The notes under the pieces are model-generated. The model saw nothing but the letters and a program-made list of their open reading frames with translations. It searched no databases and had not been told where the DNA came from. DNA of 64,000 nt from assembly GCA_001799675.1 (NCBI GenBank), contig MGTX01000019.1, positions 11,168 through 75,167 on the forward strand, in the 5' to 3' direction. This document shows, in pieces, positions 1-64,000 of the stretch (within the stretch, counting starts at the first letter, position 1; every line of letters begins with the position of its first letter). A program made the position numbers and the translations under genes. Source of the DNA: Elusimicrobia bacterium GWA2_66_18 (GTDB lineage: Bacteria > Elusimicrobiota > Elusimicrobia > UBA1565 > UBA9628).

Positions 1-1
1 C

Positions 2-433
2 TGCGTGCGCGGCGCGCGCAAGCTGCCGGCGGCCGCCCTCGTCCTCGCGCTGGCTTGGCTCGGGACGTCTTGGACGAATCGCAACTGGCGAGCCGACCGC
101 CTTCGCGCCGAGGCCTTCCAATGGGCGTCAGCGGGACGGCCGGCCGCCGAGGTCGACGCGGCCCTCTCCGCCTCGGAGTCGCTGCGGCCGCACCCCGAGG
201 CGGCGCGCCTGCGCGCGGAACTGGGCCTGGCCGGCGCGGCAGTTGGCGTAGATCGGCGCCTCGATGAGGCGGCGTTCCACCTGGAGCGTGCGGTCTCCAT
301 GGACCCGTACCGCGCTTCGAACTGGCTGCTGCTCGAGGGCGTCTACCGTCGGCGGGGACGCGCTGCGGACGCCGCGCGCGCCCGCGAGCGCGCAGCCCGC
401 CACTGCCCGTCCTTGCGCGGCGGTGCGGCGTGA
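2..433 (+). CDS. TPR-like protein, 5'-truncated by window edge
   Basis: The frame is open from the first bases, so the GTG at 5 may be internal and the gene probably begins outside the window. The visible part has one hydrophobic segment (about residues 8-22) followed by helical, Ala/Arg-rich sequence with a TPR-like pattern (LERAVSMDPYRASNWLLL). Sequences like this form the C-terminal tail of O-antigen ligase/TPR proteins, and a complete protein of that kind lies at 34118-36754, so a ligase C-terminus is a reasonable guess. Its stop overlaps the next start by 4 nt. Function cannot be fixed from the fragment. Confidence 0.5.
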   Translation, partial: CVRGARKLPAAALVLALAWLGTSWTNRNWRADRLRAEAFQWASAGRPAAEVDAALSASESLRPHPEAARLRAELGLAGAAVGVDRRLDEAAFHLERAVSMDPYRASNWLLLEGVYRRRGRAADAARARERAARHCPSLRGGAA

Positions 434-2373
434 GGCGCGAGCCGGCGTCCCAAGAGGCCGCGGCGGCCGCCGCGCTGGCCGCGGCGGCCGCGGCACTCCT
501 TCTCCCCTTCTGGTTGAGGGGCCTGACGCCTTTCTGGGGTGATCTCACCTACCTCCACCATCCCTGGCGCGCGGCCCCCGCAACGCTCATGCAGGCCGGG
601 CGCGCGCCCCTGTGGGAGCCGTCCCTCTATCTGGGCATGCCCATGCTGGGAGCCATGCAGGGCGGCCTCCTCTATCCGCCGACCGTCCTCTTCGTCACCT
701 TCGACTTCGCCTCCGCGCTGGCGCTCTTCCAGCTGTTCCATTATTTCCTGGCGGGCTGGCTGGCCGCCCTGTGGCTGAGGTCCTTGCGTCTGAACTGGGG
801 AGCCAGCGTGGGCGGCGGGGTCTCTCTCGCGTTGGGGGGGGTGATGATCAGCCGCATGCCCTTTCTGAACCATCTCGCCGTGCTGGCGTGGGCTCCGGCT
901 TTGCTCCTCTTCTTCCGACGCCCAGCCCAGTTGACGGCGGTCTTCTCGCTCATGTTCCTGGCCGGCTACCCCACCTTCCTGCCCGGCGCGGCCGCCGCCG
1001 CCTGGGCCCTGGCCCTGGCTCTGCGCCGCAGGGGCGCGCCGGGACCGGCTTCATGGGTCGCGGCGTGGACGGCGGCGGGCGCTCTCGCATCGGCGGTATG
1101 CGCGGCTCAACTCCTGCCCGGCCTCGAACTTAGCGCGCTCTCGCGCCGAGCGGGAGGCGTCGACCCGGCGGAGGCCCTCCAATGGGGTTTCGCCCTTGCG
1201 GACCTGCGCCAGTGGGTCAGCCCTCTGCTCGTGCCTCTTTCCGCCTTCCACCCCGCCGCGCAATGGTGGAAATGCGTCTACATCGGTCTCGCCGCGATGA
1301 CCGCCGTGATCGCTGGATTGTTCTTCCTGCCGCGGCGTCGGACTGCGACGCTGGCGGGCTTCCTCGCCGCGGTCGCCGTACTCCTGCTGGGAGCGTCCAA
1401 TCCCGTCTCTCGTCGTCTTTGGGAGATAATTCCTCCCTTGAGGTACGTGCGTTATCCCGGCAATCTCTCCTATCTCGCCTTGCTGCCGCTGGCCGCCCTC
1501 GTCGGAGCCGGGCTCTCCCGTCTGCGCGCCGCACCCGTCCTGACCGCGCTCGTCGCGGCGGAGCTCCTGACCTGCGGCTGGCTGGCTACGCCCGCCGCGC
1601 CCCGGGGTCTCTTCACCGAGGCGGGGCCGCTGGTGCGGGCACTTCAGGAGCGTCAAGGAACGGCGCGTTACCTCCTATCGCCGCTTGCCCTGGAGTCTTC
1701 CTCCGGGGCGAACGTGTCGGATTGGAAGACGCGCCTCTACGGCCTCACCAATGCGCCCTACCGCCTGCGCGCGATCGCCAACTTCGGCGAGCCCCTGGTG
1801 CCGGCCGCCAGCTACGCCTTCATGGACCGGCTCTACCGGGCCCGCGGCGCGGCCGAGGCCGCGGCGTGGATGCCCTGGGCCGGAGCCTCGCGCCTTCTCA
1901 CCCCCGAGCCTCCCGCGCCGACTCCGCTCCTTATCGCGGAGGGACGCTCCCTCTGGTCCGTCTCCAGGCTCGCCACGCCGGCGTCCGCGGCGTATCTCTT
2001 CTCGACGCGGGCCGGCGCCGCTCTGCCGGAGGCTCTGCCGGACTTGCCGCCGCCGCTTGGCCGGCCGCTGGCGGTGGAGCGCTCCCGTGAGGACCGCTTC
2101 GAGGTCTCCGGCGAAGGGGAGGGCTGGGTCTACGTCTGCGAGCCGCGCTATCCCGGCTGGCGCGCGACGCTCGAGACGCCGCAGGGCTCGCGTCCAGCCG
2201 GAACCTCGCCCGCGCTCGGCGCCTTCCAAAAGGCCGCCGTGCCGCCCGGTCCGTGGAAGCTGAGTTTCCGCTACGACCCATCCAGTTGGCGCCTGGGCGT
2301 GCTCGCCTCCGCGGCCGCGTTGCTGGGGTTCGGAGCGTATTGGTATCATCGTGCGGTCCGTCATGTCGCGTAA
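430..2373 (+). CDS. YfhO-family polytopic membrane protein (1)
   Basis: A 647-residue polytopic membrane protein. The N-terminal outside loop has the YfhO pattern (WGDLTYLHHPW, then APLWEPSLYLGMPMLG and a YPP), and the C-terminus has the typical soluble YPGWRA module followed by a last membrane helix. YfhO proteins are GT-C-fold membrane proteins thought to add sugars to cell-surface polymers from lipid-linked donors; Bacillus YfhO acts on lipoteichoic acid, a polymer not expected here. It is shorter than the roughly 850-residue Bacillus proteins. The GTG start lies in a GTGA overlap with the previous stop. The acceptor is unknown. Confidence 0.8.
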   Translation: MRREPASQEAAAAAALAAAAAALLLPFWLRGLTPFWGDLTYLHHPWRAAPATLMQAGRAPLWEPSLYLGMPMLGAMQGGLLYPPTVLFVTFDFASALALFQLFHYFLAGWLAALWLRSLRLNWGASVGGGVSLALGGVMISRMPFLNHLAVLAWAPALLLFFRRPAQLTAVFSLMFLAGYPTFLPGAAAAAWALALALRRRGAPGPASWVAAWTAAGALASAVCAAQLLPGLELSALSRRAGGVDPAEALQWGFALADLRQWVSPLLVPLSAFHPAAQWWKCVYIGLAAMTAVIAGLFFLPRRRTATLAGFLAAVAVLLLGASNPVSRRLWEIIPPLRYVRYPGNLSYLALLPLAALVGAGLSRLRAAPVLTALVAAELLTCGWLATPAAPRGLFTEAGPLVRALQERQGTARYLLSPLALESSSGANVSDWKTRLYGLTNAPYRLRAIANFGEPLVPAASYAFMDRLYRARGAAEAAAWMPWAGASRLLTPEPPAPTPLLIAEGRSLWSVSRLATPASAAYLFSTRAGAALPEALPDLPPPLGRPLAVERSREDRFEVSGEGEGWVYVCEPRYPGWRATLETPQGSRPAGTSPALGAFQKAAVPPGPWKLSFRYDPSSWRLGVLASAAALLGFGAYWYHRAVRHVA

Positions 2374-4216
2374 GGACCTTCTCGTCTTCCTCCTCTGGTG
2401 CATCGCGGTCCTGACCCTGCTCGCTCCGGTATGGGCCCGTTGCGGCATGGCCTTCTTCAACCACGGCGATCTCTACACCTACCATGCCCCCCTGCGCTCT
2501 CTGACCGCTTCCTCTCTCATCGAGGGGCATCTCCCGTTCTGGGACCCTTATATCCTCCTCGGCACGCCGCACGCGGCCAACCCTCAGGCCGTCCTCTTCT
2601 ACCCTCCGGCCCTGCTCGCGGCCGTGTTCCCCGTCGTGGCCGCTCTGACCTGGGACCAGGTCCTGCATATCCTGTGGGCGGGTTTAGGCGTCTTCCTTCT
2701 CGCGCGCGCCCACCGTCTGGATCGGGCCGGCGCCGCCGTCCTGGCCTCAGCCTATGCTCTCTCCCCTTTCCTTGTTTATCGGGTGACCGCCGGCATCCCC
2801 ACGCTTCTGGCCGCGCTGTCCTGGGCGCCATGGGTGTGGCTGGCGTGGCTGTCCGGCGTTCCCGGCCTCTTGGGCGCCTCATTGGCGCTCCAGCTCCTCT
2901 CGGGACACGGCCAATTCCTCCTCATCAACCTCGTCGCGATGGCGGTCTGGTCGCTCTGCCGGGACGGCCGCCGCGCCCTCCTGGGCCGATTCGCGCGCGA
3001 GGGCATCCTCGCCCTCGCGCTGACCGCGGTGCAGTGGGTCCCGACCGCGCAGTTCCTGCGCCTCTCCGTGCGCTCCGATTGGTCCGGCGCCATGAGCGGC
3101 GCCTACGCGCTCGCGCCGGGCGCGCTCTGGACCTGGCTATCGCCGGGAGCGCTGGGGACGCCTCTCTCGGGCGACTGGCTGGACGCGGTTTCCGTCTTCT
3201 ACGAGACCTGCGGCGGCTGCGTCGGCCTGCCGGCCTTGGCTCTGGCCTTCTGGGGCGCGGCGCGCGGCCGTCGGCGCGCCCCGGTCCTGGTCCTGGCCGC
3301 GCTCGGCGTCTTCCTCGCCTTCGGTCCGCGCGGGATCCTCGCGCGCCGACTGCTGAACTTCGCCGTGCTCTCCTACCTGCGCACGCCGTCGCGTTGGCTC
3401 TTCCTCGCCGTCTGGGCGGCCGTCCTGTCCGCCGGGGCCGGCTGGGCGGCGCTGCCGGCGAAGCGCTGGCCCGCGGGCGCGCGCCTGGGCGCCGTTCTTG
3501 CGGCCTTTCTCCCTCTGGCGTTCTGGGACGCGGCCTTCTTGCGTCCGCAGGATCCGTCGGTATTCCTCGCCGCTCGCTGCGGCATCGCGGAGCGCCTGGG
3601 GGGACGTCCCTTGCGCGTGCTGACCGACCCCGCTCTGGCCAACCCCAACAAGAGCATCCTCTATCGCCTGCGCAACGTCAACGGCTACGAGGCTTTCTAC
3701 CTTAAGTCCGTGCCGCCCTGGGCCGCCGCGGCCGAGGGGGAGGCCGCGGTCGACGCCAGCCGCGTCTTCGTCTCGCGCTGGCCGTCGGAGGTCTTGGCCC
3801 GGGCCGGCGTCGGGGTCCGCTTGGCGGCCGACGGCCTGTCGGAGAGTCCGGCGTGGCCTCTGGCCGCGTTCATCGATGCGTCGGGGCGGCGCGTGGGCAA
3901 CACTCCGCGCGTGACGCTTGAGCGCTCCGAACGCTGGCGCATCCTGGCCTTCCCTCCCGTGGGAGCCGCGGCCATGACCCTAGCCGAGCCTTCCTATCCT
4001 GGCTGGCGCGCATGGGTCGGGGGCTCTCCCGCCCGGCTCGAGGCCTGGGATGGGGTCTTCCAATCCGTCGTCGTGCCCGCGGGCTTCCCTCGGCACTTAC
4101 CCTTCTCTGTGACTCTGGAGTTCCGTCCCACGTTGTGGCCGTGGCTGGCGCTCCTCTCGGCCGCGGCCTGGGCGCTGTGGCTGTCGGCGTTCGCCCGCCG
4201 CGCGGAGGACGCGTGA
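2363..4216 (+). CDS. YfhO-family polytopic membrane protein (2)
   Basis: A second YfhO-type protein (617 residues), paralogous to its neighbour: HGDLYTYHAPL near the N-terminus, then LPFWDPYILLGTPHAANPQ, a dozen or so hydrophobic helices, and a C-terminal EPSYPGWRAWVGG module plus a final helix. The ATG at 2363 is chosen because the protein then starts MSRKDLLVFLL straight into the first helix; a GTG at 2351 is in frame. It overlaps the upstream gene by 11 bp. Tandem YfhO genes suggest two different decorations or two acceptors in the same surface-glycan pathway (inference). Confidence 0.8.
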   Translation: MSRKDLLVFLLWCIAVLTLLAPVWARCGMAFFNHGDLYTYHAPLRSLTASSLIEGHLPFWDPYILLGTPHAANPQAVLFYPPALLAAVFPVVAALTWDQVLHILWAGLGVFLLARAHRLDRAGAAVLASAYALSPFLVYRVTAGIPTLLAALSWAPWVWLAWLSGVPGLLGASLALQLLSGHGQFLLINLVAMAVWSLCRDGRRALLGRFAREGILALALTAVQWVPTAQFLRLSVRSDWSGAMSGAYALAPGALWTWLSPGALGTPLSGDWLDAVSVFYETCGGCVGLPALALAFWGAARGRRRAPVLVLAALGVFLAFGPRGILARRLLNFAVLSYLRTPSRWLFLAVWAAVLSAGAGWAALPAKRWPAGARLGAVLAAFLPLAFWDAAFLRPQDPSVFLAARCGIAERLGGRPLRVLTDPALANPNKSILYRLRNVNGYEAFYLKSVPPWAAAAEGEAAVDASRVFVSRWPSEVLARAGVGVRLAADGLSESPAWPLAAFIDASGRRVGNTPRVTLERSERWRILAFPPVGAAAMTLAEPSYPGWRAWVGGSPARLEAWDGVFQSVVVPAGFPRHLPFSVTLEFRPTLWPWLALLSAAAWALWLSAFARRAEDA

Positions 4217-5199
4217 ATATGCGCCGAGGGCTCTCCGTCCTCGCCGCCTTGACGGGAACCGGCTTATTCCTATGGCTGGCCCTGCGCGGCGTGCGCTTCG
4301 ACCAACTCGGCCGCGCGCTGGCGCAGGCGCGCTGGGGCTGGCTCCTGCCGATGGCCGTCATCGTCTTTTTGGACCTCGTCGTGCGCGCGGTGCGCTGGCG
4401 TATCCTCCTCTCGCGGGCGCGGCCGGACGCCCCCGTAGGCGAGCTCCTGCGTTTGGAGGCCGTCGGCCTGGCGGTCAACAACGTGCTCTTCATGCGTCTG
4501 GGCGAGTTGGCCCGCGGCGTGCTGGCCGGCCGCTGCCTCGGCTTCTCCGCCTTCGCGGCCCTGGCCAGCGTCGCCGTCGAGCGAACCCTCGATGTGGCGG
4601 CCCTGCTGACGATCTTCGTGACGGCGTCGACCGTAGCGCCGGGTTTCGTGCCGGCCGCCGTGCGCAACGGAGCTCTCCTCGTGCTCGCCGGGGCCCTCGG
4701 GGCCCTCACGGCGCTGGCTATCGCCGAGGGGGCCGTAGCCGAGGGCGGCTGGATCGAGCGCGCCCTGCGTCGGTGGCCCAAGGTCCACTCCCTCGTCGGA
4801 CAGCTCTGCCTGGGCGCGTCGGTCCTGCGCGACCCGGCCTCCGCCTTCAAAGCCGCGGCCTTGAGTCTGCTCCTTTGGTCCGTGGACGCGGGCCTCTACT
4901 GGGCCGGGGCTCGGGCCCTCGGTTTCGGGGAGTTCATGGACTATCCGCGAGCGGTCCTGACTTTGTCGTGGGCCGGGGCCAGTTCCGCCATCCCCGCCGC
5001 CCCCGGCGCCATCGGCACCTTCGAGGCCTTCGTCGCCGACATTCTAGGCAAGTTCGGCGCCTCGCCCGAACAGGGTTTGGCCTACGCCCTGGTCTGCCAC
5101 ATGGTCATGTATCTCCTGGTGACCGTCACCGGACTGGTCCTGCTTTCCCGCCTAGGGCTGTCGCTGGCTGATCTAAGGGGGGAGGTCGAGAAGAAGTGA
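4213..5199 (+). CDS. Lysylphosphatidylglycerol synthase TM-domain / UPF0104 family protein
   Basis: A 328-residue integral membrane protein matching the LPG_synthase_TM (UPF0104, AglD-like) family: short N-terminus, a charged VRAVRWRILL segment, the conserved LRLGELARG-type motif (FMRLGELARGVLAGRCLG), VERTLDVAALL, and a late AAPGAIGTFEAF motif. Family members accompany polysaccharide and glycolipid genes and are thought to act on lipid-linked substrates or in flipping. There is no soluble lysyl-transferase domain, so it is not MprF itself. The GTG start overlaps the upstream stop as GTGA; an ATG two codons later is possible. Confidence 0.8.
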   Translation: MNMRRGLSVLAALTGTGLFLWLALRGVRFDQLGRALAQARWGWLLPMAVIVFLDLVVRAVRWRILLSRARPDAPVGELLRLEAVGLAVNNVLFMRLGELARGVLAGRCLGFSAFAALASVAVERTLDVAALLTIFVTASTVAPGFVPAAVRNGALLVLAGALGALTALAIAEGAVAEGGWIERALRRWPKVHSLVGQLCLGASVLRDPASAFKAAALSLLLWSVDAGLYWAGARALGFGEFMDYPRAVLTLSWAGASSAIPAAPGAIGTFEAFVADILGKFGASPEQGLAYALVCHMVMYLLVTVTGLVLLSRLGLSLADLRGEVEKK

Positions 5200-6218
5200 G
5201 GCTTTCGCTCCTGTCTCTGCTCGCCTGCCCCGTCTGCGGGGGAGACATCAAGTTTTCCGCGCTGCAGAGCTTTCCCCGCCACGACGAGCCCGTCGACTCG
5301 GGGACGTTGGCGTGCGTCGCCTGCGCGCGGGAATACCCCGTCGAGGGAGGCATCCCGCGGCTGCGCCCGCCGCAGGCAATCTCGGCGCGCGCGGACAAGA
5401 CGCGGCGCAGCTTCGGCTGGGAATGGCTGCGCTACCCCGGCTCGCGCCCCGGCGACAAGGCCGTCTTCCTCGAGGAGACCATGATTGCGCCCGAGGAGTT
5501 CGCGGGCAATCGCGTGCTCGACGCCGGCTGCGGCATGGGGCGCTACGGCGCCGTCGCGATATCGCTCGGGGCGGAGGTCGTGGCTTTAGACCTATCGGAG
5601 AGCCTCCTGCGCATGGCCGAGGCCGCGCGGACCGAGCCGAGGCTGCATCCCGTCGAGGGAGACCTCCTCCACCCGCCGTTCAAGAAAGGGGTCTTCGACA
5701 TCGTCTACAGCCAGGGCGTGCTCCACCACACCTCCGACACCCATGCGTCCTTCAAGGCCGTGGCCGCCCTTGTCAAACCGCGCGGCCTCCTTGCGATTTG
5801 GCTCTACGGAAAGGCCGGCCGCTACCAGGACTTCGCCACGAACCCCATCCGGCCCGACCGTGAGTGGATCATCCGTCGCCGGCGCCTGGCATGGTTCCTC
5901 GTCCTGATCCGCCACGTCCTCAGCGACGTCCTGCGTGTCTTCACTACGCGCCTGCCCGTATCCGTGACCTATGCTCTCTGCTATCCGTTGACGTTCCTGG
6001 GCGCGGTTCCCGGCTTGAAATATCTGACCTTCTCCGTTGATCCGGATTTCCAAGCGCGTCTCATCGAGAACTTCGACTGGATCGCGCCTCCCTTCCAGTG
6101 GCACCACACCAAGGAGGAACTCGCGCGTTGGTACGAGGAGGAGGGCTTCTCCGTCGTGAAGCTTCTGCCGCATGGCCTCGTTCCCAAGCCCGGCGCGCTG
6201 GGCCGCAGGCTCAAGTGA
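5196..6218 (+). CDS. Class I SAM-dependent methyltransferase with N-terminal Trm112-like zinc ribbon
   Basis: 340 residues. The N-terminus carries CPVCG and CVAC pairs followed by EYPVEGGIPRLRP, a Trm112p-like zinc ribbon. The Rossmann domain follows with SAM motif I (VLDAGCGMGRYG), an acidic ALDLS and motif IV-like FDIVYSQGVLHH, which fits Methyltransf_11/25. The C-terminal third is hydrophobic and basic and may touch the membrane. The start is a GTGA overlap. Position between glycan membrane proteins and a GT4 suggests it methylates a sugar or a lipid-linked intermediate; the substrate is not readable. Confidence 0.8.
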   Translation: MRLSLLSLLACPVCGGDIKFSALQSFPRHDEPVDSGTLACVACAREYPVEGGIPRLRPPQAISARADKTRRSFGWEWLRYPGSRPGDKAVFLEETMIAPEEFAGNRVLDAGCGMGRYGAVAISLGAEVVALDLSESLLRMAEAARTEPRLHPVEGDLLHPPFKKGVFDIVYSQGVLHHTSDTHASFKAVAALVKPRGLLAIWLYGKAGRYQDFATNPIRPDREWIIRRRRLAWFLVLIRHVLSDVLRVFTTRLPVSVTYALCYPLTFLGAVPGLKYLTFSVDPDFQARLIENFDWIAPPFQWHHTKEELARWYEEEGFSVVKLLPHGLVPKPGALGRRLK

Positions 6219-7345
6219 GGACCCTGTCCGTCGTCATGGTGAGCGCCGGCTTCTGGCCGGCCGTGGGGGGCTCGGAGCGCCAGGCGCTGGAACAGTCGGC
6301 CGCCCTGGCCGCGCGCGGTCACCGCGTGACCGTTCTCACGCGCCGTCTGGGCCGACTGGCGGCTTGCGAAGAATTCCGTGGTCTATCCGTGCGCCGCCTT
6401 CCCGTCTTCGGGGCCGGCGCGCTGGACTCGTTCTGTTTTCTGTTCGGCGTGTTCTACTGGCTTCTTCTTCACTGGACCGAATGGGACGCGGTCCACGCCC
6501 ATCTGGCCGGCTCGCCGGCGTTGTCCGCCACGCTGGCCGCGCGCCTGCTCGGCCGCCCCGCCCTGGTCAAGCTTGGCGGCGGACGAGGCATCGGGGAGTT
6601 GGCGGCCTCGTCCCGGACGGCCTGGGGCCGGGCGAAACTGCGCGTTCTCGGGGCCTTAAGGCCTCTATTCATCGCCGTTGTTCGGGACCTAGCCGACGAG
6701 GCGAGGGAGTTCTTGGGCCCGGTTCCCATCGAGGTCCTGCCCAACGGCGTGGACACGTCCACTTTTTCACCCGCCGACGCCGCGCGAAAAAAGGAACTGC
6801 GCGTCCGCCTCGGCTGGCCCGCGGACCTGCCGGTTTTTCTTTATACGGGTCGCTTCATCTCCGAGAAGCGCCTGCCCTGGTTCCTGCGCTTGTGGCGCGA
6901 GGCCTCGGCCGGGAGGGCCTTCGCGGTCCTCGTGGGCGAGGGTCCCGAGCGCGCCGCCGTGGAGATCGAGGCTTCCGGGGGCCGCGTCAGGGTGCTGGCG
7001 CCGAGCGAGGCTCTCTCGGAGATTTACGCGGCGGCCGACGTTTTTTTCCTGCCATCCACGTCCGAGGGACTCTCGAATTCGCTCCTTGAGGCCATGTCCT
7101 CAGGTCTGGCTCCTCTGGCCTCCGCCGTGGGCGGTACGGCAGAGACGATCGAGGACGGCCGCACGGGTCTCCTCTTCGGCCGGAACGACGAGCCGGCGCT
7201 TTTCGCGGCGGTTCGCCGGCTCATCGAGGAGAAGGGTCTCGTCGAACGGCTTGGGCGCGCGGCGCGCGCGGAAGTGGAAGCGCATTACAGTCTTTCCCGG
7301 GTGATTGAGCGTCTCGAGGATCTCTACTGCATGGAGACGTTGTGA
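6215..7345 (+). CDS. GT4-family glycosyltransferase
   Basis: 376 residues, GT-B fold. The N-terminal domain starts with VSAGFWPAVGGSERQALE, the donor-binding half has VLPNGVD and FLYTGRFISEKRLPW, and the EX7E motif is in STSEGLSNSLLEAMSSG. These are standard for retaining GT4 enzymes using nucleotide-sugar donors at the cytoplasmic membrane face. The GTG start at 6215 is preferred because it gives GTGA coupling and removes about 39 residues of non-homologous sequence that an upstream start would add. Donor and acceptor are unknown. Confidence 0.88.
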   Translation: MRTLSVVMVSAGFWPAVGGSERQALEQSAALAARGHRVTVLTRRLGRLAACEEFRGLSVRRLPVFGAGALDSFCFLFGVFYWLLLHWTEWDAVHAHLAGSPALSATLAARLLGRPALVKLGGGRGIGELAASSRTAWGRAKLRVLGALRPLFIAVVRDLADEAREFLGPVPIEVLPNGVDTSTFSPADAARKKELRVRLGWPADLPVFLYTGRFISEKRLPWFLRLWREASAGRAFAVLVGEGPERAAVEIEASGGRVRVLAPSEALSEIYAAADVFFLPSTSEGLSNSLLEAMSSGLAPLASAVGGTAETIEDGRTGLLFGRNDEPALFAAVRRLIEEKGLVERLGRAARAEVEAHYSLSRVIERLEDLYCMETL

Positions 7346-8838
7346 GCCGAGGGCGGCGCTTTGCGAGGAACGTGGGCTGGATCCTCGCTGGCCAGGCCGG
7401 GATCATGGCCGTCAACTTTATCTCGGTCCCCTATCTCCTGAGCGGTTTCGGGTCCGAGGCCTATGGCGTCTACCTCCTGATGTATGCGGTGGCCGGCTAC
7501 CTGGGACTCTTCCAGTTCGGGGCGGGCAGGGCCACGGTTAAGTTCGTCGCCGAGGCACGCGCCGCGGGCGAGGACGGCGCCCTGCGCGACGCCCTGCGAC
7601 ACTCGGCCAAGATTCACTTTCTCGGCGTGGGCGCGGCATCGGTGACGCTGTGGCTGGCGGCGGGACCTCTGACGCGCTCCGTCTTCGAGGTGCCCGTCTA
7701 TTACCGCGCCCATGCCTTGTGGTTGCTGCACGCAGCGGCCGTCGGCGGGGTGTTTGCGGCCGGCGTGCAGTGGGTGTCGGCGTCTTTCCAGGGTTTTCAG
7801 CGCTTCGCCTGGCCCGCATCGCTGTCCCTGCTCCAGGCGCTGTTGATGCCGCTGGGCTTGGTCGCGGTGCTGGCGTCCGGCCGCGGTCTGGGCGCGGCTG
7901 CGGTCTGGTACGCGGCGGTCCAGGCCGGGACTTTCGCGGTCGGGTTCTGGGCCCTGCGCCAGGCCTTGCGCGAGCACTCGGGCCGCAAGGGCTCCCTCGC
8001 CTTCATGCCTTTCGCGCGCTACGGCTTCTCCTTTTGGCCCGGCACCATTTCCAGTGTCGCTTCCTCTCAGATCGACAAGACCTTCGTGGCCAGCGTCCTA
8101 AACATCTCCGAGTTGACCTATTACGCCGTGCCTTCGGGCGTGCTCCAGCGCCTACAGACGCTCCCCTCGGCCATGGCCCACGCCCTGATGCCGGTGCTGA
8201 GCGAGGCGTGGCGGGCGCAGGACCTCGTGGAACTCACGCGCCTCTACTTACGCGCGGCCCGCGCCCTCTTCGTCCTGAGCCTGCCGGCTCTGGGACTGCT
8301 CCTGGTCTTGATGCCCCAGTTGCTCGGGCTGTGGCTGGGTCCGGTCTTCTCGGAGCGCGCGGCGGGGGCGGCCCGCCTGCTGGTCCTGGTCCAGGTCTGC
8401 GTGCTGGCCTACCACGCGCCGAACGCCTTGGCGGGGGGGCTCGGCGGCGGGCGGCTCGCCTCGGGCAGCGCCTGGGCGCAGACCCTGTTGAGCCTGGCTC
8501 TGTGGCCCGTGCTGATCCCGCGCTACGGTATCGCGGGTGCTGCGGCGGGCGCGCTCGTCGCCCAGGCCGCGGCCACCGCCTATTTTCTCCACCAAGCGCA
8601 CCATCGTCTGCTGGGGCTGTCCTGGGACCGATTCGCGCGCGCCGTCGTCTTCCCGTGCGTCGGACCGACCGCGGTCCTGCTGGGCGTGGCTTGGCTGGGG
8701 CGCCCCTTGGCCTGGACCTGGACCGGTTTCCTGATGGTTTGCGCGGCGGCCGCGGCCGCCTACGCGTCGGTTCTCTGGCGCATACTGCCCGAGGAGGACC
8801 GGCTCGCCGCGACACGCTGGCTCGAGCGACAGTCCTGA
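7342..8838 (+). CDS. Wzx-type polysaccharide flippase (MOP superfamily)
   Basis: 498 residues with about 12-14 hydrophobic helices. The N-terminus (RNVGWILAGQAGIMAVNFISV, then GSEAYGVYLL) is characteristic of polysaccharide biosynthesis/flippase proteins of the MOP superfamily, which move undecaprenyl-linked oligosaccharides to the outer face. It starts at a GTGA overlap and is the last gene of the run from base 2, so the glycan operon ends with its own exporter. Specificity cannot be predicted. Confidence 0.82.
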   Translation: MSRGRRFARNVGWILAGQAGIMAVNFISVPYLLSGFGSEAYGVYLLMYAVAGYLGLFQFGAGRATVKFVAEARAAGEDGALRDALRHSAKIHFLGVGAASVTLWLAAGPLTRSVFEVPVYYRAHALWLLHAAAVGGVFAAGVQWVSASFQGFQRFAWPASLSLLQALLMPLGLVAVLASGRGLGAAAVWYAAVQAGTFAVGFWALRQALREHSGRKGSLAFMPFARYGFSFWPGTISSVASSQIDKTFVASVLNISELTYYAVPSGVLQRLQTLPSAMAHALMPVLSEAWRAQDLVELTRLYLRAARALFVLSLPALGLLLVLMPQLLGLWLGPVFSERAAGAARLLVLVQVCVLAYHAPNALAGGLGGGRLASGSAWAQTLLSLALWPVLIPRYGIAGAAAGALVAQAAATAYFLHQAHHRLLGLSWDRFARAVVFPCVGPTAVLLGVAWLGRPLAWTWTGFLMVCAAAAAAYASVLWRILPEEDRLAATRWLERQS

Positions 8839-8867
8839 GGCCGACTTGCTAGGATGAGACTGATACC

Positions 8868-8897
8868 ATGAGAGCCCTCCGGCCCAAGGGAGCCTGA
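8868..8897 (+). CDS. Possible 9-codon leader peptide before asnB
   Basis: ATG at 8868 opens the tiny frame MRALRPKGA, which stops at 8895-8897, one base before the asnB GTG. A TAGGAT box (8850-8855) lies upstream. The asnB ribosome site (AAGGGAG, 8886-8892) sits inside this frame, so translating it could affect asnB initiation. It may be chance: nine codons are too few for statistics. Confidence 0.22.
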   Translation: MRALRPKGA

Positions 8898-8898
8898 C

Positions 8899-10818
8899 GT
8901 GTGCGGGATCTGCGGCGCGGTCTATGGCGACGGCCGGACGCCTGACCAAGCTTCCTTTAAAAAGGCCAACGACCTCATCGCTCACCGCGGCCCGGACGAC
9001 GAGGGCTACCACCTCGACGGCCCGGTCGGGCTGGCGATGAGGCGCTTGGCGATCATCGACCTTTCGACGGGGCGCCAGCCGCTCTCCTACGCCGAGGGCG
9101 CCCTTTGGATCGTGCTCAACGGCGAGATCTACAACTACCTCGAGCTCCGCGCGGAACTGGAGGGCCGCGGGCGCCGCTTCAAGACCAAGTCCGACACCGA
9201 GGTCGTCCTTGCTCTCTATCAAGAGATGGGCCCGCGTTGCGTGCAGAAGCTGCGCGGCATGTTCGCCTTCGCGGTTTGGGATAAGAATAAGCGGAGGCTT
9301 TTCATCGCCCGCGACCGCATCGGCAAGAAACCTCTCGTCTACGCCGAACGCCCCGGCGGCACTCTTCTCTTCTCCTCCGAACTCCGTTGCCTTTTCGCCC
9401 TCGATGAGAGTCTCTCTCATCAAATCGATCCGATCGCCATCGACATGTATCTGTCGCTGCAGTATATCCCCTCGCCAAGGACGGTCTACCGCGACGTGAA
9501 GAAACTGCCTCCCGGACATACCCTCATATGGGAGAACGGAAGGACCACGATCGAACGTTACTGGGATCTGCCGGTCGGTCAGCCTCCCATCACCACGGAC
9601 GTCGAGGAAGCTAAGAGACTTTTACGCGATAAATTAACGGAATCCGTTCGCTTGCGCATGATCTCCGATGTCCCGCTGGGCGCCTTCCTCTCCGGCGGGG
9701 TGGACTCGTCCATTATCGTCGCACTGATGAGCGGTCTTTCCTCCAAGCCGGTGAAGACTTTCTCCATCGGCTTTGATGAAGAACGATTCTCCGAGACGCA
9801 TTACGCGAAGATGGTCGCCGACCGATATAAGACCGATCACACTGAATTCGTCGTCAAGCCGGAGATGGCGGACATTCTGCCGAAGCTGGCTTGGCACTAT
9901 GGCGAGCCCTACGCCGACGCCTCGGCCCTGCCGACCTATTACGTCTCGCGCGAGACGCGCAAGTTCGTGACCGTGGCCTTAAACGGCGACGGCGGCGACG
10001 AGAACTTCGGCGGCTACCTGCGCTATTTCGCGATGAAAGCGGCGCGCCTGACGGACTCCCTGCCCGGGCCGGTGCGTTCGGCGCTCAAAGCGGGGGCCGA
10101 ACTCCTCCCGGAGCACGACGCGCCTCTCGGCATGATCTGGCGGTTCAAGCGCTTCCTGCGGTCCACGCTCTTCAACGACCTGCCGGGCCGCCATCTCCGG
10201 ATGATCTGCTACTTCGCAGAGGACGAAAAGCCCTCGCTCTACGCCCCGGAGTTCGTGAAGGCGCTGGGCCCGGGGTTGGGGGCCACCACGAGGTACATGG
10301 CCGACGCCTTCACGGCCTGCGAGGGCGAGGACTTCGTCAACCGGATGCTCTATGTGGACTTCAAGACCTATCTTCCCGAATGCCTGATGGCGAAGGTGGA
10401 CATCGCCTCCATGGCCTGTTCGTTGGAGGGCCGCTCGCCATTGCTCGACCACGAGTTCGTGGAACTAGCCTACCGGATGCCGGGCAACTGGAAGCTCAAG
10501 GGCCTGCGGGGCCACAAGTGGATCTTCAAAGAGGCCTTCAAGGACCTTCTGCCCCCGGAGATACTGACGCGCGGCAAGATGGGCTTCGGCATCCCGCTCG
10601 GCTCATGGTTGCGCGGGCCGCTCAAGGACTATTGGGCCGGTCATGTCCTGTCCCGCGAGGCTCTGAGCCGCGGCTACTTCACGCAGAAGGGCCTGCGCTG
10701 CCTCTGGGACGAGCATCAAGGCGGCCGCCGCGACCACGGCTACCGGCTGTGGGCCCTGCTGATGCTGGAGCTTTGGCACCGCTACGCCGACGGCGAGGCC
10801 GGGCTTATCCGATCTTGA
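8899..10818 (+). CDS. asnB: Asparagine synthetase B, glutamine-hydrolysing (or amidotransferase homologue)
   Basis: 639 residues. After Met removal Cys2 (MCGICGA) is the N-terminal nucleophile of the class II glutaminase domain (about 1-210), with RGPDDEG and NGEIYNY motifs. The synthetase domain has the PP-loop SGGVDSS and a later LNGDGGDENFGGY. It would make asparagine from aspartate, glutamine and ATP; copies in polysaccharide clusters often amidate uronic acids or peptides instead, so a glycan role is possible. The GTG start is fixed by Cys2 and by a good Shine-Dalgarno (GGGAG, 6-nt spacing). Confidence 0.88.
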   Translation: MCGICGAVYGDGRTPDQASFKKANDLIAHRGPDDEGYHLDGPVGLAMRRLAIIDLSTGRQPLSYAEGALWIVLNGEIYNYLELRAELEGRGRRFKTKSDTEVVLALYQEMGPRCVQKLRGMFAFAVWDKNKRRLFIARDRIGKKPLVYAERPGGTLLFSSELRCLFALDESLSHQIDPIAIDMYLSLQYIPSPRTVYRDVKKLPPGHTLIWENGRTTIERYWDLPVGQPPITTDVEEAKRLLRDKLTESVRLRMISDVPLGAFLSGGVDSSIIVALMSGLSSKPVKTFSIGFDEERFSETHYAKMVADRYKTDHTEFVVKPEMADILPKLAWHYGEPYADASALPTYYVSRETRKFVTVALNGDGGDENFGGYLRYFAMKAARLTDSLPGPVRSALKAGAELLPEHDAPLGMIWRFKRFLRSTLFNDLPGRHLRMICYFAEDEKPSLYAPEFVKALGPGLGATTRYMADAFTACEGEDFVNRMLYVDFKTYLPECLMAKVDIASMACSLEGRSPLLDHEFVELAYRMPGNWKLKGLRGHKWIFKEAFKDLLPPEILTRGKMGFGIPLGSWLRGPLKDYWAGHVLSREALSRGYFTQKGLRCLWDEHQGGRRDHGYRLWALLMLELWHRYADGEAGLIRS

Positions 10819-11416
10819 GAGCCGAGAGGATGAATTGCACGCCGACGGCGGCCAGCAGGAGGCCCATGAGGCGCGTGATGATGTTCATGAGGGTCGACGA
10901 GATCTTGCTCGCGCCGCTGGCGGCCAAAGTGAGGAAGTGGTAGCTGACCAGGCCTACGGCCGCGATGCAAACGAAGAAGATGCCCTTGTGCGCCCAGGTG
11001 TCGGCCTTGCCGGCCAGCACGATGGAAGTGGTGATGGCTCCGGGGCCGGCCAGCATGGGGACCGCGAGAGGGGTGATGGCGATGTCTTCCTTACTGCGGC
11101 CCTCCTCGGCTTCCTCGGGGGTCTCGCGCAGGGCCGACTTCTGGGCGCGGAGCATGTCCAGGGAGGAGAGGAGCAGGACCAGCCCTCCGGCCAGTTGGAA
11201 GGCGGGCAGGGTGATGCCGAAGAGCTTGAAGATGGACGGGCCCATGACGGCGAAGGCGCCCATGACGCCCGCGCAGGTGATGCAGGCCGTGCGCGCCATG
11301 CGCCGGCGCTGCTTGGGGGTGTCGTTCTCCGTCATCGCGAGGAAAGTCGGGATCGCGGCGAAGGGATCCACGATCGCGAAGAGGGAGCCGAAGGTCAGGA
11401 ACGCGTATTCGAGCAT
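10805..11416 (-). CDS. MarC-family integral membrane protein
   Basis: 203 residues with six predicted helices. The signature FLTFGSLFAIVDPFAAIPTFLAMT at the start is that of MarC/UPF0056 proteins, whose activity remains unsettled. Also typical are VPMLAGPGAITTSIVL and ITRLMGLLLAAVGVQF. It converges with asnB, the two 3' ends overlapping by 14 bp. A TAGAAT box lies 9 nt before the ATG. Confidence 0.85.
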   Translation of the reverse strand: MLEYAFLTFGSLFAIVDPFAAIPTFLAMTENDTPKQRRRMARTACITCAGVMGAFAVMGPSIFKLFGITLPAFQLAGGLVLLLSSLDMLRAQKSALRETPEEAEEGRSKEDIAITPLAVPMLAGPGAITTSIVLAGKADTWAHKGIFFVCIAAVGLVSYHFLTLAASGASKISSTLMNIITRLMGLLLAAVGVQFILSALKIG

Positions 11417-11425
11417 CGCCTGGGC

Positions 11426-11431
11426 ATTCTA
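11426..11431 (-). promoter_or_regulatory. Candidate -10 box for the marC-like gene
   Basis: TAGAAT on the minus strand, 9 nt before the ATG at 11416. No Shine-Dalgarno lies between, so a leaderless or nearly leaderless transcript is expected. No good -35 is visible. Confidence 0.45.
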
Positions 11432-11462
11432 GCTTTTTCAGCGGCCGGGCCTCAGGAAGAGC

Positions 11463-11468
11463 TAAAAT
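11463..11468 (+). promoter_or_regulatory. Candidate -10 box for the DegT-fold gene
   Basis: TAAAAT, 5 nt before the ATG at 11474. An AGGAAGAG sequence sits further upstream, too far for an ordinary ribosome site. It is divergent from the box at 11426-11431. Confidence 0.4.
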
Positions 11469-11473
11469 AAAAC

Positions 11474-12733
11474 ATGACCGTCAAAAAGAAGAAGTTGATC
11501 CGTCAGGTAGGCGTCGGAGGGTTCGCGGTCAGTCCCCGTGCGCGCCGCTACGTCGGCGAAGTCCTGCGCTCCCATCGCCTCTCCTACGGCCCCTTCCATC
11601 GTCGCTTCGAGTCCGCCTTCGCCAAGGAGCACGATTCCAAGCACTCCGTCTTCTGCAACTCCGGCACGAGCGCGCTCCATATCGCCCTCCAGGCGCTTAA
11701 GGAAAAACACGGCTGGGCCGACGGCGACGAGGTGTTGGTCCCCTCGATCACCTTCATCGCGACCTCCAACATCGTCCTGCACAACCGCATGCGCCCGGTC
11801 TTCGTAGACGTGGACCCGCGAACATACACCCTCGACCCCGCCCGGATCGAGGAAAAGATCACGTCTCGCACACGCGCCGTCATTCCCGTGCACCTGCTCG
11901 GTCTGCCGGCCGACATGGCCCCGATATTAAGCCTCGCCGCAAAGCGAGGTTTGTCCGTCATCGAGGACTCGGCGGAGACGATGTTTGCCCGCTACCAGGG
12001 CCGCAAGGTCGGCTCGCTCGGCGACATCGGCTGCTTCTCGACCTATGTGGCGCATTACATCGTGACCGGCGTCGGCGGTCTCGCAACCACGAGCGACCCC
12101 GACCTCTACATCCGCCTGCGCAGCCTCATGAACCATGGCCGTGATTCCATTTACCTCTCTATCGACGACGACAAGCACGCCAAGGGGGCTGAGCTCCACG
12201 AGATCGTCTCCAAGCGCTTCCAATTCGTTTCCGTCGGTCACTCCTTCCGCGCTACGGAGCTCGAGGCCGCCCTCGGCCTAGCCCAACTCGAGGAGAAGGC
12301 CGGCATCGTCAAGGCGCGCGTCCGCCTGGCGCGGCGCCTCAGCGAGGGCCTCCAGGAGTTTTCGGACCGCCTCCAGTTGCCCTTCTGCCCGCCGGATCGC
12401 GACCACACTTTTATGATCTATGGTTTGGTTCTGCGCGAGGAAGACAAGAAGGAACTCGTGAACTTCCTGGAGGACCGCGGCGTGGAGACGCGCGACATGC
12501 TGCCTCTGCTCAACCAGCCCGTCTACCGTTCCCTCTTCGGAGACCTGGAGCCGCAGTACCCCGTGGCGCGCTGGATTAACCGCTCCGGCTTCTATGTCGG
12601 CTGCCATCAGTATATGACGGTGCGCGATGCGGACTACATCGTCGAGCAGTTCCATGCGTTCTTCCGCGCGAAGAAAGGAGCGCGCGCAATGGCCTCGGCG
12701 CCGCGTAACAGGAGGATCCTCAGAAGTTTATGA
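11474..12733 (+). CDS. DegT/DnrJ/EryC1/StrS-fold enzyme with His replacing the PLP lysine (possible sugar 3-dehydratase)
   Basis: 419 residues with the sugar-aminotransferase fold: CNSGTSALHIAL (PLP phosphate loop), VPSITFIATSN, IEDSAE and GDIGCFSTYVAHYIVTGVGG. In aminotransferases the last motif carries the lysine that binds PLP (SFYPTKN...TGEGG); here the aligned residue is His194. ColD and RfbH (E1), which remove the 3-hydroxyl of 4-keto-6-deoxy sugars, share that replacement. The Fe-S cysteine pattern of RfbH is absent, so a ColD-like mechanism fits better. Followed by an SDR and a nucleotidyltransferase, it may make a 3-deoxy sugar. The exact substrate is inference. Confidence 0.75.
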   Translation: MTVKKKKLIRQVGVGGFAVSPRARRYVGEVLRSHRLSYGPFHRRFESAFAKEHDSKHSVFCNSGTSALHIALQALKEKHGWADGDEVLVPSITFIATSNIVLHNRMRPVFVDVDPRTYTLDPARIEEKITSRTRAVIPVHLLGLPADMAPILSLAAKRGLSVIEDSAETMFARYQGRKVGSLGDIGCFSTYVAHYIVTGVGGLATTSDPDLYIRLRSLMNHGRDSIYLSIDDDKHAKGAELHEIVSKRFQFVSVGHSFRATELEAALGLAQLEEKAGIVKARVRLARRLSEGLQEFSDRLQLPFCPPDRDHTFMIYGLVLREEDKKELVNFLEDRGVETRDMLPLLNQPVYRSLFGDLEPQYPVARWINRSGFYVGCHQYMTVRDADYIVEQFHAFFRAKKGARAMASAPRNRRILRSL

Positions 12734-12744
12734 AGCGCTTATGT

Positions 12745-12750
12745 TATTAT
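12745..12750 (+). promoter_or_regulatory. Candidate -10 box for the SDR gene
   Basis: TATTAT, 7 nt before the ATG at 12758, in the 24-bp gap after the DegT-fold gene. No Shine-Dalgarno is seen. It may give the SDR gene its own leaderless start. Confidence 0.35.
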
Positions 12751-12757
12751 TCAGCGA

Positions 12758-13711
12758 ATGCAAAGAACAGTGTTGGTAACCGGCGGCACTGGTTTTTTGG
12801 GCAAGAGGCTCGGGCTTGCCCTGAAGAAGGATTTCAACGTCGTACTCAGCGGACGAAACAACAAGCAGAACATGATCGCTGCGGAGTTTTCCGGCTGCCG
12901 GGCTCTTCCGCTCGACGTCGCTAACATCGAGTCCGTCCGGGACGTCTTCGCCGAGGCGCGGCCGCACATCGTGGTTCACGCTGCCGCGACCAAGTTCGTC
13001 GATCTCGCCGAGAAACATCCGATGGAATGCATCGACGTCAACGTGGTTGGCTCCCAGAACGTAGCCCGCGTGGCCGTCGAGAAGGGCGCCGAGGTCGTCG
13101 TCGGGGTGTCCACCGACAAGGCCGCTCCTCCCATTCGGAACATCTACGGGCTCTCAAAGGCCGTCATGGAGAAAATGTTCTGCTCGATGAACGGCAAGAC
13201 GCCGACAAGATTCTGCTGTGTTCGTTACGGCAACGTCGCCTGGTCCACCGGCTCGGTCCTCCCGATCTGGAAGAAGATGCATGAGAGGACGGGAGTCATC
13301 AAAACGACCGGCCCGGAGATGCGCCGCTTCTTTTTCACGGTGGACGAGGCGGTGAAGCTCGTGCGCACGGCTATCGACAATATCGATGCGATTTCAGGGA
13401 ACATCCTCACCCGCACGATGAAGTCGGCGCAGATTGAGGCTCTCTTGAAGGTCTGGATCAAGCACAAGGGCGGAAGCTGGGAAAAGATTGCGGGTCGCCC
13501 AGGAGACCGGCTCGACGAGTTTATTTTCGGAGAAGCCGAGTTGCCCTTTACGAGCGAGTGTAAATACGGCGACGTCCCCCACTACGCGATCTCCCCCAAT
13601 ACCCGCATTGAGCGGCCGCTGAAAGAATGCGTTTCGTCGGCAAACGTCGAGAGGCTCAGCGAGCAGGAGATCCTCGCCATCATCAATGATCCGCCCCTGG
13701 AAGAGAAATAA
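12758..13711 (+). CDS. SDR sugar-nucleotide dehydratase/epimerase (PseB/CapD-like)
   Basis: 317 residues, extended SDR. It has the NAD(P) loop GGTGFLG (9-15), HAAATKFVDLAEKHP, VSTDKAA (Asp120, Lys121) and the catalytic YGLSK (Tyr130, Lys134). The STDKA motif is typical of PseB/FlaA1/CapE 4,6-dehydratases. The enzyme would convert a nucleotide-activated sugar to a 4-keto-6-deoxy form, the substrate type a ColD-like enzyme needs. It overlaps the next gene by 26 bp. Base composition is visibly lower in GC than the flanks. Confidence 0.78.
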   Translation: MQRTVLVTGGTGFLGKRLGLALKKDFNVVLSGRNNKQNMIAAEFSGCRALPLDVANIESVRDVFAEARPHIVVHAAATKFVDLAEKHPMECIDVNVVGSQNVARVAVEKGAEVVVGVSTDKAAPPIRNIYGLSKAVMEKMFCSMNGKTPTRFCCVRYGNVAWSTGSVLPIWKKMHERTGVIKTTGPEMRRFFFTVDEAVKLVRTAIDNIDAISGNILTRTMKSAQIEALLKVWIKHKGGSWEKIAGRPGDRLDEFIFGEAELPFTSECKYGDVPHYAISPNTRIERPLKECVSSANVERLSEQEILAIINDPPLEEK

Positions 13712-14402
13712 GAACAAGGTCATCCGGCACGCGCTGATCATGGCGGCCGGCCGCGGGATGCGGATGCTGCCTCTCACGAACAGCATCCCCAAACCCCTGG
13801 TCCATTTCGGCAACGACACGCTCATCTCGAGCGGCATTCACAGGATCACGAAAGCCGTTGAGTTCGTCCACATCACGGTCGGTTACAAAGCCGCGACGGT
13901 GGCCCAGCACGTCATCGAGCTTGGCGTCAACACGGTCCTCAACACTGAAGGCAAGGGAAACGCGTGGTGGATTTACAACACGTTCTTCAAGCTGCTCGAC
14001 GAGCCGATTTTTGTCCTCACCTGCGACAACATCGTTGAGCTGGATTTCAACCTTATCTCGAAGGAATACGTCCGTTTCGGACGGCCGACCTGCATGGTGG
14101 TTCCCGCCCGGCCGATTCGCGGCTTGGAGGGCGACTATATCCTGCAGCGCGACAACGTCGTCTTTCGGTTGGATCGGCGCAAACCGACGGGATCGTATTG
14201 CTCCGGCATCCAAGTGCTCAATCCGGCCAAAATCAATGGGATGACGCGCCGGACCGAGGACTTCAATAGCGTCTGGCGGCAACTGATCAGCCGCCGACAG
14301 GTTTACTGCTCGAACATCTATCCGAAACGGTGGTTCACTGCGGACACCATCGACCAGCTTGCTCGGCTCAATACCTGGGGAAAAGGGCGTTCCGTCTCGT
14401 AG
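13686..14402 (+). CDS. Sugar-1-phosphate nucleotidyltransferase
   Basis: 238 residues. The pyrophosphorylase signature AAGRGMRMLPLTNSIPKPL (20-38) carries the G-x-G-x-R and PK residues that bind NTP. Metal-binding LTCDNIVELD follows. Length and lack of a C-terminal hexapeptide domain resemble MurU or mannose-1-phosphate guanylyltransferase short forms. It would supply the nucleotide-sugar entering this module. It overlaps the SDR by 26 bp, so translation is probably coupled. The base and sugar cannot be named. Confidence 0.8.
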   Translation: MIRPWKRNKNKVIRHALIMAAGRGMRMLPLTNSIPKPLVHFGNDTLISSGIHRITKAVEFVHITVGYKAATVAQHVIELGVNTVLNTEGKGNAWWIYNTFFKLLDEPIFVLTCDNIVELDFNLISKEYVRFGRPTCMVVPARPIRGLEGDYILQRDNVVFRLDRRKPTGSYCSGIQVLNPAKINGMTRRTEDFNSVWRQLISRRQVYCSNIYPKRWFTADTIDQLARLNTWGKGRSVS

Positions 14403-14415
14403 AGACCGCTTCGCT

Positions 14416-15429
14416 ATGCCCGTCTCAGTCACCGCGATCATCACTTGCTACAACTACGGCCGCTTCGTCGAAGAGTCCATTCGCAGCGTTCTGAATCAAG
14501 ATTGGAGCGGCTGCTCGCGGGAGATCATCGTCGTCGACAACGAATCGACCGACGACACGCGGCAGCGCGTTGAAAAATTCGTTCCCGAAGTCCTCTATAT
14601 CCATCAAAAAAATCAAGGGCAAGGAGGGGCGTTCAACACGGCGTTTCGGCATTCGAGCGGAGAAATCATCTGCTTCCAGGATGCCGACGATATTTGGTAT
14701 CCGCGCAAAATCGTCCGAGTCCTGGAGGAGTTCGCCCGGCATCCCGAAGCCGGGATCGTCCAGCATCCGCTCGATGCGATGGATGCTTCCGGACGCGTTC
14801 TCTGGCGAGCCTCCGCGTTGACGCAGGCCGATCTCCGGCTCGAGGATCTTTTGGAAGGCAGAGCGCAGCTGATCGGCGCGCCGGGCCTCAGCATTCGCCG
14901 GTCCGTGTTTGAAAAAATCTCTCCTGTGCCGACCGACGCGCCCTATTGCGCGGATGAATACGTGTCGAAGCACGCTCTTTTCTTCGCTCCGGCGCGCACC
15001 GTGCCGGAAGCATTGGGCTGCTTGCGCATCCACGGCAATAATTTTTACCAAAAGATTGATTGGAAGCCGGAGAATATCGAGAAATACCTGATGATCCGCG
15101 AGCATTGGGACAGGCATCTTGAACGCCGGCTCAAGGAGCGGGGCCTGCGCCTATCGCCGCTCGTCGAACGCTTGAGCCTGTTGGAGCGGCGCAAGAAGGA
15201 GATCCTCCTGTGCGGTTGGCGCGGCCGGAAGTCTGAGGGGCTTGCCGTCTGGCGCCGGCTCAAAAATGAGAACCCGGCGTCTCTGTTTCTAGCGTTCAAG
15301 ATGGCGAGCCTGTTGATCGCGATGATCTCTCCAAGTCTTTATTTGAATCTTCAAGCCGGGTATGAAAAATTCCGATGGTTGCCGCGCTTGCGCATGGCGC
15401 TGCTGCGCGAGAATGCCTCGCTGAAGTAA
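14416..15429 (+). CDS. GT2-family glycosyltransferase
   Basis: 337 residues. GT-A domain with TAIITCYNYGRFVEESIRSVL, VVDNESTDDT and the metal-binding FQDADDIWYP (DXD region). The acceptor half has a CADEYVSKHALFF stretch and a basic C-terminus with one weak hydrophobic patch. The ATG at 14416 is chosen because it directly precedes the first strand; upstream in-frame starts lie in the preceding gene. It lies 13 nt after the nucleotidyltransferase and is probably the enzyme that uses its sugar (inference). A/T-richer than its surroundings. Confidence 0.85.
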   Translation: MPVSVTAIITCYNYGRFVEESIRSVLNQDWSGCSREIIVVDNESTDDTRQRVEKFVPEVLYIHQKNQGQGGAFNTAFRHSSGEIICFQDADDIWYPRKIVRVLEEFARHPEAGIVQHPLDAMDASGRVLWRASALTQADLRLEDLLEGRAQLIGAPGLSIRRSVFEKISPVPTDAPYCADEYVSKHALFFAPARTVPEALGCLRIHGNNFYQKIDWKPENIEKYLMIREHWDRHLERRLKERGLRLSPLVERLSLLERRKKEILLCGWRGRKSEGLAVWRRLKNENPASLFLAFKMASLLIAMISPSLYLNLQAGYEKFRWLPRLRMALLRENASLK

Positions 15430-15435
15430 ATATCC

Positions 15436-15441
15436 GATAAT
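15436..15441 (+). promoter_or_regulatory. Candidate -10 box for the 15449 membrane protein
   Basis: GATAAT, 7 nt before the ATG at 15449, immediately after the previous stop. No Shine-Dalgarno is present. Confidence 0.4.
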
Positions 15442-15448
15442 CCTTTCA

Positions 15449-16867
15449 ATGGAGCCCGGAGAACGCCGACTCTGCTTCGCCGTGTTCGCGGCGGCTCTCC
15501 TCCTTTATCTCGCGTTTCGCTCGCTATACTTCAACTTCGACGGCGTGGCATGCGCCATCGCGGTCGAGCTCTCCGACTTCAAGCACCTCGTCCACGGCAA
15601 TCACCTGGCCTACGGCGTGGTCGGCTGGCTTTTCAACCGCGCTTGGCTTATATTAGGCTATAAGGGTCCAGCCCTTCTTGCGCTTCAGATACTCGACGGT
15701 CTGCTGGGCGCGGCCGGCGCCGCGGTCCTGGCGTCCCTCGTGCGGCGCTCGGGCCGCCCGGACCGCGAGGCCGCGCTTGCGGGCGCGGCGCTTGCCGTGT
15801 CCCACGCCTGGTGGTTCTGGAGCCTGGAGGCTCAGGTCTACATGCTGGGAGCTCTTTTCGCCGCGCTCGCCGCGCGCGAGGCGCTGGGCGAGAGACCGCG
15901 GCCCGCCGTCATCGGCGTCTGGCAAGCCTGCGCCGCGCTCGGCCACGTCGGGCATCTCATGGCCCTGCCCGCGCTCGCCTGGCTTCTGGCGAAGAAGAAA
16001 GGACGCAAAGCGCTCGCGCCTTCGCTCGGCGCGTTTGCCGCGGTCCTTCTCGTCTCCTACGCGGCGGCGGGGCTCCTCGCGGTGAGGCCTCGTTGCGAAC
16101 TGGAGCTGAGGTTGTGGCTGCTCGGCAGCGCGGCTCTGGGCAAGCACCGGACCTTCCTGTGGCACTCGACCGCGCCGCTCGACGCTCTGCGGGCGTGGTC
16201 GGTCATGACTCTGCGCGTGTTCTGCGAGTTCTCAGGGCGGACCGGCGCGGCCTGGCTCGCGGGTCTGGTGCTGGCGGCCCTGCCCATCGCCGCGGCCGCG
16301 CGCGGCGCGCATCAGGGCGGGCGGGAGGCGCGGTTCTGGCTGTTGTGGCTGGCGGGCTACGCGACGCTCTTTCTATTCTGGGAGCCTTTCACCATCGTCT
16401 ACCGGGTGAGCGACCTGATCGGCCTCTGGGCTCTGGTCATGCTGGGGCTGGATTCCTGGCGCCCGCTCGCGCGCACCGCGGCGCTTGTCGCGTGGACGGC
16501 CGCGGCCGGCGCCTACAACCTCGCTTTCGTCGTGCGTCCGGCGTCGGCGCCGGCGTCCAATCCGGAGTATCTGGAGGCCCGCTGGGTCTCGGCGCACACA
16601 CCGGAGAACGCCTGGGTCTTCGCCGTCGGGCGCGGTCCCGTGTACCTGTCCTATTTTGCGCACCGCAATCCCTTGGAGCTTCGCTACTTGGAAGACGAAA
16701 AATCGCTTTTCACCCGCCTCGACGTCCTTCGCGCCCGCGGCGAGAAGGTCTTTACGACCGACCGCGCCTTGGAGATCTCCGGACTGGGCCCGGCGCTGAC
16801 CCGCTACGGGATGCGCACGGAGGCCTCCGGCGACGGACTCACGCTTTATCGCGTGTCTGGATTCTAG
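15449..16867 (+). CDS. GT-C-type polytopic membrane protein (probable glycosyltransferase)
   Basis: 472 residues, about ten helices. After the first helix there is an acidic outside loop (YFNFDGVACA), and near the end the soluble motif ARWVSAHTPENAWV, which recurs in the other GT-C-like proteins of this window (W-V/I-x4-P-x2-A). Such proteins use polyprenyl-phosphate sugars on the outer membrane face. No precise family is recognised. It converges with the GT4 gene, with a 4-bp 3' overlap. Confidence 0.6.
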   Translation: MEPGERRLCFAVFAAALLLYLAFRSLYFNFDGVACAIAVELSDFKHLVHGNHLAYGVVGWLFNRAWLILGYKGPALLALQILDGLLGAAGAAVLASLVRRSGRPDREAALAGAALAVSHAWWFWSLEAQVYMLGALFAALAAREALGERPRPAVIGVWQACAALGHVGHLMALPALAWLLAKKKGRKALAPSLGAFAAVLLVSYAAAGLLAVRPRCELELRLWLLGSAALGKHRTFLWHSTAPLDALRAWSVMTLRVFCEFSGRTGAAWLAGLVLAALPIAAAARGAHQGGREARFWLLWLAGYATLFLFWEPFTIVYRVSDLIGLWALVMLGLDSWRPLARTAALVAWTAAAGAYNLAFVVRPASAPASNPEYLEARWVSAHTPENAWVFAVGRGPVYLSYFAHRNPLELRYLEDEKSLFTRLDVLRARGEKVFTTDRALEISGLGPALTRYGMRTEASGDGLTLYRVSGF

Positions 16868-18000
16868 ATTTTCGCCGACGCCACGGCGCCGCGCACGACA
16901 GCGAGCGTCTCGGCGGCCGCGCGCCGCCAGGAGAAGGCGGCGGCACGCTCCAGTCCCTTGCGGCGCAACTCGGCGGCCAGGGCGGGGTCGCCGAGCAGCC
17001 TCTCCAGCGCGACGCCCAGCCCCTGCTCGTCGTCGGGGTCGTGGGTCAGGGCCGCATCTCCTGCGATCTCAGGCAACGAGCCTGCGGTGGACACCACGAC
17101 CGGCGTGCCGCAGGCCATGGCCTCGAGGACGGGGAATCCGAAGCCCTCGAGTCGCGAGGGTACCGCCGCGACCGAAGCTCCCTGGTAGAGCGCGACCAGC
17201 GTCGCGCGCGGCACGGCGCCGAGCCGCAGCACGCGTTCCGCCAGCGGGACGCCCGCGCAGAGACGCGCGACCTCGGCTGAGGCGTCTCCGTCGCGTCCCG
17301 CCAGCACGAGTCTGTGCGGCAGGCTGGGATTGCGTTCGACGAGACGGCCAAAGGCGCGCAACAGCAGCGGGACGTTCTTGCGTGCGACCAGGGCGCCGAC
17401 GTGGAGGAGATAAGGCCCATCCACGGAGGGTGGTTGATCGCCAGGCCGCGCCGGCCGGAAGGAGACATCGGGCCCGCCCTCATGCACCATCGTCACGCGC
17501 GCCGGCTCCAGGCGCCATTTGGCGAGCACGTCCGCGCGCGTGCGCTCCGACACGGCGATCACCCGCCGAGCCCGGGCCACGGAGCGGTCAGTGAGCGTCC
17601 GGAAATAGAAGCGGGGCCACAGTCCCGGCGGGAGAGTATCGCTGCCGACGTGGTGGACGACGACGACTCCGGGCAGCCGCGTCAACGGCGGCAGGACGTT
17701 GCCCAATCCGAGATAGGCGTCGGCGCCGGCCTCGAGCAGGCGCCGCTCGCGCCAGCGCAGGCCGAGCGCCTCCTCGGCGGGCAGCAGCAGGCGCTGCGGC
17801 GCGCGCAGCGGCAGCAGCCGCACGCGAGGCCCACGCGGCAGGGGCGCGCGCTCGAGGCCCTCGGCGCTGCGCCAGGACGAGATCGTCATGATCAACTCTA
17901 ATTCGGGGATCTCGGCGAGCGCTGCGCAGATGCGTTCGCAGTAGAAGCCGAGCCCGCTCACGGCGTCGAGCAGGGGCGCCGCGTCTACGGCGAGCCTCAT
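16864..18000 (-). CDS. GT4-family glycosyltransferase
   Basis: 378 residues, GT-B. It has an N-terminal AVDAAPLLDAVSGLGFY, then VVVVHHVGSDTLP, ISVSERTRADVL-like VIAVSERTRADVL, YLLHVGALVARKNVPLLL and the EX7E motif in PSRLEGFGFPVLEAMACG. The motif set fits mannosyl/rhamnosyl-type GT4 enzymes. It stands alone on the minus strand between two GT-C genes. No ribosome site or near -10 box is obvious upstream of the ATG. Confidence 0.88.
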   Translation of the reverse strand: MRLAVDAAPLLDAVSGLGFYCERICAALAEIPELELIMTISSWRSAEGLERAPLPRGPRVRLLPLRAPQRLLLPAEEALGLRWRERRLLEAGADAYLGLGNVLPPLTRLPGVVVVHHVGSDTLPPGLWPRFYFRTLTDRSVARARRVIAVSERTRADVLAKWRLEPARVTMVHEGGPDVSFRPARPGDQPPSVDGPYLLHVGALVARKNVPLLLRAFGRLVERNPSLPHRLVLAGRDGDASAEVARLCAGVPLAERVLRLGAVPRATLVALYQGASVAAVPSRLEGFGFPVLEAMACGTPVVVSTAGSLPEIAGDAALTHDPDDEQGLGVALERLLGDPALAAELRRKGLERAAAFSWRRAAAETLAVVRGAVASAKI

Positions 18001-18080
18001 GCGTTGATCACGCTGGTCATTGGCCCTGAATCTACTAAATTTACGATTCGTCGTTTTTGCTATCCTGGGCCCGGAGCCTA

Positions 18081-19943
18081 GTGAAAAAAACGACCTACGG
18101 TGCTCCGTCCTCCTGGCGCACCGCCCTGTGGGCCGCGGTCGGCGTCTTCTGCCTGCTCCTGCTCCGTCCTGCCCTCATCGCGGCACTGCGCGTCAGGGCC
18201 ACAACCACCAAATCTGCGGCCTGGGCCGCCTCTCCCAGCAACGGGCGATTCCGCCTGCTCGTGCCGGAACTCTTCCCGACGCGCTCCCACGATGAGGCCT
18301 ACTACGGCGCGCGGGTGAACCAGATCCTTCGCCACGGTTATCCCCGCGACCCGTACTGGCGCGACGACGTCTTGCTTGCGGGTTGGCTGCACGACTCCCT
18401 GGGCTTCTACATCCTGTCAGCCTTCGCGTTCCTGGCGGGGCGCGACCTGACCTGGGGCTGGGCCCTGGCTGTGGCGGCTCTGGGCGCCGCATGGTTCCTC
18501 TGGTTCTTCGCCGTGTTCCGGTGGTGGTCGGGCCGGGACGAGGCGACCCTGCCGCTGGCGCTCGTGTCCGTGGTCTTCCCCGACCTCTACGTGTGGCTGC
18601 TCGACGTCAATCTCAGTCCGCGCGTGAACCTCGAGCGCTGGAGCCTCGTCTTTGTCCACCGGCAGGCGGAGATCGGCCCCATCTTCCGCCGCTTGCCCTC
18701 GCAGATGCTCTCCTACTTCCTGCTGGCGTTGCTGCTCTGGGGCGCATGGGACCTGGCCTGCCGCGCGCAGCGCTCGATGTTACGCGCCGCGCTGCTGGGC
18801 CTGGGCTTCGGCGCGATGGCGCTGGTGCACCCGTACGAGTTTACGTTCGGGCTGGCGGCGCTCTCCTTGTTCGCGATGGCGCTGTGGGCCTCCCGCGTTC
18901 CGGGGAGCCTGCGCGCGGCGGCGGCGCTGGGCGCGGCCTTGCTCCTGTCAGCCGCCTATCTCGCCTTGCAACTTGCCACGGTGGACCCACAGGCGCGCCG
19001 CGAGAGCCTGGATCTCATAGGCTGGACCGCGGCCCGGCGCTTTTACTGGGTGACGCTCGTCCACCCCGTTGCGGCCGCGCTGATGCTCGGCGCCCGCGCG
19101 CGCGAGCGCGACGCGGGCCGGGCCGCGGCCTGGCTGCTCCTGGCCTGTCTACAGGGAGCGGCTTTCGCCTGCCGCAACGCCCAACTCGTGACGGGCGGGA
19201 CGGTCCAGGTTTTTCATTACATCTCCTTCGGCAGCTTCGGGGCGGCGCTGGCGCTTATGCTCTGGATCTCCGAGCGCCCCTGGTGGACGCGCCGCGCGGC
19301 CATCGGCGTCGGCGCGGCGGCGTTGCTGCTGGCGCTGAGCAACGAGTCGCGCGCGGCACTGTCGACGTATCGTCTCTTCGGGTTGCCGCGCGACGTGGAG
19401 GCCGCGGCAGACTGGGTCGATGCGAACCTGCCCGAGGACGCGCTTGTGGCCTCTCTATCGATGGAGGCCAATCTCGTGCTCCCGCTCTACACCGGAGCCA
19501 AGGTGCTGGGCGCACCCTCTTCGCCGAACCTCGTGCGCTTCTTCACGCGCGACGAGTACCTGGGGCGGATCGCCTCGCTGCTCAAGACTTGCGGCGCCGA
19601 CCCGGACCTCTTCCTCAAGGAGCGCTGGGTCACGCCCGAGCGGCGTCTGGCCCTGGCGGCGCGCATGCGCCGACGCCAGCTCGAGGAGGGGGAGTTGGAC
19701 TACCCGTCATTCGAGCCCGCCGAGTGGTTCTATTCCTGGATGCCGCAGGATCCGACGGACGGGCCCAGCGCCGCCGGCCGGCGGCGTTTGCGGGAGCTCT
19801 ACGAGACGGCCCCTCCCGCGCCGCGCCCGTACCACCTCTGGGTGGCGGAGGCCGACCGCGCGCTGCTGCGCCGACCTCCGGAGTCGCTGGGAGGCCGGCG
19901 CGTTTTCTCAAACGGATCGGTGGAGGTCTTCGAGTTCCGATGA
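18081..19943 (+). CDS. GT-C-type polytopic membrane protein
   Basis: 620 residues, about twelve helices. The first outside loop has RSHDEAYYGARVN, an acidic DE pair as in GT-C active sites, and the soluble tail has AADWVDANLPEDALVASLS, the shared C-terminal module. It probably transfers sugar from a lipid carrier outside the membrane. The GTG at 18081 is preferred: GGAG (18073-18076) is spaced 4 nt before it, and TATCCT (18061-18066) could be its -10. An in-frame TTG at 18057 would place the start before that box. Confidence 0.6.
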   Translation: MKKTTYGAPSSWRTALWAAVGVFCLLLLRPALIAALRVRATTTKSAAWAASPSNGRFRLLVPELFPTRSHDEAYYGARVNQILRHGYPRDPYWRDDVLLAGWLHDSLGFYILSAFAFLAGRDLTWGWALAVAALGAAWFLWFFAVFRWWSGRDEATLPLALVSVVFPDLYVWLLDVNLSPRVNLERWSLVFVHRQAEIGPIFRRLPSQMLSYFLLALLLWGAWDLACRAQRSMLRAALLGLGFGAMALVHPYEFTFGLAALSLFAMALWASRVPGSLRAAAALGAALLLSAAYLALQLATVDPQARRESLDLIGWTAARRFYWVTLVHPVAAALMLGARARERDAGRAAAWLLLACLQGAAFACRNAQLVTGGTVQVFHYISFGSFGAALALMLWISERPWWTRRAAIGVGAAALLLALSNESRAALSTYRLFGLPRDVEAAADWVDANLPEDALVASLSMEANLVLPLYTGAKVLGAPSSPNLVRFFTRDEYLGRIASLLKTCGADPDLFLKERWVTPERRLALAARMRRRQLEEGELDYPSFEPAEWFYSWMPQDPTDGPSAAGRRRLRELYETAPPAPRPYHLWVAEADRALLRRPPESLGGRRVFSNGSVEVFEFR

Positions 19944-19981
19944 GCCGCGGCAAGCGCTTGACGCAACGTCGAGGGCTGGCA

Positions 19982-21817
19982 TCATTTGCGCGCCTCGTAC
20001 ATCGCCCATTTCCCATGTACGGCGATGGGGTTCCCGGGCCACGGCTTGTCGGCGGGGATCAGGACATGCGTGATCCCGCGCTCGGCGGCCAGGCGCGCGA
20101 CTCTCTCCGGAGTCGCGCGCTCCAGCGTCGCGACCATCTGCCGTATGTGCGAGCCGTAATCGGTGACGGCTTCGGGATTGTAGCCGCTCTGGAGGAGGCG
20201 GCGACCCATGGCCGGTGCGGCCGAGAAATAGAGCATGGGCCCGTCCGCGTCCTCGACGCAGGGCGACATGAGTCGCTCCGCGCGCGCCATCCACAGCGTG
20301 CAGTCGGCCTGGGCCAGAGGCGCCTGGAAGATCACTGCGTCGAGCGGCAGGGCGCGTCGCGCCCACAGCGCCATGCGGCTCAGGTCCTGGTCTTCGCGCG
20401 TGCCGGGCCACAGCGCCACGCTGAGCGCGAACAGGCCCACGGTCATGGCCAGTCCGGCTCGAAGCGCATAGCGCGGCGGCGTCATGCTCAGTAATCGGCC
20501 GAGTAGCAGCGCCCCGAGCAGGCCCACCGCGCCGGTCCATTGAAAGGTCGGCAGGGATAGGAAGCCCCCGCGCAGGCCGACGGCGACGGCCAGCGCGCGC
20601 GCCGCGCCGGGGAAGGCCGCAGCCAGCAGACCTGCGGAGAGGGCCGCGCCCGCTGCCGCTTTCGCCGTCTTTTGCCAGGGGCCGCCGTGCAGGCTTGTCC
20701 ATAGTGGGAGGGACAGGGCGCGTGCGCCCAGGTCTCGGGGTGCGGCCAAGGCCAAGGTCCAGGCCAGGGCCGGCGCCAGCGGGCGGCGCTGCTCCATGGC
20801 GAGGGCGAGTTCTCGAGACAGCGCCAGTATCCCGACCAGATCCAGTATATAGAGTGAGACCCAGGGCTGCATCTTGACCACGATGCCCCAGAGCGGCCCG
20901 CCGGGCCCGCCGTATCCGCCCACGACGGTCCCCACCGCCAGCGTCAGCATCATCCATCCCATCGCGCGCAGCAGCGGCGCGCGCATGTCCCAGTCGCGCG
21001 CGCGCCACAGCGCGCCCAGGGCCAACGTCAAACCGAACAAGCCGAACAGCAGGTCGGTGACCGCCAGGCCGCGGCCGCTGATGAAGGGCTGGAAGGAGGC
21101 CAGCGCGGCGCGGGCGTAGGCGGGGTCTGACTCCCCCAGCGGAGAACGTCCCGCCGCCAGGAGGAGAGGCATGGCGGCAAGGCCCGTGGCGAGCAGGCGC
21201 AAGTTCGCGCCTCGGCGGAAGGCGGGCCTTCGCACAGCTTCGAGCAGGTCCTCGGCGACGATCCAGGACCACAGGTGGATGGCGGGGTTAGCGTGTAGGT
21301 ACGTCGCGGCAATGAGGAAAGCGAGCGCCGCGTTCCGGCGGCCCAGGAGACAATTCTCCACGGCCAACAGGAGTGGGAGCAGTCCGAGTGAGCGGTCCAG
21401 GGCGGACAGTCCATTGGGGACGGCGCCCGGAGAAAACGGGGCCTGAAGTCCGTACCACAGCGCGGCCAGGATGCCGGCGGTCTCGGAGCCGGTGACACCG
21501 AGGGTCAGATGGAACACGGCGGCCGCGCAGCCCAGCCATAGGATGAACAGGAGGACGCGCGCGCTGTGGTCGACGGGGAGACCGGCCCGCTCCAGAGCGG
21601 CGAGTGCGCGGCCCAGCGTCGCGGCGGAACGCGAGTAGGGCGAGGACAGAGTGGCCGTCACCATCGGGTCGAAGGCCAGGACGGCGTGCAGTTCGGCCTT
21701 GGCGACGAGCACGGCGTGGGAGCGCCCGCCCAGGGGAACGCGCTGCGCGGACAGCGCGGCCGCGCCCAGAGCCGCGAGCAGCGACAGCGACCACGCGCGG
21801 CGACGGCCCGGATTCAT
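19982..21817 (-). CDS. GT-C-type polytopic membrane protein
   Basis: 611 residues, a dozen or so helices, and a C-terminal soluble part with LWARRALPLDAVIFQAP and a closing ERGITHVLIPAD...GKWAMYEA pattern, as in many GT-C proteins. The N-terminus has a non-cleaved hydrophobic segment. No family is recognised with confidence. It converges with the preceding gene across 38 bp and has TAGAAT 6 nt before its ATG. Confidence 0.55.
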   Translation of the reverse strand: MNPGRRRAWSLSLLAALGAAALSAQRVPLGGRSHAVLVAKAELHAVLAFDPMVTATLSSPYSRSAATLGRALAALERAGLPVDHSARVLLFILWLGCAAAVFHLTLGVTGSETAGILAALWYGLQAPFSPGAVPNGLSALDRSLGLLPLLLAVENCLLGRRNAALAFLIAATYLHANPAIHLWSWIVAEDLLEAVRRPAFRRGANLRLLATGLAAMPLLLAAGRSPLGESDPAYARAALASFQPFISGRGLAVTDLLFGLFGLTLALGALWRARDWDMRAPLLRAMGWMMLTLAVGTVVGGYGGPGGPLWGIVVKMQPWVSLYILDLVGILALSRELALAMEQRRPLAPALAWTLALAAPRDLGARALSLPLWTSLHGGPWQKTAKAAAGAALSAGLLAAAFPGAARALAVAVGLRGGFLSLPTFQWTGAVGLLGALLLGRLLSMTPPRYALRAGLAMTVGLFALSVALWPGTREDQDLSRMALWARRALPLDAVIFQAPLAQADCTLWMARAERLMSPCVEDADGPMLYFSAAPAMGRRLLQSGYNPEAVTDYGSHIRQMVATLERATPERVARLAAERGITHVLIPADKPWPGNPIAVHGKWAMYEARK

Positions 21818-21823
21818 GAGCGG

Positions 21824-21829
21824 ATTCTA
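21824..21829 (-). promoter_or_regulatory. Candidate -10 box for the 21817 membrane protein
   Basis: TAGAAT on the minus strand, 6 nt before the ATG at 21817, with no Shine-Dalgarno between. Confidence 0.45.
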
Positions 21830-21870
21830 TCATTCCCCGACGGCGATGCGTTCTTGCGTATTTTTGTAGG

Positions 21871-24288
21871 ATGAGCGTTCCGGACGGTTTGGAAAATATG
21901 AGCCAAGGACCACAGCTATCCGTCGTTCTGCCCACCCTCGACGAGGCCGCGGGCCTGCGCGTCCTTCTGCCGCGTTTGGAGGCCCTCTTTTCGCGCCTCG
22001 GCGTGAGCGGGGAGGTCCTGGTGGTCGACGGGGGCTCCCGCGACGAGACGACCGCGGTCGCCGCGGAGCAGGGCGCGCGCGTGCTGCGTCAGAAGGGCCG
22101 CGGCTTCGGCTCGGCCGTGCGCGAGGGACTGCAGGCGGCCGGCGCCGAGTGGGTCGCGCTGATGGACGCGGATGGTTCCCATGCGCCCGAAGACCTCGAG
22201 CGCTTCTGGGCGCGGCGACAGGAGGCGCGGCTGATCGTAGGCTCGCGCTATTGCCGGGGCGGTTCGGCGGACATGCCTTGGCTGCGCCAGGTCCTCAGCC
22301 GCGCGCTCAATATCGTCACCCGGCGCGTGCTGGATTTGCCCGTGCGCGAGTCTTCCAGCGGATTGCGCCTCTATCACGGGCCCTCCGCTCGGGCCGTGCC
22401 CAGCGTCGCGATGGATTTTTCGATCCAGCAGGAGCTCCTCGTCGGCATACTCGCCAAGGGCGGACGCGTGGTCGAGGAGCCCATCCACTACGCCCCGCGC
22501 CTCACCGGGGAGTCCAAGGCGAACGCCTGGGAACTGGCCTTCGCCTACGCGCGCATGCTCCTGCGGCTCAAGCCCCAGCGCGGCGGCTGGCGGGTGGAGG
22601 CGGGCCTTTTCTGCACGCTGACTCTAGGTCTCGCCACGGGCCTATGCGGCATCACGGGCGGCCTGCCGGGAACGGAGCGCTGGCGGGCCCTGCCCGAGGG
22701 ACTGCGCCGGTCCCCCGTCTTCGCGCGCAGCTTGGCCGACTCCTGGCGGCGTCTCTATGAAGAGATAAAAAAATCCCACGACGAGATGCGCGCCGATGAG
22801 CCGCGCACCTCGGTTCGGGGCGTCGTCGAGATCGCCCCAGGCTGGACCTTTCCTCCCGACGAGTTGGTCAATGCCGCGCGCGCCCTTCTGACCCAGACCG
22901 TGAACCCCGATGAGAAAAAATCGTTCATCATCCTGGCGCAGATGCGTCCGTGGCGTTTGGAGCTCAAGCCCCTCTACGTCCAATACGGAGGCGCGTTCAT
23001 CTATCCTCTCGGCGCTTTCCTGGGTGGCGCGCACCTGCTCCATCTCGCACGGCTGACGCCCGACCTCTCTTACTATCTGGCCGCGCCGGAGGCGATGGCC
23101 CGCCTCTACCTCCTTGGTCGCCTTTTCACGCTTCTCTTCCACCTCGGAACCCTCTGGCTGCTCTATGAGTTAGGGCGCATCCTGTCCGGACGTCGGACCG
23201 GGACTGCGGCGGCCCTCCTCTGGGCCCTGGCCCCGGTCGCGATCATCAACGCCCATATCCTTAAGCCGCATCCCGTCGCGGCCTTCTTCTTCCTCGCCGG
23301 GGCCTACTTCATGGTCCGCGCCGTCGAGGAGGGAAGAGGAATTGACGCTCTTCTCTGCGGCCTAGGGATGGGCTTGGCCGCCGGCGGCAATCTTGTCCTC
23401 GGCTTCGGGCTCTGCGCGCCGCTGCTCGCCCGGCTCTGCCGCCGCGAGGGATCCTGGATTGCGGCTGGCCTCGGGTCGGTTGCGGGGCTGGGCGCCGTGA
23501 TCGTCACCAATCCCTTCCTCGTCTTCTCGCCCCGCGACTTCGCCTGGGAGCTCACCGTCTACTCTCCATCGCACTTCGCCTTATCTCTTAGGGGGCTGGC
23601 CGTCTTTGCCCTGCGCGTCGTCCCGGAGGGGCTCGGGGCCGCGCTGGCCGCGCTGGCCGCGGCGGGCTTGGCGCGCGCCCTCTTCCAGGACGCGTGCCGC
23701 CGCGCGGCGGCCCTGCTCGCCCTCGGGGGCATCGCCGTCGTCCTGCTTCGCTTTCCTGAGATCTCAGCTAGCACCGGCTCCCTGCGCCTGCACTACCCGG
23801 TTGCGGCCCTCGGGGTCCTCTTCGCCGCCGACCTTCTGTCCGCGCTCCCCTCTCCGGCCCTGGCCGGGCTCCTCCTGGCGGGCGCTTTGGCCGACACGGG
23901 ACTGCGCGGCGCCGTCCATCTCGAGAACCTCCGCCGGGAGGCCGGGCCGTCGTCGACGAAAACCCTCGCCGCGGGCTGGGTGGACGCGAACATCCCGGCC
24001 GGGGCCTCGGTTGGTCTGCTGCGTTATCCCGAACCCGCGCACACTCCGTCCTTCCGCTGGGATCGCCTGCGCTTGGTGGTCTTCGAGTCGTCTCGGAACC
24101 TGGAAGCGCGCCCCGCGCCGGAGTGGGTTGTCGCCAGCGCCTCGGGGTGGGACGCCTTGGACGAGGGCCTGCGCAACCGCTATGATGAGGCCCAGAGCTT
24201 CCCGCCGGCGCGTCTGCTGTGGGCCGCGCCGCGCGACGACTCCTTTTACGCCGACGCCGGCATGACCGTCCGGCGGCGCCGACCATGA
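21871..24288 (+). CDS. Fusion of a DPM1-like GT2 with a GT-C membrane glycosyltransferase
   Basis: 805 residues. Residues about 10-235 are a GT2 polyprenyl-phosphate sugar synthase: LSVVLPTLDEAAGL, VVDGGSRDET, MDADGSHAPEDLE and a RESSSGLRLYH region. From about 240 onward it is a polytopic GT-C-type protein with the shared tail AAGWVDANIPAGASV. One protein could thus both load a sugar on the lipid carrier and transfer it outside. There is no stop or frameshift at the junction. The start may instead be ATG 21898, which begins MSQGPQLSVVLP; TATTTT (21859-21864) precedes the first ATG by 6 nt. Confidence 0.75.
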   Translation: MSVPDGLENMSQGPQLSVVLPTLDEAAGLRVLLPRLEALFSRLGVSGEVLVVDGGSRDETTAVAAEQGARVLRQKGRGFGSAVREGLQAAGAEWVALMDADGSHAPEDLERFWARRQEARLIVGSRYCRGGSADMPWLRQVLSRALNIVTRRVLDLPVRESSSGLRLYHGPSARAVPSVAMDFSIQQELLVGILAKGGRVVEEPIHYAPRLTGESKANAWELAFAYARMLLRLKPQRGGWRVEAGLFCTLTLGLATGLCGITGGLPGTERWRALPEGLRRSPVFARSLADSWRRLYEEIKKSHDEMRADEPRTSVRGVVEIAPGWTFPPDELVNAARALLTQTVNPDEKKSFIILAQMRPWRLELKPLYVQYGGAFIYPLGAFLGGAHLLHLARLTPDLSYYLAAPEAMARLYLLGRLFTLLFHLGTLWLLYELGRILSGRRTGTAAALLWALAPVAIINAHILKPHPVAAFFFLAGAYFMVRAVEEGRGIDALLCGLGMGLAAGGNLVLGFGLCAPLLARLCRREGSWIAAGLGSVAGLGAVIVTNPFLVFSPRDFAWELTVYSPSHFALSLRGLAVFALRVVPEGLGAALAALAAAGLARALFQDACRRAAALLALGGIAVVLLRFPEISASTGSLRLHYPVAALGVLFAADLLSALPSPALAGLLLAGALADTGLRGAVHLENLRREAGPSSTKTLAAGWVDANIPAGASVGLLRYPEPAHTPSFRWDRLRLVVFESSRNLEARPAPEWVVASASGWDALDEGLRNRYDEAQSFPPARLLWAAPRDDSFYADAGMTVRRRRP

Positions 24289-24773
24289 ACCGCCCTCTGG
24301 CCCTCGCTTTGTCGACCGAACCGCGCGTGACCCTGCGCGCAGCCGAGCCGCGCGACTTAGAGGACCTTCGGGTCTGGAAGAACGCCAACAGGAAGAGCTT
24401 CTTCTTCCAGAGCGAGATCACCCCGGAAATGCAGAAGACCTGGTATGCCTCATACCTCCTGCGTCCCGAGGACTTCATGTTCATCGTCGAGCACAAGGGC
24501 CGCAAAGTCGGGTGCATGGGCTTCCGTCTCCAGAAGGACGGTTCGGCCGACGTTTACAACATCATCGTCGCGCCCGGCGGTGCGGGCAAGGGGCTCATGA
24601 AGGCGGCGATGGGCCTGATGTGCGCCCATATCGCGTCCCATCACACCAAGGACATCGGCTGTCTGGTCTTAAAAGGCAATCCGGCGGTGACTTTCTACGA
24701 GCATTGCGGCTTCAAGAACGTCGCAGACGCCGGAGACCATATCATCCTGAAGCTTGAGGAGGGGAAAGCATGA
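24285..24773 (+). CDS. GNAT-family N-acetyltransferase
   Basis: 162 residues. The N-terminal VTLRAAEPRDLEDLRVWKNA and the acetyl-CoA site IIVAPGGAGKGLMKAAMG (R/Q-x-x-G-x-G/A type) followed by LKGNPAVTFYEHCGFKN are standard GNAT features. The N-terminus resembles sugar-amine acetyltransferases such as PseH and WecD. The ATG overlaps the previous stop (ATGA), and its own stop overlaps the aminotransferase start. Amination by that neighbour followed by N-acetylation by this enzyme is the likely route (inference). Confidence 0.82.
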   Translation: MNRPLALALSTEPRVTLRAAEPRDLEDLRVWKNANRKSFFFQSEITPEMQKTWYASYLLRPEDFMFIVEHKGRKVGCMGFRLQKDGSADVYNIIVAPGGAGKGLMKAAMGLMCAHIASHHTKDIGCLVLKGNPAVTFYEHCGFKNVADAGDHIILKLEEGKA

Positions 24774-25873
24774 TCAACGTTTTCGGCTCGCTGATGGGTC
24801 CGGAGGAACTGGAGGAAGTCCGCACCAGCCTCGAGGCGCAGTGGATCGGCATCGGCCCCAAGACCTCGGCCTTTGAGAATGCGTTCGCTGCGCGTCTCGG
24901 CTTGCCCGGCTTCGTGCTGCTCGACTCGGGCTCCAACAGCCTGCACCTGGCCATGAAACTCCTGGACCTACCTCCGGGCTCGGACGTCATCGTGCCCTCG
25001 TTCACCTGGATCGCCTGTGCGCACGCCGTCATCCTCTCCGGTCATCGCCCGGTATTTGCCGATGTGGATCTCGACACCCACAACATCACGCTGAAGACGG
25101 CTGAGGCGGCCCGCACGCCTAAGACCGCGGCTGTGATGATCGTCCACTACGGAGGGCTCCCGGTTCGCGTCGATGAAATCGCCCGCCTCGGCCTGCCCAT
25201 CCTAGAAGACGCCGCACACGCGGTGGACTCGAAGCTGAAGGGCGTCTCCTGCGGGAATCTAGGTGAGGTCGGCATCTATTCCTTCGATGCCATCAAGAAC
25301 CTGGCCATGGGTGAGGGCGGGGGCCTGACCGCCAAGGACTCGGTGCGACTGGCGCGCGCCAAGCAACTGCGCTACTGCGGCATCGGCAAGTCCGGCTTCG
25401 AGGCTTCGGCCAGCAAAGACCGCTGGTGGGAGTACAACGTCACCGACTTCTTCCCGAAGATGTTGCCCAGCGACATCGCCGCCTCCATCGGCCTGGCCCA
25501 ACTGCGCAAGCTCGACAAGATGCAGGCCTGCCGCAAAAAGATCTGGGAGGTCTTCCAGAAGGAGTTCGCCTCCTTGGGCTGGCTTGTGCGTCCACAGGAC
25601 GCTCCGACCGATGCGACGCACTCCTACTTCACCTACTGCGTGCGCGTGCCGGGCGGTAAGCGCGATGCCTTCGCTAAATACCTCTACAACGCCGGCATTT
25701 ACACGACTCTACGTTACCATCCCCTGCACATGAACAAGATCTACGGCTCGACCGCTCGGCTGCCGGTCTGCGAGCGCCTCAACGAGGAAGCCCTGAGCCT
25801 GCCCCTCCATCCGGGCCTCAAGGATGTGGATGTGGCCAAGATCGTGGAGGAAGTGAAGGGCTGGAAAGGATGA
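24770..25873 (+). CDS. DegT/DnrJ/EryC1/StrS aminotransferase (PLP lysine intact)
   Basis: 367 residues. It has LLDSGSNSLHLAMK, VPSFTWIACAHA, LEDAAHAVDS and the PLP-binding YSFDAIKNLAMGEGGG with Lys176. It would transaminate a keto sugar nucleotide, probably with glutamate. It contrasts with the 11474 protein, in which this lysine is His. ATGA overlaps at both ends bind it tightly to the acetyltransferase and flavoprotein genes. Confidence 0.87.
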   Translation: MINVFGSLMGPEELEEVRTSLEAQWIGIGPKTSAFENAFAARLGLPGFVLLDSGSNSLHLAMKLLDLPPGSDVIVPSFTWIACAHAVILSGHRPVFADVDLDTHNITLKTAEAARTPKTAAVMIVHYGGLPVRVDEIARLGLPILEDAAHAVDSKLKGVSCGNLGEVGIYSFDAIKNLAMGEGGGLTAKDSVRLARAKQLRYCGIGKSGFEASASKDRWWEYNVTDFFPKMLPSDIAASIGLAQLRKLDKMQACRKKIWEVFQKEFASLGWLVRPQDAPTDATHSYFTYCVRVPGGKRDAFAKYLYNAGIYTTLRYHPLHMNKIYGSTARLPVCERLNEEALSLPLHPGLKDVDVAKIVEEVKGWKG

Positions 25874-27282
25874 CTGAAGACCCCATCATCGTCCTCGGCG
25901 CGGGTTGCGCTGGTCTCATGGCCGCGCGCCGCCTGCGCGAGAAGGGGCGGCCGGTCCTGCTCGTGGAGGCCGAGGATCACGTCGGGGGCCTGGCCGGGGG
26001 CATCACGCTCGGGGGGGACGTCTACGAATACGGTCCCCACGTCTTCCACACCACGGACGCCGACATCCTCGCCGACATCAAGACCCTCATGGGAGGAGAT
26101 CTTCTTCCCTATGAACGGACGATCCAGATCAAGTTCCTGGGCAACTACTTCAAGTTCCCGCTCGCCATGCCCGACGTCCTGCTCAAGCTCCCTCTGACGA
26201 CGGTCCTCCACGCGGCGGGGAGCTTCGCCTATCACTTCGTCAAGGGCGCCTTGGTCAAGCCCGCGCAGGAGAACTCCGAGACCCTCCTGCAACGCTACTA
26301 CGGCGATGTGCTCTACCGCCTTTTTTTCAAGGACTACATCCAGCGCGTCTGGGGCATCCCCCCTTCGGACTTCTCCCCGTCCTTCGCGCGTGAGCGCATC
26401 CCGCGCCTGAATATCCTGGACTTCCTCGACAAGGCCGCGGCCGCGGCGCGCAAGGTCTTCTCATCCGGCGACGCGATGAAGACCGAGGGCTATGTCGAGA
26501 AGCTCGAGGGGCAGCTCTGGACCACGAAGAAGGGATTCTCCATGATCTGCGAGCGCATGGCCGCCGACGCCTTGAAGAAAGGTGCCCGGCTGCGCCTCTG
26601 TGCCCGCGTCCTCTCGCTGCGCCGGGAAGGCGGGAGGGTCGCGGCTGTCGAGTTGGAACACGGCGGCAAGAGCGAGGTCGTGCCCTGCTCCGGGATCGTG
26701 AATACGCTGGCCATCAACGAGGCGGCGAGGATGTTCACGCCGTCGCTGGGCGACGCGGTGGCGGCGGCGGCCGAGGCGATCCGCTTCCGGGCCATCGTAT
26801 TCGTCGGCCTCAAGGTCCGCCGGCCGAAGGCCCTGCGCGCCTCCTTCATGTATTTCCGCGAGCATTCCTTCAACCGCATCACGGACCTTGCGCACTTCGG
26901 CTTCCACATGGACCCGCCCGGGACCACGCTTCTGGTGGCGGAGGTCGCTTGCGACCCGAAGGACTCCATCTGGACGGACGAGTCCGTGGCGGTGGAGGCC
27001 GTGGTCGCGGACTTAGTCCGCGAGGACATCCTCGACCGCGCGGAGGTGATCTCCGCCCATGTCTTCCGCGCCCGTCACGCTCACCCCATGTACACCCTGG
27101 GCTATGAGGTTGCGCTCAAGACGCTCCTTGACGCTTTCGCGGGTCTATCGAACGTCGAGACCGCCGGCCGTCAGGGGCGATTCCAGTACGTCAACACGCA
27201 TGTGGCCATGAAGATGGGTCTCGACGCCGCCGACCGCCTGGACGCGAAGCTGGAAAACGGTGTCAGGCTTTCGAATCTTTAA
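25870..27282 (+). CDS. FAD-dependent oxidoreductase, UDP-galactopyranose-mutase/protoporphyrinogen-oxidase-like
   Basis: 470 residues. The FAD dinucleotide loop is VLGAGCAGLMAARRL with the acidic LLVEAEDHVGGLAGG. YEYGPHVFHTTDADIL resembles the G-x-H-x-FHT motif of UDP-galactopyranose mutase, though the protein is longer than that enzyme. Similar proteins are common in surface-glycan clusters and may rearrange or oxidise a sugar. The start is an ATGA overlap. The last eight codons lie inside the left arm of a perfect inverted repeat, so the natural C-terminus may have been replaced. Confidence 0.78.
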   Translation: MTEDPIIVLGAGCAGLMAARRLREKGRPVLLVEAEDHVGGLAGGITLGGDVYEYGPHVFHTTDADILADIKTLMGGDLLPYERTIQIKFLGNYFKFPLAMPDVLLKLPLTTVLHAAGSFAYHFVKGALVKPAQENSETLLQRYYGDVLYRLFFKDYIQRVWGIPPSDFSPSFARERIPRLNILDFLDKAAAAARKVFSSGDAMKTEGYVEKLEGQLWTTKKGFSMICERMAADALKKGARLRLCARVLSLRREGGRVAAVELEHGGKSEVVPCSGIVNTLAINEAARMFTPSLGDAVAAAAEAIRFRAIVFVGLKVRRPKALRASFMYFREHSFNRITDLAHFGFHMDPPGTTLLVAEVACDPKDSIWTDESVAVEAVVADLVREDILDRAEVISAHVFRARHAHPMYTLGYEVALKTLLDAFAGLSNVETAGRQGRFQYVNTHVAMKMGLDAADRLDAKLENGVRLSNL

Positions 27283-27323
27283 AATTCCAGAAAGAATTTG
27301 AAAGATTCGAAAGCCTGACACCG
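27258..27323. repeat. Perfect 23-bp inverted repeat with nested stem, REP-like
   Basis: Arms 27258-27280 and 27301-27323 are exact reverse complements (outer part GGTGTCAGGCTTTC). Inside, after one mismatch, 27282-27287 pairs with 27294-27299, leaving a 6-nt loop. The left arm codes for the end of the flavoprotein, whose TAA is at 27280-27282. It lies between convergent genes and could act as a bidirectional terminator. The GTGTCAGGC core recalls palindromes mobilised by REP-associated (RAYT/IS200-like) transposases; that relation is from memory and unproven. Confidence 0.85.
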
Positions 27324-27330
27324 CCCGCTC

Positions 27331-28050
27331 TCAGCGCCGACGCAGGATCGCGACGAGGGATAAGCCTAAGGGGGGGTGGATGAATCCTTCAAGATGGGAG
27401 ACGACGGGCAGGACCGCATTCATCAGCGCGTAGTTCTCGTCCTTCTGCTTCTTCTCCTTCAGGACGCGCCCCTTCAACCACCAACCGAAGGCCGCCAGGG
27501 CGTTGAAGTGGTGGAGGTCCACCCACTCGACGCAAGCTTCGCCGGCCTGAGCCGTGAGCGCGCGCAGCGAGGCCTTCGTGTACCGCCGGAAGTGTCCGTC
27601 GAGGGCGTCCAGGGTGCCGTACAGAAAGGGATGGGCGGGGACGAGGAGACAGATGTGACCGCCTGGGGTCGTGCCCTCGATCATGTGCTTAAGGGCCAGG
27701 TCGTCGCGCTCGACGTGCTCCAGCACGTTGACGCTGAAGGCTGTGTCAACTGCGGCCGCGCGCATCTCGGCAACGAGGGCCGGGTCCGTGGCGTCCGAAG
27801 CCGCGGCCAGGCGCACGCGGGGGTCGCGATGGCGCTCGGCGAAGCGGGCGCGTAAGTCGGCGTCGGGCTCGACGCCGAGGTAGGTTTCGACGCCCGCCGC
27901 CAGGAAATGCTCCACGAAACTGCCCAGACCGCAGCCGACATCGGCGACGCGGCGGCCGATGAACGGCTGGAACTGCGAGAATTGCCAGGCGAAGTAGGGG
28001 CGCGCCCGCGACGACCAGCGCTCGTAGAACTCGGCATGCGACTCGTTCAT
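27331..28050 (-). CDS. Class I SAM-dependent methyltransferase
   Basis: 239 residues. SAM motif I is VADVGCGLGSFVEHFL, followed by GVEPDADL and the Methyltransf_23-type FSVNVLEHVERDDLAL and GGHICLLVPAHPFLYGTLD. The PAHPFLYGTLDALDGHFRRY stretch is common in methyltransferases next to DPM1-like GT2 genes. The ATG at 28050 is supported by its ATGA overlap with that GT2. The substrate is probably a polyprenyl-linked or sugar intermediate (inference). Confidence 0.82.
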   Translation of the reverse strand: MNESHAEFYERWSSRARPYFAWQFSQFQPFIGRRVADVGCGLGSFVEHFLAAGVETYLGVEPDADLRARFAERHRDPRVRLAAASDATDPALVAEMRAAAVDTAFSVNVLEHVERDDLALKHMIEGTTPGGHICLLVPAHPFLYGTLDALDGHFRRYTKASLRALTAQAGEACVEWVDLHHFNALAAFGWWLKGRVLKEKKQKDENYALMNAVLPVVSHLEGFIHPPLGLSLVAILRRR

Positions 28051-29204
28051 TTGACCCGGTGGTAGAAGAGGCCGAGGGCGAAGGAGACGAACACGCACTG
28101 CACGCCGGTCAGCACGGAGGCGATGGCCAGGACGGCCCCGTCCAGGCGCAGGGCGTCGGGGCCCAGGGGCAGGACGCGTCCGTAGTAGGAGATCGGGAGG
28201 TAGGCCAGGAGCGCAACGCCGAGCAGGATCAGGGCCGTGCCCAGGATGAGGCCCTTCTCCAGGCTGAAGGTCTTATGAAGGAAAACGATAAGGCGGTTGC
28301 GGGCGTCGTAGCGCTCCTGGTAATCCGCTTCCTGAGCCACGATTCCCAGCCCGAGCGCTCCGATGCCGACCAGCCAGAACAGCAGGGCCGTGAGCATGTG
28401 GCGGCTGGCGAGCCAGTCGGCGGTTCCCGGCGCGAGGACGTCGCGAACGGTCAGGCCCAGCAGCCCCGCGCCGCCAAGGGTCGCGCAGAAGGTTCCAGGA
28501 AAGAAGAAGGTCCCCAGGGGGGAGAAAAGAAGCATGAAGCGCAGGTGGCGCCAGCCGTCGCGCCAGGTGCGCAGGTGCGGGGGACGATCGCGCAGGTCCT
28601 TGTAGAGGTTGCAGGGCACCTCGGCGATCTTGAGACCCACGAGCGAGGCTTTGACCAGCATCTCGGTGGCGAACTCCATGCCGTCGGCCTTCAGGCCCAT
28701 GCGCTCGAAGGCGTCGCGGCGCAGGGCGCGCATGCCGCAGTTGGTGTCGCCCAGGCCCGTGCCGAAGAGGAGGTTCATGACGACGGTCAGCACTGGGGTG
28801 CCCAGGTAGCGGTGAAGGAAGGGCATGGCCCCCGGGGAGATCACGCCCTGGAAGCGGTTGCCCACTACCAGGTCGAAGCCGGCCCTCAGCTTCTCCACAT
28901 AGGGGACGCACTCCTCGAAATCGTAGGAGCCGTCCGCGTCGGCCATGACGAGGAAGCGCCCCTTTGCGGTGGTGAAGCCCCCGCGCAGGGTTTTCCCATA
29001 GCCTCGGCCCTCGATGGCCACTACGCGCGCTCCCGCGGCGGTCGCGACCTCGCGCGTGCGGTCGGCGGAGCCGTTGTCGGCCACCACGACCTCGCCTGAC
29101 GTCTTCAGGGTGGAGATGGCCTTAAGGGCCTTGCCCACGCAATGGGCGATGGTGCGCTCCTCATCGAGCGCGGGGATCACGATAGAAAGCTCGAGCTCCG
29201 ACAT
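28047..29204 (-). CDS. GT2 polyprenyl-phosphate glycosyltransferase with C-terminal membrane domain
   Basis: 385 residues. The GT2 domain (about 1-235) has LSIVIPALDEERTI, VADNGSADRT, ADADGSYDFEE and NCGMRALRRDAFERM, as in DPM1/GtrB-like enzymes. Four C-terminal helices anchor it. It would make a polyprenyl-phosphate sugar, the donor for the many GT-C proteins here. The ATG at 29204 is chosen: the frame stays open far upstream but that extension runs through the promoter and the divergent gene. TACAAT lies 7 nt before the ATG. Confidence 0.85.
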   Translation of the reverse strand: MSELELSIVIPALDEERTIAHCVGKALKAISTLKTSGEVVVADNGSADRTREVATAAGARVVAIEGRGYGKTLRGGFTTAKGRFLVMADADGSYDFEECVPYVEKLRAGFDLVVGNRFQGVISPGAMPFLHRYLGTPVLTVVMNLLFGTGLGDTNCGMRALRRDAFERMGLKADGMEFATEMLVKASLVGLKIAEVPCNLYKDLRDRPPHLRTWRDGWRHLRFMLLFSPLGTFFFPGTFCATLGGAGLLGLTVRDVLAPGTADWLASRHMLTALLFWLVGIGALGLGIVAQEADYQERYDARNRLIVFLHKTFSLEKGLILGTALILLGVALLAYLPISYYGRVLPLGPDALRLDGAVLAIASVLTGVQCVFVSFALGLFYHRVK

Positions 29205-29211
29205 TTGCGCG

Positions 29212-29217
29212 ATTGTA
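29212..29217 (-). promoter_or_regulatory. Candidate -10 box for the GT2 gene
   Basis: TACAAT on the minus strand, 7 nt before the ATG at 29204, with no Shine-Dalgarno. Divergent from the box at 29254-29259. Confidence 0.45.
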
Positions 29218-29253
29218 GCATTCCCTTCCGGGTCGGGGAGGGGGGCGATTGTG

Positions 29254-29259
29254 TAGAAT
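29254..29259 (+). promoter_or_regulatory. Candidate -10 box for the epimerase gene
   Basis: TAGAAT, 8 nt before the GTG at 29268. No Shine-Dalgarno lies between them. Confidence 0.45.
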
Positions 29260-29267
29260 GACGCACC

Positions 29268-30269
29268 GTGGGATATTGGGACCGCAAGAAAGTCTTGGTG
29301 ACGGGCGGCGGCGGTTTCATCGGAAGCCACGTCGTCGAGCGCCTGCTCGCCTCCGGGCGAGGCGTGAACATTACGGTTGCCGACCACCCCTCGCCCGCCA
29401 AGCGGCGCAACCTGGCCGCAGTCTGGAAGGACCTGCGCTTCGTCTCGACCGACCTTCGAAACTCCGCCGCGGCGCGGCGCGTCTGCCGCGGCCAAGACGT
29501 CGTCCTCAACCTGGCCGCCTGCGTCGGCGGCGTGGGCTACAACAGCGTCCATCACGGCTCGCTGTTTCGCGACAACATGATCCTGGGACTCAACGTTCTG
29601 GAGGCGGCGCGGCGCGCCCAGGTCGGCCGCTTCCTCGTCGTCAGTTCCGCCTGCGTCTATCCGCGCGACTGCGCGATCCCGACCCCGGAGGCCGAGGGCT
29701 TTCGGGACCGGCCCGAGCAGGCCAACGAGGGCTACGGTTGGGCCAAGCGCATGACCGAGTACGCCGGCAAGACCTATGCCGGCGAGTTCGGCATGTCCGT
29801 TGCAATTGCCAGGCCCTACAACGCCTACGGCCCCCGCGACCACTTCGACCCGGAGCGCTCTCATGTGATCGCGGCCCTCGTCAAGCGCGCCTGCGATGAA
29901 GAGGACCCGGTCAAGGTCTGGGGCGACGGCCGCTCCACCCGCTCGTTTCTATTCGTGGAGGATATCGCCCGTGGAATCCTGGAGGTCGCCGAGAAGTACC
30001 CGCGGGCCGATCCCGTCAACATCGGGGCCGACGATGAGATCTCGGTGCGCGAGTTGGCCGAGATGATCATCCGTCTAGCCGGCACGGGGGCGAGACTGTC
30101 CTTCGACCTGCTCAAGCCGTCGGGCCAGCCGCGCCGTCGCTGCGACGTGACGAAGGCGACGAAAGAACTCGGCTTCACGGCGCGGGTCGCCCTGCCGGAG
30201 GGCCTGGCGAAGACGATTGAATGGTATCGCGCGCACGAGAGGGGGGCCGTCGAGGCAGTCCGCCGATGA
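29268..30269 (+). CDS. NAD-dependent epimerase/dehydratase (extended SDR), paralogue A
   Basis: 333 residues. The NAD loop is VTGGGGFIGSHVVE, then VVSSACVYPRDC and the catalytic YGWAKRM (Tyr and Lys), with RPYNAYGPRDHFDPERSHVI in the substrate domain. The overall pattern resembles GDP-fucose synthase and GDP-mannose 3,5-epimerase. It is clearly paralogous to 33014-33988 (same MTEY/MAEF, RPYNAYGPRDHF and SGQPRR segments). The GTG start begins an operon with a GT2 and a GT39-type protein. Confidence 0.82.
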   Translation: MGYWDRKKVLVTGGGGFIGSHVVERLLASGRGVNITVADHPSPAKRRNLAAVWKDLRFVSTDLRNSAAARRVCRGQDVVLNLAACVGGVGYNSVHHGSLFRDNMILGLNVLEAARRAQVGRFLVVSSACVYPRDCAIPTPEAEGFRDRPEQANEGYGWAKRMTEYAGKTYAGEFGMSVAIARPYNAYGPRDHFDPERSHVIAALVKRACDEEDPVKVWGDGRSTRSFLFVEDIARGILEVAEKYPRADPVNIGADDEISVRELAEMIIRLAGTGARLSFDLLKPSGQPRRRCDVTKATKELGFTARVALPEGLAKTIEWYRAHERGAVEAVRR

Positions 30270-30967
30270 AATTGAAGCGCGCGCTCGTCTTGCTGACATT
30301 CAACGAGATCGAGGCGCTTGAGAAACTCTTCGATAAGATCCCGCGCAACGCGGCCGACGAGTTCTTCGCCGTGGACGGCGGCTCCCAGGACGGCACGGTC
30401 GAGTATCTGGAGTCCAAGGACGTGAAGGTCCTGGGCCAGCCGCGGCGCGGGCGGGGCTGCGCTTTTTCGGTGGCGCTGGACGTGACCGACGCCGAGGTCC
30501 TCTGCTACTACAGTCCCGACGGTAACGAGGACCCCGCCGACATCACCAAGCTCTTCGAGAAGCTGGAAGCCGGCGGCTACGACCTGGTCGTGGCCTCACG
30601 GATGATGAAGGGAGCGCACAACGAAGAAGACGAGCAGGCCATCCCCCTGCGCAAGTGGGTCAACCAAGCCTTCACGCTGATGGCCAATCTGGTCTGGAAC
30701 CGCGGGCCCTATGTCACTGATACGATCAACGGTTTCCGCGCGGTGCGTGCCGACAGCTTGCGGCGCTGCGAGTGTCGGGTGGACGGCTTCGTCATCGAGT
30801 ACCTGATGTCCATACGGATGATGAAGCTGGGATTGCGCATCGGGGAGATCCCCACCTACGAGAGCCCTCGCCTGGGCGGCCAGAGCACGGCGCACTCCTG
30901 GCCCACAGGGGTGGAATTCACCAAGCAGTTCCTAAAGGAAGTCCTCATGGGCCGACAGGTGACATGA
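30266..30967 (+). CDS. GT2-family glycosyltransferase, short form
   Basis: 233 residues, soluble GT-A domain only: RALVLLTFNEIEALEKL, AVDGGSQDGTVEYL, GRGCAFSVALDV and a later TDTINGFRAVRADSL. The usual DXD is replaced by YYSPDGNEDPAD, keeping acidic residues but not the standard motif. It resembles DPM1-like synthases without an anchor. ATGA overlaps at both ends tie it to the epimerase and the GT39-type gene, suggesting epimerase, lipid loading, then transfer outside. Confidence 0.8.
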   Translation: MKLKRALVLLTFNEIEALEKLFDKIPRNAADEFFAVDGGSQDGTVEYLESKDVKVLGQPRRGRGCAFSVALDVTDAEVLCYYSPDGNEDPADITKLFEKLEAGGYDLVVASRMMKGAHNEEDEQAIPLRKWVNQAFTLMANLVWNRGPYVTDTINGFRAVRADSLRRCECRVDGFVIEYLMSIRMMKLGLRIGEIPTYESPRLGGQSTAHSWPTGVEFTKQFLKEVLMGRQVT

Positions 30968-32211
30968 GTCGTCTGGTCGCGGTCGCTCTGGCGCTGGGGT
31001 TGCTCGTCCGGCTGGGCTACTCCTGGCACGGCCATCGGGCCGGCTATCTGCCGACAAACTCCGACGGCTATGAGAGCATCGCTCTGTCCCTCCTCGATCG
31101 GGGAGAATACGCCATGGAAGCCGGCCGGCCGACCTCCCTGCGCGAGCCTTCTTATCCGCTCTTCATCGCCGGGGTCTACGTCGTCTTCGGGCGCCACCCC
31201 GGCGTCGTCATCTTCATCCACTGTATTCTCTCCGTTCTCACCGGTTGGCTTCTTTGGTTGACGGGGAAAAGATTGTTCGGCGAAAAAATCTCCTTCGCGT
31301 CATTGTTGGTCTTTATGGTGTATCCTCAGTCCGTCTATTACTGCTCCTATTTCTTCCGCGAGACCTGGCTCTCATTCCTCTTCGGACTTCTTCTCTGGGC
31401 CTCTTTGAGCTGGTCGGCCGCACCTGGCGATCCCGCCGGCGACATGGGCGCGAAGTGGGGCGGGCTGGCGTCGGCTGCTTTCGGCTTGGCCAATTCGGCC
31501 GTGCTTCCGGCCTGCGGTCTGGCGGGGGTTCTCCTCTGGGTCGCCGCTCCTGCGCGGACGCGTCCGCGTCGGGTCTTCTTCTACGTCGGCCCCCTGCTCC
31601 TGGCATTCACCGCTTGGTCGGCGCGCAACTACTTCATTCACGGCCGCTTTGTGGCCGGCAGCACTCACGGCGGAGAGGAGTTCTATCAAGCGCTCATTGT
31701 GCCGCCCGAGGATCTTGGAACGGCGCGCCAGGGCGAGATCGTGACGGCCGACCCCATCCTCATGGACGCGGCGACCCTGCCCGAGGCGGAGCGAAACGCC
31801 CTGCTGATGAAGGCTTCGCTGGTCTGGATCGAAGCTCATCCCGGGACCTTTCTTTCCCGGGTCGTGGCAGGCTTTCTAAAATATTGGAGGCTCTGGCCCT
31901 ACCAGCGCAACTATCATCATTCCTACGCCGCCCTGGTGCTGGCAAGCCTCCTCTCCGACGCCTGGATCATCCCGCTGGGCTTTCTGGGGCTGTGGTTCTT
32001 TCGCGCGCGCTGGCGGGAGTGCGCCGTCCTGCCCGCCGGAATATTCGCGATGACGCTCGTCTACGGCGCCGTCCACGCAGTCATCCGCTACCGCCTGCCG
32101 CTGATGGGGGGGATGATCCTGTTCGCCTGCGCGGCGGCCGCGCGGTTGGGGGGCGTTGGAACAACAATATTCCCGTCACCGCGTCGGCGATCTACTCGAA
32201 TTTCTCTCTAA
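30964..32211 (+). CDS. GT39/PMT_2-like membrane glycosyltransferase
   Basis: 415 residues. The first outside loop is classic for the PMT_2/ArnT group: LPTNSDGYESIALSLL...GRPTSLREPSYPLFIAG, with an acidic residue and the EPSYP motif. About ten helices follow and the long soluble tail is missing. It should transfer a sugar from polyprenyl phosphate to an outside acceptor. The start is an ATGA overlap with the GT2. It converges with the next gene, with a 4-bp 3' overlap. Confidence 0.8.
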   Translation: MSRLVAVALALGLLVRLGYSWHGHRAGYLPTNSDGYESIALSLLDRGEYAMEAGRPTSLREPSYPLFIAGVYVVFGRHPGVVIFIHCILSVLTGWLLWLTGKRLFGEKISFASLLVFMVYPQSVYYCSYFFRETWLSFLFGLLLWASLSWSAAPGDPAGDMGAKWGGLASAAFGLANSAVLPACGLAGVLLWVAAPARTRPRRVFFYVGPLLLAFTAWSARNYFIHGRFVAGSTHGGEEFYQALIVPPEDLGTARQGEIVTADPILMDAATLPEAERNALLMKASLVWIEAHPGTFLSRVVAGFLKYWRLWPYQRNYHHSYAALVLASLLSDAWIIPLGFLGLWFFRARWRECAVLPAGIFAMTLVYGAVHAVIRYRLPLMGGMILFACAAAARLGGVGTTIFPSPRRRSTRISL

Positions 32212-33017
32212 GGAAGCGGCCGAGTGCCCCGGCTTCCTATCCTGGGGGTTGCCTTAGTTTTTGCCCATGGCCATATTGTCCGCGCTGCGCGCGCCGCTCC
32301 CAGCCTGAGGATGCCGGACAGAGCTTGGTAGATTTCATAGAGACTGAGGTTGGACTGGCCTCGCACCCGGTTGACGAAGACCGTCGGCAACTCGGCGAAG
32401 CGGAATCCCTGAGCATAAAGCCGATCAGCGCTTTCGCTTAAGGCGATATAACCGCTGAGGCATAAATCGCGCGCGGCCACGCACTCGGCCGCCGGCCGGC
32501 TGTAGGCCCGATAGCCGTTGGTCAGGTCCGACAGCGGGATATTGAGCAGCAGGCGTGCCAGCCTATTGGAGGCCTTGCTGAAAATCCGGCGCGAGAGGCT
32601 CCACCCCAGCACCGAGCTGCCCGGAAGATAGCGCGAGCGCACGACCACGTCGGTATCGGCCAGCGCCGCGACCATCGAGGAAAGCTCGCTGGGGTCATGC
32701 GAGAAGTCGGCATCCATCTCGACGACACAACGCGTTTGCGGACGGCTCAGGGCTCGCCGGAGGCCTTCGAGGCAGGCCGAGCCGCGGCCCGATTTGCTCT
32801 GGCGGTGGATCACCTCCAGCCGTTCGTCCCGCCGAGCCAGCGCGTCGACGACGGCTCCGGTTCCGTCCGGCGAGCCGTCATCGACGACGATGACCCGCAA
32901 CGGGCCCAGTTCGCGCAGGCGCTCGATCAGACGGCCGATATTGGCGCTTTCGTTGAAGGTCGGGATGACAACGCAAACCTCGTCGATCCCAGGCGCTGGC
33001 GGCAGGGCGTAGCTCAC
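32208..33017 (-). CDS. GT2-family glycosyltransferase (DPM1-like)
   Basis: 269 residues. It has VCVVIPTFNESANIGRLIERL, VVDDGSPDGTGAVV, EMDADFSHDPSELSSM (DXD) and LTNGYRAYSR, typical of dolichyl-phosphate-mannose-synthase-like enzymes. The C-terminus is basic with no clear helices. GTG 33017 is preferred over GTG 33038 because it overlaps the epimerase stop as GTGA. Confidence 0.83.
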   Translation of the reverse strand: MSYALPPAPGIDEVCVVIPTFNESANIGRLIERLRELGPLRVIVVDDGSPDGTGAVVDALARRDERLEVIHRQSKSGRGSACLEGLRRALSRPQTRCVVEMDADFSHDPSELSSMVAALADTDVVVRSRYLPGSSVLGWSLSRRIFSKASNRLARLLLNIPLSDLTNGYRAYSRPAAECVAARDLCLSGYIALSESADRLYAQGFRFAELPTVFVNRVRGQSNLSLYEIYQALSGILRLGAARAARTIWPWAKTKATPRIGSRGTRPLP

Positions 33018-33988
33018 CCGAGATGCTGCCGATACCACGCCACCGTGCGCTGTAGCCCCTCATAGAGTCGCACCCGCGTCTTAAAGCCCAGCAGGCGGCG
33101 GGCACGCGTCGCATCACAACTGCGCCGAGGCTGTCCCGAGGGCTGCGAGGGGTCGAAACGTAACCGGGCTTTCGAACCCGCAGCGCGCAGTATCATCGCC
33201 GCCATATCCGCGACCGAAACCTCTTCGTCGGCGCCCAGGTTTAAGGGCTCGGACCTGCCGCGTTCGGCAGCGTCTACGATGCCTCGAGCCAAGTCTTCAA
33301 CATAAAGGAACGAGCGCGTGACCCTTCCGTCGCCCCAGACCAGCACCGGGTCGTCTCCGCGCAGCACGCGCGCCATCAGCGCGGCGATCACATGTGAGTC
33401 CTCGCGGCCGAAATGGTCGCGCGGGCCGTACGCGTTGTAAGGCCGGACGATCGTGATGTCCAGGCCGAATTCGGATGCATAGGCCTCGGCGAGAAATTCA
33501 GCCATACGCTTGGCCCAGCCGTAGCCTGCGTTGGTGGGCTCAGGCTGGCCGAGGAAGCCCTCGCTTTCGGGAGTCGGCACAGTGGCCCCCCGCGGGTAAA
33601 CGCAGGCTGTGCTCGCCATCAAGACGCGCGAGACGCCAGCCTGGCGCGCCGCCTCGAGTAGATGGCAGCCGAGCAGCATATTTTCGCGAAACATCGTCGC
33701 CGGGTGCGCTCTGTTGTAGGCGATGCCGGCGACACGCGCGGCTAGATGCAGCACCAACTCCTGCCCGCGGCAGGCCTTCAGGCAGGCCTGCGGCTGGAGC
33801 AGGTCGAGCTTCATCATGCGGATATGCCGCACGATCGAACGGAGATTCGCGCGCCGGCCGGAGGAGAAATTGTCGGCCACTGTCACCCGCACCGTGGGAC
33901 TGCGGCGCAACAACTCTTCGATGACATGGCTGCCAATGAAGCCCGCCCCGCCTGTGACCAACACCTTTTTCCCGTCCCAGAAGTTCAT
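33014..33988 (-). CDS. NAD-dependent epimerase/dehydratase (extended SDR), paralogue B
   Basis: 324 residues. It has VTGGAGFIGSHVIEELL, MASTACVYPRG, catalytic YGWAKRMAEF, and RPYNAYGPRDHFGREDSHVI. Very similar in layout to 29268-30269, and likewise followed by a coupled GT2, so the epimerase/GT2 pair looks duplicated and inverted. A TAAAAT box (34019-34024, minus strand) and a weak GAGG (34000-34003) precede the ATG, so this one seems to have a short leader. Confidence 0.82.
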   Translation of the reverse strand: MNFWDGKKVLVTGGAGFIGSHVIEELLRRSPTVRVTVADNFSSGRRANLRSIVRHIRMMKLDLLQPQACLKACRGQELVLHLAARVAGIAYNRAHPATMFRENMLLGCHLLEAARQAGVSRVLMASTACVYPRGATVPTPESEGFLGQPEPTNAGYGWAKRMAEFLAEAYASEFGLDITIVRPYNAYGPRDHFGREDSHVIAALMARVLRGDDPVLVWGDGRVTRSFLYVEDLARGIVDAAERGRSEPLNLGADEEVSVADMAAMILRAAGSKARLRFDPSQPSGQPRRSCDATRARRLLGFKTRVRLYEGLQRTVAWYRQHLG

Positions 33989-34103
33989 ACGCCTTTGTTC
34001 CTCACCGACAGCAGGGGGATTTTATCAGGTAAGTCGAGACTGCGCAAGGCCCGCCGCGGCCCGCCGCGTCCCCGCCAGATGACGCGTCCGGCTCCCGTAT
34101 TAG

Positions 34104-34109
34104 TACAAT
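34104..34109 (+). promoter_or_regulatory. Candidate -10 box for the ligase/TldD operon
   Basis: TACAAT, 8 nt before the ATG at 34118. No Shine-Dalgarno is present. It lies in a 129-bp divergent intergenic stretch that otherwise holds only the opposite TAAAAT box and a GC-rich near-repeat (GCCCGCCGCG twice, about 34049-34068). Confidence 0.45.
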
Positions 34110-34117
34110 GACCGCCC

Positions 34118-36754
34118 ATGGCCGACATCCGAAAGGGAGCCCGCAAAGAGACGCGTCTCGGCCCGGAGATCTTCGCCCACAAGGCGATCACCCTCTGGCT
34201 GCCGGTCCTCTATTTCCTCATCTCCTCGCTGTTTTTCCTGCGCACCTACGACTCCGCTCAGGTCAAGATCACCATGATGCAGATGGGCGGCCTGGGCCTG
34301 CTGACCCTGTGGCTGTGCCGCCTGGTCCTGGCCGGACGCAACGCATTGAACAAAGAGGACCTGATCTGCCTCTCCCCGTTTCTGGCCTACCTGTTCTACG
34401 GCATCTTCTCCTACCTGCACTCGCCATACGGCATGGCCAGCACGGACTTCTTCCTGCGCCACATGTTCTACATGATCGTGGCCCTCATCTCGATCTACGA
34501 GCTCGACGAGGCGGCGGTCCAGCGCCTGCTGAAGTGGCTGATCCTGGCGGCGTGGGTCGCCATCGGCTACGGCACCCTCCAGTTCGTGGACAACACCTGG
34601 TTCCCGCGCGGCGCGGGCAAGGGCATTGACCCCTTTGTCTGGCGCGGCGCCTTCTTGCCGCGCGTATTCTCGACCTACGGTAACCCCAACTTCTACGGCG
34701 ATTTCCTGGTCATCATGTTCCCCATCATTCTGACCCAGTTCCTGAAGACCCGGCGTTGGAGCCTGACGCCCTTGATCGCCATGCTCCTGCTCAACCTTAT
34801 CGCCACCGGCACTAAGGGCGCGTGGCTGGGATTTGCCATGGTCTGCGTCATCTTCGGCGCCATTTCCCTGGTCTACTTCAAGGATATGATCCGGTCCTAC
34901 CGCGCCAAGGTCCTTGGCGTGGCGGCCTTCTGTGCCCTGGGCTTGATCGGCTATACCGCCAAGGACCTCCAGACCCGCATCGTCTCGATCAACTTCCGCC
35001 TCTTCACCTGGGAGGCCACCTGGGAGATGATCACCACCCATCCCCTGATCGGTTCCGGCGTCGGGTCCTTCCCGCCGCTCTATCCCGCCTTCCGCCGCCC
35101 GCCCATCTTCCACATCGAGGGCAAGCACAACACCGAGACCGACCATGCCGAAGACGAGTACCTCGAGCAACTCCTGGATCACGGCATCATCGGTTTTGGG
35201 ATCTTCCTCTGGCTGGTCATCAGCTCCTTGGTCATCGGCTTGCGTTCCCTGGGACAACTGACCACGAGCCTTGCGCTCAAAGACGGGCGCCCGCCGCCGC
35301 GCGCCTTCGACCTGACGGGCCTGCTCGTCTCCTTCTGCGGGATGCTGAGCCACAATTTCTTCGATGTGAGTCTGCGCTTCGTCTCCTCGGGCGTCTACCT
35401 GGGGCTCCTGGCCGGCCTCATCGTCAACGTCGCCCGCGGTCGCGCTCTCTATGAGCGCCATACCCAGCCGGCCCCGTCCGCGTCCGGGCCGACGGCTGCG
35501 CCGGAGGAGGTCTCGACCGAGCCGCCGCTCTGGAAGACCCTGGCCGATTTCCTCATCTGGCCCACGCGCTTGGCCGCGGTCGGCGGGATCGTCTACTATG
35601 CTTTCATGATGGATTGGAGCCATCTGGGCCGCACGGTCGGCTACGGCGGCTTTTTCGGCGAGTTCGCGTCCATGCAGGGCCCCCTCTCGCGCATCCCGGG
35701 CGGCGGGGAACTCCTGCAGTGGTGGGCGGCATGGTTGGTGTTCGCCGGCTGCATGCTGAGCCTAGGCTACGCCATGATCCGGCTTTGCTTCATGTCGGAC
35801 AATCCCGTGATCCCGGCCCTCATCCTCGTCATGCTGCCCCCGCTCAACTTGTTCTGGGGCTACTTCAAGGCCGACATCCACCACAACGTCGCCATCTATT
35901 TCTCGAAGGAGCGCAATTGGGATGCGGCTGTGGCCAACTACCTCATCGTCAACCGGCTCAACCCGGACTTCGTCATGGCGAAGTACTTCCTCGGCAACGT
36001 CTTCAACGACCGCTTCAACATGACGAAGATCTCCAACTCCAAATGGGGGGACTCGGCCGACACGCCGATGGACGACTACGACCGAGCCCTTTACTGGTAC
36101 AATGAGGTGCGGCGGCTGTCTCCAAACTACGTCCAGATGCACCACCAGGTCGGCAACCTGCACCTGCGCCGCGCGCAGTGGGCGCTGGACAACAAGCGTC
36201 CCGACGAGGCGAAGAAGTACTTGGACATGGCGCTCAACCGCTACCGCCTCTACCAGGCCATCGACCCCGTCTTCCCGCCCAATTTCTACCGCATGGGCCA
36301 GGTTTATATGATGCGCCAGGAGTTCAACGAGGCCATCAAAATATACGAGGACCTCATTGCCGCCGAACAATGCCAGGTCGCGCCTTCGCTCCTGACCAAC
36401 GACTTCCTGCGCCGGACCATCCTGTCCTACCAGCAGTATACCCTGGAGGACGGCCGTTGGGTCCATCGTCACGCCCTGCCCCAACAGCCCTGGACGAAGG
36501 AGGGCGTCGAGGCCTATACGAGCCTAGCCAACGCGCATTACATGGCCGGGCATCTGGAAGAGGCCGAGAAATTCTACAAGAGGGCCCTCGCCTTCGACCC
36601 GGCCTTCGAGCAGGCCAAGCGCAACCTCGAGGTCGTCTACCGCAAGGCCCAGGCCGAGGGCCGCTTGCGCAAGGCGGCTCCGCCGGCCAAGATGCCCGGT
36701 CCCGGCGAGCCTCCGTTCACGGGCTATGAAGTCGCGCCGAAGCCGAAGAAATAG
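34118..36754 (+). CDS. O-antigen ligase/polymerase (Wzy_C) with C-terminal TPR domain
   Basis: 878 residues. The membrane part (about 1-450) has some twelve helices and the Wzy_C signature region around TYGNPNFYGDFL, GTKGAWLG, RLFTWEATWEMITTHPLIGSGVGSF and AEDEYLEQLLDHGIIGF. Two more helices lie near 485 and 530-570, then TPR-like repeats run from about 590 to 860. It would polymerise or ligate polysaccharide on the outer membrane face, the TPRs perhaps recruiting partners. The next gene starts inside its end (29-bp overlap), linking it to the TldD-like pair. Confidence 0.85.
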   Translation: MADIRKGARKETRLGPEIFAHKAITLWLPVLYFLISSLFFLRTYDSAQVKITMMQMGGLGLLTLWLCRLVLAGRNALNKEDLICLSPFLAYLFYGIFSYLHSPYGMASTDFFLRHMFYMIVALISIYELDEAAVQRLLKWLILAAWVAIGYGTLQFVDNTWFPRGAGKGIDPFVWRGAFLPRVFSTYGNPNFYGDFLVIMFPIILTQFLKTRRWSLTPLIAMLLLNLIATGTKGAWLGFAMVCVIFGAISLVYFKDMIRSYRAKVLGVAAFCALGLIGYTAKDLQTRIVSINFRLFTWEATWEMITTHPLIGSGVGSFPPLYPAFRRPPIFHIEGKHNTETDHAEDEYLEQLLDHGIIGFGIFLWLVISSLVIGLRSLGQLTTSLALKDGRPPPRAFDLTGLLVSFCGMLSHNFFDVSLRFVSSGVYLGLLAGLIVNVARGRALYERHTQPAPSASGPTAAPEEVSTEPPLWKTLADFLIWPTRLAAVGGIVYYAFMMDWSHLGRTVGYGGFFGEFASMQGPLSRIPGGGELLQWWAAWLVFAGCMLSLGYAMIRLCFMSDNPVIPALILVMLPPLNLFWGYFKADIHHNVAIYFSKERNWDAAVANYLIVNRLNPDFVMAKYFLGNVFNDRFNMTKISNSKWGDSADTPMDDYDRALYWYNEVRRLSPNYVQMHHQVGNLHLRRAQWALDNKRPDEAKKYLDMALNRYRLYQAIDPVFPPNFYRMGQVYMMRQEFNEAIKIYEDLIAAEQCQVAPSLLTNDFLRRTILSYQQYTLEDGRWVHRHALPQQPWTKEGVEAYTSLANAHYMAGHLEEAEKFYKRALAFDPAFEQAKRNLEVVYRKAQAEGRLRKAAPPAKMPGPGEPPFTGYEVAPKPKK

Positions 36755-38429
36755 CCCAGCTCCGCTCGTCTTGGCCGCGCTCCTGTGCGCGGCCGCGGCT
36801 CAGGCCGAGACCTGGGGCTCCGAGCCGACGCCGGCAGGAGAGGTCTTGAAGTCCATGGAGTCGGAGTTGGCGCGCAATCTGAGCCGCCTCAAGCAGGACC
36901 GTTTCGGTCCGCCTTACTTCTTGGCCTACCGCCTGCACGATGCGCGCCGCTATGACGTCGGCGCGTCCCTCGGCGAGTTCGTCAATGACGAGGTCGACGA
37001 CTACCGCGTCGCTTACGTCGAAGCGCGTTACGGCGGGAGCGATATCGACAACACGGACCTCAATTACCAGGGAGTCTCCGCCGCCGCGCCCGCCGACCCG
37101 GCGGTCCTCAGCCAGACCTTCTGGCAGCTGACGGACCAGGCGTACAAGGGCGCGCTTTCCGGCTGGCTCGAGAAGAAGGCCAAGCGCGCCACGGAGTTGG
37201 TGACCGACGTCCTCGACGATTTTTCCATCGAGCCCTCCACGGTCGCCGTCCTGTTCCCGGCGCCCCCCGCCCTGGACCGAGATAAGCTCAAGGGGCTGGC
37301 CCGGCGCCTGAGCGAGGTCTTCCGCGACTACCCCGAGGTGCACGAGTCCAACGCCTCCGTCACGGCTTTCTGGGCGCGGCGCTTCCTGGTGACGAGCGAG
37401 GGCACTCGCCTGCTCACGCTCGCCGAGGAGATGCCTCAGGAGGTCCGCGCTTACGCCTCCACCCGGGCGGAGGACGGCATGAAGCTGGAGGATTCCTTCA
37501 ACGTCTCGCTGCGCTCCTTCGACGATCTGCCGCCCGAGGCGGAACTCATGGCCTCCGCCCGCCGCGTGGCTTCGGAGCTCACGGCTCTGCGCCGCGCTCC
37601 CGTGCAGGATGCGGCGGCCGCCCCGGCCATCCTGGACCCGGAGATGAGCGGCGTCCTCTTCCACGAGGCGCTCGGCCACAAGCTGGAGGGCCAGCGCCAG
37701 CGCGACCCGCGCGAGAGCCAGGTCTTCCGCGATCTCCTTGGCAAGCGCATCATCCCCGATTTCCTCAGCGTCATCGACGACCCCACGCTCAAGGCCTTCC
37801 AGGGCGCGCCGCTCCACGGCTCTTACGATTTCGATTCGGAGGGTACCCCCGCGCGGAGGGCGGTCCTCGTCGAGCATGGGATTTTGCGCGAGTTCCTCAT
37901 GTCACGCTGGCCGGTGAAGGGCTTCTCCCGCGCCAACGGTCACGGCCGCTCCGATTGGCGCGCGCATCCCTCGGGGCGCATGGCCAACCTGATCGTCGAA
38001 GCCCGGGGCGCGGTCCCGCCGGCGGAGCTCGAGCGCCGCCTGCTTGAAGCGATCCTGAAGGCGGGCAAGCCCTACGGCTTCCTGCTCGTGGGCGCCTTCG
38101 GCGGGGAAAACCCCACGACGCGCGACTCGGCGCAGACCCTGGAGGTGCGGCCGCGGCTGGCCTATCGCGTGGACGCCAAGACCGGTCGCAAGACCCTCGT
38201 GCGCGGCGTCAAGCTCGTCGGCACTCCTCTCGTGGTCCTCAACCGCATCCTGGCGGCCGGCGACGATATTCGGCTCTCGAACGGTTTCCAGTGCGGCGCG
38301 GAGTCTGGCTGGGTGCCCGTCAGTCAGACCGCGCCGAGCCTGCTCCTCTCCGAGGTCGAGCTCCAGCGCCTGCCCGAGGACCGCTCGCGCCCGCCTATCC
38401 TGCCCTCGCCGCTCCATGATCGCCGCTAG
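36726..38429 (+). CDS. Secreted TldD/PmbA-family metalloprotease, metal site intact
   Basis: 567 residues. A signal peptide (hydrophobic 13-26, likely cut after AQA, residue 27) is unusual, since TldD is cytoplasmic in E. coli. The family zinc motif HEALGHK gives His313, Glu314 and His318, and Cys523 in NGFQCGAESG matches the third ligand near the C-terminus. NGHGR and GTPARRAVLVEHG segments also match the family. It should cleave peptides in the periplasm. The ATG lies inside the ligase gene, and the partner gene starts inside this one. Confidence 0.85.
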   Translation: MKSRRSRRNSPAPLVLAALLCAAAAQAETWGSEPTPAGEVLKSMESELARNLSRLKQDRFGPPYFLAYRLHDARRYDVGASLGEFVNDEVDDYRVAYVEARYGGSDIDNTDLNYQGVSAAAPADPAVLSQTFWQLTDQAYKGALSGWLEKKAKRATELVTDVLDDFSIEPSTVAVLFPAPPALDRDKLKGLARRLSEVFRDYPEVHESNASVTAFWARRFLVTSEGTRLLTLAEEMPQEVRAYASTRAEDGMKLEDSFNVSLRSFDDLPPEAELMASARRVASELTALRRAPVQDAAAAPAILDPEMSGVLFHEALGHKLEGQRQRDPRESQVFRDLLGKRIIPDFLSVIDDPTLKAFQGAPLHGSYDFDSEGTPARRAVLVEHGILREFLMSRWPVKGFSRANGHGRSDWRAHPSGRMANLIVEARGAVPPAELERRLLEAILKAGKPYGFLLVGAFGGENPTTRDSAQTLEVRPRLAYRVDAKTGRKTLVRGVKLVGTPLVVLNRILAAGDDIRLSNGFQCGAESGWVPVSQTAPSLLLSEVELQRLPEDRSRPPILPSPLHDRR

Positions 38430-40404
38430 CCTGCTTGCCGTCCTGCTGATCCCCGCCGCGGCCCACCCGGCCGCCGACGAGGCGCTCGAACGCGCGGTCG
38501 CGGCCGAGTTGGGGCGGGCCAAGCGCGAGCTCAAGGACGACGACTACCCCTCCGTCTATCATGCCGCGCTCAACGTTTGGGATTTAGACGACTGGGACCG
38601 ATGGGGGGCGATGGGGGCCACCCGGGCCGAGGCGACCATGAGCCAGCGCATTCTCCTGGCCGACCTGCGCGTGGGAAGCCCCGCCCTCGACAACCACCCC
38701 GTCACCCCAAGGACGGAATACCTGGGCACGCCGGTTTCCCTGGAGAGCGACGAGTTCGCCTTGCGCCACGCGCTCTGGCGCGTGCTCGACGGGGCCTACA
38801 AGACGGCCAGCGCCGACTACCTGCGCAAGCAGGCCCAGTTGGTCATGCGCGGCAAGGCGGAGTACGACACCGATGACCTGGCTCCCGAGCCTCCGCTTGA
38901 TCGGCGGGCCCCCCGCCCGGCCTCGTCCTGGGACTTGGACCGTCTGCGGCGCCTGGAGGACGCCATCGCCGAGCCTTTCTCGCGCGCGCCCTGGCTCCTG
39001 CACGCCGAGTCCCACGCGGCCCTGCGCCGGCTGTGGATCCGCCGCCGCGACACCGACGGCGTCTCCGTGGACAAGTCCGAGGACTGGGCGCGCGTGGAAG
39101 TGGAGGCTGCGGCCCTGTCGCCGGACGGCCTGCGCCAGAGCGTGGCCCGCGAGTTCTACGCGCGCGTCCCGGCGGACCTGCCCTCTGAGGATGAATTGCG
39201 CCGCGCGGCGGGCGACCTGCTCAAGGACCTGGAGGAACTATGCGTGGCGCTCACCACCTCGCCCTTCAACGCCCCGGCTCTGGTGGACCCTTCGGTCTCC
39301 GCGGCTCTGGTCCTGGCCCTGGGACAGCGCCTGTCCGGCGAGGAACAACGCAACCCGGCGGGCGCCCAGACCTTCCGCGGTCGCGTCGGCGAGAAGATCC
39401 TGCCGGTCGGCCTCGGCATCGTCGATGACCCGACCCAAGCCTCGCTGGGCGTCCGACCGCTCTTCGGCCGCTACGAGTATGACGACCAGGGCGTGCCCGC
39501 GCGGCGTACGGTCCTGGTGGAGCGCGGCGTGCTCAAGGGTTTCCTCCTTTCGCGCTATCCGGTCAAGGGGTTCGGGCGCTCCAACGGCCACGGCCGCGCG
39601 CCGGTGGGTCAGATGCCGGCCGGCATGCCGGGCAACCTATTCCTGAGCGTCTCCGAGCCGCGCAAGGTCTCGGATCTTCTGGAGCGGTTGCGCGAGGAAT
39701 GCCGCCGCGCCGGCAAGCCCTACGGCTTGTGGGTTCGCAAACTGCGCGCCTACGCCCAGCAGCAGGGCGGCGGCGTCCAGGGCTCGATTCGCTTCATGGC
39801 CCAGGTTTTTCTCGTCGAGGCGGAGACCGGCAAGGTCGTGCGCGCTCGCGACCTGGATCTCGTCGGCACGCCGCTGGTCATGGCAGGGAGCATCCTGGCG
39901 GCGGGCGACGATACCGCGGTCAACGAGTTCAACCCGGGCGCGCCCGTCGCGGTGGCGGCCCCCAGCCTCCTGCTCACCGACGCCGAACTGCAGCGCTCGG
40001 AATCCAAGCCGGAGAAGGCCCCCATCCTGCCGCCTCCTCCTGTCGCCGCGGCCGAGCCGGCCGCGGCTCCGCGCTCGCGCCGCGGCCCGCCGTTCGTCCC
40101 GGTCGTGCCCTGCGTCGAGGTCGTGCGCTATTTCGTCCGCGGACGGGTCATGCCGCTGGAGGGCCTGGCGGTGACGGGGGTGGAGGCATGGCGCCAGATT
40201 CTCACGCCGACGGGACTGGCCGTGGACGCCAAGGTCTCCGGCCCCAATCTGCTGTCGGCGGGCGCGGCCGTGCGCCGGGTGGACGCCGCGATGGAAGCCG
40301 CCACGGCAGGCAAGCACGAGAGGAGCGTTCTCGTGAACATGATGACGCGCGCCGTCTATCGCGCCCGCTACGGCGACGGCTGGCCGGACCGGTTGCCGCG
40401 ATGA
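38416..40404 (+). CDS. Secreted TldE-like pseudoprotease paired with the TldD homologue
   Basis: 662 residues with a short signal peptide (about 1-20). It is paralogous to its neighbour (PARRTVLVERGVLKGFLLSRYPVKGFGRSNGHGR), but the zinc motif aligned to HEALGH reads L-ALGQ, losing both His, Glu and one residue, and the Cys region reads NPGAP. In E. coli, TldE likewise lacks the metal site and forms a heterodimer with TldD. A Pro/Ala-rich linker near 545-575 leads to an added C-terminal domain of about 90 residues of unknown role. It overlaps the gene before by 14 bp. Confidence 0.85.
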   Translation: MIAASLLAVLLIPAAAHPAADEALERAVAAELGRAKRELKDDDYPSVYHAALNVWDLDDWDRWGAMGATRAEATMSQRILLADLRVGSPALDNHPVTPRTEYLGTPVSLESDEFALRHALWRVLDGAYKTASADYLRKQAQLVMRGKAEYDTDDLAPEPPLDRRAPRPASSWDLDRLRRLEDAIAEPFSRAPWLLHAESHAALRRLWIRRRDTDGVSVDKSEDWARVEVEAAALSPDGLRQSVAREFYARVPADLPSEDELRRAAGDLLKDLEELCVALTTSPFNAPALVDPSVSAALVLALGQRLSGEEQRNPAGAQTFRGRVGEKILPVGLGIVDDPTQASLGVRPLFGRYEYDDQGVPARRTVLVERGVLKGFLLSRYPVKGFGRSNGHGRAPVGQMPAGMPGNLFLSVSEPRKVSDLLERLREECRRAGKPYGLWVRKLRAYAQQQGGGVQGSIRFMAQVFLVEAETGKVVRARDLDLVGTPLVMAGSILAAGDDTAVNEFNPGAPVAVAAPSLLLTDAELQRSESKPEKAPILPPPPVAAAEPAAAPRSRRGPPFVPVVPCVEVVRYFVRGRVMPLEGLAVTGVEAWRQILTPTGLAVDAKVSGPNLLSAGAAVRRVDAAMEAATAGKHERSVLVNMMTRAVYRARYGDGWPDRLPR

Positions 40405-41387
40405 GCGCGCCCCGTTTCACCGTCGTGATCCCGACCTACAACCGCTCCGCGTCCACTGCGGCGGCGATCCGTTCGGTGCTCATCCAGACCGACGCCCGCT
40501 GGGAATGCCTGGTGGTCGACGACGGTTCGACCGACGACACGCGCGCGGTCCTCTCGACGATCGTGGATCCGCGCGTGCATTTTATCTGGAATGAGAAGAA
40601 CCGGGGCCAGCATGCCTGCCGCAACCAGGCGATCCGCGCGGCGAAGGGAGAGTGGATCGCCTTCCTCGACTCCGACGACCTCTTCCTGCCGGGGCGTCTG
40701 GAGGCTCTGTCTTGCGCCGCCGCGTTGCGCCCCACCGTCGGCTTCTGGTTTACCAACGCCTACCGCCACCGTTGGGGCCGCCTTATCGGGCTCCTTTTCG
40801 ATCCTTCGCGGGAGATCTCGGAGGGGAAGGTCCCAGGCTGGTACGCCGTCGGCGACCTCTGGCTGCCGTACGTGACGACCATGGTCTGCGTGCGTAAGTC
40901 GGCCTTCGAGGATACGGGCTTCTTCCGCGAGGATTTACGCATCCTGGAGGACACGGAGCTTTACGCGCGGATGTTCAAGGGCGGCCTTGAGGTGGGGGTC
41001 CTGCGCGAGCCGTTGGCGGTGCGCTTCATACACGAGGGCCAGATCACGCGCGATCATGAACGCGATTTCTCGGAATCCATGGAGGCGCTCAGAAACTCTT
41101 GCGCTCCGCCCAAGATCGCAGCCGCGCATCGCGCGCGCGTGGCTCGCGAGGTGGCGGGCTATCTTTTGAAGTCGCTCAAGCCCGCCCAGTCGCGCGCCCT
41201 GCTGGAGAAGGAGCTCGGAGCCGCCGCGCGCGGCACGGCGCTCTGGTGGGCCACTTTCCTGCCGTCGTCCTTGCTGGCCCCTGTTCGCGCCGCGCGCGAG
41301 GCGTGCCTGCGCTTGCGCTGGGGAGCCTTCGCCCCCGCGGAGTACCGGGAAACGTCCTTGATCGTGGACTCACTGCTCAACGGCTGA
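40401..41387 (+). CDS. GT2-family glycosyltransferase
   Basis: 328 residues. FTVVIPTYNRSASTAAAIRSVL, VVDDGSTDDT and FLDSDDLFLPGRLE (DXD) define a GT2 domain, with ILEDTELYARMF as the likely acceptor/base region. The C-terminus is basic with a hydrophobic patch (WWATFLPSSLLAPV). It starts at ATGA on the pseudoprotease stop and ends the operon begun at 34118. Its 3' end overlaps the convergent glutathione peroxidase gene by 18 bp. Confidence 0.86.
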   Translation: MSAPRFTVVIPTYNRSASTAAAIRSVLIQTDARWECLVVDDGSTDDTRAVLSTIVDPRVHFIWNEKNRGQHACRNQAIRAAKGEWIAFLDSDDLFLPGRLEALSCAAALRPTVGFWFTNAYRHRWGRLIGLLFDPSREISEGKVPGWYAVGDLWLPYVTTMVCVRKSAFEDTGFFREDLRILEDTELYARMFKGGLEVGVLREPLAVRFIHEGQITRDHERDFSESMEALRNSCAPPKIAAAHRARVAREVAGYLLKSLKPAQSRALLEKELGAAARGTALWWATFLPSSLLAPVRAAREACLRLRWGAFAPAEYRETSLIVDSLLNG

Positions 41388-41987
41388 CTCGTCGGCGAGC
41401 GCATCCTCGACCGCCGCGACGATCTGCGTTCCCACGGGGTTGGCATCGGGCGCGAAGCGCGCGACGACCTTGCCATTCTTGTTCACGAGAAACTTGGAGA
41501 AGTTCCAGGGGATCTCTCCGGGAAAGCCCGACTCGACGGTCAGGTGCTTGTAGAGGGGGTGGATGGCCTCGCCCTTGACCGAGATCTTGGAGTAGAGGTC
41601 GAAGGAGATCGAATACTTGGTCATGCAGAACTTCTTGATGTCGGCGTCGCAGCCCGGCTCCTGGGCGCCGAACTCATTGGCCGGGAAGGCGGCGATGCTC
41701 AGGCCTTTGTTCTTGAACTTCTCGTAGAGCGCTTCCAGGTCCTTGTACTGGGGGGTAAATCCGCAGAGCGAGGCGGTGTTGACGATAAGCAGGGGATGGC
41801 CCTTGTACGCGGAGAGCTTGCGCGTCTTGCCGTCGATGGTCTTCATTTCGAATTCGTACACTTTCCCGGCGCTCTTCTCGGCCTGCATGGGGTTGATCCT
41901 CTGTTTTTTGCGGAACGCCTCACCGGCCGCAAAGATGGTCGAGACGATGGAGAGCGAGGCGCGGCGGATAAGTTCCTTCATCGCCAT
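41370..41987 (-). CDS. Glutathione peroxidase-family thiol peroxidase
   Basis: 205 residues. Peroxidatic Cys75 lies in NTASLCGFTPQYKDLEALY, and the family segments FPANEFGAQEPG and WNFSKFLV are present. It is a Cys enzyme, not a selenoprotein; in the second motif the usual Cys is Ala. It would reduce hydroperoxides, probably with thioredoxin as in most bacterial members. The roughly 40-residue N-terminal extension is basic and may be an uncleaved anchor or degenerate export signal. ATG 41987 is favoured by TAGACT 7 nt upstream. Confidence 0.88.
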   Translation of the reverse strand: MAMKELIRRASLSIVSTIFAAGEAFRKKQRINPMQAEKSAGKVYEFEMKTIDGKTRKLSAYKGHPLLIVNTASLCGFTPQYKDLEALYEKFKNKGLSIAAFPANEFGAQEPGCDADIKKFCMTKYSISFDLYSKISVKGEAIHPLYKHLTVESGFPGEIPWNFSKFLVNKNGKVVARFAPDANPVGTQIVAAVEDALADESAVEQ

Positions 41988-41994
41988 GGTGAAA

Positions 41995-42000
41995 AGTCTA
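41995..42000 (-). promoter_or_regulatory. Candidate -10 box for the glutathione peroxidase gene
   Basis: TAGACT on the minus strand, 7 nt before the ATG at 41987. No Shine-Dalgarno is present. Confidence 0.4.
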
Positions 42001-42042
42001 TCCGCGTTCGCATGCGGCGTCAAGGTTCGCTGGAATGTTCGC

Positions 42043-42048
42043 TAGAAT
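42043..42048 (+). promoter_or_regulatory. Candidate -10 box for the gmhB-like gene
   Basis: TAGAAT, 6 nt before the GTG at 42055. It lies in the second unit of a near-perfect 12-bp tandem repeat (42026-42037 and 42038-42049, one mismatch). Confidence 0.42.
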
Positions 42049-42054
42049 GTCACG

Positions 42055-42627
42055 GTGACCCGTCTTCAGGCCCGCCGCCGCGCCGTCTTCCTCGATCGGG
42101 ACGGAGTCCTCGTGCGCGAGGTGGACTATCTCGGCCATGTCGACCGTCTGGCGGTCATGCCGGGAGCCGCGGCGGCGATGAAGGCCCTGCGCGCCGCGGG
42201 CTTCAAGGTCGTGGTCGCGACCAACCAGTCCGGCGTGGCCCGCGGCTACTTCAGCCTCAACCGCTTGCGCGAGATCCACCGCGAGCTCAAGCGCCGCCTG
42301 GCGCGGTCCGGCGCCAAATGGGACGCGCTCTACTTCTCGCCCCACGGCCCGGACAGCGGCCATTCCTGGCGCAAGCCGGGCATCGGCATGCTCCAGGCCG
42401 CGTGCCGCCGCTTCCGACTCGATTTGCGCGCCTGCTACTTCATCGGAGATTCCACTGCCGACGTCCTCTGCGCGCGCCGGGCGGGCTGCGTGCCGGTGCT
42501 GGTCCGCACGGGCAAGGGCGGCCGCGACGGCAAGTACCGCGCCCGGCCCGAGAAGACCTGCCGCGACCTGGCCGCGGCCGCGCGCTGGATACTGGCGCGC
42601 GAGAAGACGCGTCATAAGTGGGTATAA
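42055..42627 (+). CDS. HAD-IIIA phosphatase, GmhB/HisB-N-like, without the zinc cysteines
   Basis: 190 residues. The HAD nucleophile motif is FLDRDGVL (Asp14, Asp16), with VVATNQSGVARGYFS, RKPGIGML and FIGDSTADVLCARRAG completing the fold. GmhB removes the 7-phosphate from heptose bisphosphate for LPS core or S-layer glycans. In GmhB four ligands (C-x-H and C-x-C before RKP) hold zinc; here they read SPH and HSW, so the site is lost. Other heptose genes are not in the window, so the substrate is uncertain. Confidence 0.75.
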   Translation: MTRLQARRRAVFLDRDGVLVREVDYLGHVDRLAVMPGAAAAMKALRAAGFKVVVATNQSGVARGYFSLNRLREIHRELKRRLARSGAKWDALYFSPHGPDSGHSWRKPGIGMLQAACRRFRLDLRACYFIGDSTADVLCARRAGCVPVLVRTGKGGRDGKYRARPEKTCRDLAAAARWILAREKTRHKWV

Positions 42628-42628
42628 T
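42623..42628 (+). promoter_or_regulatory. Candidate -10 box for the POT transporter
   Basis: Consensus TATAAT overlapping the gmhB-like stop codon, 7 nt before the ATG at 42636. It decides the transporter's start: the in-frame ATG at 42627 overlaps the box itself. Confidence 0.5.
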
Positions 42629-42635
42629 GCCCGTC

Positions 42636-44027
42636 ATGAACGCCAAAGCGACGACGGCGACGGGAGAGTGGTTCGGGCACCCCAAGGGCCTCTACGTCCT
42701 TTTCTTTACCGAGATGTGGGAGCGCTTCTCCTACTACGGCATGCGTTCCCTGCTCGTCCTCTACATGGCTAAATACCTCATCAATAAGGCGGACAACGGC
42801 CTGGACGTCCTCGGCTACGGCGCCATCCGGCATTTCGTCCAGTGGTTCGTCGGCCTCTTCGGCATGCGCGGCGAGCTCTCGGTCCAGGCGTTTTCCTCCC
42901 AGATCTACGGCCTCTACACCGGCTTCGTCTACTTCACGCCTTTCTTCGGCGGAATCCTCGCCGACAAAGTCTTCGGCCAGCGCAAGACCGTCTATATCGG
43001 CGCCGTGCTGATGGCCATCGGCCACTTCCTAATGGCCTCCGAACGCCTGTTCTTCGCCGCCCTGCTGTTCCTGATCCTGGGCAACGGCTGCTTCAAGCCG
43101 AACATCTCGACCCAGGTCGGCAACCTCTATCCGGAAGGAGATCATCGCCGGGACTCCGCCTTCACCATCTTCTACATGGGCATCAACCTGGGCGCGATGT
43201 TCTCGCCGCTCGTCTGCGGCACGCTCGGCCAGAAGGTCGGCTGGCATTGGGGCTTCGGCGCGGCCGGCGTGGGAATGATCATCGGCCTGTGCGTTTACTA
43301 CTTCGGCAAGCATCTTCTCCCGCCGGACCGCATCATGAAGAAGGCCGCCGCCCATGAGGAGGCGGTCGATCATGCGATCACCCCGACCGAGTGGAAGGCC
43401 ATCGGAGCGCTCGTCTTCCTGTGCATGGTCAACATCGTTTTCTGGGCCGTTTACGAGCAGCAGGGCAATACCCTCCAGCTCTGGGCCGATCAGAACACGC
43501 GCTGGCGGTTCTTCGGCTTCAACGTCCCATCGAGCTGGTATCAGGTCTTCAATCCCGCGTTCATCGTCATCTTCGCGCCGTTGATGGACATGTTCTGGGG
43601 CTGGCAGGATAAGCGGGGCCGGGAGCCCTCCAGCGTCACCAAGATGGGCATCGGCTGCATCCTGCTGGGGGGCGCTTTCATCATCATGATCGCCGCCTCG
43701 AAGGCGGTGGGCCCGACGGAGCAGGGAAGTCTCCTCTGGCTCGTGACGACGACCTGGCTCTTCACGATGGGCGAGCTCTACCTCTCGCCGATCGGCCTGT
43801 CTCTGGTGACCAAGGTCGCCCCGGCCCGGATGGTGTCCATGCTCATGGGCATGTGGTTCTTGTCCAGCTTCTTCGGGAACTATCTTTCGGGCTTCATCGG
43901 AGGGTTCTATGAGACGATGACCAAGGATGCGTTCTTCACGCTCCTGATGGCGCTCGGAGTGGGCGCCGGCCTCATCTTCTTCGCGGCCAACAAGCCCTTG
44001 CGCAAGATCATCGGCCACGGAGTCTAG
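42636..44027 (+). CDS. POT/PTR-family proton-dependent peptide transporter
   Basis: 463 residues, about 12-14 helices. The family signature EMWERFSYYGMRSLL (E-x-x-ER-F-x-YYG) is in the first helix, followed by FGQRKTVYIGA and the second signature region FTIFYMGINLGAMFSPLVCG. It imports di- and tripeptides with protons at the inner membrane. Peptide uptake could reuse products of the secreted TldD-like protease 5 kb away, but they are in different operons. ATG 42636 is chosen from the upstream TATAAT; ATG 42627 and GTG 42618 are in frame. Confidence 0.9.
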   Translation: MNAKATTATGEWFGHPKGLYVLFFTEMWERFSYYGMRSLLVLYMAKYLINKADNGLDVLGYGAIRHFVQWFVGLFGMRGELSVQAFSSQIYGLYTGFVYFTPFFGGILADKVFGQRKTVYIGAVLMAIGHFLMASERLFFAALLFLILGNGCFKPNISTQVGNLYPEGDHRRDSAFTIFYMGINLGAMFSPLVCGTLGQKVGWHWGFGAAGVGMIIGLCVYYFGKHLLPPDRIMKKAAAHEEAVDHAITPTEWKAIGALVFLCMVNIVFWAVYEQQGNTLQLWADQNTRWRFFGFNVPSSWYQVFNPAFIVIFAPLMDMFWGWQDKRGREPSSVTKMGIGCILLGGAFIIMIAASKAVGPTEQGSLLWLVTTTWLFTMGELYLSPIGLSLVTKVAPARMVSMLMGMWFLSSFFGNYLSGFIGGFYETMTKDAFFTLLMALGVGAGLIFFAANKPLRKIIGHGV

Positions 44028-44068
44028 ATGAATGATGGACCTCGCCAGGCGCTACGGCTGCGCGGCGT

Positions 44069-44950
44069 TTAGAGAAGGCCGAAGTTTTTGAGGGCCCTCC
44101 TGAGAGCGGGACGAGCCGCCTCGGAGAGCGGGGTCAGGGGCAGGCGCGGCTCCGGGCGGCATAACCCCATCATCCCGAGCGCGGCTTTGACCGGGATCGG
44201 GTTCGTTTCAATGAAGAGGGCCTTCACCAGCGGGAAGAGCTGAAGGTGCAGGGCCCGCGCCTTCTTGAGATCGCCCTTGAGGAAGGCGTCGCACAGAGCC
44301 TGAGTCTGCTTCGGCGCTACGTTCGCGACCACGGAGACGACTCCCCGCGCGCCGACGGCCATCATCGGAAGCGTCAGGCTGTCGTCTCCGGACATCACGA
44401 CGAAGTCCTTCGGCGCCAGCGTTAAAATCTCCGAGACTTGGTCAAGGCTTCCGGCGGCTTCCTTCACGGCGATGACGTTCGGGCAGCTCTTGGCGAGACG
44501 CGCGATGGTCTTGGGAGAGATGTTGACCGCGCAGCGGCCGGGTATGTTATAAACCATTACCGGCAATCGCGTCTCGCGCGCGACGGCGCGGAAGTGCTGG
44601 TAGAGGCCCTCCTGCGTCGGCTTGTTGTAGTAGGGAGCCAGCACCAGCAGCGCGTCCACGCCCAGGCTCTCGGCCTCGCGCGAGAGCTCGACGGCCTTCC
44701 AGGTGGCGTTCGCGCCGACGCCGGCCATCACCGGGGTCTCGCCGCGCGACTCCTCCATGCAGAGCTCGAGGCAGCGGCGGTGCTCCTCGTGCAGCAGGGT
44801 GGCGGCCTCGCCGGTCGAGCCGCAGGGCACCAGTCCCCGGATCCCGCTTTTGATCTGGCGGCGGACGAGGTCTCGGTAGGCGTCCTCGTCGAGGCGGCCC
44901 TCGGAATCGAACGGCGTCACGAGCGCGACGTAAGAGCCTTCGAACTTCAT
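44069..44950 (-). CDS. dapA: 4-hydroxy-tetrahydrodipicolinate synthase
   Basis: 293 residues, the usual DapA length. Schiff-base Lys163 is in NVIAVKEAAG, Tyr134 in VYNIPGR and Thr46 in CGSTGEAATL, all in expected places for an (alpha/beta)8 barrel. It condenses pyruvate with aspartate semialdehyde in the lysine/meso-diaminopimelate pathway. It is coupled to dapF by an ATGA overlap at the end of the five-gene operon. No lysC, asd or dapB is nearby. Confidence 0.95.
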   Translation of the reverse strand: MKFEGSYVALVTPFDSEGRLDEDAYRDLVRRQIKSGIRGLVPCGSTGEAATLLHEEHRRCLELCMEESRGETPVMAGVGANATWKAVELSREAESLGVDALLVLAPYYNKPTQEGLYQHFRAVARETRLPVMVYNIPGRCAVNISPKTIARLAKSCPNVIAVKEAAGSLDQVSEILTLAPKDFVVMSGDDSLTLPMMAVGARGVVSVVANVAPKQTQALCDAFLKGDLKKARALHLQLFPLVKALFIETNPIPVKAALGMMGLCRPEPRLPLTPLSEAARPALRRALKNFGLL

Positions 44951-45726
44951 AGAGCCACCTCTCCGGTGAAGACGATATCTGCGGGCCCTTCCAACAGGGC
45001 GCCTTCCAACAATGAGACGTTCAGCACGGCGCCGCCGCGGACTTTCACGCGAGTCGAAGGGCCGGTCTTCCCGAGAGCGCAGGCGACGAAGGCCGCGGCC
45101 ATCACGCCGGTGCCGCAGGAATCCGTTTCGTCTTCGACGCCCCTTTCATATGTTCTTAGCGATAACGTTCCATTTGTGACCGCGACAAAATCAACGTTGG
45201 CTCCAGGCTTGCCGAACGCTTTATGGAAGCGCAGGGCCCGGCCCAAGGGCTTGACGTCGATCTTCTCGACGTTCGGCACGAACACGACGGCGTGCGGAGT
45301 TCCCGTGTCGACGAAATGGACGGTCCACGCCCGTCCCAGGGCTTTCAGCTTCAGCCCGAGACGCGGGTCCTTAGGCGCGGGCATGGAGACCTCCGCCCTT
45401 CCTTTCCCGGTGACATGAACCGCCAATGCCCCGCGAATCGTGTCTAGAACGAAGCGACTTCCCTTGACCCAGCCCTGCGTTTTGGCCCAGAGCGCGGCGC
45501 AGCGGGAGCCATTGCCGCAGAACGCGATGGAGCCATCGGCATTCCAGTAGTCAAGGCGGAGTCTGCCGCCGCGCAGAGAGAGGACGAGTATCCCGTCCGC
45601 GCCGATGGCGGCGCGGCGACGACAAAGGCGGCGCGCGAGCGCCGCGCCGGAGAAGCCGCGCGGCAGTCCCGCCAGCAGGATGAAGTCGTTCCCGGTTCCC
45701 GACATCTTCCAGAAGCGCAGTCTCAT
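44947..45726 (-). CDS. dapF: Diaminopimelate epimerase
   Basis: 259 residues. Catalytic pair Cys70 (AFCGNGSRC) and Cys204 (DSCGTG) are both present, with the N-terminal MSGTGNDF typical of DapF. It interconverts LL- and meso-diaminopimelate for lysine and peptidoglycan. ATG 45726 is chosen because it overlaps the upstream stop as ATGA and places MRLRFWKMSGTGNDF at the start; a start five codons upstream is possible. Confidence 0.95.
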   Translation of the reverse strand: MRLRFWKMSGTGNDFILLAGLPRGFSGAALARRLCRRRAAIGADGILVLSLRGGRLRLDYWNADGSIAFCGNGSRCAALWAKTQGWVKGSRFVLDTIRGALAVHVTGKGRAEVSMPAPKDPRLGLKLKALGRAWTVHFVDTGTPHAVVFVPNVEKIDVKPLGRALRFHKAFGKPGANVDFVAVTNGTLSLRTYERGVEDETDSCGTGVMAAAFVACALGKTGPSTRVKVRGGAVLNVSLLEGALLEGPADIVFTGEVAL

Positions 45727-46673
45727 CGGATGCCGGCGCACAGGGCGCGCGCGGCGCGCGCGGAGAAGCGCGCGTTATCGGGCTCTCCCGCGGCCAGGGT
45801 GAGGTCGTCGCAGGCCTTCACGCCTTGTCCGGCGGCCAGGCGCGTGCGGGCCCGGACCCAGAGCGCGGCGGCGTCGCCTGGGACCTCGGCGAGGATCTGC
45901 GCGGCCTCGGCCTCGGCCTCGGGCAGGCGCCCGGCTTCCAGCAGCCAGAGGGCTTTCGCCCGGCGCGCGCCGACCCCCGCGCCGTGGGCCAGCGCCCCGT
46001 CTAAGCGCGCGATCGCGCCGGCGTGGTCGCCGCGGGCGCGCAGGACGAAGGCCAGGAGGACCAGTGCGTCGGGGTCGTTCGTTTTAAGCGCCAAGGTCCG
46101 CGCCAGGGCCAGCTCTGCGGTCTTAAATTGACGCTGAGCGAGCAGGACCTCGGCGTAGTCGCGCCACACGTCGGGGCGCTCCTCCATCGTCTCCAGGGCG
46201 ACTTCGTAGTGGGCGGCGGCCCGGTCGGGGAAGCCCAGGGCCTTGTCGATTTCAGCCAGGCCCAGACGGGCGCCGAAGTGCTTGGGCTCTAAATCGAGAG
46301 CCTTGCGGTAGAGGACCTTGGCCTGTTCGTCGAGGGAGCCGGCGTGCAGGAGGCCAGCCTGTCGCGTGAGCAGGTCCACGTTCTTGGGGAAGAGTTGGAC
46401 CCCGAGCTGGTAGACGCCCAGAGCCTGATCGATGCGGCCGAGCCGGAAGAGGTCCTCGCCCAACAGCACGTAGGCCTGGCGCAAATCCGTGCCGCGCAGG
46501 GTCTGCATGAATTGCGGCGTCAGGGCGGCCACGACCTCGGCGGCCTTGTTTGCGTCATGCAGGGCCTGCACCGGACGTATCTTCTTGTCGGAGGGCTCTC
46601 CCCAGAGGCGCCAGGCCCGCGCGGGCGCCGCCGTCAGCAAGAGGAGCAGCGCGGCGGCGCAGGCGCGCCTCAC
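45723..46673 (-). CDS. Exported TPR-repeat protein
   Basis: 316 residues. A signal peptide (LLLLLTAAPARA, likely cut after residue 20) precedes a mature part of about seven TPR-like helical pairs, e.g. LYRKALDLEPKHFGARLGLAEI and DVWRDYAEVLLAQRQFKTAELALAR. No lipobox cysteine is seen. It is probably a periplasmic scaffold. The GTG at 46673 overlaps the patatin stop as GTGA; an open extension upstream is non-homologous. Lying between patatin and dapF, it may organise envelope partners (inference). Confidence 0.8.
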   Translation of the reverse strand: MRRACAAALLLLLTAAPARAWRLWGEPSDKKIRPVQALHDANKAAEVVAALTPQFMQTLRGTDLRQAYVLLGEDLFRLGRIDQALGVYQLGVQLFPKNVDLLTRQAGLLHAGSLDEQAKVLYRKALDLEPKHFGARLGLAEIDKALGFPDRAAAHYEVALETMEERPDVWRDYAEVLLAQRQFKTAELALARTLALKTNDPDALVLLAFVLRARGDHAGAIARLDGALAHGAGVGARRAKALWLLEAGRLPEAEAEAAQILAEVPGDAAALWVRARTRLAAGQGVKACDDLTLAAGEPDNARFSARAARALCAGIR

Positions 46674-47632
46674 CGGCTCGCCTGCGCGCTCGTCCAGGAC
46701 GCGCTTAGGAGAGGGATCGAGGCGAGGATGAGGCTCTCCTCGGCGTCTTTGATCCGCTTCGAGGCGGCGACGACTCCCTTCTCCATCGCCTCGGGCACGC
46801 GCTTGTCGTCGAACATCCCGATGTCGCCGACGGGAGGCTCGATGAGAAAGTCGGCCTGCTTGCGTTGGTCGCGGGAGAGATAGGAGCCTCGGATATCGAT
46901 GACCTGGGTGAGGGACTCCAGCACGCTTTTCGGGCGCGAGGCGGTGAAGTCGTTCTCGGTGACGCTGGCCAGGATCCACTCCGCGCCCAACAGGCGCGCG
47001 GCGTCGACGGGGATGAAGTCCACCACGCCGCCGTCCACCAAGTAGCGGTGGCGGTATTCGAGGGGGCGGAAAATGCCCGGCAGGTTCATGCTGGCGCGCA
47101 CGGCCGGGGCCAGATCCCCGTCGCGGAAGATGATGGCCTCGCCGGTGTACGCGTCCATGGCCACGCAGGCGAAGGGTTTCCGGGTCTGGTCGAAGCGCAT
47201 CGCGCCCAACTCCCTGCCGACGAGCTTCTCTGTGTTCTCGGATGAAAGCAATTGGTCGAAGAGGAGCAGGGAGATGAGGCGGCGACCGGAAAGGTCGTTG
47301 CCGGAGCCCACATGGGCGGCGGAGGCGAGGCTCCAGATGCGGTCGAACGGCAGGCCGCCCGCGTACAGCGAGCCCATGACCGCGCCCATCGAGGTCCCCG
47401 CCACCACGTCGATCGGGAAACCGACGTCCTCGAGCACCTTGATGACGCCCGCGTGCGCCACGCCGCGCAGGGAGCCCGCGGAAAGCACGAGCCCGACTTT
47501 CGGACGGAACCCGGGCTCGGCCAGACGCACCTCGCGCCAGAGGTGGTCGCGCAGGAGGGCGTCCGCGGAGAGGTCGGAAGCGGCCGCGGCGGGGACGGCG
47601 AGCGCTAGAAGGAGGAGGAGCCGCCTGATCAA
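46670..47632 (-). CDS. Exported patatin-like phospholipase
   Basis: 320 residues with a signal peptide (about 1-18). Patatin core: oxyanion loop SAGSLRGVAH, nucleophile Ser81 in GTSMG, and Asp200 in the DGG motif, forming the Ser-Asp dyad. It resembles RssA-type single-domain enzymes and should hydrolyse acyl lipids in the periplasm. The TTG start lies in a TTGA overlap with the TolC-like gene's stop, so translation is coupled. Confidence 0.87.
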   Translation of the reverse strand: MIRRLLLLLALAVPAAAASDLSADALLRDHLWREVRLAEPGFRPKVGLVLSAGSLRGVAHAGVIKVLEDVGFPIDVVAGTSMGAVMGSLYAGGLPFDRIWSLASAAHVGSGNDLSGRRLISLLLFDQLLSSENTEKLVGRELGAMRFDQTRKPFACVAMDAYTGEAIIFRDGDLAPAVRASMNLPGIFRPLEYRHRYLVDGGVVDFIPVDAARLLGAEWILASVTENDFTASRPKSVLESLTQVIDIRGSYLSRDQRKQADFLIEPPVGDIGMFDDKRVPEAMEKGVVAASKRIKDAEESLILASIPLLSASWTSAQASR

Positions 47633-48921
47633 GGCGCGAGCTCCCGGCCGACGGCGCGCTCGAGCCGCGTCCGGGACAGGAGATGCTCGGTCACGGACGT
47701 GAGATACGCCAGCCTCAACTCCAACAGACCCTCGCGGGCGCGGAGTTTGGAGAGGGCTGAGCCGGGCTTGCCGGTCGCCGCATCATGGAGCGATTGCACG
47801 CGGCGCCACTGCGCCTGGCGGCGCGGGATTTCGTCTTGCCAGTAGCGCAGGTTCTCGGCTCCCTGGCGCACTTCCAGCCGCACGCGGTCCTGCAGCTCGG
47901 CGCGGGCCAGCTGTCCCTGTCGCTGCTCGGCGCGCTTCTGCTTGAGTTGGCTCCAAAGATCGTAGATGATGGGGATCCTGACGCCGACGGTCACGTCCCA
48001 GTTGTTCTTCTTGAGAGGGAAATGGCTGTCCGTGAGCTCGTAGTCGCCGGCCACGAAGAGTGTAGGGTAGCGGCGGCCCAGGGCGAGGTTGACGCCGATG
48101 GCGTCCATCTGCGCCTTGTAGGTCTGAGACTGCAGTTCGGGCCTCAACTCCATGGCCCAGAGCACGGCTTTCTCGATTTCGACCTTGGCGGGGGAGGTTT
48201 CGAGGATGCCTGTGACGCGGAAGGGGGTGTCCAGTTCCAAGTTCAGTGTTTTAAGGAAATCCATGCGGGCCTTCTCCCGCTCGTGCGCGGACGAGGAGGA
48301 GCGCGAGCGCGCGGCGGCCAGGGCCGACTCCGTCTCCAGGCTCTCCCAGGGCCCAAGACTCGCGTCTTCGGCGATTCTCTCGAGGGCGCGCAGATGGTCC
48401 TCGCCGGCGGAGACGCGCTCCTGGGCGAGGAGGAGCCGGTAGAAGGATTCCTTGACCTTCACGGCCAGGTCCATGCGCACGGAGTCGCGGTTGGAGAGGG
48501 CCTGTTTGTGCGCCGCCTGGGCCAGGTGGTAGGTGTTGATGGTGCGCCGCCCTTCGTAGAGGGGGAGGTTGAAATATCCCCGCCCCGAATAGATGTTCTC
48601 GGGCGAGCCCGGGTAGAGGAGGATGCTGCGGAAGTCTTGCGAGAGAGCGAACGGGTAGAGGGCGTTGAATTTCGAGGCGCTGGCCTGCAGGCCCACCTCG
48701 GGCAGGAAGCGCAGCTGCGCTTCGGTCACGCGCGACGCAGCGATGATGACGTCCTGCTCGGCGGACTGGAGGTTCGGATCATTGCGGATGAGTCGCAGGG
48801 CGTCGTCTAGGGTGTAGGCCTTCTCGGGGGCGGCGGCGCGGGTCTGTCCGGACGACTGGGCTTGGACGCACGGCGTGCCCAGAGCGAGGGCGAGGAGGGC
48901 GGCGGAGGCGCGGCGGATCAT
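47629..48921 (-). CDS. TolC-family outer-membrane channel protein
   Basis: 430 residues with a signal peptide (cut near VQA, residue 21). Long amphipathic helices with Ala/Glu/Arg-rich coiled-coil pattern come in two similar halves, as in the OEP family (YTLDDALRLIRNDPNLQSAE at the start of the first). It would form the trimeric outer-membrane exit duct of a type I or RND system, but no inner-membrane pump or adaptor is adjacent. It is the first gene of the operon ending in dapA. Confidence 0.85.
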   Translation of the reverse strand: MIRRASAALLALALGTPCVQAQSSGQTRAAAPEKAYTLDDALRLIRNDPNLQSAEQDVIIAASRVTEAQLRFLPEVGLQASASKFNALYPFALSQDFRSILLYPGSPENIYSGRGYFNLPLYEGRRTINTYHLAQAAHKQALSNRDSVRMDLAVKVKESFYRLLLAQERVSAGEDHLRALERIAEDASLGPWESLETESALAAARSRSSSSAHEREKARMDFLKTLNLELDTPFRVTGILETSPAKVEIEKAVLWAMELRPELQSQTYKAQMDAIGVNLALGRRYPTLFVAGDYELTDSHFPLKKNNWDVTVGVRIPIIYDLWSQLKQKRAEQRQGQLARAELQDRVRLEVRQGAENLRYWQDEIPRRQAQWRRVQSLHDAATGKPGSALSKLRAREGLLELRLAYLTSVTEHLLSRTRLERAVGRELAP

Positions 48922-48938
48922 GGGATGAGGACCGGGGT

Positions 48939-49502
48939 CTAGACCTTAAACGACCTCGTTAGATGTTCGAGTTCCACCTTGAGGTCCTTGATCTCCCGGC
49001 GGCAGACGTCGGCGCTCTCGGGAAGGCGTTTGGACACGTCGTCGAGGCGCTCGGAAAGGCGCTTGACAAGGTTGCGATCCTTCTGGACGAGGGCCTGGAG
49101 GCCGGAGACCATGCCGTTGAATTCCTCCTGGAGCTCCATGAGCTCGTCGCCGATGCGCAGGCTGACGCGGTGGGTCAGGTCGCCCTCGCCCACCGTCTGT
49201 GCGCTCTTCTCGAAACGGTAGATCGGTCCCGCGAAACGGTGCGAGACGTACAGGGAGATGAGAAGCATTAGGCCCAGGTAGAGCGCGATCTTGACCATCA
49301 GCACGCTGTTGAACTGGATGACGCGGTCGATGGACGAGGGACACTCGGTGAGCATGACGCGCGACAGGGAGTAGTAGACGTCCCCGCCGACGATGAGCGA
49401 CGCGACGAGCACGCTCAGGAACACCATGCCTATGTACTTGAGCTGCAGCGCGCGCTTGACTAGGACCGTCTTGCGCTGGAACTTCTTCGTCTCTTCGGCC
49501 AT
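48939..49502 (-). CDS. Two-helix membrane protein with HAMP domain and coiled coil
   Basis: 187 residues. Membrane helices at about 24-44 and 68-88 flank a short periplasmic loop of about 25 residues. A HAMP domain follows (FAGPIYRFEKSAQTVGEGDL, then DELMELQEEFNGMV), then a coiled coil to the end. No kinase, cyclase or chemoreceptor output domain is present, so it must act through partners. GGAGG lies 3 nt before the ATG. Located between pfkA and tolC-like genes and only 9 nt after pfkA, probably co-transcribed. Confidence 0.8.
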   Translation of the reverse strand: MAEETKKFQRKTVLVKRALQLKYIGMVFLSVLVASLIVGGDVYYSLSRVMLTECPSSIDRVIQFNSVLMVKIALYLGLMLLISLYVSHRFAGPIYRFEKSAQTVGEGDLTHRVSLRIGDELMELQEEFNGMVSGLQALVQKDRNLVKRLSERLDDVSKRLPESADVCRREIKDLKVELEHLTRSFKV

Positions 49503-49511
49503 CGTCCTCCG

Positions 49512-50540
49512 TTAGAGCAGGTCGTCCGACAGTTTTAACCACTCGGGCGTGACGGTCTTGAGCTTGGCGGTCGCGGCCTCCAGGCTCACCGGCACCACGG
49601 CGTCTCCCTTGAGAGCCACCATGTGGCCGAACTTACCCTCGTGCGCCAGTTCCGCGGCCTTGACGCCGACGCGGGTGCCGAGGATGCGGTCGAAAAGCGT
49701 GGGTCCGCCGCCGCGCTGGATGTGGCCGATGACGGCGGAGCGCGTCTCGATTTTGGTCTCGGCCTCGATGATCTTGCTCAGACGCTCGGCGACGCCGCGC
49801 GCCTTGAGGATCATGTGGCCGAACGCGTCGAGCTGTTCCTTCGGCGCCTGTTCGCCCGTGATGTCCACGGCCTCGGAGGCGACGACGAGGGCCACGTTAT
49901 TCTTGGCGTGGGCGGCTTTCAATTTGGCGGCCATGTCCTTGACGTCGACGGGGCGCTCGGGCAGGCAGAGGTAGTCGGCGCCGGCGCCGATGGCGGTGTA
50001 GAGGGCGACCCAGCCGGCGTGGCGGCCCATCACCTCCAGGACCATGATGCGGCGGTGCGAGCGACCGGTATCGATGAGCCGCTCGGCGGCGTCGACGGCG
50101 ATGGTCGCCGCGGTGTCGAAGCCGAAGGTGTAGTCGGTCGCGTCCAGGTCGTTGTCCATCGTTTTGGGCACGCCGACGACGTTGACCTTATGCTCCTTGA
50201 AGAGCTTGGCGGCCACGCCGAGGGTGTCCTCGCCGCCCATGGCGACGAGGGCGTGGAGGCCCAGCTTCTTGAAAGTCTCGAGCACCGAAGCCACGCCGCC
50301 CTCCTTCTTGTAGGGGTTGGTCCGGGAGGTTCCGAGGATGGTGCCGCCCTTGCCCACGATCTCCTTGACGTCGTGGAGGGAGAGGGGCACGGCTGCGGCG
50401 TCGATCATGCCCTTCCAGCCTTCCTGGATGCCGACGCACTCATAGCCGAGCTTGGCGGCCTTGAGCACGACGCCGCGGATGGCGGGGTTTAAGCCGGGGC
50501 AGTCGCCCCCGCCGGTCAGGATCGCGATGCGCTTGGTCAT
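49512..50540 (-). CDS. pfkA: 6-phosphofructokinase, probably pyrophosphate-dependent
   Basis: 342 residues, with GGGDCPGLNPAIRG, catalytic PKTMDND (Asp129) and VMGRHAGW. Two positions separate donors in this family: ATP enzymes have Gly at the 104/124 equivalents, while PPi enzymes have Asp and Lys. Here they read GGEDT (Asp105) and PKT (Lys126), the PPi pattern. It would interconvert fructose-6-phosphate and the 1,6-bisphosphate reversibly. ATG 50540 is chosen since GGAGG is 11 nt away; the GTG at 50549 is only 2 nt from it. Confidence 0.9.
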   Translation of the reverse strand: MTKRIAILTGGGDCPGLNPAIRGVVLKAAKLGYECVGIQEGWKGMIDAAAVPLSLHDVKEIVGKGGTILGTSRTNPYKKEGGVASVLETFKKLGLHALVAMGGEDTLGVAAKLFKEHKVNVVGVPKTMDNDLDATDYTFGFDTAATIAVDAAERLIDTGRSHRRIMVLEVMGRHAGWVALYTAIGAGADYLCLPERPVDVKDMAAKLKAAHAKNNVALVVASEAVDITGEQAPKEQLDAFGHMILKARGVAERLSKIIEAETKIETRSAVIGHIQRGGGPTLFDRILGTRVGVKAAELAHEGKFGHMVALKGDAVVPVSLEAATAKLKTVTPEWLKLSDDLL

Positions 50541-50565
50541 GGTCTGCACGTCCTCCAGGTGGACC

Positions 50566-51369
50566 CTAAAAACTGTTGCTGTACTTGAGCTGGACGATCC
50601 GTTCGGGGCCTTTCGGCGCGCCGTCAGAATAGCGGCCGCCCGCGCCGATGGCGCGCGCGGCGAAATCGACGTGGAAGTTCGGGGTGAGGTAGGCGCGCAG
50701 GGCCGCGTTGAGGCGGCTGTCGCTCCAGTTGTTGATGTTGTCCCATTCCAGGAGGACTGCGGCCTTGTCGCGGATGTTGAGCGTCAGCGGCAGGCAGCCG
50801 AAGATCCCGTTCGTATCGAAGTCCGAGATGTTGAAGGACGGGTGGATCTGGAAGCCCGGCGCGCCGACCTCCTTGGTGGCGACCATGTAGAAGCCGCGCT
50901 GGCGCTGGTTGAAGCGCTTGTCGCCGGAGTTGTAGCGATAGCCTTGCCCGTCGTAGCCCATGGCCAGGGCGGGAAACTCCGAGTCGCCCTCGTAGAAGCG
51001 GTACTTGACCTGGGCGGTCGGCGCGCGCATGCGGACGTTCTTCTCATCGCCGATGAGACCGTCCACCGCGGCGGAGGCGCCGATGTTGACTCCAGGATAG
51101 ACTCCGAAGGAAAGGTATTCCAGAATGCCGCCAGAGGAGTAGAAGCGGGATCTCGCGGAGTAGCCGCGGTAGTCGAGCGCGGCCGCGGTGGGCGCGTCGA
51201 TGACGTCGGTATCGGGCTGCAGGACGCCGTCGCCGGAGCCGTCGGCGTGGACCGGGGGGCGGGCCTTGGCGCGGATCTTAGGAGAGGAGACCGTTGCGTT
51301 CTCCGCGCGGACGGCGCCCGAGAGGAGCAGGACCAGCGCCGCTGAGATCAGGGCGATGCGATATCTCAT
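50566..51369 (-). CDS. Exported protein, probable outer-membrane beta-barrel
   Basis: 267 residues with a signal peptide (cut near VRA, residue 22). The mature part alternates aromatic and polar residues in short strands (LEYLSFGVYPGVNIGAS, AQVKYRFYEG, GFYMVATKEVG) and ends VQLKYSNSF, a terminal Phe as in BAM-inserted barrels. Length fits a small 8-12-strand barrel, perhaps YjbH-like. No family is recognised firmly. It sits 25 nt upstream of pfkA and may be in the same transcript. Confidence 0.6.
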   Translation of the reverse strand: MRYRIALISAALVLLLSGAVRAENATVSSPKIRAKARPPVHADGSGDGVLQPDTDVIDAPTAAALDYRGYSARSRFYSSGGILEYLSFGVYPGVNIGASAAVDGLIGDEKNVRMRAPTAQVKYRFYEGDSEFPALAMGYDGQGYRYNSGDKRFNQRQRGFYMVATKEVGAPGFQIHPSFNISDFDTNGIFGCLPLTLNIRDKAAVLLEWDNINNWSDSRLNAALRAYLTPNFHVDFAARAIGAGGRYSDGAPKGPERIVQLKYSNSF

Positions 51370-51389
51370 GGATGGATCCTGGATCCCTT

Positions 51390-51770
51390 TTAAGTCGGCT
51401 TCGTCAGGATCGCGGCCACGCGTTCGTGGAGTTTGGCCATCTCGAAGGGCTTTTGCAGGACTTCGGCCGCTCCGCTCATGAGGGCGATGCCTTTTTCCTT
51501 GACCGTGTCGCGGCTGGTCATGATCATGATCTTTGGGGCTTTGGCTCCGAGCTTATTGGTCAACTCGTAGGCGACGTGATAACCGTCGATGTAGGGCATC
51601 ATGACGTCGAGCAGGACCAGATCCAACTGTTCCGACATCGCCATATGCAAGGCTTCCTTCCCATTGGTGGCGGCCAACACCTCGTATCCCTGGAAGCTGA
51701 GGTCCATTTTCAACAGGTCCAGGAGGTCCGGGTCGTCGTCCGCGACGAGGATGCGTTTTTGGTCCGCCAT
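51390..51770 (-). CDS. Stand-alone CheY-like receiver domain
   Basis: 126 residues, a bare REC domain: acidic pocket Asp11-Asp13, phosphoacceptor Asp55 (LLDVMMP), Thr85 switch residue and Lys107. No DNA-binding output follows, and no histidine kinase is near, so its partner is elsewhere. GGGGGAG lies 3 nt before the ATG and a TAGAAT box (51797-51802, minus strand) 26 nt before it, so this transcript has a leader with a ribosome site. Confidence 0.9.
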   Translation of the reverse strand: MADQKRILVADDDPDLLDLLKMDLSFQGYEVLAATNGKEALHMAMSEQLDLVLLDVMMPYIDGYHVAYELTNKLGAKAPKIMIMTSRDTVKEKGIALMSGAAEVLQKPFEMAKLHERVAAILTKPT

Positions 51771-51796
51771 GTTCTCCCCCGAGAAAGATTCCGTCG

Positions 51797-51802
51797 ATTC
51801 TA
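51797..51802 (-). promoter_or_regulatory. Candidate -10 box for the receiver gene
   Basis: TAGAAT on the minus strand, 26 nt before the ATG, with a Shine-Dalgarno (51774-51780) in between. It is a contrast to the leaderless pattern seen elsewhere. Confidence 0.35.
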
Positions 51803-51815
51803 TCAGATAAACCTT

Positions 51816-54800
51816 CTATAAGGAAGCATCGATGCGCCAGGAGCGCTCGCCGAGAACCGCCTCGACGGCTTCCAACAGGGCCTGGGTGAGGGTCACGTGT
51901 TGGCCAACCTCCAGGATAGCGAGGCCCTCGGCGGTTTCCTGCTCGAGGACGACGGGGCAGGGGCCGCGGTAAGACTCCAGGATGTCGCGCAGGCTCTCGA
52001 GCCTCTCCGTTCCGAGGGTGGAGTCGCACTTCAGTCGTAGGCGCTTGGCGTAGCGGGAGACGGCCATGTCGAGCGGGCTCATCTCGTCGACGATGACCTC
52101 GGGCGTGCCGGCGCCGGCATCCTCGCCTTTGAAGGAGAGGCGGCCGGAGGCCGTCACGAAGGCCCCGGCCTTGGCTAGTTGGGAGAGGCCGCAGGCGTAG
52201 GTCTTGGGGAAGCAGAGGAGGGTGATCTCGCCGGTCAGGTCCTCCAAGGTGCAGATGACCCAGGGCTCTCCGGTCTTCTTGGAGACCATCTTGCGCGTGC
52301 GGCTGATCATGCCCGCCAGGCGCACCGGGGTGTTGATAGTCGGGGCCAGGGCGGAGATCTCGTGGGTCGCCGCGGCCTTGAGTTGCATCTTCACGCTCAG
52401 CAGGGGATGTCCGGAGAAATAGAAGCCCAGCACCTCGCGCTCGAAGGCCAGGGTGTCGTGCTCGGAGAGCGGCTTGACGGTCCCGCCGGTTCCGTCCTCG
52501 GTCGGCGCCAGCGGCGGGGCCGAGCCGAAGAGCAGGCCCTGGCCCTTGTCGATGTCGGCCTTGACCCGCTGCTGCCGGCCGACGGCCTCGTCCACCGCGG
52601 GCAAGAGACGCGCGCGCGCAAGGGGCGGCGCGTCGCCTGGCCGCAGGGCGTCCATGGCCCCGGCCTTGATCAGAGATTCTACGGCCTTCTTGTTGACCGC
52701 GTGCAGGTCCACGCGCGCGCAGAAGTCGTCGAGACCCTCGAAGGTCTTCTCGCGCGCGGCCTTCACGACGGCGTCGGCCGCTCCGGCGCCCACGTTCTTG
52801 ATGGCGAGCAGGCCGAAGCGGATATCCCCGTTCTCAATGGAGAACTTCGCGTCGGAGCGGTTGACGCAAGGGGGCAGGACCTTGAGGCCCATGCGGCGGG
52901 CTTCCTCCAGGTAGGTGACGAGCTTGTTCTCCTTATCCTCGGCGCCGATGGAGGAGTGCCCGATCTCCGAGGTGAGGACCGAGGTCATAAACTCGAGGGG
53001 GAAGTTCGCCTTGAGGTACGCGGTCTGATAGGCGATGAGGCCGTAGGCGACCGAATGCGACTTATTGAAGCCGTAGCCGCCGAACTTCACCATCTGGTCG
53101 TAGATCTTGTTGGCGAGCTTGGGTGAGATATTGTTGGCCGCGCCGCCCTTGATGAACTTGTCGCGCATCTTCTCCAGATCCTCGGCGATCTTCTTGCCCA
53201 TGGCCTTTCGCAGGCCGTCGGCCTCGCCGGGGGTGAAGCCCGCGAGCTTCTTGGAGATATCCATGACCTGTTCCTGGAAGACCATGCAGCCGTAGGTGTC
53301 CTTCAGGATGGTCTCGAGGAGGGGATGGTCGTACTTCACCTCCTCGCGCCCGTGCTTGCGGTCTACGAACATGTCCAGCATGCCCGACTGCATGGGGCCG
53401 GGGCGGAAGAGGGCGATGAGCGAGACGATGTCGTCGAAGACCGTGGGCTTGATGCGGAAGAGCAGGTCGCGCATGCCCTGGCTGTCCAGCTGGAAGACGG
53501 CCAGGGCCTTGGCCGTGCGCAGCATCTCGAAGGTCTTCGGGTCATCCATCAAGACGGCGTCGATGTCGAACTTCTCGTCGTGCCGCGCGCGGACGAACTT
53601 GACGGCGTCGTCGATGATGGACAAGGTCCGCAGGCCCAGGAAATCGACCTTCAAGAGGCCCAGCTTCGGGCAGACGTCGCCGTCGTACTGCGTGGTCACG
53701 ACGTCGGACTTGGCGCCTTTGGCCAGCGGCGTGTAGCGGACCACCGGCTCCTTGGTGATGAGAGTGCCGGCCGCGTGCACGCCTGTGTGGCGTTTGAGGC
53801 CCTCCAGCTTGAGCGACAGGTTCAGCAGGCGCTTGACCTGAGGGTCCCGGGCCAACTCCTGCATCTCAGGGCTCTGCATGGACTCGTGCAGGTGCACGTT
53901 GGGGCCGGCCGGGATTTTTTTGGCGATCTCGTCGACCTGGGAGAGGGGCATGTCCAGCACGCGGCCCACGTCGCGGATGACGAGCTTGGCGCCGAGCGAA
54001 CCGAAGGTGATGATCTGGGCGACGCAGTCCTCTCCGTACTTCCGGCGGACGTACTGGATGACGCGGTCTCGACCCGTGTCGGCGAAGTCGATGTCCAGGT
54101 CGGGCATGGACTTGCGGTCCGGGTTGAGGAAGCGCTCGAAGAGGAGCTTGTGCTCCAGCGGGTCGGCGTTGGTGATTCGCAGGGCGTAGGCCACCAGGGC
54201 GCCCGCGCCCGAGCCGCGGCCGGGGCCGACGGGCACGCCGATCGTGCGCGCGTATTTGATGAAGTCCCAGACGATGAGGAAATAGCCCGAGAAGCCCATG
54301 CGCTTGATCACGCCAAGTTCGTAATCCAGCCGTTCTTTATAAACGGATTTGATCCCGCCGGGGAAGCGTTCCCGAAGACCTTCCCGACAAAGATGTTCCA
54401 GATATGAATCCTGGGAGAACCCCTCAGGGACCTTGAATTCAGGAAGCAGCAACTGGTCCATGGGTATTGTGAGATTACACATCTCCGCGATCTTGAGAGT
54501 GCTCTCCAAAGACTGGGGCGCGAAACCGCCGAAGAGCTTGCGCATCTCCTCGGGACTTTTAATATAGAATTCATGACTCTCGAATTTAAGGCGCTCGGTG
54601 TCGGCGAGCTTGCGGCCGGTGGCGATGCAGACGCGCGCGTCGTGGGCCTCGTTGTCGTCGCGGCGCCAGTAGTGGCAGTCGTTGGTGGCCACCAGCGGGA
54701 CCCCGGTGCGGCGGTTCAGCTCAAGCAGGGCCGACGTCACTTGGCGCTGCTTGTCGATACCGTGGTCCATGATCTCGAGGTAGTAGCTATCAGGTTCCAG

Positions 54801-55319
54801 GCAGTCGCGAAACCACGTCACCATCTTCTCGGCCTGGGCAAGGTCGCCGGAGAGGATGGATTGGTTGAGTTCGGATTTCAGACAGCCGGAGAGCACCACC
54901 AGGCCCTTTGAGCGTTTGGCGAGGACCTCCTTGTCGATGCGCGGGTCGTAGTAGTAGCCCTCCTTGAACGCGATCGAGCAGAGCTCCATGAGATTCTGGT
55001 AGCCCTCGTAGTTCTTCGCGAGGATCGTCAGGTGGCAGTTTTCCTTCTGGGAGTGACCCCGATCGAAGCGGGTCCCCTTGGAGATGTACATCTCGCAGCC
55101 AATAATGGCCTTTAGACCGACGGCCTTGGCGTTCGAGTAGAACTCGACGGCGCCGTACATGTTGCCGTGGTCGGTGACCGCGAAGCCCTTGGCGCCGGAG
55201 GCGGCCAGGTCCTTTAGAGCCTGGGAGGGCTTGCCGTCCTTGTCGGACAGGCGGATGACCCCGTCCATCAAGGAATATTCGGAGTGGTTGTGAAGGTGGA
55301 CGAACTCGGGCTTGGACAC
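51816..55319 (-). CDS. dnaE: DNA polymerase III alpha subunit
   Basis: 1167 residues, normal for DnaE1. The PHP domain at the start keeps its metal-binding histidines (FVHLHNHSEYSLMDG, VTDHGNMYG). The catalytic aspartates are in the PDLDIDFADTGRDRV motif, followed by finger, helix-hairpin-helix and OB-fold regions. It is the replicative polymerase subunit. An intact PHP suggests it may proofread itself, as in lineages without a separate epsilon (inference). The start is GTG 55319, only 18 bp from the divergent NUDIX ATG. Confidence 0.96.
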   Translation of the reverse strand: MSKPEFVHLHNHSEYSLMDGVIRLSDKDGKPSQALKDLAASGAKGFAVTDHGNMYGAVEFYSNAKAVGLKAIIGCEMYISKGTRFDRGHSQKENCHLTILAKNYEGYQNLMELCSIAFKEGYYYDPRIDKEVLAKRSKGLVVLSGCLKSELNQSILSGDLAQAEKMVTWFRDCLEPDSYYLEIMDHGIDKQRQVTSALLELNRRTGVPLVATNDCHYWRRDDNEAHDARVCIATGRKLADTERLKFESHEFYIKSPEEMRKLFGGFAPQSLESTLKIAEMCNLTIPMDQLLLPEFKVPEGFSQDSYLEHLCREGLRERFPGGIKSVYKERLDYELGVIKRMGFSGYFLIVWDFIKYARTIGVPVGPGRGSGAGALVAYALRITNADPLEHKLLFERFLNPDRKSMPDLDIDFADTGRDRVIQYVRRKYGEDCVAQIITFGSLGAKLVIRDVGRVLDMPLSQVDEIAKKIPAGPNVHLHESMQSPEMQELARDPQVKRLLNLSLKLEGLKRHTGVHAAGTLITKEPVVRYTPLAKGAKSDVVTTQYDGDVCPKLGLLKVDFLGLRTLSIIDDAVKFVRARHDEKFDIDAVLMDDPKTFEMLRTAKALAVFQLDSQGMRDLLFRIKPTVFDDIVSLIALFRPGPMQSGMLDMFVDRKHGREEVKYDHPLLETILKDTYGCMVFQEQVMDISKKLAGFTPGEADGLRKAMGKKIAEDLEKMRDKFIKGGAANNISPKLANKIYDQMVKFGGYGFNKSHSVAYGLIAYQTAYLKANFPLEFMTSVLTSEIGHSSIGAEDKENKLVTYLEEARRMGLKVLPPCVNRSDAKFSIENGDIRFGLLAIKNVGAGAADAVVKAAREKTFEGLDDFCARVDLHAVNKKAVESLIKAGAMDALRPGDAPPLARARLLPAVDEAVGRQQRVKADIDKGQGLLFGSAPPLAPTEDGTGGTVKPLSEHDTLAFEREVLGFYFSGHPLLSVKMQLKAAATHEISALAPTINTPVRLAGMISRTRKMVSKKTGEPWVICTLEDLTGEITLLCFPKTYACGLSQLAKAGAFVTASGRLSFKGEDAGAGTPEVIVDEMSPLDMAVSRYAKRLRLKCDSTLGTERLESLRDILESYRGPCPVVLEQETAEGLAILEVGQHVTLTQALLEAVEAVLGERSWRIDASL

Positions 55320-55323
55320 TTGT

Positions 55324-55329
55324 TATAAT
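55324..55329 (+). promoter_or_regulatory. Shared -10 region of the divergent NUDIX and dnaE genes
   Basis: TATAAT on the plus strand, 8 nt before the NUDIX ATG. The same palindromic bases read ATTATAA on the minus strand, giving a CATTAT box 5 nt before the dnaE GTG. The whole gap is 18 bp and has no Shine-Dalgarno either way. Confidence 0.5.
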
Positions 55330-55337
55330 GCGGCGCG

Positions 55338-55892
55338 ATGCGAAAGAGAGACTCCGGCCTCGTCGAACGACTCGTCCAGAAGCGGACCGTCTACCGCGGC
55401 AAGAGCATCGACTTGCGAGTCGACGTCGTGCGTCTGCCCGACGGCAAGACCGCCACCCGCGAATTCCTGGACCATCCCGGCGCCGTCGGCATCGTTGCCT
55501 TCCGCGACCGCGACACCGTCGTTATGGTGCGTCAATATCGCCATCCCGTCGGCGAGGTAACCCTCGAACTTCCCGCGGGGAAGCTGGACCGCGGTGAGTC
55601 GATCATGACCTGTTTGCGGCGGGAACTAAGGGAAGAGACCGGCTACACGGCACGAAAGATCACTCCTTTGCTCAATTACTGGCCGACGCCGGCTTTCGCC
55701 AACGAGATCCTCCATCTTTACGTCGCCGAGGGCCTGCGGCCCGGCCGCATGCGCACCGACGAGGATGAGTTCCTCGAGTGCGTCACCATTCCGTTCAAAA
55801 AGGTCCTCGAGATGGTCCGTCGCGGGCGGATCCGGGACTCCAAGACCATCATCGGGATACTCGCCTGCGCCGTCTTGCGACGATTATACTAA
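55338..55892 (+). CDS. NUDIX hydrolase, ADP-ribose pyrophosphatase-like
   Basis: 184 residues. A complete Nudix box spans residues 81-103 (G81, E87, R95-E96, E99-E100, G102). The upstream VVMVRQYRHPVGEVTLELPAG is typical of ADP-ribose pyrophosphatases (NudF-like), which hydrolyse ADP-ribose or related nucleotide-sugars. Its stop is followed after 3 nt by the cNMP/patatin gene, which also has a TATACT box of its own. Confidence 0.88.
   Translation: MRKRDSGLVERLVQKRTVYRGKSIDLRVDVVRLPDGKTATREFLDHPGAVGIVAFRDRDTVVMVRQYRHPVGEVTLELPAGKLDRGESIMTCLRRELREETGYTARKITPLLNYWPTPAFANEILHLYVAEGLRPGRMRTDEDEFLECVTIPFKKVLEMVRRGRIRDSKTIIGILACAVLRRLY
55885..55890 (+). promoter_or_regulatory. Candidate -10 box for the cNMP/patatin gene
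   Basis: TATACT at the end of the NUDIX coding region, 5 nt before the ATG at 55896. No Shine-Dalgarno is seen. Confidence 0.35.
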
Positions 55893-55895
55893 TTC

Positions 55896-57893
55896 ATGAA
55901 GCCCGAGGAGATCCCGTCCTGGGAGCCGTTCCTGAAGCGGATACAGCTCTTCGCAGGCCTCTCCGCCGAGGATCTAAGCAAGATTGCCGCGCGCATCCAG
56001 CCGCTCTCTCTGCCAAGGGGGGCCACCCTCTTCCGTGAGGGCGAAGATCCCGACGCCATGTATTTCATGGTCTCGGGACAGGGCCGACGCGTGCGGACCG
56101 CGAACGGGGCCGAGGTCGTGGTCGCCTTTTTGGGCCGCGGCGACGTCGCGGGCGAGACGGGGGTCCTGACCGGGAACCCGCGCGTCTCGACCGTCCGCCT
56201 CGATGCCACCAGCGAACTGCTCAAGCTGTCGCGCAAGGACTTCGAGGAGATCCTGCGCGAGCATCCCTCCATCCTCTTCTATCTTTCGCGCACGCTCGCC
56301 CACAGGCTCATCACTCAGAGTGCCGCCGCGGCGCGCCCCAGCGAAGACTCTCGACTGATCATCCTCGACGCCGGCCTGCCGCTCCATGACCGTGTGCTTC
56401 TGTCCTGGGCCCTGGGCCACGCCCTCGCCGTCCAGACACGCAAGCGCGTCCTCCTGGTGGATCTTGCCGCCGAGCCCGGGGCGGTGGCGCGCGCAGGCGG
56501 CCTCAAGCCCCTCGTCGTGGGCGAGGCCGAGTTGCGCGCGGTCAACCTGCGCGACCCCGCATCCTTGGCCGCGCTCTCGCAGAATCATCCCTCGGGCCTG
56601 CGCGTGCTCTCCGTCTCCCCCGCCGCTTTGGGCGGGAGGCTCTTCGGCTCGCTCTATCTGTTTCTCAACGCGGTGCGCGGCGGCAACGACTTTGCCCTGG
56701 TCTGTCTCGGCGGCGGCGAGCGTGGCGACGTGGAGCGCGCCACGCTCGCCGAGGCCAACCGCGTGCTCATGGCCGGCTGCGACGCCATGCGCCCCCAGTT
56801 CCGTCAGATGGAGACCGAGGTCTCGGCACTGGTCTCCGACTCCTCGCGGCTCCTGCGCCTCTGGGTGGGGGAACTCGAACCCGAGGATGCGCCGCTGCTG
56901 CTGGGGGCGGAGCGCGTCATCCTCCCATGGAACGAGGCGCTCTCTCAGGCCTTCGAGCGCAACGGCTCCGCCGACGAGGCCCTCGCCGCTGAGCCTAAGT
57001 CACGCCGCGCCGTCGACCGCCTGGCCCGCCGTCTGGGCGGGCTGCGCGTGGGGCTGGCGTTGGGCACGGGCGCGGCTCTCGGGCACGCCACCATCGGGGT
57101 GCTCAAGGTCTTCAAGCGCGAGGGCATCCCCGTGGATGTCCTGGCCGGGACCTCGATGGGCTCTCTCATCGCCGGCTGCTACGCCTGCGGCTACGAGCCC
57201 GAGGAGATCGAACAACTCGCCCTGCGCATCGACAAGGCCTGGGTCGTGGAGAACCTCTTCTGGGACCTGACCGTGCCCAGGTCCGGCCTCTTCCATGGCG
57301 AGACGCTCCTGCGTTTCATCCGATCCTACATGGGCTCTCGGGAGTTCTCCGACATGGACATTCCCTTCGCGGTGGTCGCCGCCGACATCGAGACGGGCGA
57401 GGAGGTGGTGCTGCGCAGCGGGCGGGTGGCCGAGGCGGTCCGCGCCAGTTGCGGGTTGCCGCTCATCTATGCGCCCATCCACTTGAACGGCCGCTACCTC
57501 GTCGACGGCGGCCTGGTCAATCCCGTGCCCACGCGGGTGCTGGCGGACCTGGGGGCCGACATCCTTCTGGCGGTCAACCTCACGATGCCCGCCGGCGACC
57601 GACCGCGCCGAGGGGCCAAGAATCCGTCGCGCGTGAAACCCATGAAGGCGCCGAATTTCTTCGACGTGTTCTTCCACATGATCTACACGATGGAGTACGA
57701 GGTCGCGCAGTCGCGGCTGGACCTGGCGCATGTGGTGGTTCACCCCGAGCTCAAAGGGTTCTCCTGGACGGAACTGCACCGAGCCAAAGAGATCATTTCG
57801 GCGGGCGAGCGCGCCGCCGAGGAAGCCCTGCCGCGCATCAAGGCCCTCATTCCCGCTTTCGGGCCGGCCTGTCCGCTTCCGCGGCGAGGCTAG
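55896..57893 (+). CDS. cNMP-binding, degenerate SIMIBI-like and patatin multidomain phospholipase
   Basis: 665 residues, no signal peptide. Residues about 12-125 are a cyclic-nucleotide-binding domain (FLGRGDVAGETGVLTGNPRVST). About 152-370 resembles a ParA/MinD-type domain that lost its P-loop (the Walker A place reads LPLHDRVLLSWALGHALA, then KRVLLVDLA). About 383-600 is a patatin domain with GTGAALGHA, Ser420 in GTSMG and Asp537 in DGG. It resembles bacterial relatives of neuropathy target esterase. Cyclic nucleotide control of a lipase is expected (inference). It converges with a 4-bp overlap with the next gene. Confidence 0.87.
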   Translation: MKPEEIPSWEPFLKRIQLFAGLSAEDLSKIAARIQPLSLPRGATLFREGEDPDAMYFMVSGQGRRVRTANGAEVVVAFLGRGDVAGETGVLTGNPRVSTVRLDATSELLKLSRKDFEEILREHPSILFYLSRTLAHRLITQSAAAARPSEDSRLIILDAGLPLHDRVLLSWALGHALAVQTRKRVLLVDLAAEPGAVARAGGLKPLVVGEAELRAVNLRDPASLAALSQNHPSGLRVLSVSPAALGGRLFGSLYLFLNAVRGGNDFALVCLGGGERGDVERATLAEANRVLMAGCDAMRPQFRQMETEVSALVSDSSRLLRLWVGELEPEDAPLLLGAERVILPWNEALSQAFERNGSADEALAAEPKSRRAVDRLARRLGGLRVGLALGTGAALGHATIGVLKVFKREGIPVDVLAGTSMGSLIAGCYACGYEPEEIEQLALRIDKAWVVENLFWDLTVPRSGLFHGETLLRFIRSYMGSREFSDMDIPFAVVAADIETGEEVVLRSGRVAEAVRASCGLPLIYAPIHLNGRYLVDGGLVNPVPTRVLADLGADILLAVNLTMPAGDRPRRGAKNPSRVKPMKAPNFFDVFFHMIYTMEYEVAQSRLDLAHVVVHPELKGFSWTELHRAKEIISAGERAAEEALPRIKALIPAFGPACPLPRRG

Positions 57894-59590
57894 ACTTTCC
57901 TAAAAATTTCATACTTATAGTTAAGCCAAAAAACCTCACGCGCATCGAAAAGCGCTCCCAAAACAGATTTTCTTTGGAAGGATGCAAGCGGGATGAAATC
58001 GGCTCCCAAATTGGGCAGAACATCATGGAGGTCTCCGGAACGGATGTAATAGTCGCCGGACTTCACATCAGAAATAGAGTCAATGATTTTCGGACGATAA
58101 TCCAAACATCGAAATGGCGGAAACATACCTGGGCTGTTTGCGGCAACAAAGGAGTGCGCAGGGACATGACGGTTGATCCATGCCCCCGCCGTATAGGCGG
58201 GGTCCGGCGCCCTGCAAAGGCTGACGAAATAAAGCGACTGGAGCAGGGTCATGCAAATAACGACCGGCACTAGGGCCAGGCGCAGATGCGTCCACGGCGA
58301 ACGGACATTCCACAGGGCTTCGATAGCGAAACCCGCGACCACAAGACATAACGGGAACAACGCAGTGGCGTAATGAACGTTGCCGAAATGCCTTCCGCTC
58401 GTATATGTCAAGTAAAAGAGAACGGGACACAATAGGATATATTTTCTCTTGTCCGGGCTTGCCAGAGAGGTGAGCAGCCCCGCTAGGAAGCAAAGCCAAA
58501 GAGGCCACCCAAGCCCCGCCGCTCCTCGGTAAAGCAAATAGCCCACCCATTTTTTGAGCGAGTACGCGTGGGCAACCACGGGCTGCAGAAGGAACAGCTC
58601 GGCGAATGCTTCTCGAGGGGCGATCAACCAGTAGGGATTGACTAAAAAGAAAACAGCGGCAAAGACGGCCGACAAGACGGCAAGATCGCGTGTCCGGCGG
58701 CGCGGCGCGATGCAATGGGCCGCGAAAATCGCGATGAGGATATAGCCGCACAGCCACAAAGACCCTGTCGCCAAGCCCGCCCAGGCTCCTGCCGCGGCGT
58801 AAGCGCGCCTGTCGCCGGAAGCGATCACAAAAGCGGAATCAAGACTCATGAGGAGGGCTGGTAAACAGAAAATATAGGGCTTCAGGCTGTGAGTTTCCAA
58901 GATGAAGATCGGCGACACGGCGTATGATAAAGCGAGAACGGAAGCGACGGCTGGACGAAATAGCCGACGGCAGACGCGATGAAGCGGCCACACGCTCAAG
59001 GCAAAAATCACGCTGTTGGCATACTTGGGAACGGCGTAAATCATCGCCGAATAATCGGGATTATTCAGATAAACCGAAATATCCTGGGTTAGAATCACTA
59101 GGCCGATTTTGGCGCAAAGCCACAGGAGAAATCCGGCGAAATAAATGTAGATACTGCCGTACTGGAATAAATGAGGATTAAACTGGAATTTTGCGGGCCG
59201 AATCTTCTGCAGGCTGTAGATGAGCAACTCCTCATCGGGGAGAGCCGATCTTAGGAAGCGGCCCCGCATTTTATGAATAATCTCTACAGGGACTTCTTGG
59301 GGCCCTTCCGGCATGTCCAGGATCATGACCTTCTTAAGATCGGTCTTAAAAGAATGCGCGAGGATGCCCGGATTATGCGCGGCGATGACTCCGTAATGGG
59401 CGTAGACCTCTTCGCGCGTGCTGAGAAATGCTTTTTTTGCCGTGTTAAACTGTTGGGAGTCGGAAAAAGAGAGGCCGACGACTTCGGCTTGAGGAAGACC
59501 CACATGCATGCCTTGCCATGAGAGCAGTAAGGCCGTCATGCACGTGAGTGGAAGACTGACCCTATCGAAAGCGTTTTTGCTGAAATTCAT
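57890..59590 (-). CDS. GT-C-type polytopic membrane protein (GT39-like)
   Basis: 566 residues, about ten helices. It ends with the soluble TAGAWINRHVPAHSFVAANSP module shared with the other GT-C-like proteins here. The long first outside loop (about residues 30-140) holds several acidic residues. It is visibly A/T-richer than the left part of the window, as is the gene before it. ATG 59590 is chosen because it gives a normal N-terminal anchor; the frame is open further but would run into the upstream gene. It lies 28 nt after that gene. Confidence 0.6.
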   Translation of the reverse strand: MNFSKNAFDRVSLPLTCMTALLLSWQGMHVGLPQAEVVGLSFSDSQQFNTAKKAFLSTREEVYAHYGVIAAHNPGILAHSFKTDLKKVMILDMPEGPQEVPVEIIHKMRGRFLRSALPDEELLIYSLQKIRPAKFQFNPHLFQYGSIYIYFAGFLLWLCAKIGLVILTQDISVYLNNPDYSAMIYAVPKYANSVIFALSVWPLHRVCRRLFRPAVASVLALSYAVSPIFILETHSLKPYIFCLPALLMSLDSAFVIASGDRRAYAAAGAWAGLATGSLWLCGYILIAIFAAHCIAPRRRTRDLAVLSAVFAAVFFLVNPYWLIAPREAFAELFLLQPVVAHAYSLKKWVGYLLYRGAAGLGWPLWLCFLAGLLTSLASPDKRKYILLCPVLFYLTYTSGRHFGNVHYATALFPLCLVVAGFAIEALWNVRSPWTHLRLALVPVVICMTLLQSLYFVSLCRAPDPAYTAGAWINRHVPAHSFVAANSPGMFPPFRCLDYRPKIIDSISDVKSGDYYIRSGDLHDVLPNLGADFIPLASFQRKSVLGALFDAREVFWLNYKYEIFRKV

Positions 59591-59618
59591 TCGACGTAAA
59601 TCCCACGCGGCTTGCGGG

Positions 59619-62342
59619 TTACGGGCCGACGAGACACTGTCCTGCCAAGCTGGCATTAACACTCCTTTGGACGTCGACGACGTTGCACGCGCCGTCGCGG
59701 TTTAAATCCGACGTGCAGGCCGTCACGCCCAGCGCCTGGTTGACCTGCAATTGCACATCCACCACGTTGGTCGAAGCATCCCGGTTTAAGTCGCAGGCCG
59801 AATAAACGATCAACGTAAGCGTGCTCGAGCCCGTGCCGCTCGAGTTGACGGCACTGATGGTCACATTAAAAGTCCCGATGCTCGTGGGCGTTCCGGAAAT
59901 AACCCCCACGGCATTGACCGACAAACCCGCCGGCAGACCCGCGGCGCTAAAGCTCGTGGGATTGTTGGTGGCCGTGATCTGGTAGCTAAATGCCGTGCCC
60001 GTGGTTCCCGAGGCGGCGCCGACGCTGATGATGGAGGGCCCGATGAGGGAGGGCCCGGCGCCGCTCGGCAAGACGGTGCTGTAGACTCCACGTCCGGCTG
60101 TGGCCGCGACCAATTGACGGTTGCCGCTGTTCATGGATAAGGAAGTGATATTCATGCCGGCGGGTATGCCGGCATTCATGTTGCCCCAGGTGGCGCCGCT
60201 ATCCAGGCTGGAAAATATTCCAGACGCGGACGCCGCGATGAGCGTGTTGGGAGCCGCGGTATCAATGATGATATCGTTGAACCAAGTTGTGTCGGGCAAT
60301 TCGGCGCCAATGCCGGTCCATGTTCGGCCTCGGTCGGTCGTCTTGTAAATATGGGGATTTCCCGTTTTCTTCAGTATGACATAGGCCGTGTCCGGTTGAG
60401 TCGGGTGCACCGTGATCGTGTTGATGCCGCGGCTGCTGAACCGAGCGTCGGTTATGTTCGTCCAGTCGGCGCTGTTGCCTCTGCCGGCGTTGGCGGTTAC
60501 AAAGAGATATCCTCCTTTCGTATAGGCATAGATCATTTCCTGATTACTGGGCGCTTCATAAAGAAGTTCGATGGTCTTGTTTGCGGCAATTTCGGCAATA
60601 CTGTAGGTACTGCGGCCGATGCGCGTCCAGGTATTGCCCGAGTCAAGACTGCGCCAGACGTTCTGAAATCCAATGATGATGTGGTTCGAGTTGCCGGGGG
60701 CCATGAACATCGCGGGGAAGAATGAGGATTTCTCGCCGACGGCGCCCGGCGGTGTGACATCCTTTATGCTGCCGTTCTCGCGTCGATAGGGAACGCCGCT
60801 ATAGGCGCTGACTGTTCCGGTCAAATAGGCGGTGAAATACATCTTATTGCTGTTATTCGGATCGATTTTCGGATACCAGCCGTCGCCGCCGTAAACCATC
60901 GTCCAGGGCGTGTTGCCCCCGGTGTACACCTGGGTGCCGTTGTCTTGATTGCCCATGATCATGTGGCCGTCCCCGCTTAGGGATATCCCGTGCATGAGCG
61001 CCCCGGAAAGATTTTGGTTCTTGTTGACCCAGGTCGCGCCACCGTCATCCGAGCGGTAGACGCCGCCGTCGTTGCCCAGGTAGATCGTATCCGTGTTCCC
61101 CGGGAAAATGGCGATGGCATGCATGTCCACGTGGACCTTGGAGCCGTCCGTCTGCGTCCACGTATCGCCGTTGTTCGTGGAATACCTCAGGTTGCCGCTG
61201 CCGCCTATGAATATCCGGTTCGGCCTGGCAGGGTCGACGGCGAAGCAGTCGCTCTCGGTGTTGCCGGGGGAAGTGATCTGCGCCCACCAGGTTGCGCCCT
61301 TGTCGCTCGACCTGACCACGATGCTGCTGGAGTTTTTGTAAGCCAACCATAATATGCCTTGGACGAAAGCCAACCGCGAGGCGGCGGCTTGGTCTGGGAT
61401 GTCGTGTATCTTGGTCCAAGTGCCGCCCGCGTCCAGGCTCCGGAACACTCCGTCGGGCGCCGTAATGTAGAGCGTGGAGGAGGCGCCCGGGTCGATGGCG
61501 ATATCATAGATGCTTCCGCCGTACCAAGCCGCCCCCGATCCGCTTTTGATCTGGGTCCAGGTCGTGCCGCTGTCTTTGGATTTCCATAAACTGAACACGG
61601 AATTCGCCGTGACGCTTGCGTACAACGTCGTCGTATTTTGGGAGCCCGCCGTGGCCGGGTCGATGGCAATCTTCCCGATGGTCTTCCCGCTGAACTGCGA
61701 CCGGCCCAGGAGCGCCCACGTAGCTCCCGAATCGAACGAACGGTAGATGCCCACGCCGAAAAAGGCCGAGTATCCCGTCCCGGTGTATAGGATGTTGGGC
61801 GCTTTCGGGTCGATGACGATGGAGGCTATGGACTGAGAATCGAGGCTGTCGGAGATATACGTCCAATGGGTCCCTCCGTCCGTGGATTTAGCCACCCCGC
61901 CCTCGCCCCCTCCCACGTAGACCGTATTTGCGTTGCTCGGATGGACTGCAATCGCCACGATGCGCTGGCTTGCCTCCTTTCCGTACCATCCACGATCGTC
62001 CAACGGCGGAGGGATGGGGAAGGTCCACTTCCCCGTGATTTGAAACCCGCCGCCGCTCAACGGGGTATATTTTTTCGTCTGCTGCAACGGGCTGATGGGA
62101 AGCCGCCTCGCGACCTCAAGAGCTTTCATATGGGCGTCGGCGGGGTAACCCTCTTGAGGCGGGCCAAGGCGCTGCCTCAAGAACTCATCACGAAGTTCAC
62201 GGATGCCCGGATCGCTATCCGCGTCTGGTTCTGACGGCAGGACTTGCGCAAGACTTATCAATCCCGGCATCGCCGCCGCCAGGAAGAGCATCGCGGCGCC
62301 GCAGATACCCGTCCTTGAACGACGGCGCCACGGCATATTCAT
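59619..62342 (-). CDS. Secreted Asp-box/VPS10-like beta-propeller protein with Ig-like and dockerin-like C-terminus
   Basis: 907 residues with a signal peptide (about 1-32). Residues about 110-755 hold many BNR/Asp-box units (S-x-D-x-G-x-TW: STDGGTHW, SFDSGATW, SKDSGTTW, SDDGGATW, SLDSGNTW), indicating large beta-propellers of the sortilin/xyloglucanase type. About 765-845 is a putative Ig/cadherin-like domain (GTAFSYQITATN...GLSVNAVGVISGTP). The end (851-907) has two DLNRD-x-x-x-NVVDVQ calcium-loop repeats, a dockerin type I pattern. It may bind or cut glycans outside the cell. Catalytic residues were not identified. Confidence 0.82.
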   Translation of the reverse strand: MNMPWRRRSRTGICGAAMLFLAAAMPGLISLAQVLPSEPDADSDPGIRELRDEFLRQRLGPPQEGYPADAHMKALEVARRLPISPLQQTKKYTPLSGGGFQITGKWTFPIPPPLDDRGWYGKEASQRIVAIAVHPSNANTVYVGGGEGGVAKSTDGGTHWTYISDSLDSQSIASIVIDPKAPNILYTGTGYSAFFGVGIYRSFDSGATWALLGRSQFSGKTIGKIAIDPATAGSQNTTTLYASVTANSVFSLWKSKDSGTTWTQIKSGSGAAWYGGSIYDIAIDPGASSTLYITAPDGVFRSLDAGGTWTKIHDIPDQAAASRLAFVQGILWLAYKNSSSIVVRSSDKGATWWAQITSPGNTESDCFAVDPARPNRIFIGGSGNLRYSTNNGDTWTQTDGSKVHVDMHAIAIFPGNTDTIYLGNDGGVYRSDDGGATWVNKNQNLSGALMHGISLSGDGHMIMGNQDNGTQVYTGGNTPWTMVYGGDGWYPKIDPNNSNKMYFTAYLTGTVSAYSGVPYRRENGSIKDVTPPGAVGEKSSFFPAMFMAPGNSNHIIIGFQNVWRSLDSGNTWTRIGRSTYSIAEIAANKTIELLYEAPSNQEMIYAYTKGGYLFVTANAGRGNSADWTNITDARFSSRGINTITVHPTQPDTAYVILKKTGNPHIYKTTDRGRTWTGIGAELPDTTWFNDIIIDTAAPNTLIAASASGIFSSLDSGATWGNMNAGIPAGMNITSLSMNSGNRQLVAATAGRGVYSTVLPSGAGPSLIGPSIISVGAASGTTGTAFSYQITATNNPTSFSAAGLPAGLSVNAVGVISGTPTSIGTFNVTISAVNSSGTGSSTLTLIVYSACDLNRDASTNVVDVQLQVNQALGVTACTSDLNRDGACNVVDVQRSVNASLAGQCLVGP

Positions 62343-62399
62343 GGGGATGGCAAGTGAGCCGACGCGGGGTCGTTAAGCGCGTAGGCTCTCCATGGCTGA

Positions 62400-62427
62400 A
62401 GTGTAGCACGTTTCCCGTCGGAGTCAA
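62400..62427 (-). promoter_or_regulatory. Sigma-70-like promoter for the propeller gene
   Basis: Minus strand TTGACT (62422-62427), 16-bp spacer, TACACT (62400-62405). The predicted start near 62393 would leave a leader of about 50 nt. It is the best two-box promoter seen in the window. The rest of the 120-bp gap (62343-62462) shows nothing else. Confidence 0.6.
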
Positions 62428-62462
62428 GACCCCGGCGCCTTGGTGGCGAATGGACCCGCGGC

Positions 62463-63047
62463 TTACTCGCCGGCGTCGTCGTCCTGCTCGCCGCCACGGG
62501 GGGGCATCTGAGGCTCACCGCCTTGATGATCGGGGCGCCCCATTTCTTTCGGCGGGCCGCGCCGCCCCTGATTGCGGCCGTGCGCGTTCCTCTCCATTCG
62601 GAGCGTCATTTTCGCGCGCTGCTTCGGCTTCAAGAAGGACGCGAGGGAGTTCTCGAATTTTTCGTTGCCGGCCAGCATCTCCTTGCGCGCCGCCTTCAGC
62701 GCGTCGAGCGCGGCCTGAATCTCCGCGTCGGCGGCGTCCTTCTTGACTAAGTCGGACAGCTTCTTGGTCTGGTCAATGAGCTTCTCGCGCAGAGGTGTCT
62801 CGTCCTTCGCGCGCTGCTTCATCGCCGCCTCGAGCTTGGCGGATTGCTCGTCGCTTAGTCCGAGCTCTTCCTTTATGCGGGCCTTCATCCTCTCGGCGAA
62901 TTCGGGGCGAGGACCGCGTTCTTCGTCTGCGCCGGGGCCGCCCATTCTCGCGTGCCGGCGCGGTTCGTCGTCCTGCGCGCGCGCGTGGACTGCCCATGGT
63001 CCTGCCAGCAGCATCGCCGCCGCGACGGTGAAAGCGATACGTTTCAT
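62463..63047 (-). CDS. Periplasmic Spy/CpxP-like protein
   Basis: 194 residues with a signal peptide (cut near ARA, residue 24). The mature part is almost all charged helix: RIKEELGLSDEQSAKLEAAMKQRAKDE, and FLKPKQRAKM in place of the LTxxQ motif of Spy/CpxP and CnrX-type proteins. The tail is Gly/Pro/Arg-rich and acidic at the end. Such proteins are envelope-stress chaperones or metal sensors. A good ribosome site (GAGG, 8 nt) precedes the ATG. No Cpx-type kinase is near. Confidence 0.75.
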   Translation of the reverse strand: MKRIAFTVAAAMLLAGPWAVHARAQDDEPRRHARMGGPGADEERGPRPEFAERMKARIKEELGLSDEQSAKLEAAMKQRAKDETPLREKLIDQTKKLSDLVKKDAADAEIQAALDALKAARKEMLAGNEKFENSLASFLKPKQRAKMTLRMERNAHGRNQGRRGPPKEMGRPDHQGGEPQMPPRGGEQDDDAGE

Positions 63048-63133
63048 GTTATTTCCTCTCGATTGCGGCTACGATGCGTTATGCTACCATAAAGTTTTAG
63101 CGGCCAATAGGACGAGCGCTGGAACTTGCGGTT

Positions 63134-64000
63134 CTATCGCTGGCGGTTCGCAGATGAAATATCGGCGAAAGGCTCTATGAAGACCGGGGAGCCGCTGCTT
63201 AGAGACACGACGGCGCGCCCGTTGGAAGCCGCGGCCCGGCGGACGCTGAAGGCCGTCGAGTCATCCTTCACGTCCTTCCCGGTGACTCCGAGCGGCACGG
63301 CCTCGGTGATCGCCAGGCTGTCGAGCGGGATGTTCGATAGGGCGACCTGCGCGGGGGCGCCGGAGTCGTTCCAAGCCACCCAGACCGGCTTGCCTGCCTT
63401 CGTGAACTTGTAGGCGTAGACGCCATCTTTTTCCCAGACGATTTCGGTCTTGCTCCAATCGGAACCCTCCAGCGTCTCCACCATCTTCTTGTAGGCGTAG
63501 TAGGAAATTTTACTGTAGGACCGGCCACCGGCGAGGGGATTCTTGATCAAGCCGACATTGTCCCAGAAACCGTTGATTTGTCCGCCGAATCCGTACCATT
63601 CGGTGAGGGTGACCCAGAATATCTTGGATACGCCTGAGGCAAGCGCGCCCACGTAGACCTTGATCACCTCAGCGGCCTGCTGGGCCTCCGTGCGCTCCCG
63701 CAGCATGTCCGCCTGCGCTACGCCGCCCTTCGGTTTTCCGCTGTGCGTAGCGGTTTCGGTCAGCCAGATGGGGATACTGCCGTAACCCCACTTGGCCCAC
63801 TCCCGGCGCAGCCTCTCCAGATGAGGCTTCAGGAAAGATAGGGCAGCCGCATTTTGACTGTAAACGTGAAAGCTGAGAATATCAAAGAAGCGTTCCCCGG
63901 GATTCCTCTTCATTTTTTCCAACGCGGAGAATATTCGGGGGAAGAAGTTGTCAAACCCCGGGATGGCCCCCGGGCCGGCGGTGGCGGAAATTAGAACTTT
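63134..64000 (-). CDS. Glycoside hydrolase (clan GH-A-like), 5'-truncated by window edge
   Basis: The frame is open to the last base, so the N-terminus is outside; 288 residues are visible. FFDILSFHVYSQN, then IPIWLTETATHSG and KIFWVTLTEWYGFGG recall (alpha/beta)8 glycosidases, with Glu in WLTET as the probable nucleophile at strand 7. The C-terminal part (AYKFTKAGKPVWVAWNDSG and onward) is a beta-sandwich as in GH39/GH5-like enzymes. It probably acts on an extracellular or own-surface glycan. The precise family cannot be named. Confidence 0.7.
   Translation of the reverse strand, partial: KVLISATAGPGAIPGFDNFFPRIFSALEKMKRNPGERFFDILSFHVYSQNAAALSFLKPHLERLRREWAKWGYGSIPIWLTETATHSGKPKGGVAQADMLRERTEAQQAAEVIKVYVGALASGVSKIFWVTLTEWYGFGGQINGFWDNVGLIKNPLAGGRSYSKISYYAYKKMVETLEGSDWSKTEIVWEKDGVYAYKFTKAGKPVWVAWNDSGAPAQVALSNIPLDSLAITEAVPLGVTGKDVKDDSTAFSVRRAAASNGRAVVSLSSGSPVFIEPFADISSANRQR

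Follow-up and report, generated by a model that had tools for sequence, protein, structure and literature searches.

A putative ColD-like sugar 3-dehydratase of a separate lineage, with a histidine in place of the cofactor lysine, in an Elusimicrobia genome

The His protein and its neighbours in the window

The window, that is, the whole stretch of 64,000 nucleotides analysed from Elusimicrobia bacterium GWA2_66_18, holds an intact open reading frame of 419 residues (11474..12733, + strand) for a DegT-fold protein with a histidine at the position of the PLP lysine. The motif concerned, STYVAHYIVTGVGG (12038..12079, + strand), covers residues 189-202, and the codon of His194 lies at 12053-12055. 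The product matches the fold family PF01041 (DegT_DnrJ_EryC1) with 308.1 bits against a cut-off of 19.8. A scan of species genomes returned 35 loci, with 34 close relatives at 53-83% identity, whose hosts include Elusimicrobiota, Micrarchaeota, Nanoarchaeota, a Thermoplasmata archaeon, Gemmatimonadota, Acidobacteria/Acidobacteriota, a Thiotrichaceae bacterium, and others; these records are metagenome-assembled, and single host assignments may be wrong. The gene is patchy in Elusimicrobiota, where it is found in 21/294 genomes, 11 of the 13 genomes of the window's genus among them. No print record of this lineage was found among open-access PMC papers.

The His protein opens a run of genes that share its strand and either overlap or are separated by short gaps. 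It is followed by a short and soluble SDR of the PseB/CapD type (12758..13711, +), which holds a STDKA...Y..SK motif and matches Polysacc_synt_2 (188 bits) and 2gn4 (126 bits). The PseB model TIGR03589 gives it 164.3 bits, below the cut-off of 407.75, and the protein is, as judged from its sequence, a probable sugar 4,6-dehydratase. The SDR gene overlaps that of a MurU-like sugar-1-phosphate nucleotidyltransferase (13686..14402, +; NF045761, 71.7 bits, cut-off 250), and the next gene encodes a family 2 glycosyltransferase of uncertain start (14359..15429, +; PF00535, 105.9 bits). In the nearest Elusimicrobiota loci (L001, L002, and L006), a relative of this glycosyltransferase comes directly after the His protein.

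An earlier note on this DNA had pointed out the neighbouring SDR and nucleotidyltransferase, and had drawn a pathway through them. Both genes are real, and they allow the same C-3 deoxygenation to be read with a different substrate: the nucleotidyltransferase and the PseB-type 4,6-dehydratase would supply an NDP-4-keto-6-deoxyhexose or -HexNAc, leading to a 3,6-dideoxy or a 2-acetamido-2,3,6-trideoxy sugar. The position of the pair, directly downstream of the His protein and ahead of the glycosyltransferase, is in favour of this reading, as is the fact that the only other genome with an orthologous pair among 56 genomes of the order, G323, also encodes the His protein. In G323, the one clear ortholog of the SDR (63%, cut by the contig end) is followed by the nucleotidyltransferase (53%), but the His protein is encoded on a different contig, where neither gene is present. 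Moreover, neither gene has an ortholog in the loci of the 34 relatives at E 1e-10, where gmd is carried instead of the pair, and the window's genome has a gmd of its own. Altogether, this reading is regarded as improbable.

With the pair in 0/34 loci and in one other genome of 56, its role as a conserved pathway is rejected as a general rule, and the earlier note's route via the adjacent genes is not borne out. The pair, which is also kept in locus L116, looks like a separate two-gene unit. The G+C content is 56-61% at ~12.5-15.5 kb and 62-64% in the His gene, compared to 67-74% before 9 kb and after 15.5 kb.

An SDR and a nucleotidyltransferase also follow the His protein of a Solidesulfovibrio plasmid (L048), and their likeness to the window pair was considered and rejected: the SDR exhibits no meaningful similarity, and the nucleotidyltransferase matches that of the window at E 0.001 only. 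The DegT protein of this plasmid (4989-6194 in L048) combines a YVAH motif with a cysteine cluster, adjoins a GDP-L-fucose synthase and TPP enzymes, and seems to stand midway between the window family and the Fe-S type.

Upstream of the His protein, and divergent from it, lies the gene for a MarC-family membrane protein (10805-11416, -), which occupies the same place in L001, L004, and L009. It is preceded by an asparagine-synthase-like amidotransferase (8899-10818), for which TIGR03108 (XrtA/PEP-CTERM amidotransferase; 630.6 bits, cut-off 816.9) is the best specific model and whose relatives (70-79%) precede the His protein in L002, L003, L004, L007, L008, and L009. Further along the window (24219-27282), a GNAT acetyltransferase, a Lys-type DegT protein, and an amine-oxidase-like flavoprotein stand in a row, and this Lys-type DegT protein recurs near the His protein in L001, L034, and L069.

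Fold, residues and phylogeny of the His protein

The AF2 model of the window protein (pLDDT 89.0, pTM 0.88) has GDP-perosamine synthase as its best match (TM 0.82 by query, rmsd 1.6, 36% identity), with E1 (0.84, 28%) and ColD (0.82, 24%) ranking lower by E-value, among other aminotransferases. By VIA-align, the Z-scores were 50.2 for E1 and 48.0 for ColD, and 50.9 for GDP-perosamine synthase (3bn1; rmsd 1.5, 37% identity), which is the closest enzyme by sequence and fold. The latter nevertheless differs from the window protein in holding the PLP lysine and in lacking an inserted segment. The fold does not tell a dehydratase from an aminotransferase; the histidine does.

When aligned with these solved enzymes, His194 shares its column with the PLP lysine of 3bn1 and with the catalytic histidines of ColD (2gms) and E1 (3bcx), confirming the earlier note both in placing His194 at the PLP lysine site and in ascribing the same Lys-to-His change to ColD and RfbH/E1. 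The residue is kept in 35/35 aligned family members, in 42/42 after the addition of seven loci, and in 31/31 relatives from IMG/VR; because of this invariance, it is neither an error nor the product of chance. D165, H140, G376, and H378 are likewise invariant in 35/35 sequences, and the signatures of the family are CFSTY[VIA]AH, NHGRDSIYxxIDDD, and GFYxGCHQ.

An invariant lysine column was sought in the alignment of the 35 family sequences and none was found, the best being K76 (32/35), which lies far from the His motif in sequence. With His194 and no invariant lysine, the internal-aldimine lysine of the DegT/DnrJ/EryC1/StrS aminotransferases is missing, which speaks against the earlier note's caveat that another lysine might bind PLP. 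The Pfam name and the best PDB matches, which are aminotransferases, would be in agreement with an ordinary aminotransferase using another lysine, or with an inactive or regulatory DegT protein. Against it stand the absence of an invariant lysine, the parting of the family from the Lys clade in both trees described below, and the conservation without exception of 80 positions in the 35 sequences, which come from distant phyla, and this conservation argues for an active enzyme; this explanation is very unlikely.

The cysteines of the [2Fe-2S] site of E1/RfbH are absent, as the earlier note had stated, both in the family alignment and in the alignment with E1: D165-S166-A167 is found where E1 has DCC, and RDSIYLSIDDD replaces RDCYCAPGC. 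ColD resembles the window protein in its DegT fold, its Lys-to-His change, its lack of these cysteines, and a GxxVGxHQ motif near the C-terminus (GFYVGCHQ in the window protein, GLFVGNHQ in ColD), where the listed aminotransferases mostly have xSLP or xLP. Despite these similarities, the two are 24-25% identical, the motif FSTYVAHYIVTGVGG of the window protein has FSSFYSHHIATMEGG as its counterpart in ColD, and the segment NHGRDSIYLSIDDD sets the window protein apart. E1/RfbH, on the other hand, shares the DegT fold, the Lys-to-His change, and a segment inserted after the His motif, at 28-29% identity, and the RfbH model NF011936 gives the window protein 208.7 bits, below the cut-off of 423.

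For the phylogeny, 63 of the 99 collected rows were used (22 of the family, 12 other His rows, and 29 Lys rows), the 36 omitted rows being 20 family members and 16 Lys rows. A single branch parts all His rows from all Lys rows (support 100/98); the window family forms one clade (100/100), and a second clade (100/99) comprises ColD, E1/RfbH, 9wvy, and a cyanophage protein. In a second tree, where the His motif, the segment following it, and the C-terminal motif were removed and four long-branch rows were left out, the His/Lys split persists (99/99), with a weaker family branch (89/99). On the data of this second tree, the AU test rejects the family and ColD as one clade (p 9.9e-5), so that membership in the ColD clade is rejected by this test, in line with both trees. 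The earlier note's C-3 deoxygenase is thus retained in part: the protein is ColD-like, without an Fe-S site and off the branch of the Lys aminotransferases, but it does not fall with ColD. These trees make the window family the third lineage with the histidine, next to ColD and E1/RfbH.

The recently solved 9wvy is a putative NDP-4-keto-6-deoxyglucose 3-dehydratase with SFYAGHHLTMGEGG as its His motif and without the E1-type cysteine cluster in the printed stretch; it sits on a long branch near ColD and E1.

A grouping of the family with perosamine-synthase-like Lys proteins is not rejected by the AU test (p 0.129), and therefore a second, independent Lys-to-His change beside the GDP-perosamine synthases is possible. 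The same result, together with the closeness of GDP-perosamine synthase by sequence and fold, would also suit another PMP chemistry, in which the nitrogen is retained after the loss of the C3 hydroxyl, giving a 4-amino-3,4,6-trideoxy sugar (GDP-3-deoxyperosamine-like), as might be compared with SpnQ in the absence of its reductase. According to the pertinent passages of one study, SpnQ does show aminotransferase activity without the reductase, whereas ColD and E1 show none in such conditions (PMC8987622). Considering also the histidine in place of lysine in 35/35 sequences, and the association with GDP-fucose-synthase-like SDRs, enzymes that require a 4-ketone, this chemistry is decidedly improbable.

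Partner genes in cellular genomes and on virus contigs

Two further SDRs of the window resemble GDP-fucose synthase: one at 29268..30269 (+), whose best NCBIfam match of four families is NF047922 with 189.2 bits, and one at 33014..33988 (-), with 192.5 bits for the same model, both far below its cut-off of 500. By alignment, both retain counterparts of the catalytic residues of GDP-L-fucose synthase, Ser107, Cys109, Tyr136, Lys140, and His179 in E. coli numbering, with Thr replacing Ser in the 33014-33988 SDR. Relatives of the first SDR (65-77%) occur in 7 of the 10 nearest loci, and those of the second (57-64%) adjoin the His protein or are close to it in L066, L069, L070, and L071. These two SDRs, which lie 17-21 kb from the His gene, are the only substantial GDP-fucose synthase matches in the window's genome (about 183-193 bits). 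The genome holds one gmd, on another contig (C2:23904-24923, 587 bits), and no canonical ManC/PMI above cut-off, an 87-bit match covering its nucleotidyltransferase part only.

Among the loci of the 34 relatives, gmd is present in nine (L011, L012, L015, L016, L018, L022, L025, L029, and L031), two of which, L022 and L025, belong by coordinates to the window's genus (G148 and G158) and have overlapping His and gmd genes; it is found in none of the loci of the ten nearest relatives. A GDP-fucose-synthase-like SDR is present in 15/34 loci, the threshold being 45% to any of the references, among which is L028 itself. Both genes accompany the His protein in L015, L029, and L031, the same set as in the true ColD operons L101 and L102, which hold gmd, GDP-L-fucose synthase, and ColD, with manC nearby. 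The partners of ColD thus accompany many of the window protein's relatives; in the window's genome, gmd is on another contig and the SDRs are 17-21 kb away. These recurring partners point to GDP-4-keto-6-deoxymannose.

The co-occurrence of gmd with the His protein across Elusimicrobiota (19/21 genomes with the protein versus 73/273 without it) is confounded by phylogeny and weak inside the window's own family (16/17 versus 11/17), and it was set aside as evidence. No gmd match was found for four Micrarchaeota relatives (L010, L013, L026, and L033) nor for L020; in L010, L013, and L033, its place may be taken by an adjacent SDR that has a TSE motif of the GMD type.

A substrate of the kind used by E1/RfbH, CDP-4-keto-6-deoxyglucose, would be an alternative that dispenses with the iron-sulfur site. 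In the Micrarchaeota locus L013 (2544-9170), which resembles the RfbH-transketolase locus of Methylovirgula (L045), the His protein is accompanied by genes similar to rfbF and rfbG and by split transketolase genes, and CDP-glucose 4,6-dehydratase is encoded in 6/25 genomes of relatives. The other 19, nevertheless, are without it, as compared to 20/25 genomes with gmd; rfbF and rfbG are as a rule not beside the relatives of the window protein, and rfbG is found in 0/31 viral His loci. Furthermore, L031 carries gmd, SDR, and His protein in this order and, a few kb on, a separate and true RfbH, which keeps its cysteines and has its own partners, an rfbF-like gene before it and an rfbG-like gene after it. 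The window family lacks the Fe-S cysteines. Such a substrate is most unlikely.

A scan of IMG/VR with the family alignment yielded the 31 viral loci (L127-L157) mentioned above. As a control, Lys-type DegT loci were collected from IMG/VR with an alignment of nine Lys proteins as the query, a scan with one Lys protein having returned no relatives; the control loci are the best 80 of at least 542 confirmed Lys relatives, 74 of them with a lysine-type motif. With references from two cellular His loci as queries, gmd was detected within 4 kb in 18/31 viral His loci and in 3/80 controls (the best 80 of at least 542), or, after the removal of near-copies, in 13/25 and 2/72 (the latter from the same best 80 of at least 542). 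With the controls drawn from the best 80 of at least 542 in each case, the GDP-fucose-synthase-like SDR was found in 8/25 versus 1/72 loci, GT11-like genes in 12/25 versus 1/72, and GT10-like genes in 8/25 versus 0/72, the GT10 and GT11 queries coming from the His locus L138, so that this comparison leans to the His group.

In L138 (1373-5185), the genes follow in the order GT11, gmd, GDP-fucose-synthase-like SDR, GT10, and His protein, the last four overlapping, and the contig also encodes a terminase large subunit and a DNA polymerase, as well as, close to the set, an ice-binding-like protein. Terminase_6N was detected in 3/16 contigs tested, the viral nature of most others resting on IMG/VR. 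In L134, L137, L143, and L157, an RmlC-like epimerase and an SDR are found instead of the GDP-fucose-synthase-like SDR.

Proposed reaction and its reach

GDP-perosamine synthase, the closest enzyme by sequence and fold, acts on a GDP-sugar, GDP-4-keto-6-deoxymannose. This is also described as the substrate of ColD in the relevant part of one paper (PMC8987622), and the sharing of this substrate by both enzymes supports a GDP substrate for the window protein. In the same part of that paper, the histidine of ColD takes the cofactor proton, the C3 hydroxyl leaves, the intermediate is hydrolysed, and glutamate restores PMP, while E1 requires its Fe-S site and a reductase (PMC8987622). Since the Fe-S cysteines are missing from the window protein, the ColD type of route would fit.

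The window protein is therefore proposed, with a probability of roughly 0.6, to be a ColD-like, PMP/glutamate-dependent 3-dehydratase of GDP-4-keto-6-deoxy-D-mannose that belongs to a lineage of its own and whose product would be converted to a GDP-3,6-dideoxyhexose, probably GDP-L-colitose. Its components differ in strength. C-3 deoxygenation as the predicted chemistry is well supported by the residue, the tree, and the context, from which we infer the catalysis; the GDP substrate we infer from the context; and colitose as the product is a guess, its stereochemistry being taken from the partner SDR. The dideoxy-sugar route suggested in the earlier note would thus hold as a 3,6-dideoxyhexose pathway, but through gmd and a GDP-fucose-synthase-like SDR rather than through the adjacent genes. 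Against the GDP reading, gmd is off-contig here and absent from the ten nearest loci, four Micrarchaeota relatives have no gmd match, and the reading does not explain the SDR/nucleotidyltransferase unit.

In the proposed mechanism, glutamate would turn the bound PLP into PMP. With GDP-4-keto-6-deoxy-D-mannose, a product of the genome's own GMD, PMP would then condense to a Schiff base at the C4 ketone. His194, unable to hold PLP as a lysine does, would serve as base and acid, taking the cofactor proton and expelling the C3 hydroxyl, and hydrolysis would then give GDP-4-keto-3,6-dideoxymannose, ammonia, and PLP. The SDR at 29268-30269, as a ColC-like C5-epimerase/C4-reductase, or that at 33014-33988, would epimerise C5 and reduce C4, and the end product, GDP-L-colitose or a close stereoisomer, would be destined for the surface polysaccharide of the cluster.

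Colitose is 3-deoxy-L-fucose, and GT10 and GT11 are fucosyltransferase families using GDP-L-fucose. On a wider and more tentative view, whose odds are put at slightly less than even, the family would represent a third PMP-dependent sugar 3-dehydratase lineage, as yet without a name, that is spread over bacterial phyla, DPANN archaea, and tailed phages and travels in a mobile set leading from GDP-mannose to a colitose-like GDP-3,6-dideoxyhexose; the phages, which bring GT10/GT11-type transferases of their own, would add 3-deoxy-fucose to glycans of the host or the virion. One published cyanophage carries gmd together with genes for GDP-L-fucose synthase and fucosyltransferases, and the main text of the paper does not mention DegT (PMC9602691).

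If the proposed function is true, the three family signatures would allow C-3 deoxygenation to be predicted in phages as well as in Elusimicrobiota and DPANN archaea, and there would be a second, Fe-S-free case in which to ask how an aminotransferase turns into a dehydratase. Curated models name the window protein only as a member of an aminotransferase family, and 3,6-dideoxy sugar pathways in these phyla would therefore be overlooked. In the part concerned of a pathway survey, score thresholds are taken from characterised enzymes, and entries of the DegT family are described as incompletely annotated (PMC7725333).

The C3-dehydratases of Campylobacter jejuni HS:5/HS:11 are likewise dependent on PLP/PMP and glutamate and act on a GDP-4-keto sugar, although their substrate is a heptose, unlike that proposed here; in the corresponding passages, they are 62-67% identical to the characterised enzymes of E. 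coli and Y. pseudotuberculosis (PMC10440746), and are therefore of the ColD kind.

In five loci from Acidobacteria, Gemmatimonadaceae, and Thiotrichaceae (L016, L018, L020, L024, and L030), a zinc-binding sugar C-methyltransferase (Methyltransf_13/14) comes after the His protein and is itself mostly followed by SDRs, with gmd in L016 and L018; this suggests a branched 3,6-dideoxy sugar.

Follow-up and report, generated by a model that had tools for sequence, protein, structure and literature searches.

The window, as the whole 64-kb stretch of DNA analyzed is termed here, contains a same-strand quartet of genes in which each start overlaps the preceding end: an O-antigen-ligase-like gene, two TldD-like genes (A and B) and a family-2 glycosyltransferase (GT2) gene. 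The overlaps lie at 36726-36754 (Wzy-TPR/A), 38416-38429 (A/B) and 40401-40404 (B/GT2, ATGA), and the preliminary description of two neighboring, overlapping TldD-like genes with signal peptides was exact in its coordinates and overlaps. The features are as follows.

34118-36754, + strand: O-antigen-ligase-like membrane protein of the Wzy_C type, ending in TPRs (PF04932, E=6e-16, and TPR matches)
36726-38429, + strand: A, exported TldD-like active subunit, 567 aa (PF19289)
36726-36806, + strand: signal peptide of A, with a likely cleavage site following AQA (residue 27), from hydrophobicity and an AxA heuristic with cytoplasmic controls
37662-37679, + strand: HEALGH, the HExxxH metal site of A (H313-H318), invariant in 52 relatives
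38292-38294, + strand: Cys523, the predicted third metal ligand of A, invariant in 52 relatives and aligned with Cys454 of E. coli TldD
38416-40404, + strand: B, exported TldD-like inactive partner, 662 aa (PF19289)
38416-38475, + strand: signal peptide of B, from the heuristic, end approximate
39313-39327, + strand: LALGQ, the degenerate metal-site motif of B (residues 300-304), from the match of alignment columns
40036-40404, + strand: Pro-rich linker and extra small alpha/beta domain of B, from the AlphaFold model
40401-41387, + strand: family-2 glycosyltransferase, final gene of the overlapping run (PF00535, E=1.7e-32)

Both proteins match the third PmbA_TldD domain of Pfam (PF19289, cut-off 22 bits), A with E=1.2e-28 (100 bits) and B with E=2.2e-25 (90 bits), and a search of the PDB with A returned E. 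coli TldD at 2e-22. The AlphaFold models are of high confidence (pLDDT 91.3 for A and 91.8 for B), and their significant structural matches are TldD/TldE entries only, with E. coli TldD at the top for both; the best match in each case is TldD 5njf_A, with a TM-score by target length of 0.80 for A (Foldseek E=1e-34) and 0.75 for B (E=4e-27). The first two Pfam domains, PF01523 and PF19290, are absent from A and B, though the window genome's own canonical TldD and both E. coli proteins, TldD and TldE, have them. This absence is attributed to divergence in sequence, as the TldD fold is kept over the whole chain in the models; the N-terminal half therefore retains the fold with a sequence beyond the reach of Pfam. 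As judged from the PF19289 matches and the models, A and B belong to the TldD/TldE superfamily and have the M103 fold.

The full metal site ascribed to A in the preliminary description (His313, Glu314, His318 and Cys523) is indeed retained, all four residues being unchanged across 52 relatives. Glu321 and Arg418 are likewise invariant in these relatives and align with Glu270 and Arg362 of E. coli TldD, while the residues of the TldD Lys456-Asp272 salt bridge are not conserved in A; the roles of the E. coli active-site and salt-bridge residues are taken from PMC5810440. B was said to be devoid of every metal ligand, and at the metal-site columns of A it has L-ALGQ and no Cys, an absence shared by every partner protein. 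Across 64 Elusimicrobiota loci, HExxxH and the Cys occur in every A and in no partner B, so that the active/inactive pattern recurs at each locus holding both genes and lies far beyond chance. The Pro-rich linker and additional domain noted earlier in B are real as well: residues 566-652 (window 40111-40371) form a small alpha/beta unit, confidently folded in the AlphaFold model with a pLDDT of about 95, for which no Pfam family was matched and the structural matches are weak and ferredoxin/PII-like.

A Sec-type, export-signal-like N-terminus is present in 51 of 52 A and 47 of 48 B proteins (98 of the 100 aligned) compared to none of 33 cytoplasmic TldD/TldE proteins, scored with a hydrophobicity heuristic and an internal cytoplasmic control rather than with SignalP. 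The two proteins that failed have unusually long N-termini, and their start codons are doubtful. The n-region of B in the window contains no Lys or Arg. Among the 100 exported-family proteins, a single A and a single B carry a lipobox-like motif, and none showed a Tat motif.

The preliminary observation is thus borne out, and by more than it claimed: the exported active/inactive TldD-like pair is a conserved family rather than a local oddity. Matches to A, of any TldD kind, are found in 239 of the 341 genomes of the phylum, and the exported family itself falls into two types. Type I, which resembles the window, occurs in families f1, f2, f12, f14 and f15, and in f6 as A alone; type II is found in part of each of f1, f2, f3 and f15 and at the sampled loci of f7 and f8. 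The extra domain is restricted to B of the window genus and of a few other genera, and only part of the type I B proteins have it. Outside f6, B follows A on the same strand at every locus with enough downstream sequence (including that of genome G215), mostly overlapping it or at a distance of up to some 20 nt; at some type I loci, one to three genes intervene. A methyltransferase-like gene, mostly accompanied by an ArnT-like glycosyltransferase, lies between A and B at six loci (L042, L047, L048, L050-L052), where the overlap is broken. Five f6 loci (L066, L067, L033, L035 and L036) encode an exported A with FolD-/MetF-like neighbors and no B found. The pairing and the signal peptides are both conserved in homologs, the point on which the preliminary description was to stand or fall, save for the lone A of f6. 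At the other extreme, the f7 genomes, many of which are 97–99% complete at about 1.5 Mb, have lost canonical TldD/TldE and hold the exported pair only. The pair is missing from most congeners of the window genome and is therefore dispensable.

The closest relatives in named organisms are Elusimicrobia, in an all-genome scan with a single query sequence that reached 20 close relatives. Searches of plasmids for relatives outside the phylum gave canonical-type, C-terminal matches only, and those of viral contigs gave none. Secreted TldD-like proteins of a similar kind may also be present in Myxococcota and Acidobacteriota.

TldD/TldE is a cytoplasmic enzyme whose inactive half is required for activity and is poorly understood. 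The E. coli proteins form a hollow heterodimer with metal only in TldD; entry is limited to unfolded chains, led by the N-terminus, and the products let out are short peptides (PMC5810440; see PMC10885120 for a review). In comparing A/B to E. coli TldD/TldE (PmbA; M103, PDB 5nj5 and 5njf), the fold is held in common, as is the layout of an active and an inactive protein with HExxxH and a distant Cys in one subunit only; however, A and B are exported, are about 90 aa longer, have N-terminal domains unmatched by Pfam and are encoded by adjacent genes, where those of E. coli are unlinked, and B is nearer to A than to TldE. Adjacent active and inactive genes are also seen in cytoplasmic pairs, namely on a Deinococcus plasmid (L143) and as extra pairs in f8 and f9, but these have no signal peptides, and in the tree they fall in with the canonical sets, active and inactive. 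LmbIH/LmbQ and CcbIH/CcbQ of the lincosamide clusters likewise form a PmbA_TldD superfamily pair within a biosynthetic cluster; they are set apart from A/B by description, belonging to a different pathway and with no export reported in the available part of PMC4351081. A literature search found no paper on an exported TldD.

The reading favored here, to which a probability of roughly 0.5 is assigned, is that A and B together make up, one subunit each, an exported metallopeptidase of the TldD family (MEROPS M103) that would trim unfolded peptides in the envelope, with B as a structural pseudo-subunit, and that the pair is not a dedicated part of O-antigen assembly. Since A has the same fold and metal site as E. 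coli TldD, it would be expected to do the cutting, and B to complete the shell. By homology with E. coli TldD/TldE (PMC5810440), A would bind Zn or Fe via His313, His318 and Cys523, with Glu314 as the catalytic base, and would clip short pieces from the N-terminus of unfolded peptides fed into the hollow dimer, while B would not cut. Located in the periplasm or outside the cell, the pair may act as a general trimmer that serves in unfolded-peptide clean-up and amino-acid supply, and its substrates are likely unfolded or released peptides. A general role is indicated since the genes neighboring the pair differ between lineages. The retention of this pair alone in f7 also speaks for the favored reading, whereas the lone A of f6, the unconserved salt bridge and the lack of the pair in most congeners speak against it.

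These neighbors also bear on the proposal of the preliminary description that the pair is tied to surface-polymer assembly. In f1, Wzy-TPR immediately precedes A in 17 of the 19 pair-bearing genomes that could be tested and lies 5.6–10 kb away in the other two, and glycan genes lie between A and B in several relatives, which would suit a dedicated factor processing a peptide, glycopeptide or regulator of the Wzy-type ligase system. However, 43 of 44 f1 genomes have the ligase gene, among them 13 congeners that lack the pair; completeness is 90% or more in seven of these 13, while some are incomplete. A natural empty version of the operon even exists in genome G201 (L157, 1296-7940), in which the order sdr-gt-pmt-Wzy-GT2 is kept and exactly A and B are missing. 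Type II loci, and type I loci of families other than f1, show no glycan link; pairs elsewhere adjoin FolD-, MetF-, PanE-, xanthine-dehydrogenase- or CsgG-like genes, folate and pantothenate genes among them, each specific to a lineage (the FolD, MetF, PanE and xanthine-dehydrogenase names, unlike CsgG, come from reading the sequences and not from a family search), and no neighbor was found to be conserved outside f1 in the lineages compared. With the ligase often found without the pair and the neighbors varying, the operon is therefore a lineage-specific home and not proof of a shared pathway, possibly adopted for co-expression with envelope genes, and the Wzy_C/TPR protein is the upstream neighbor of A but no obligate partner. 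The adjacency thus stands within f1, a strict functional tie to the ligase is weakened by the genomes that have the ligase alone, and a dedicated surface-polymer role is considered unlikely. The O-antigen-ligase neighborhood is a tempting false lead that does not define the pair.

The A protein of f6 is a natural A-only form, and B is not always needed. This fits a reading in which A acts as a homodimer or alone and B has a non-catalytic role of its own, such as binding or inhibition, for which an active Sulfolobus TldD homodimer, cited in PMC5810440, could serve as precedent. The tight coupling of the A and B genes in all other families and the need of the E. coli enzyme for both subunits (PMC5810440) speak against it, and its chance is judged to be small. 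Slimmer still is the chance that the target is a sugar or small molecule instead of peptides, with the enzyme working as an amide hydrolase or N-deacetylase; the superfamily has reported N-deacetylases (as stated in a title cited in PMC10885120), its lincosamide-cluster members LmbIH/LmbQ are described in PMC4351081, and the window pair sits amid glycan genes, yet no small-molecule pathway is common to the other lineages and the active-site ligands of A are those of the peptidase TldD. That canonical TldD and TldE were moved to the periplasm as a pair, as first proposed from the identical active/inactive layout, is ruled out for practical purposes by the tree test below and by the unlinked, unexported TldD (contig 26) and TldE (contig 34) that remain in the window genome, although the export and the layout themselves stand.

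The exported family is separate from both TldD and TldE in trees of 145 and 95 proteins and forms one clade with 100/100 support in the latter. Forcing B together with TldE in a 57-protein set gave a tree 172 log units worse (AU p=2.8e-78). B did not group with TldE, and is no TldE ortholog; rejection of this tree means that the metal site was lost in B and in TldE on separate occasions. A, not TldE, is the closer kin of B, and A and B descend from one exported lineage separate from TldE. In the best tree, type I B is sister to type I A and not to type II B (98/97), which would mean two independent metal-site losses within the exported family. A tree with one origin for every B also survives the AU test (p=0.21), and the two-loss topology could be imitated by gene conversion between A1 and B1. 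In its fullest form, the proposal is of an exported family that gained a dead partner independently of TldE, twice by the best tree, and works as a periplasmic "pencil sharpener" that is the sole TldD-type enzyme in the small-genome f7; this is offered tentatively, at somewhat less than even odds.

If the favored reading is true, the exported pair would add a new peptidase type to the bacterial envelope, and a re-evolved active-plus-dead family would offer a test of why dimers of this kind require a dead subunit. Elusimicrobiota is a little-studied phylum in which many members export a TldD relative together with a dead sister protein. Adjacent active/inactive TldD-like/TldE-like pairs without signal peptides are found as well (L101-L105, L111, L112, L117, L119 and L120); these extra pairs belong to f8, f9 and genome G213, and some genomes reach 8–10 PF19289 proteins. 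Further along the window, following the glycan operon, lies a POT peptide transporter-like gene (42618-44027, named from its sequence), which has counterparts of 74–81% identity in pair-bearing close relatives, while congeners without the pair have, near this position, homologs of only 23–24%.
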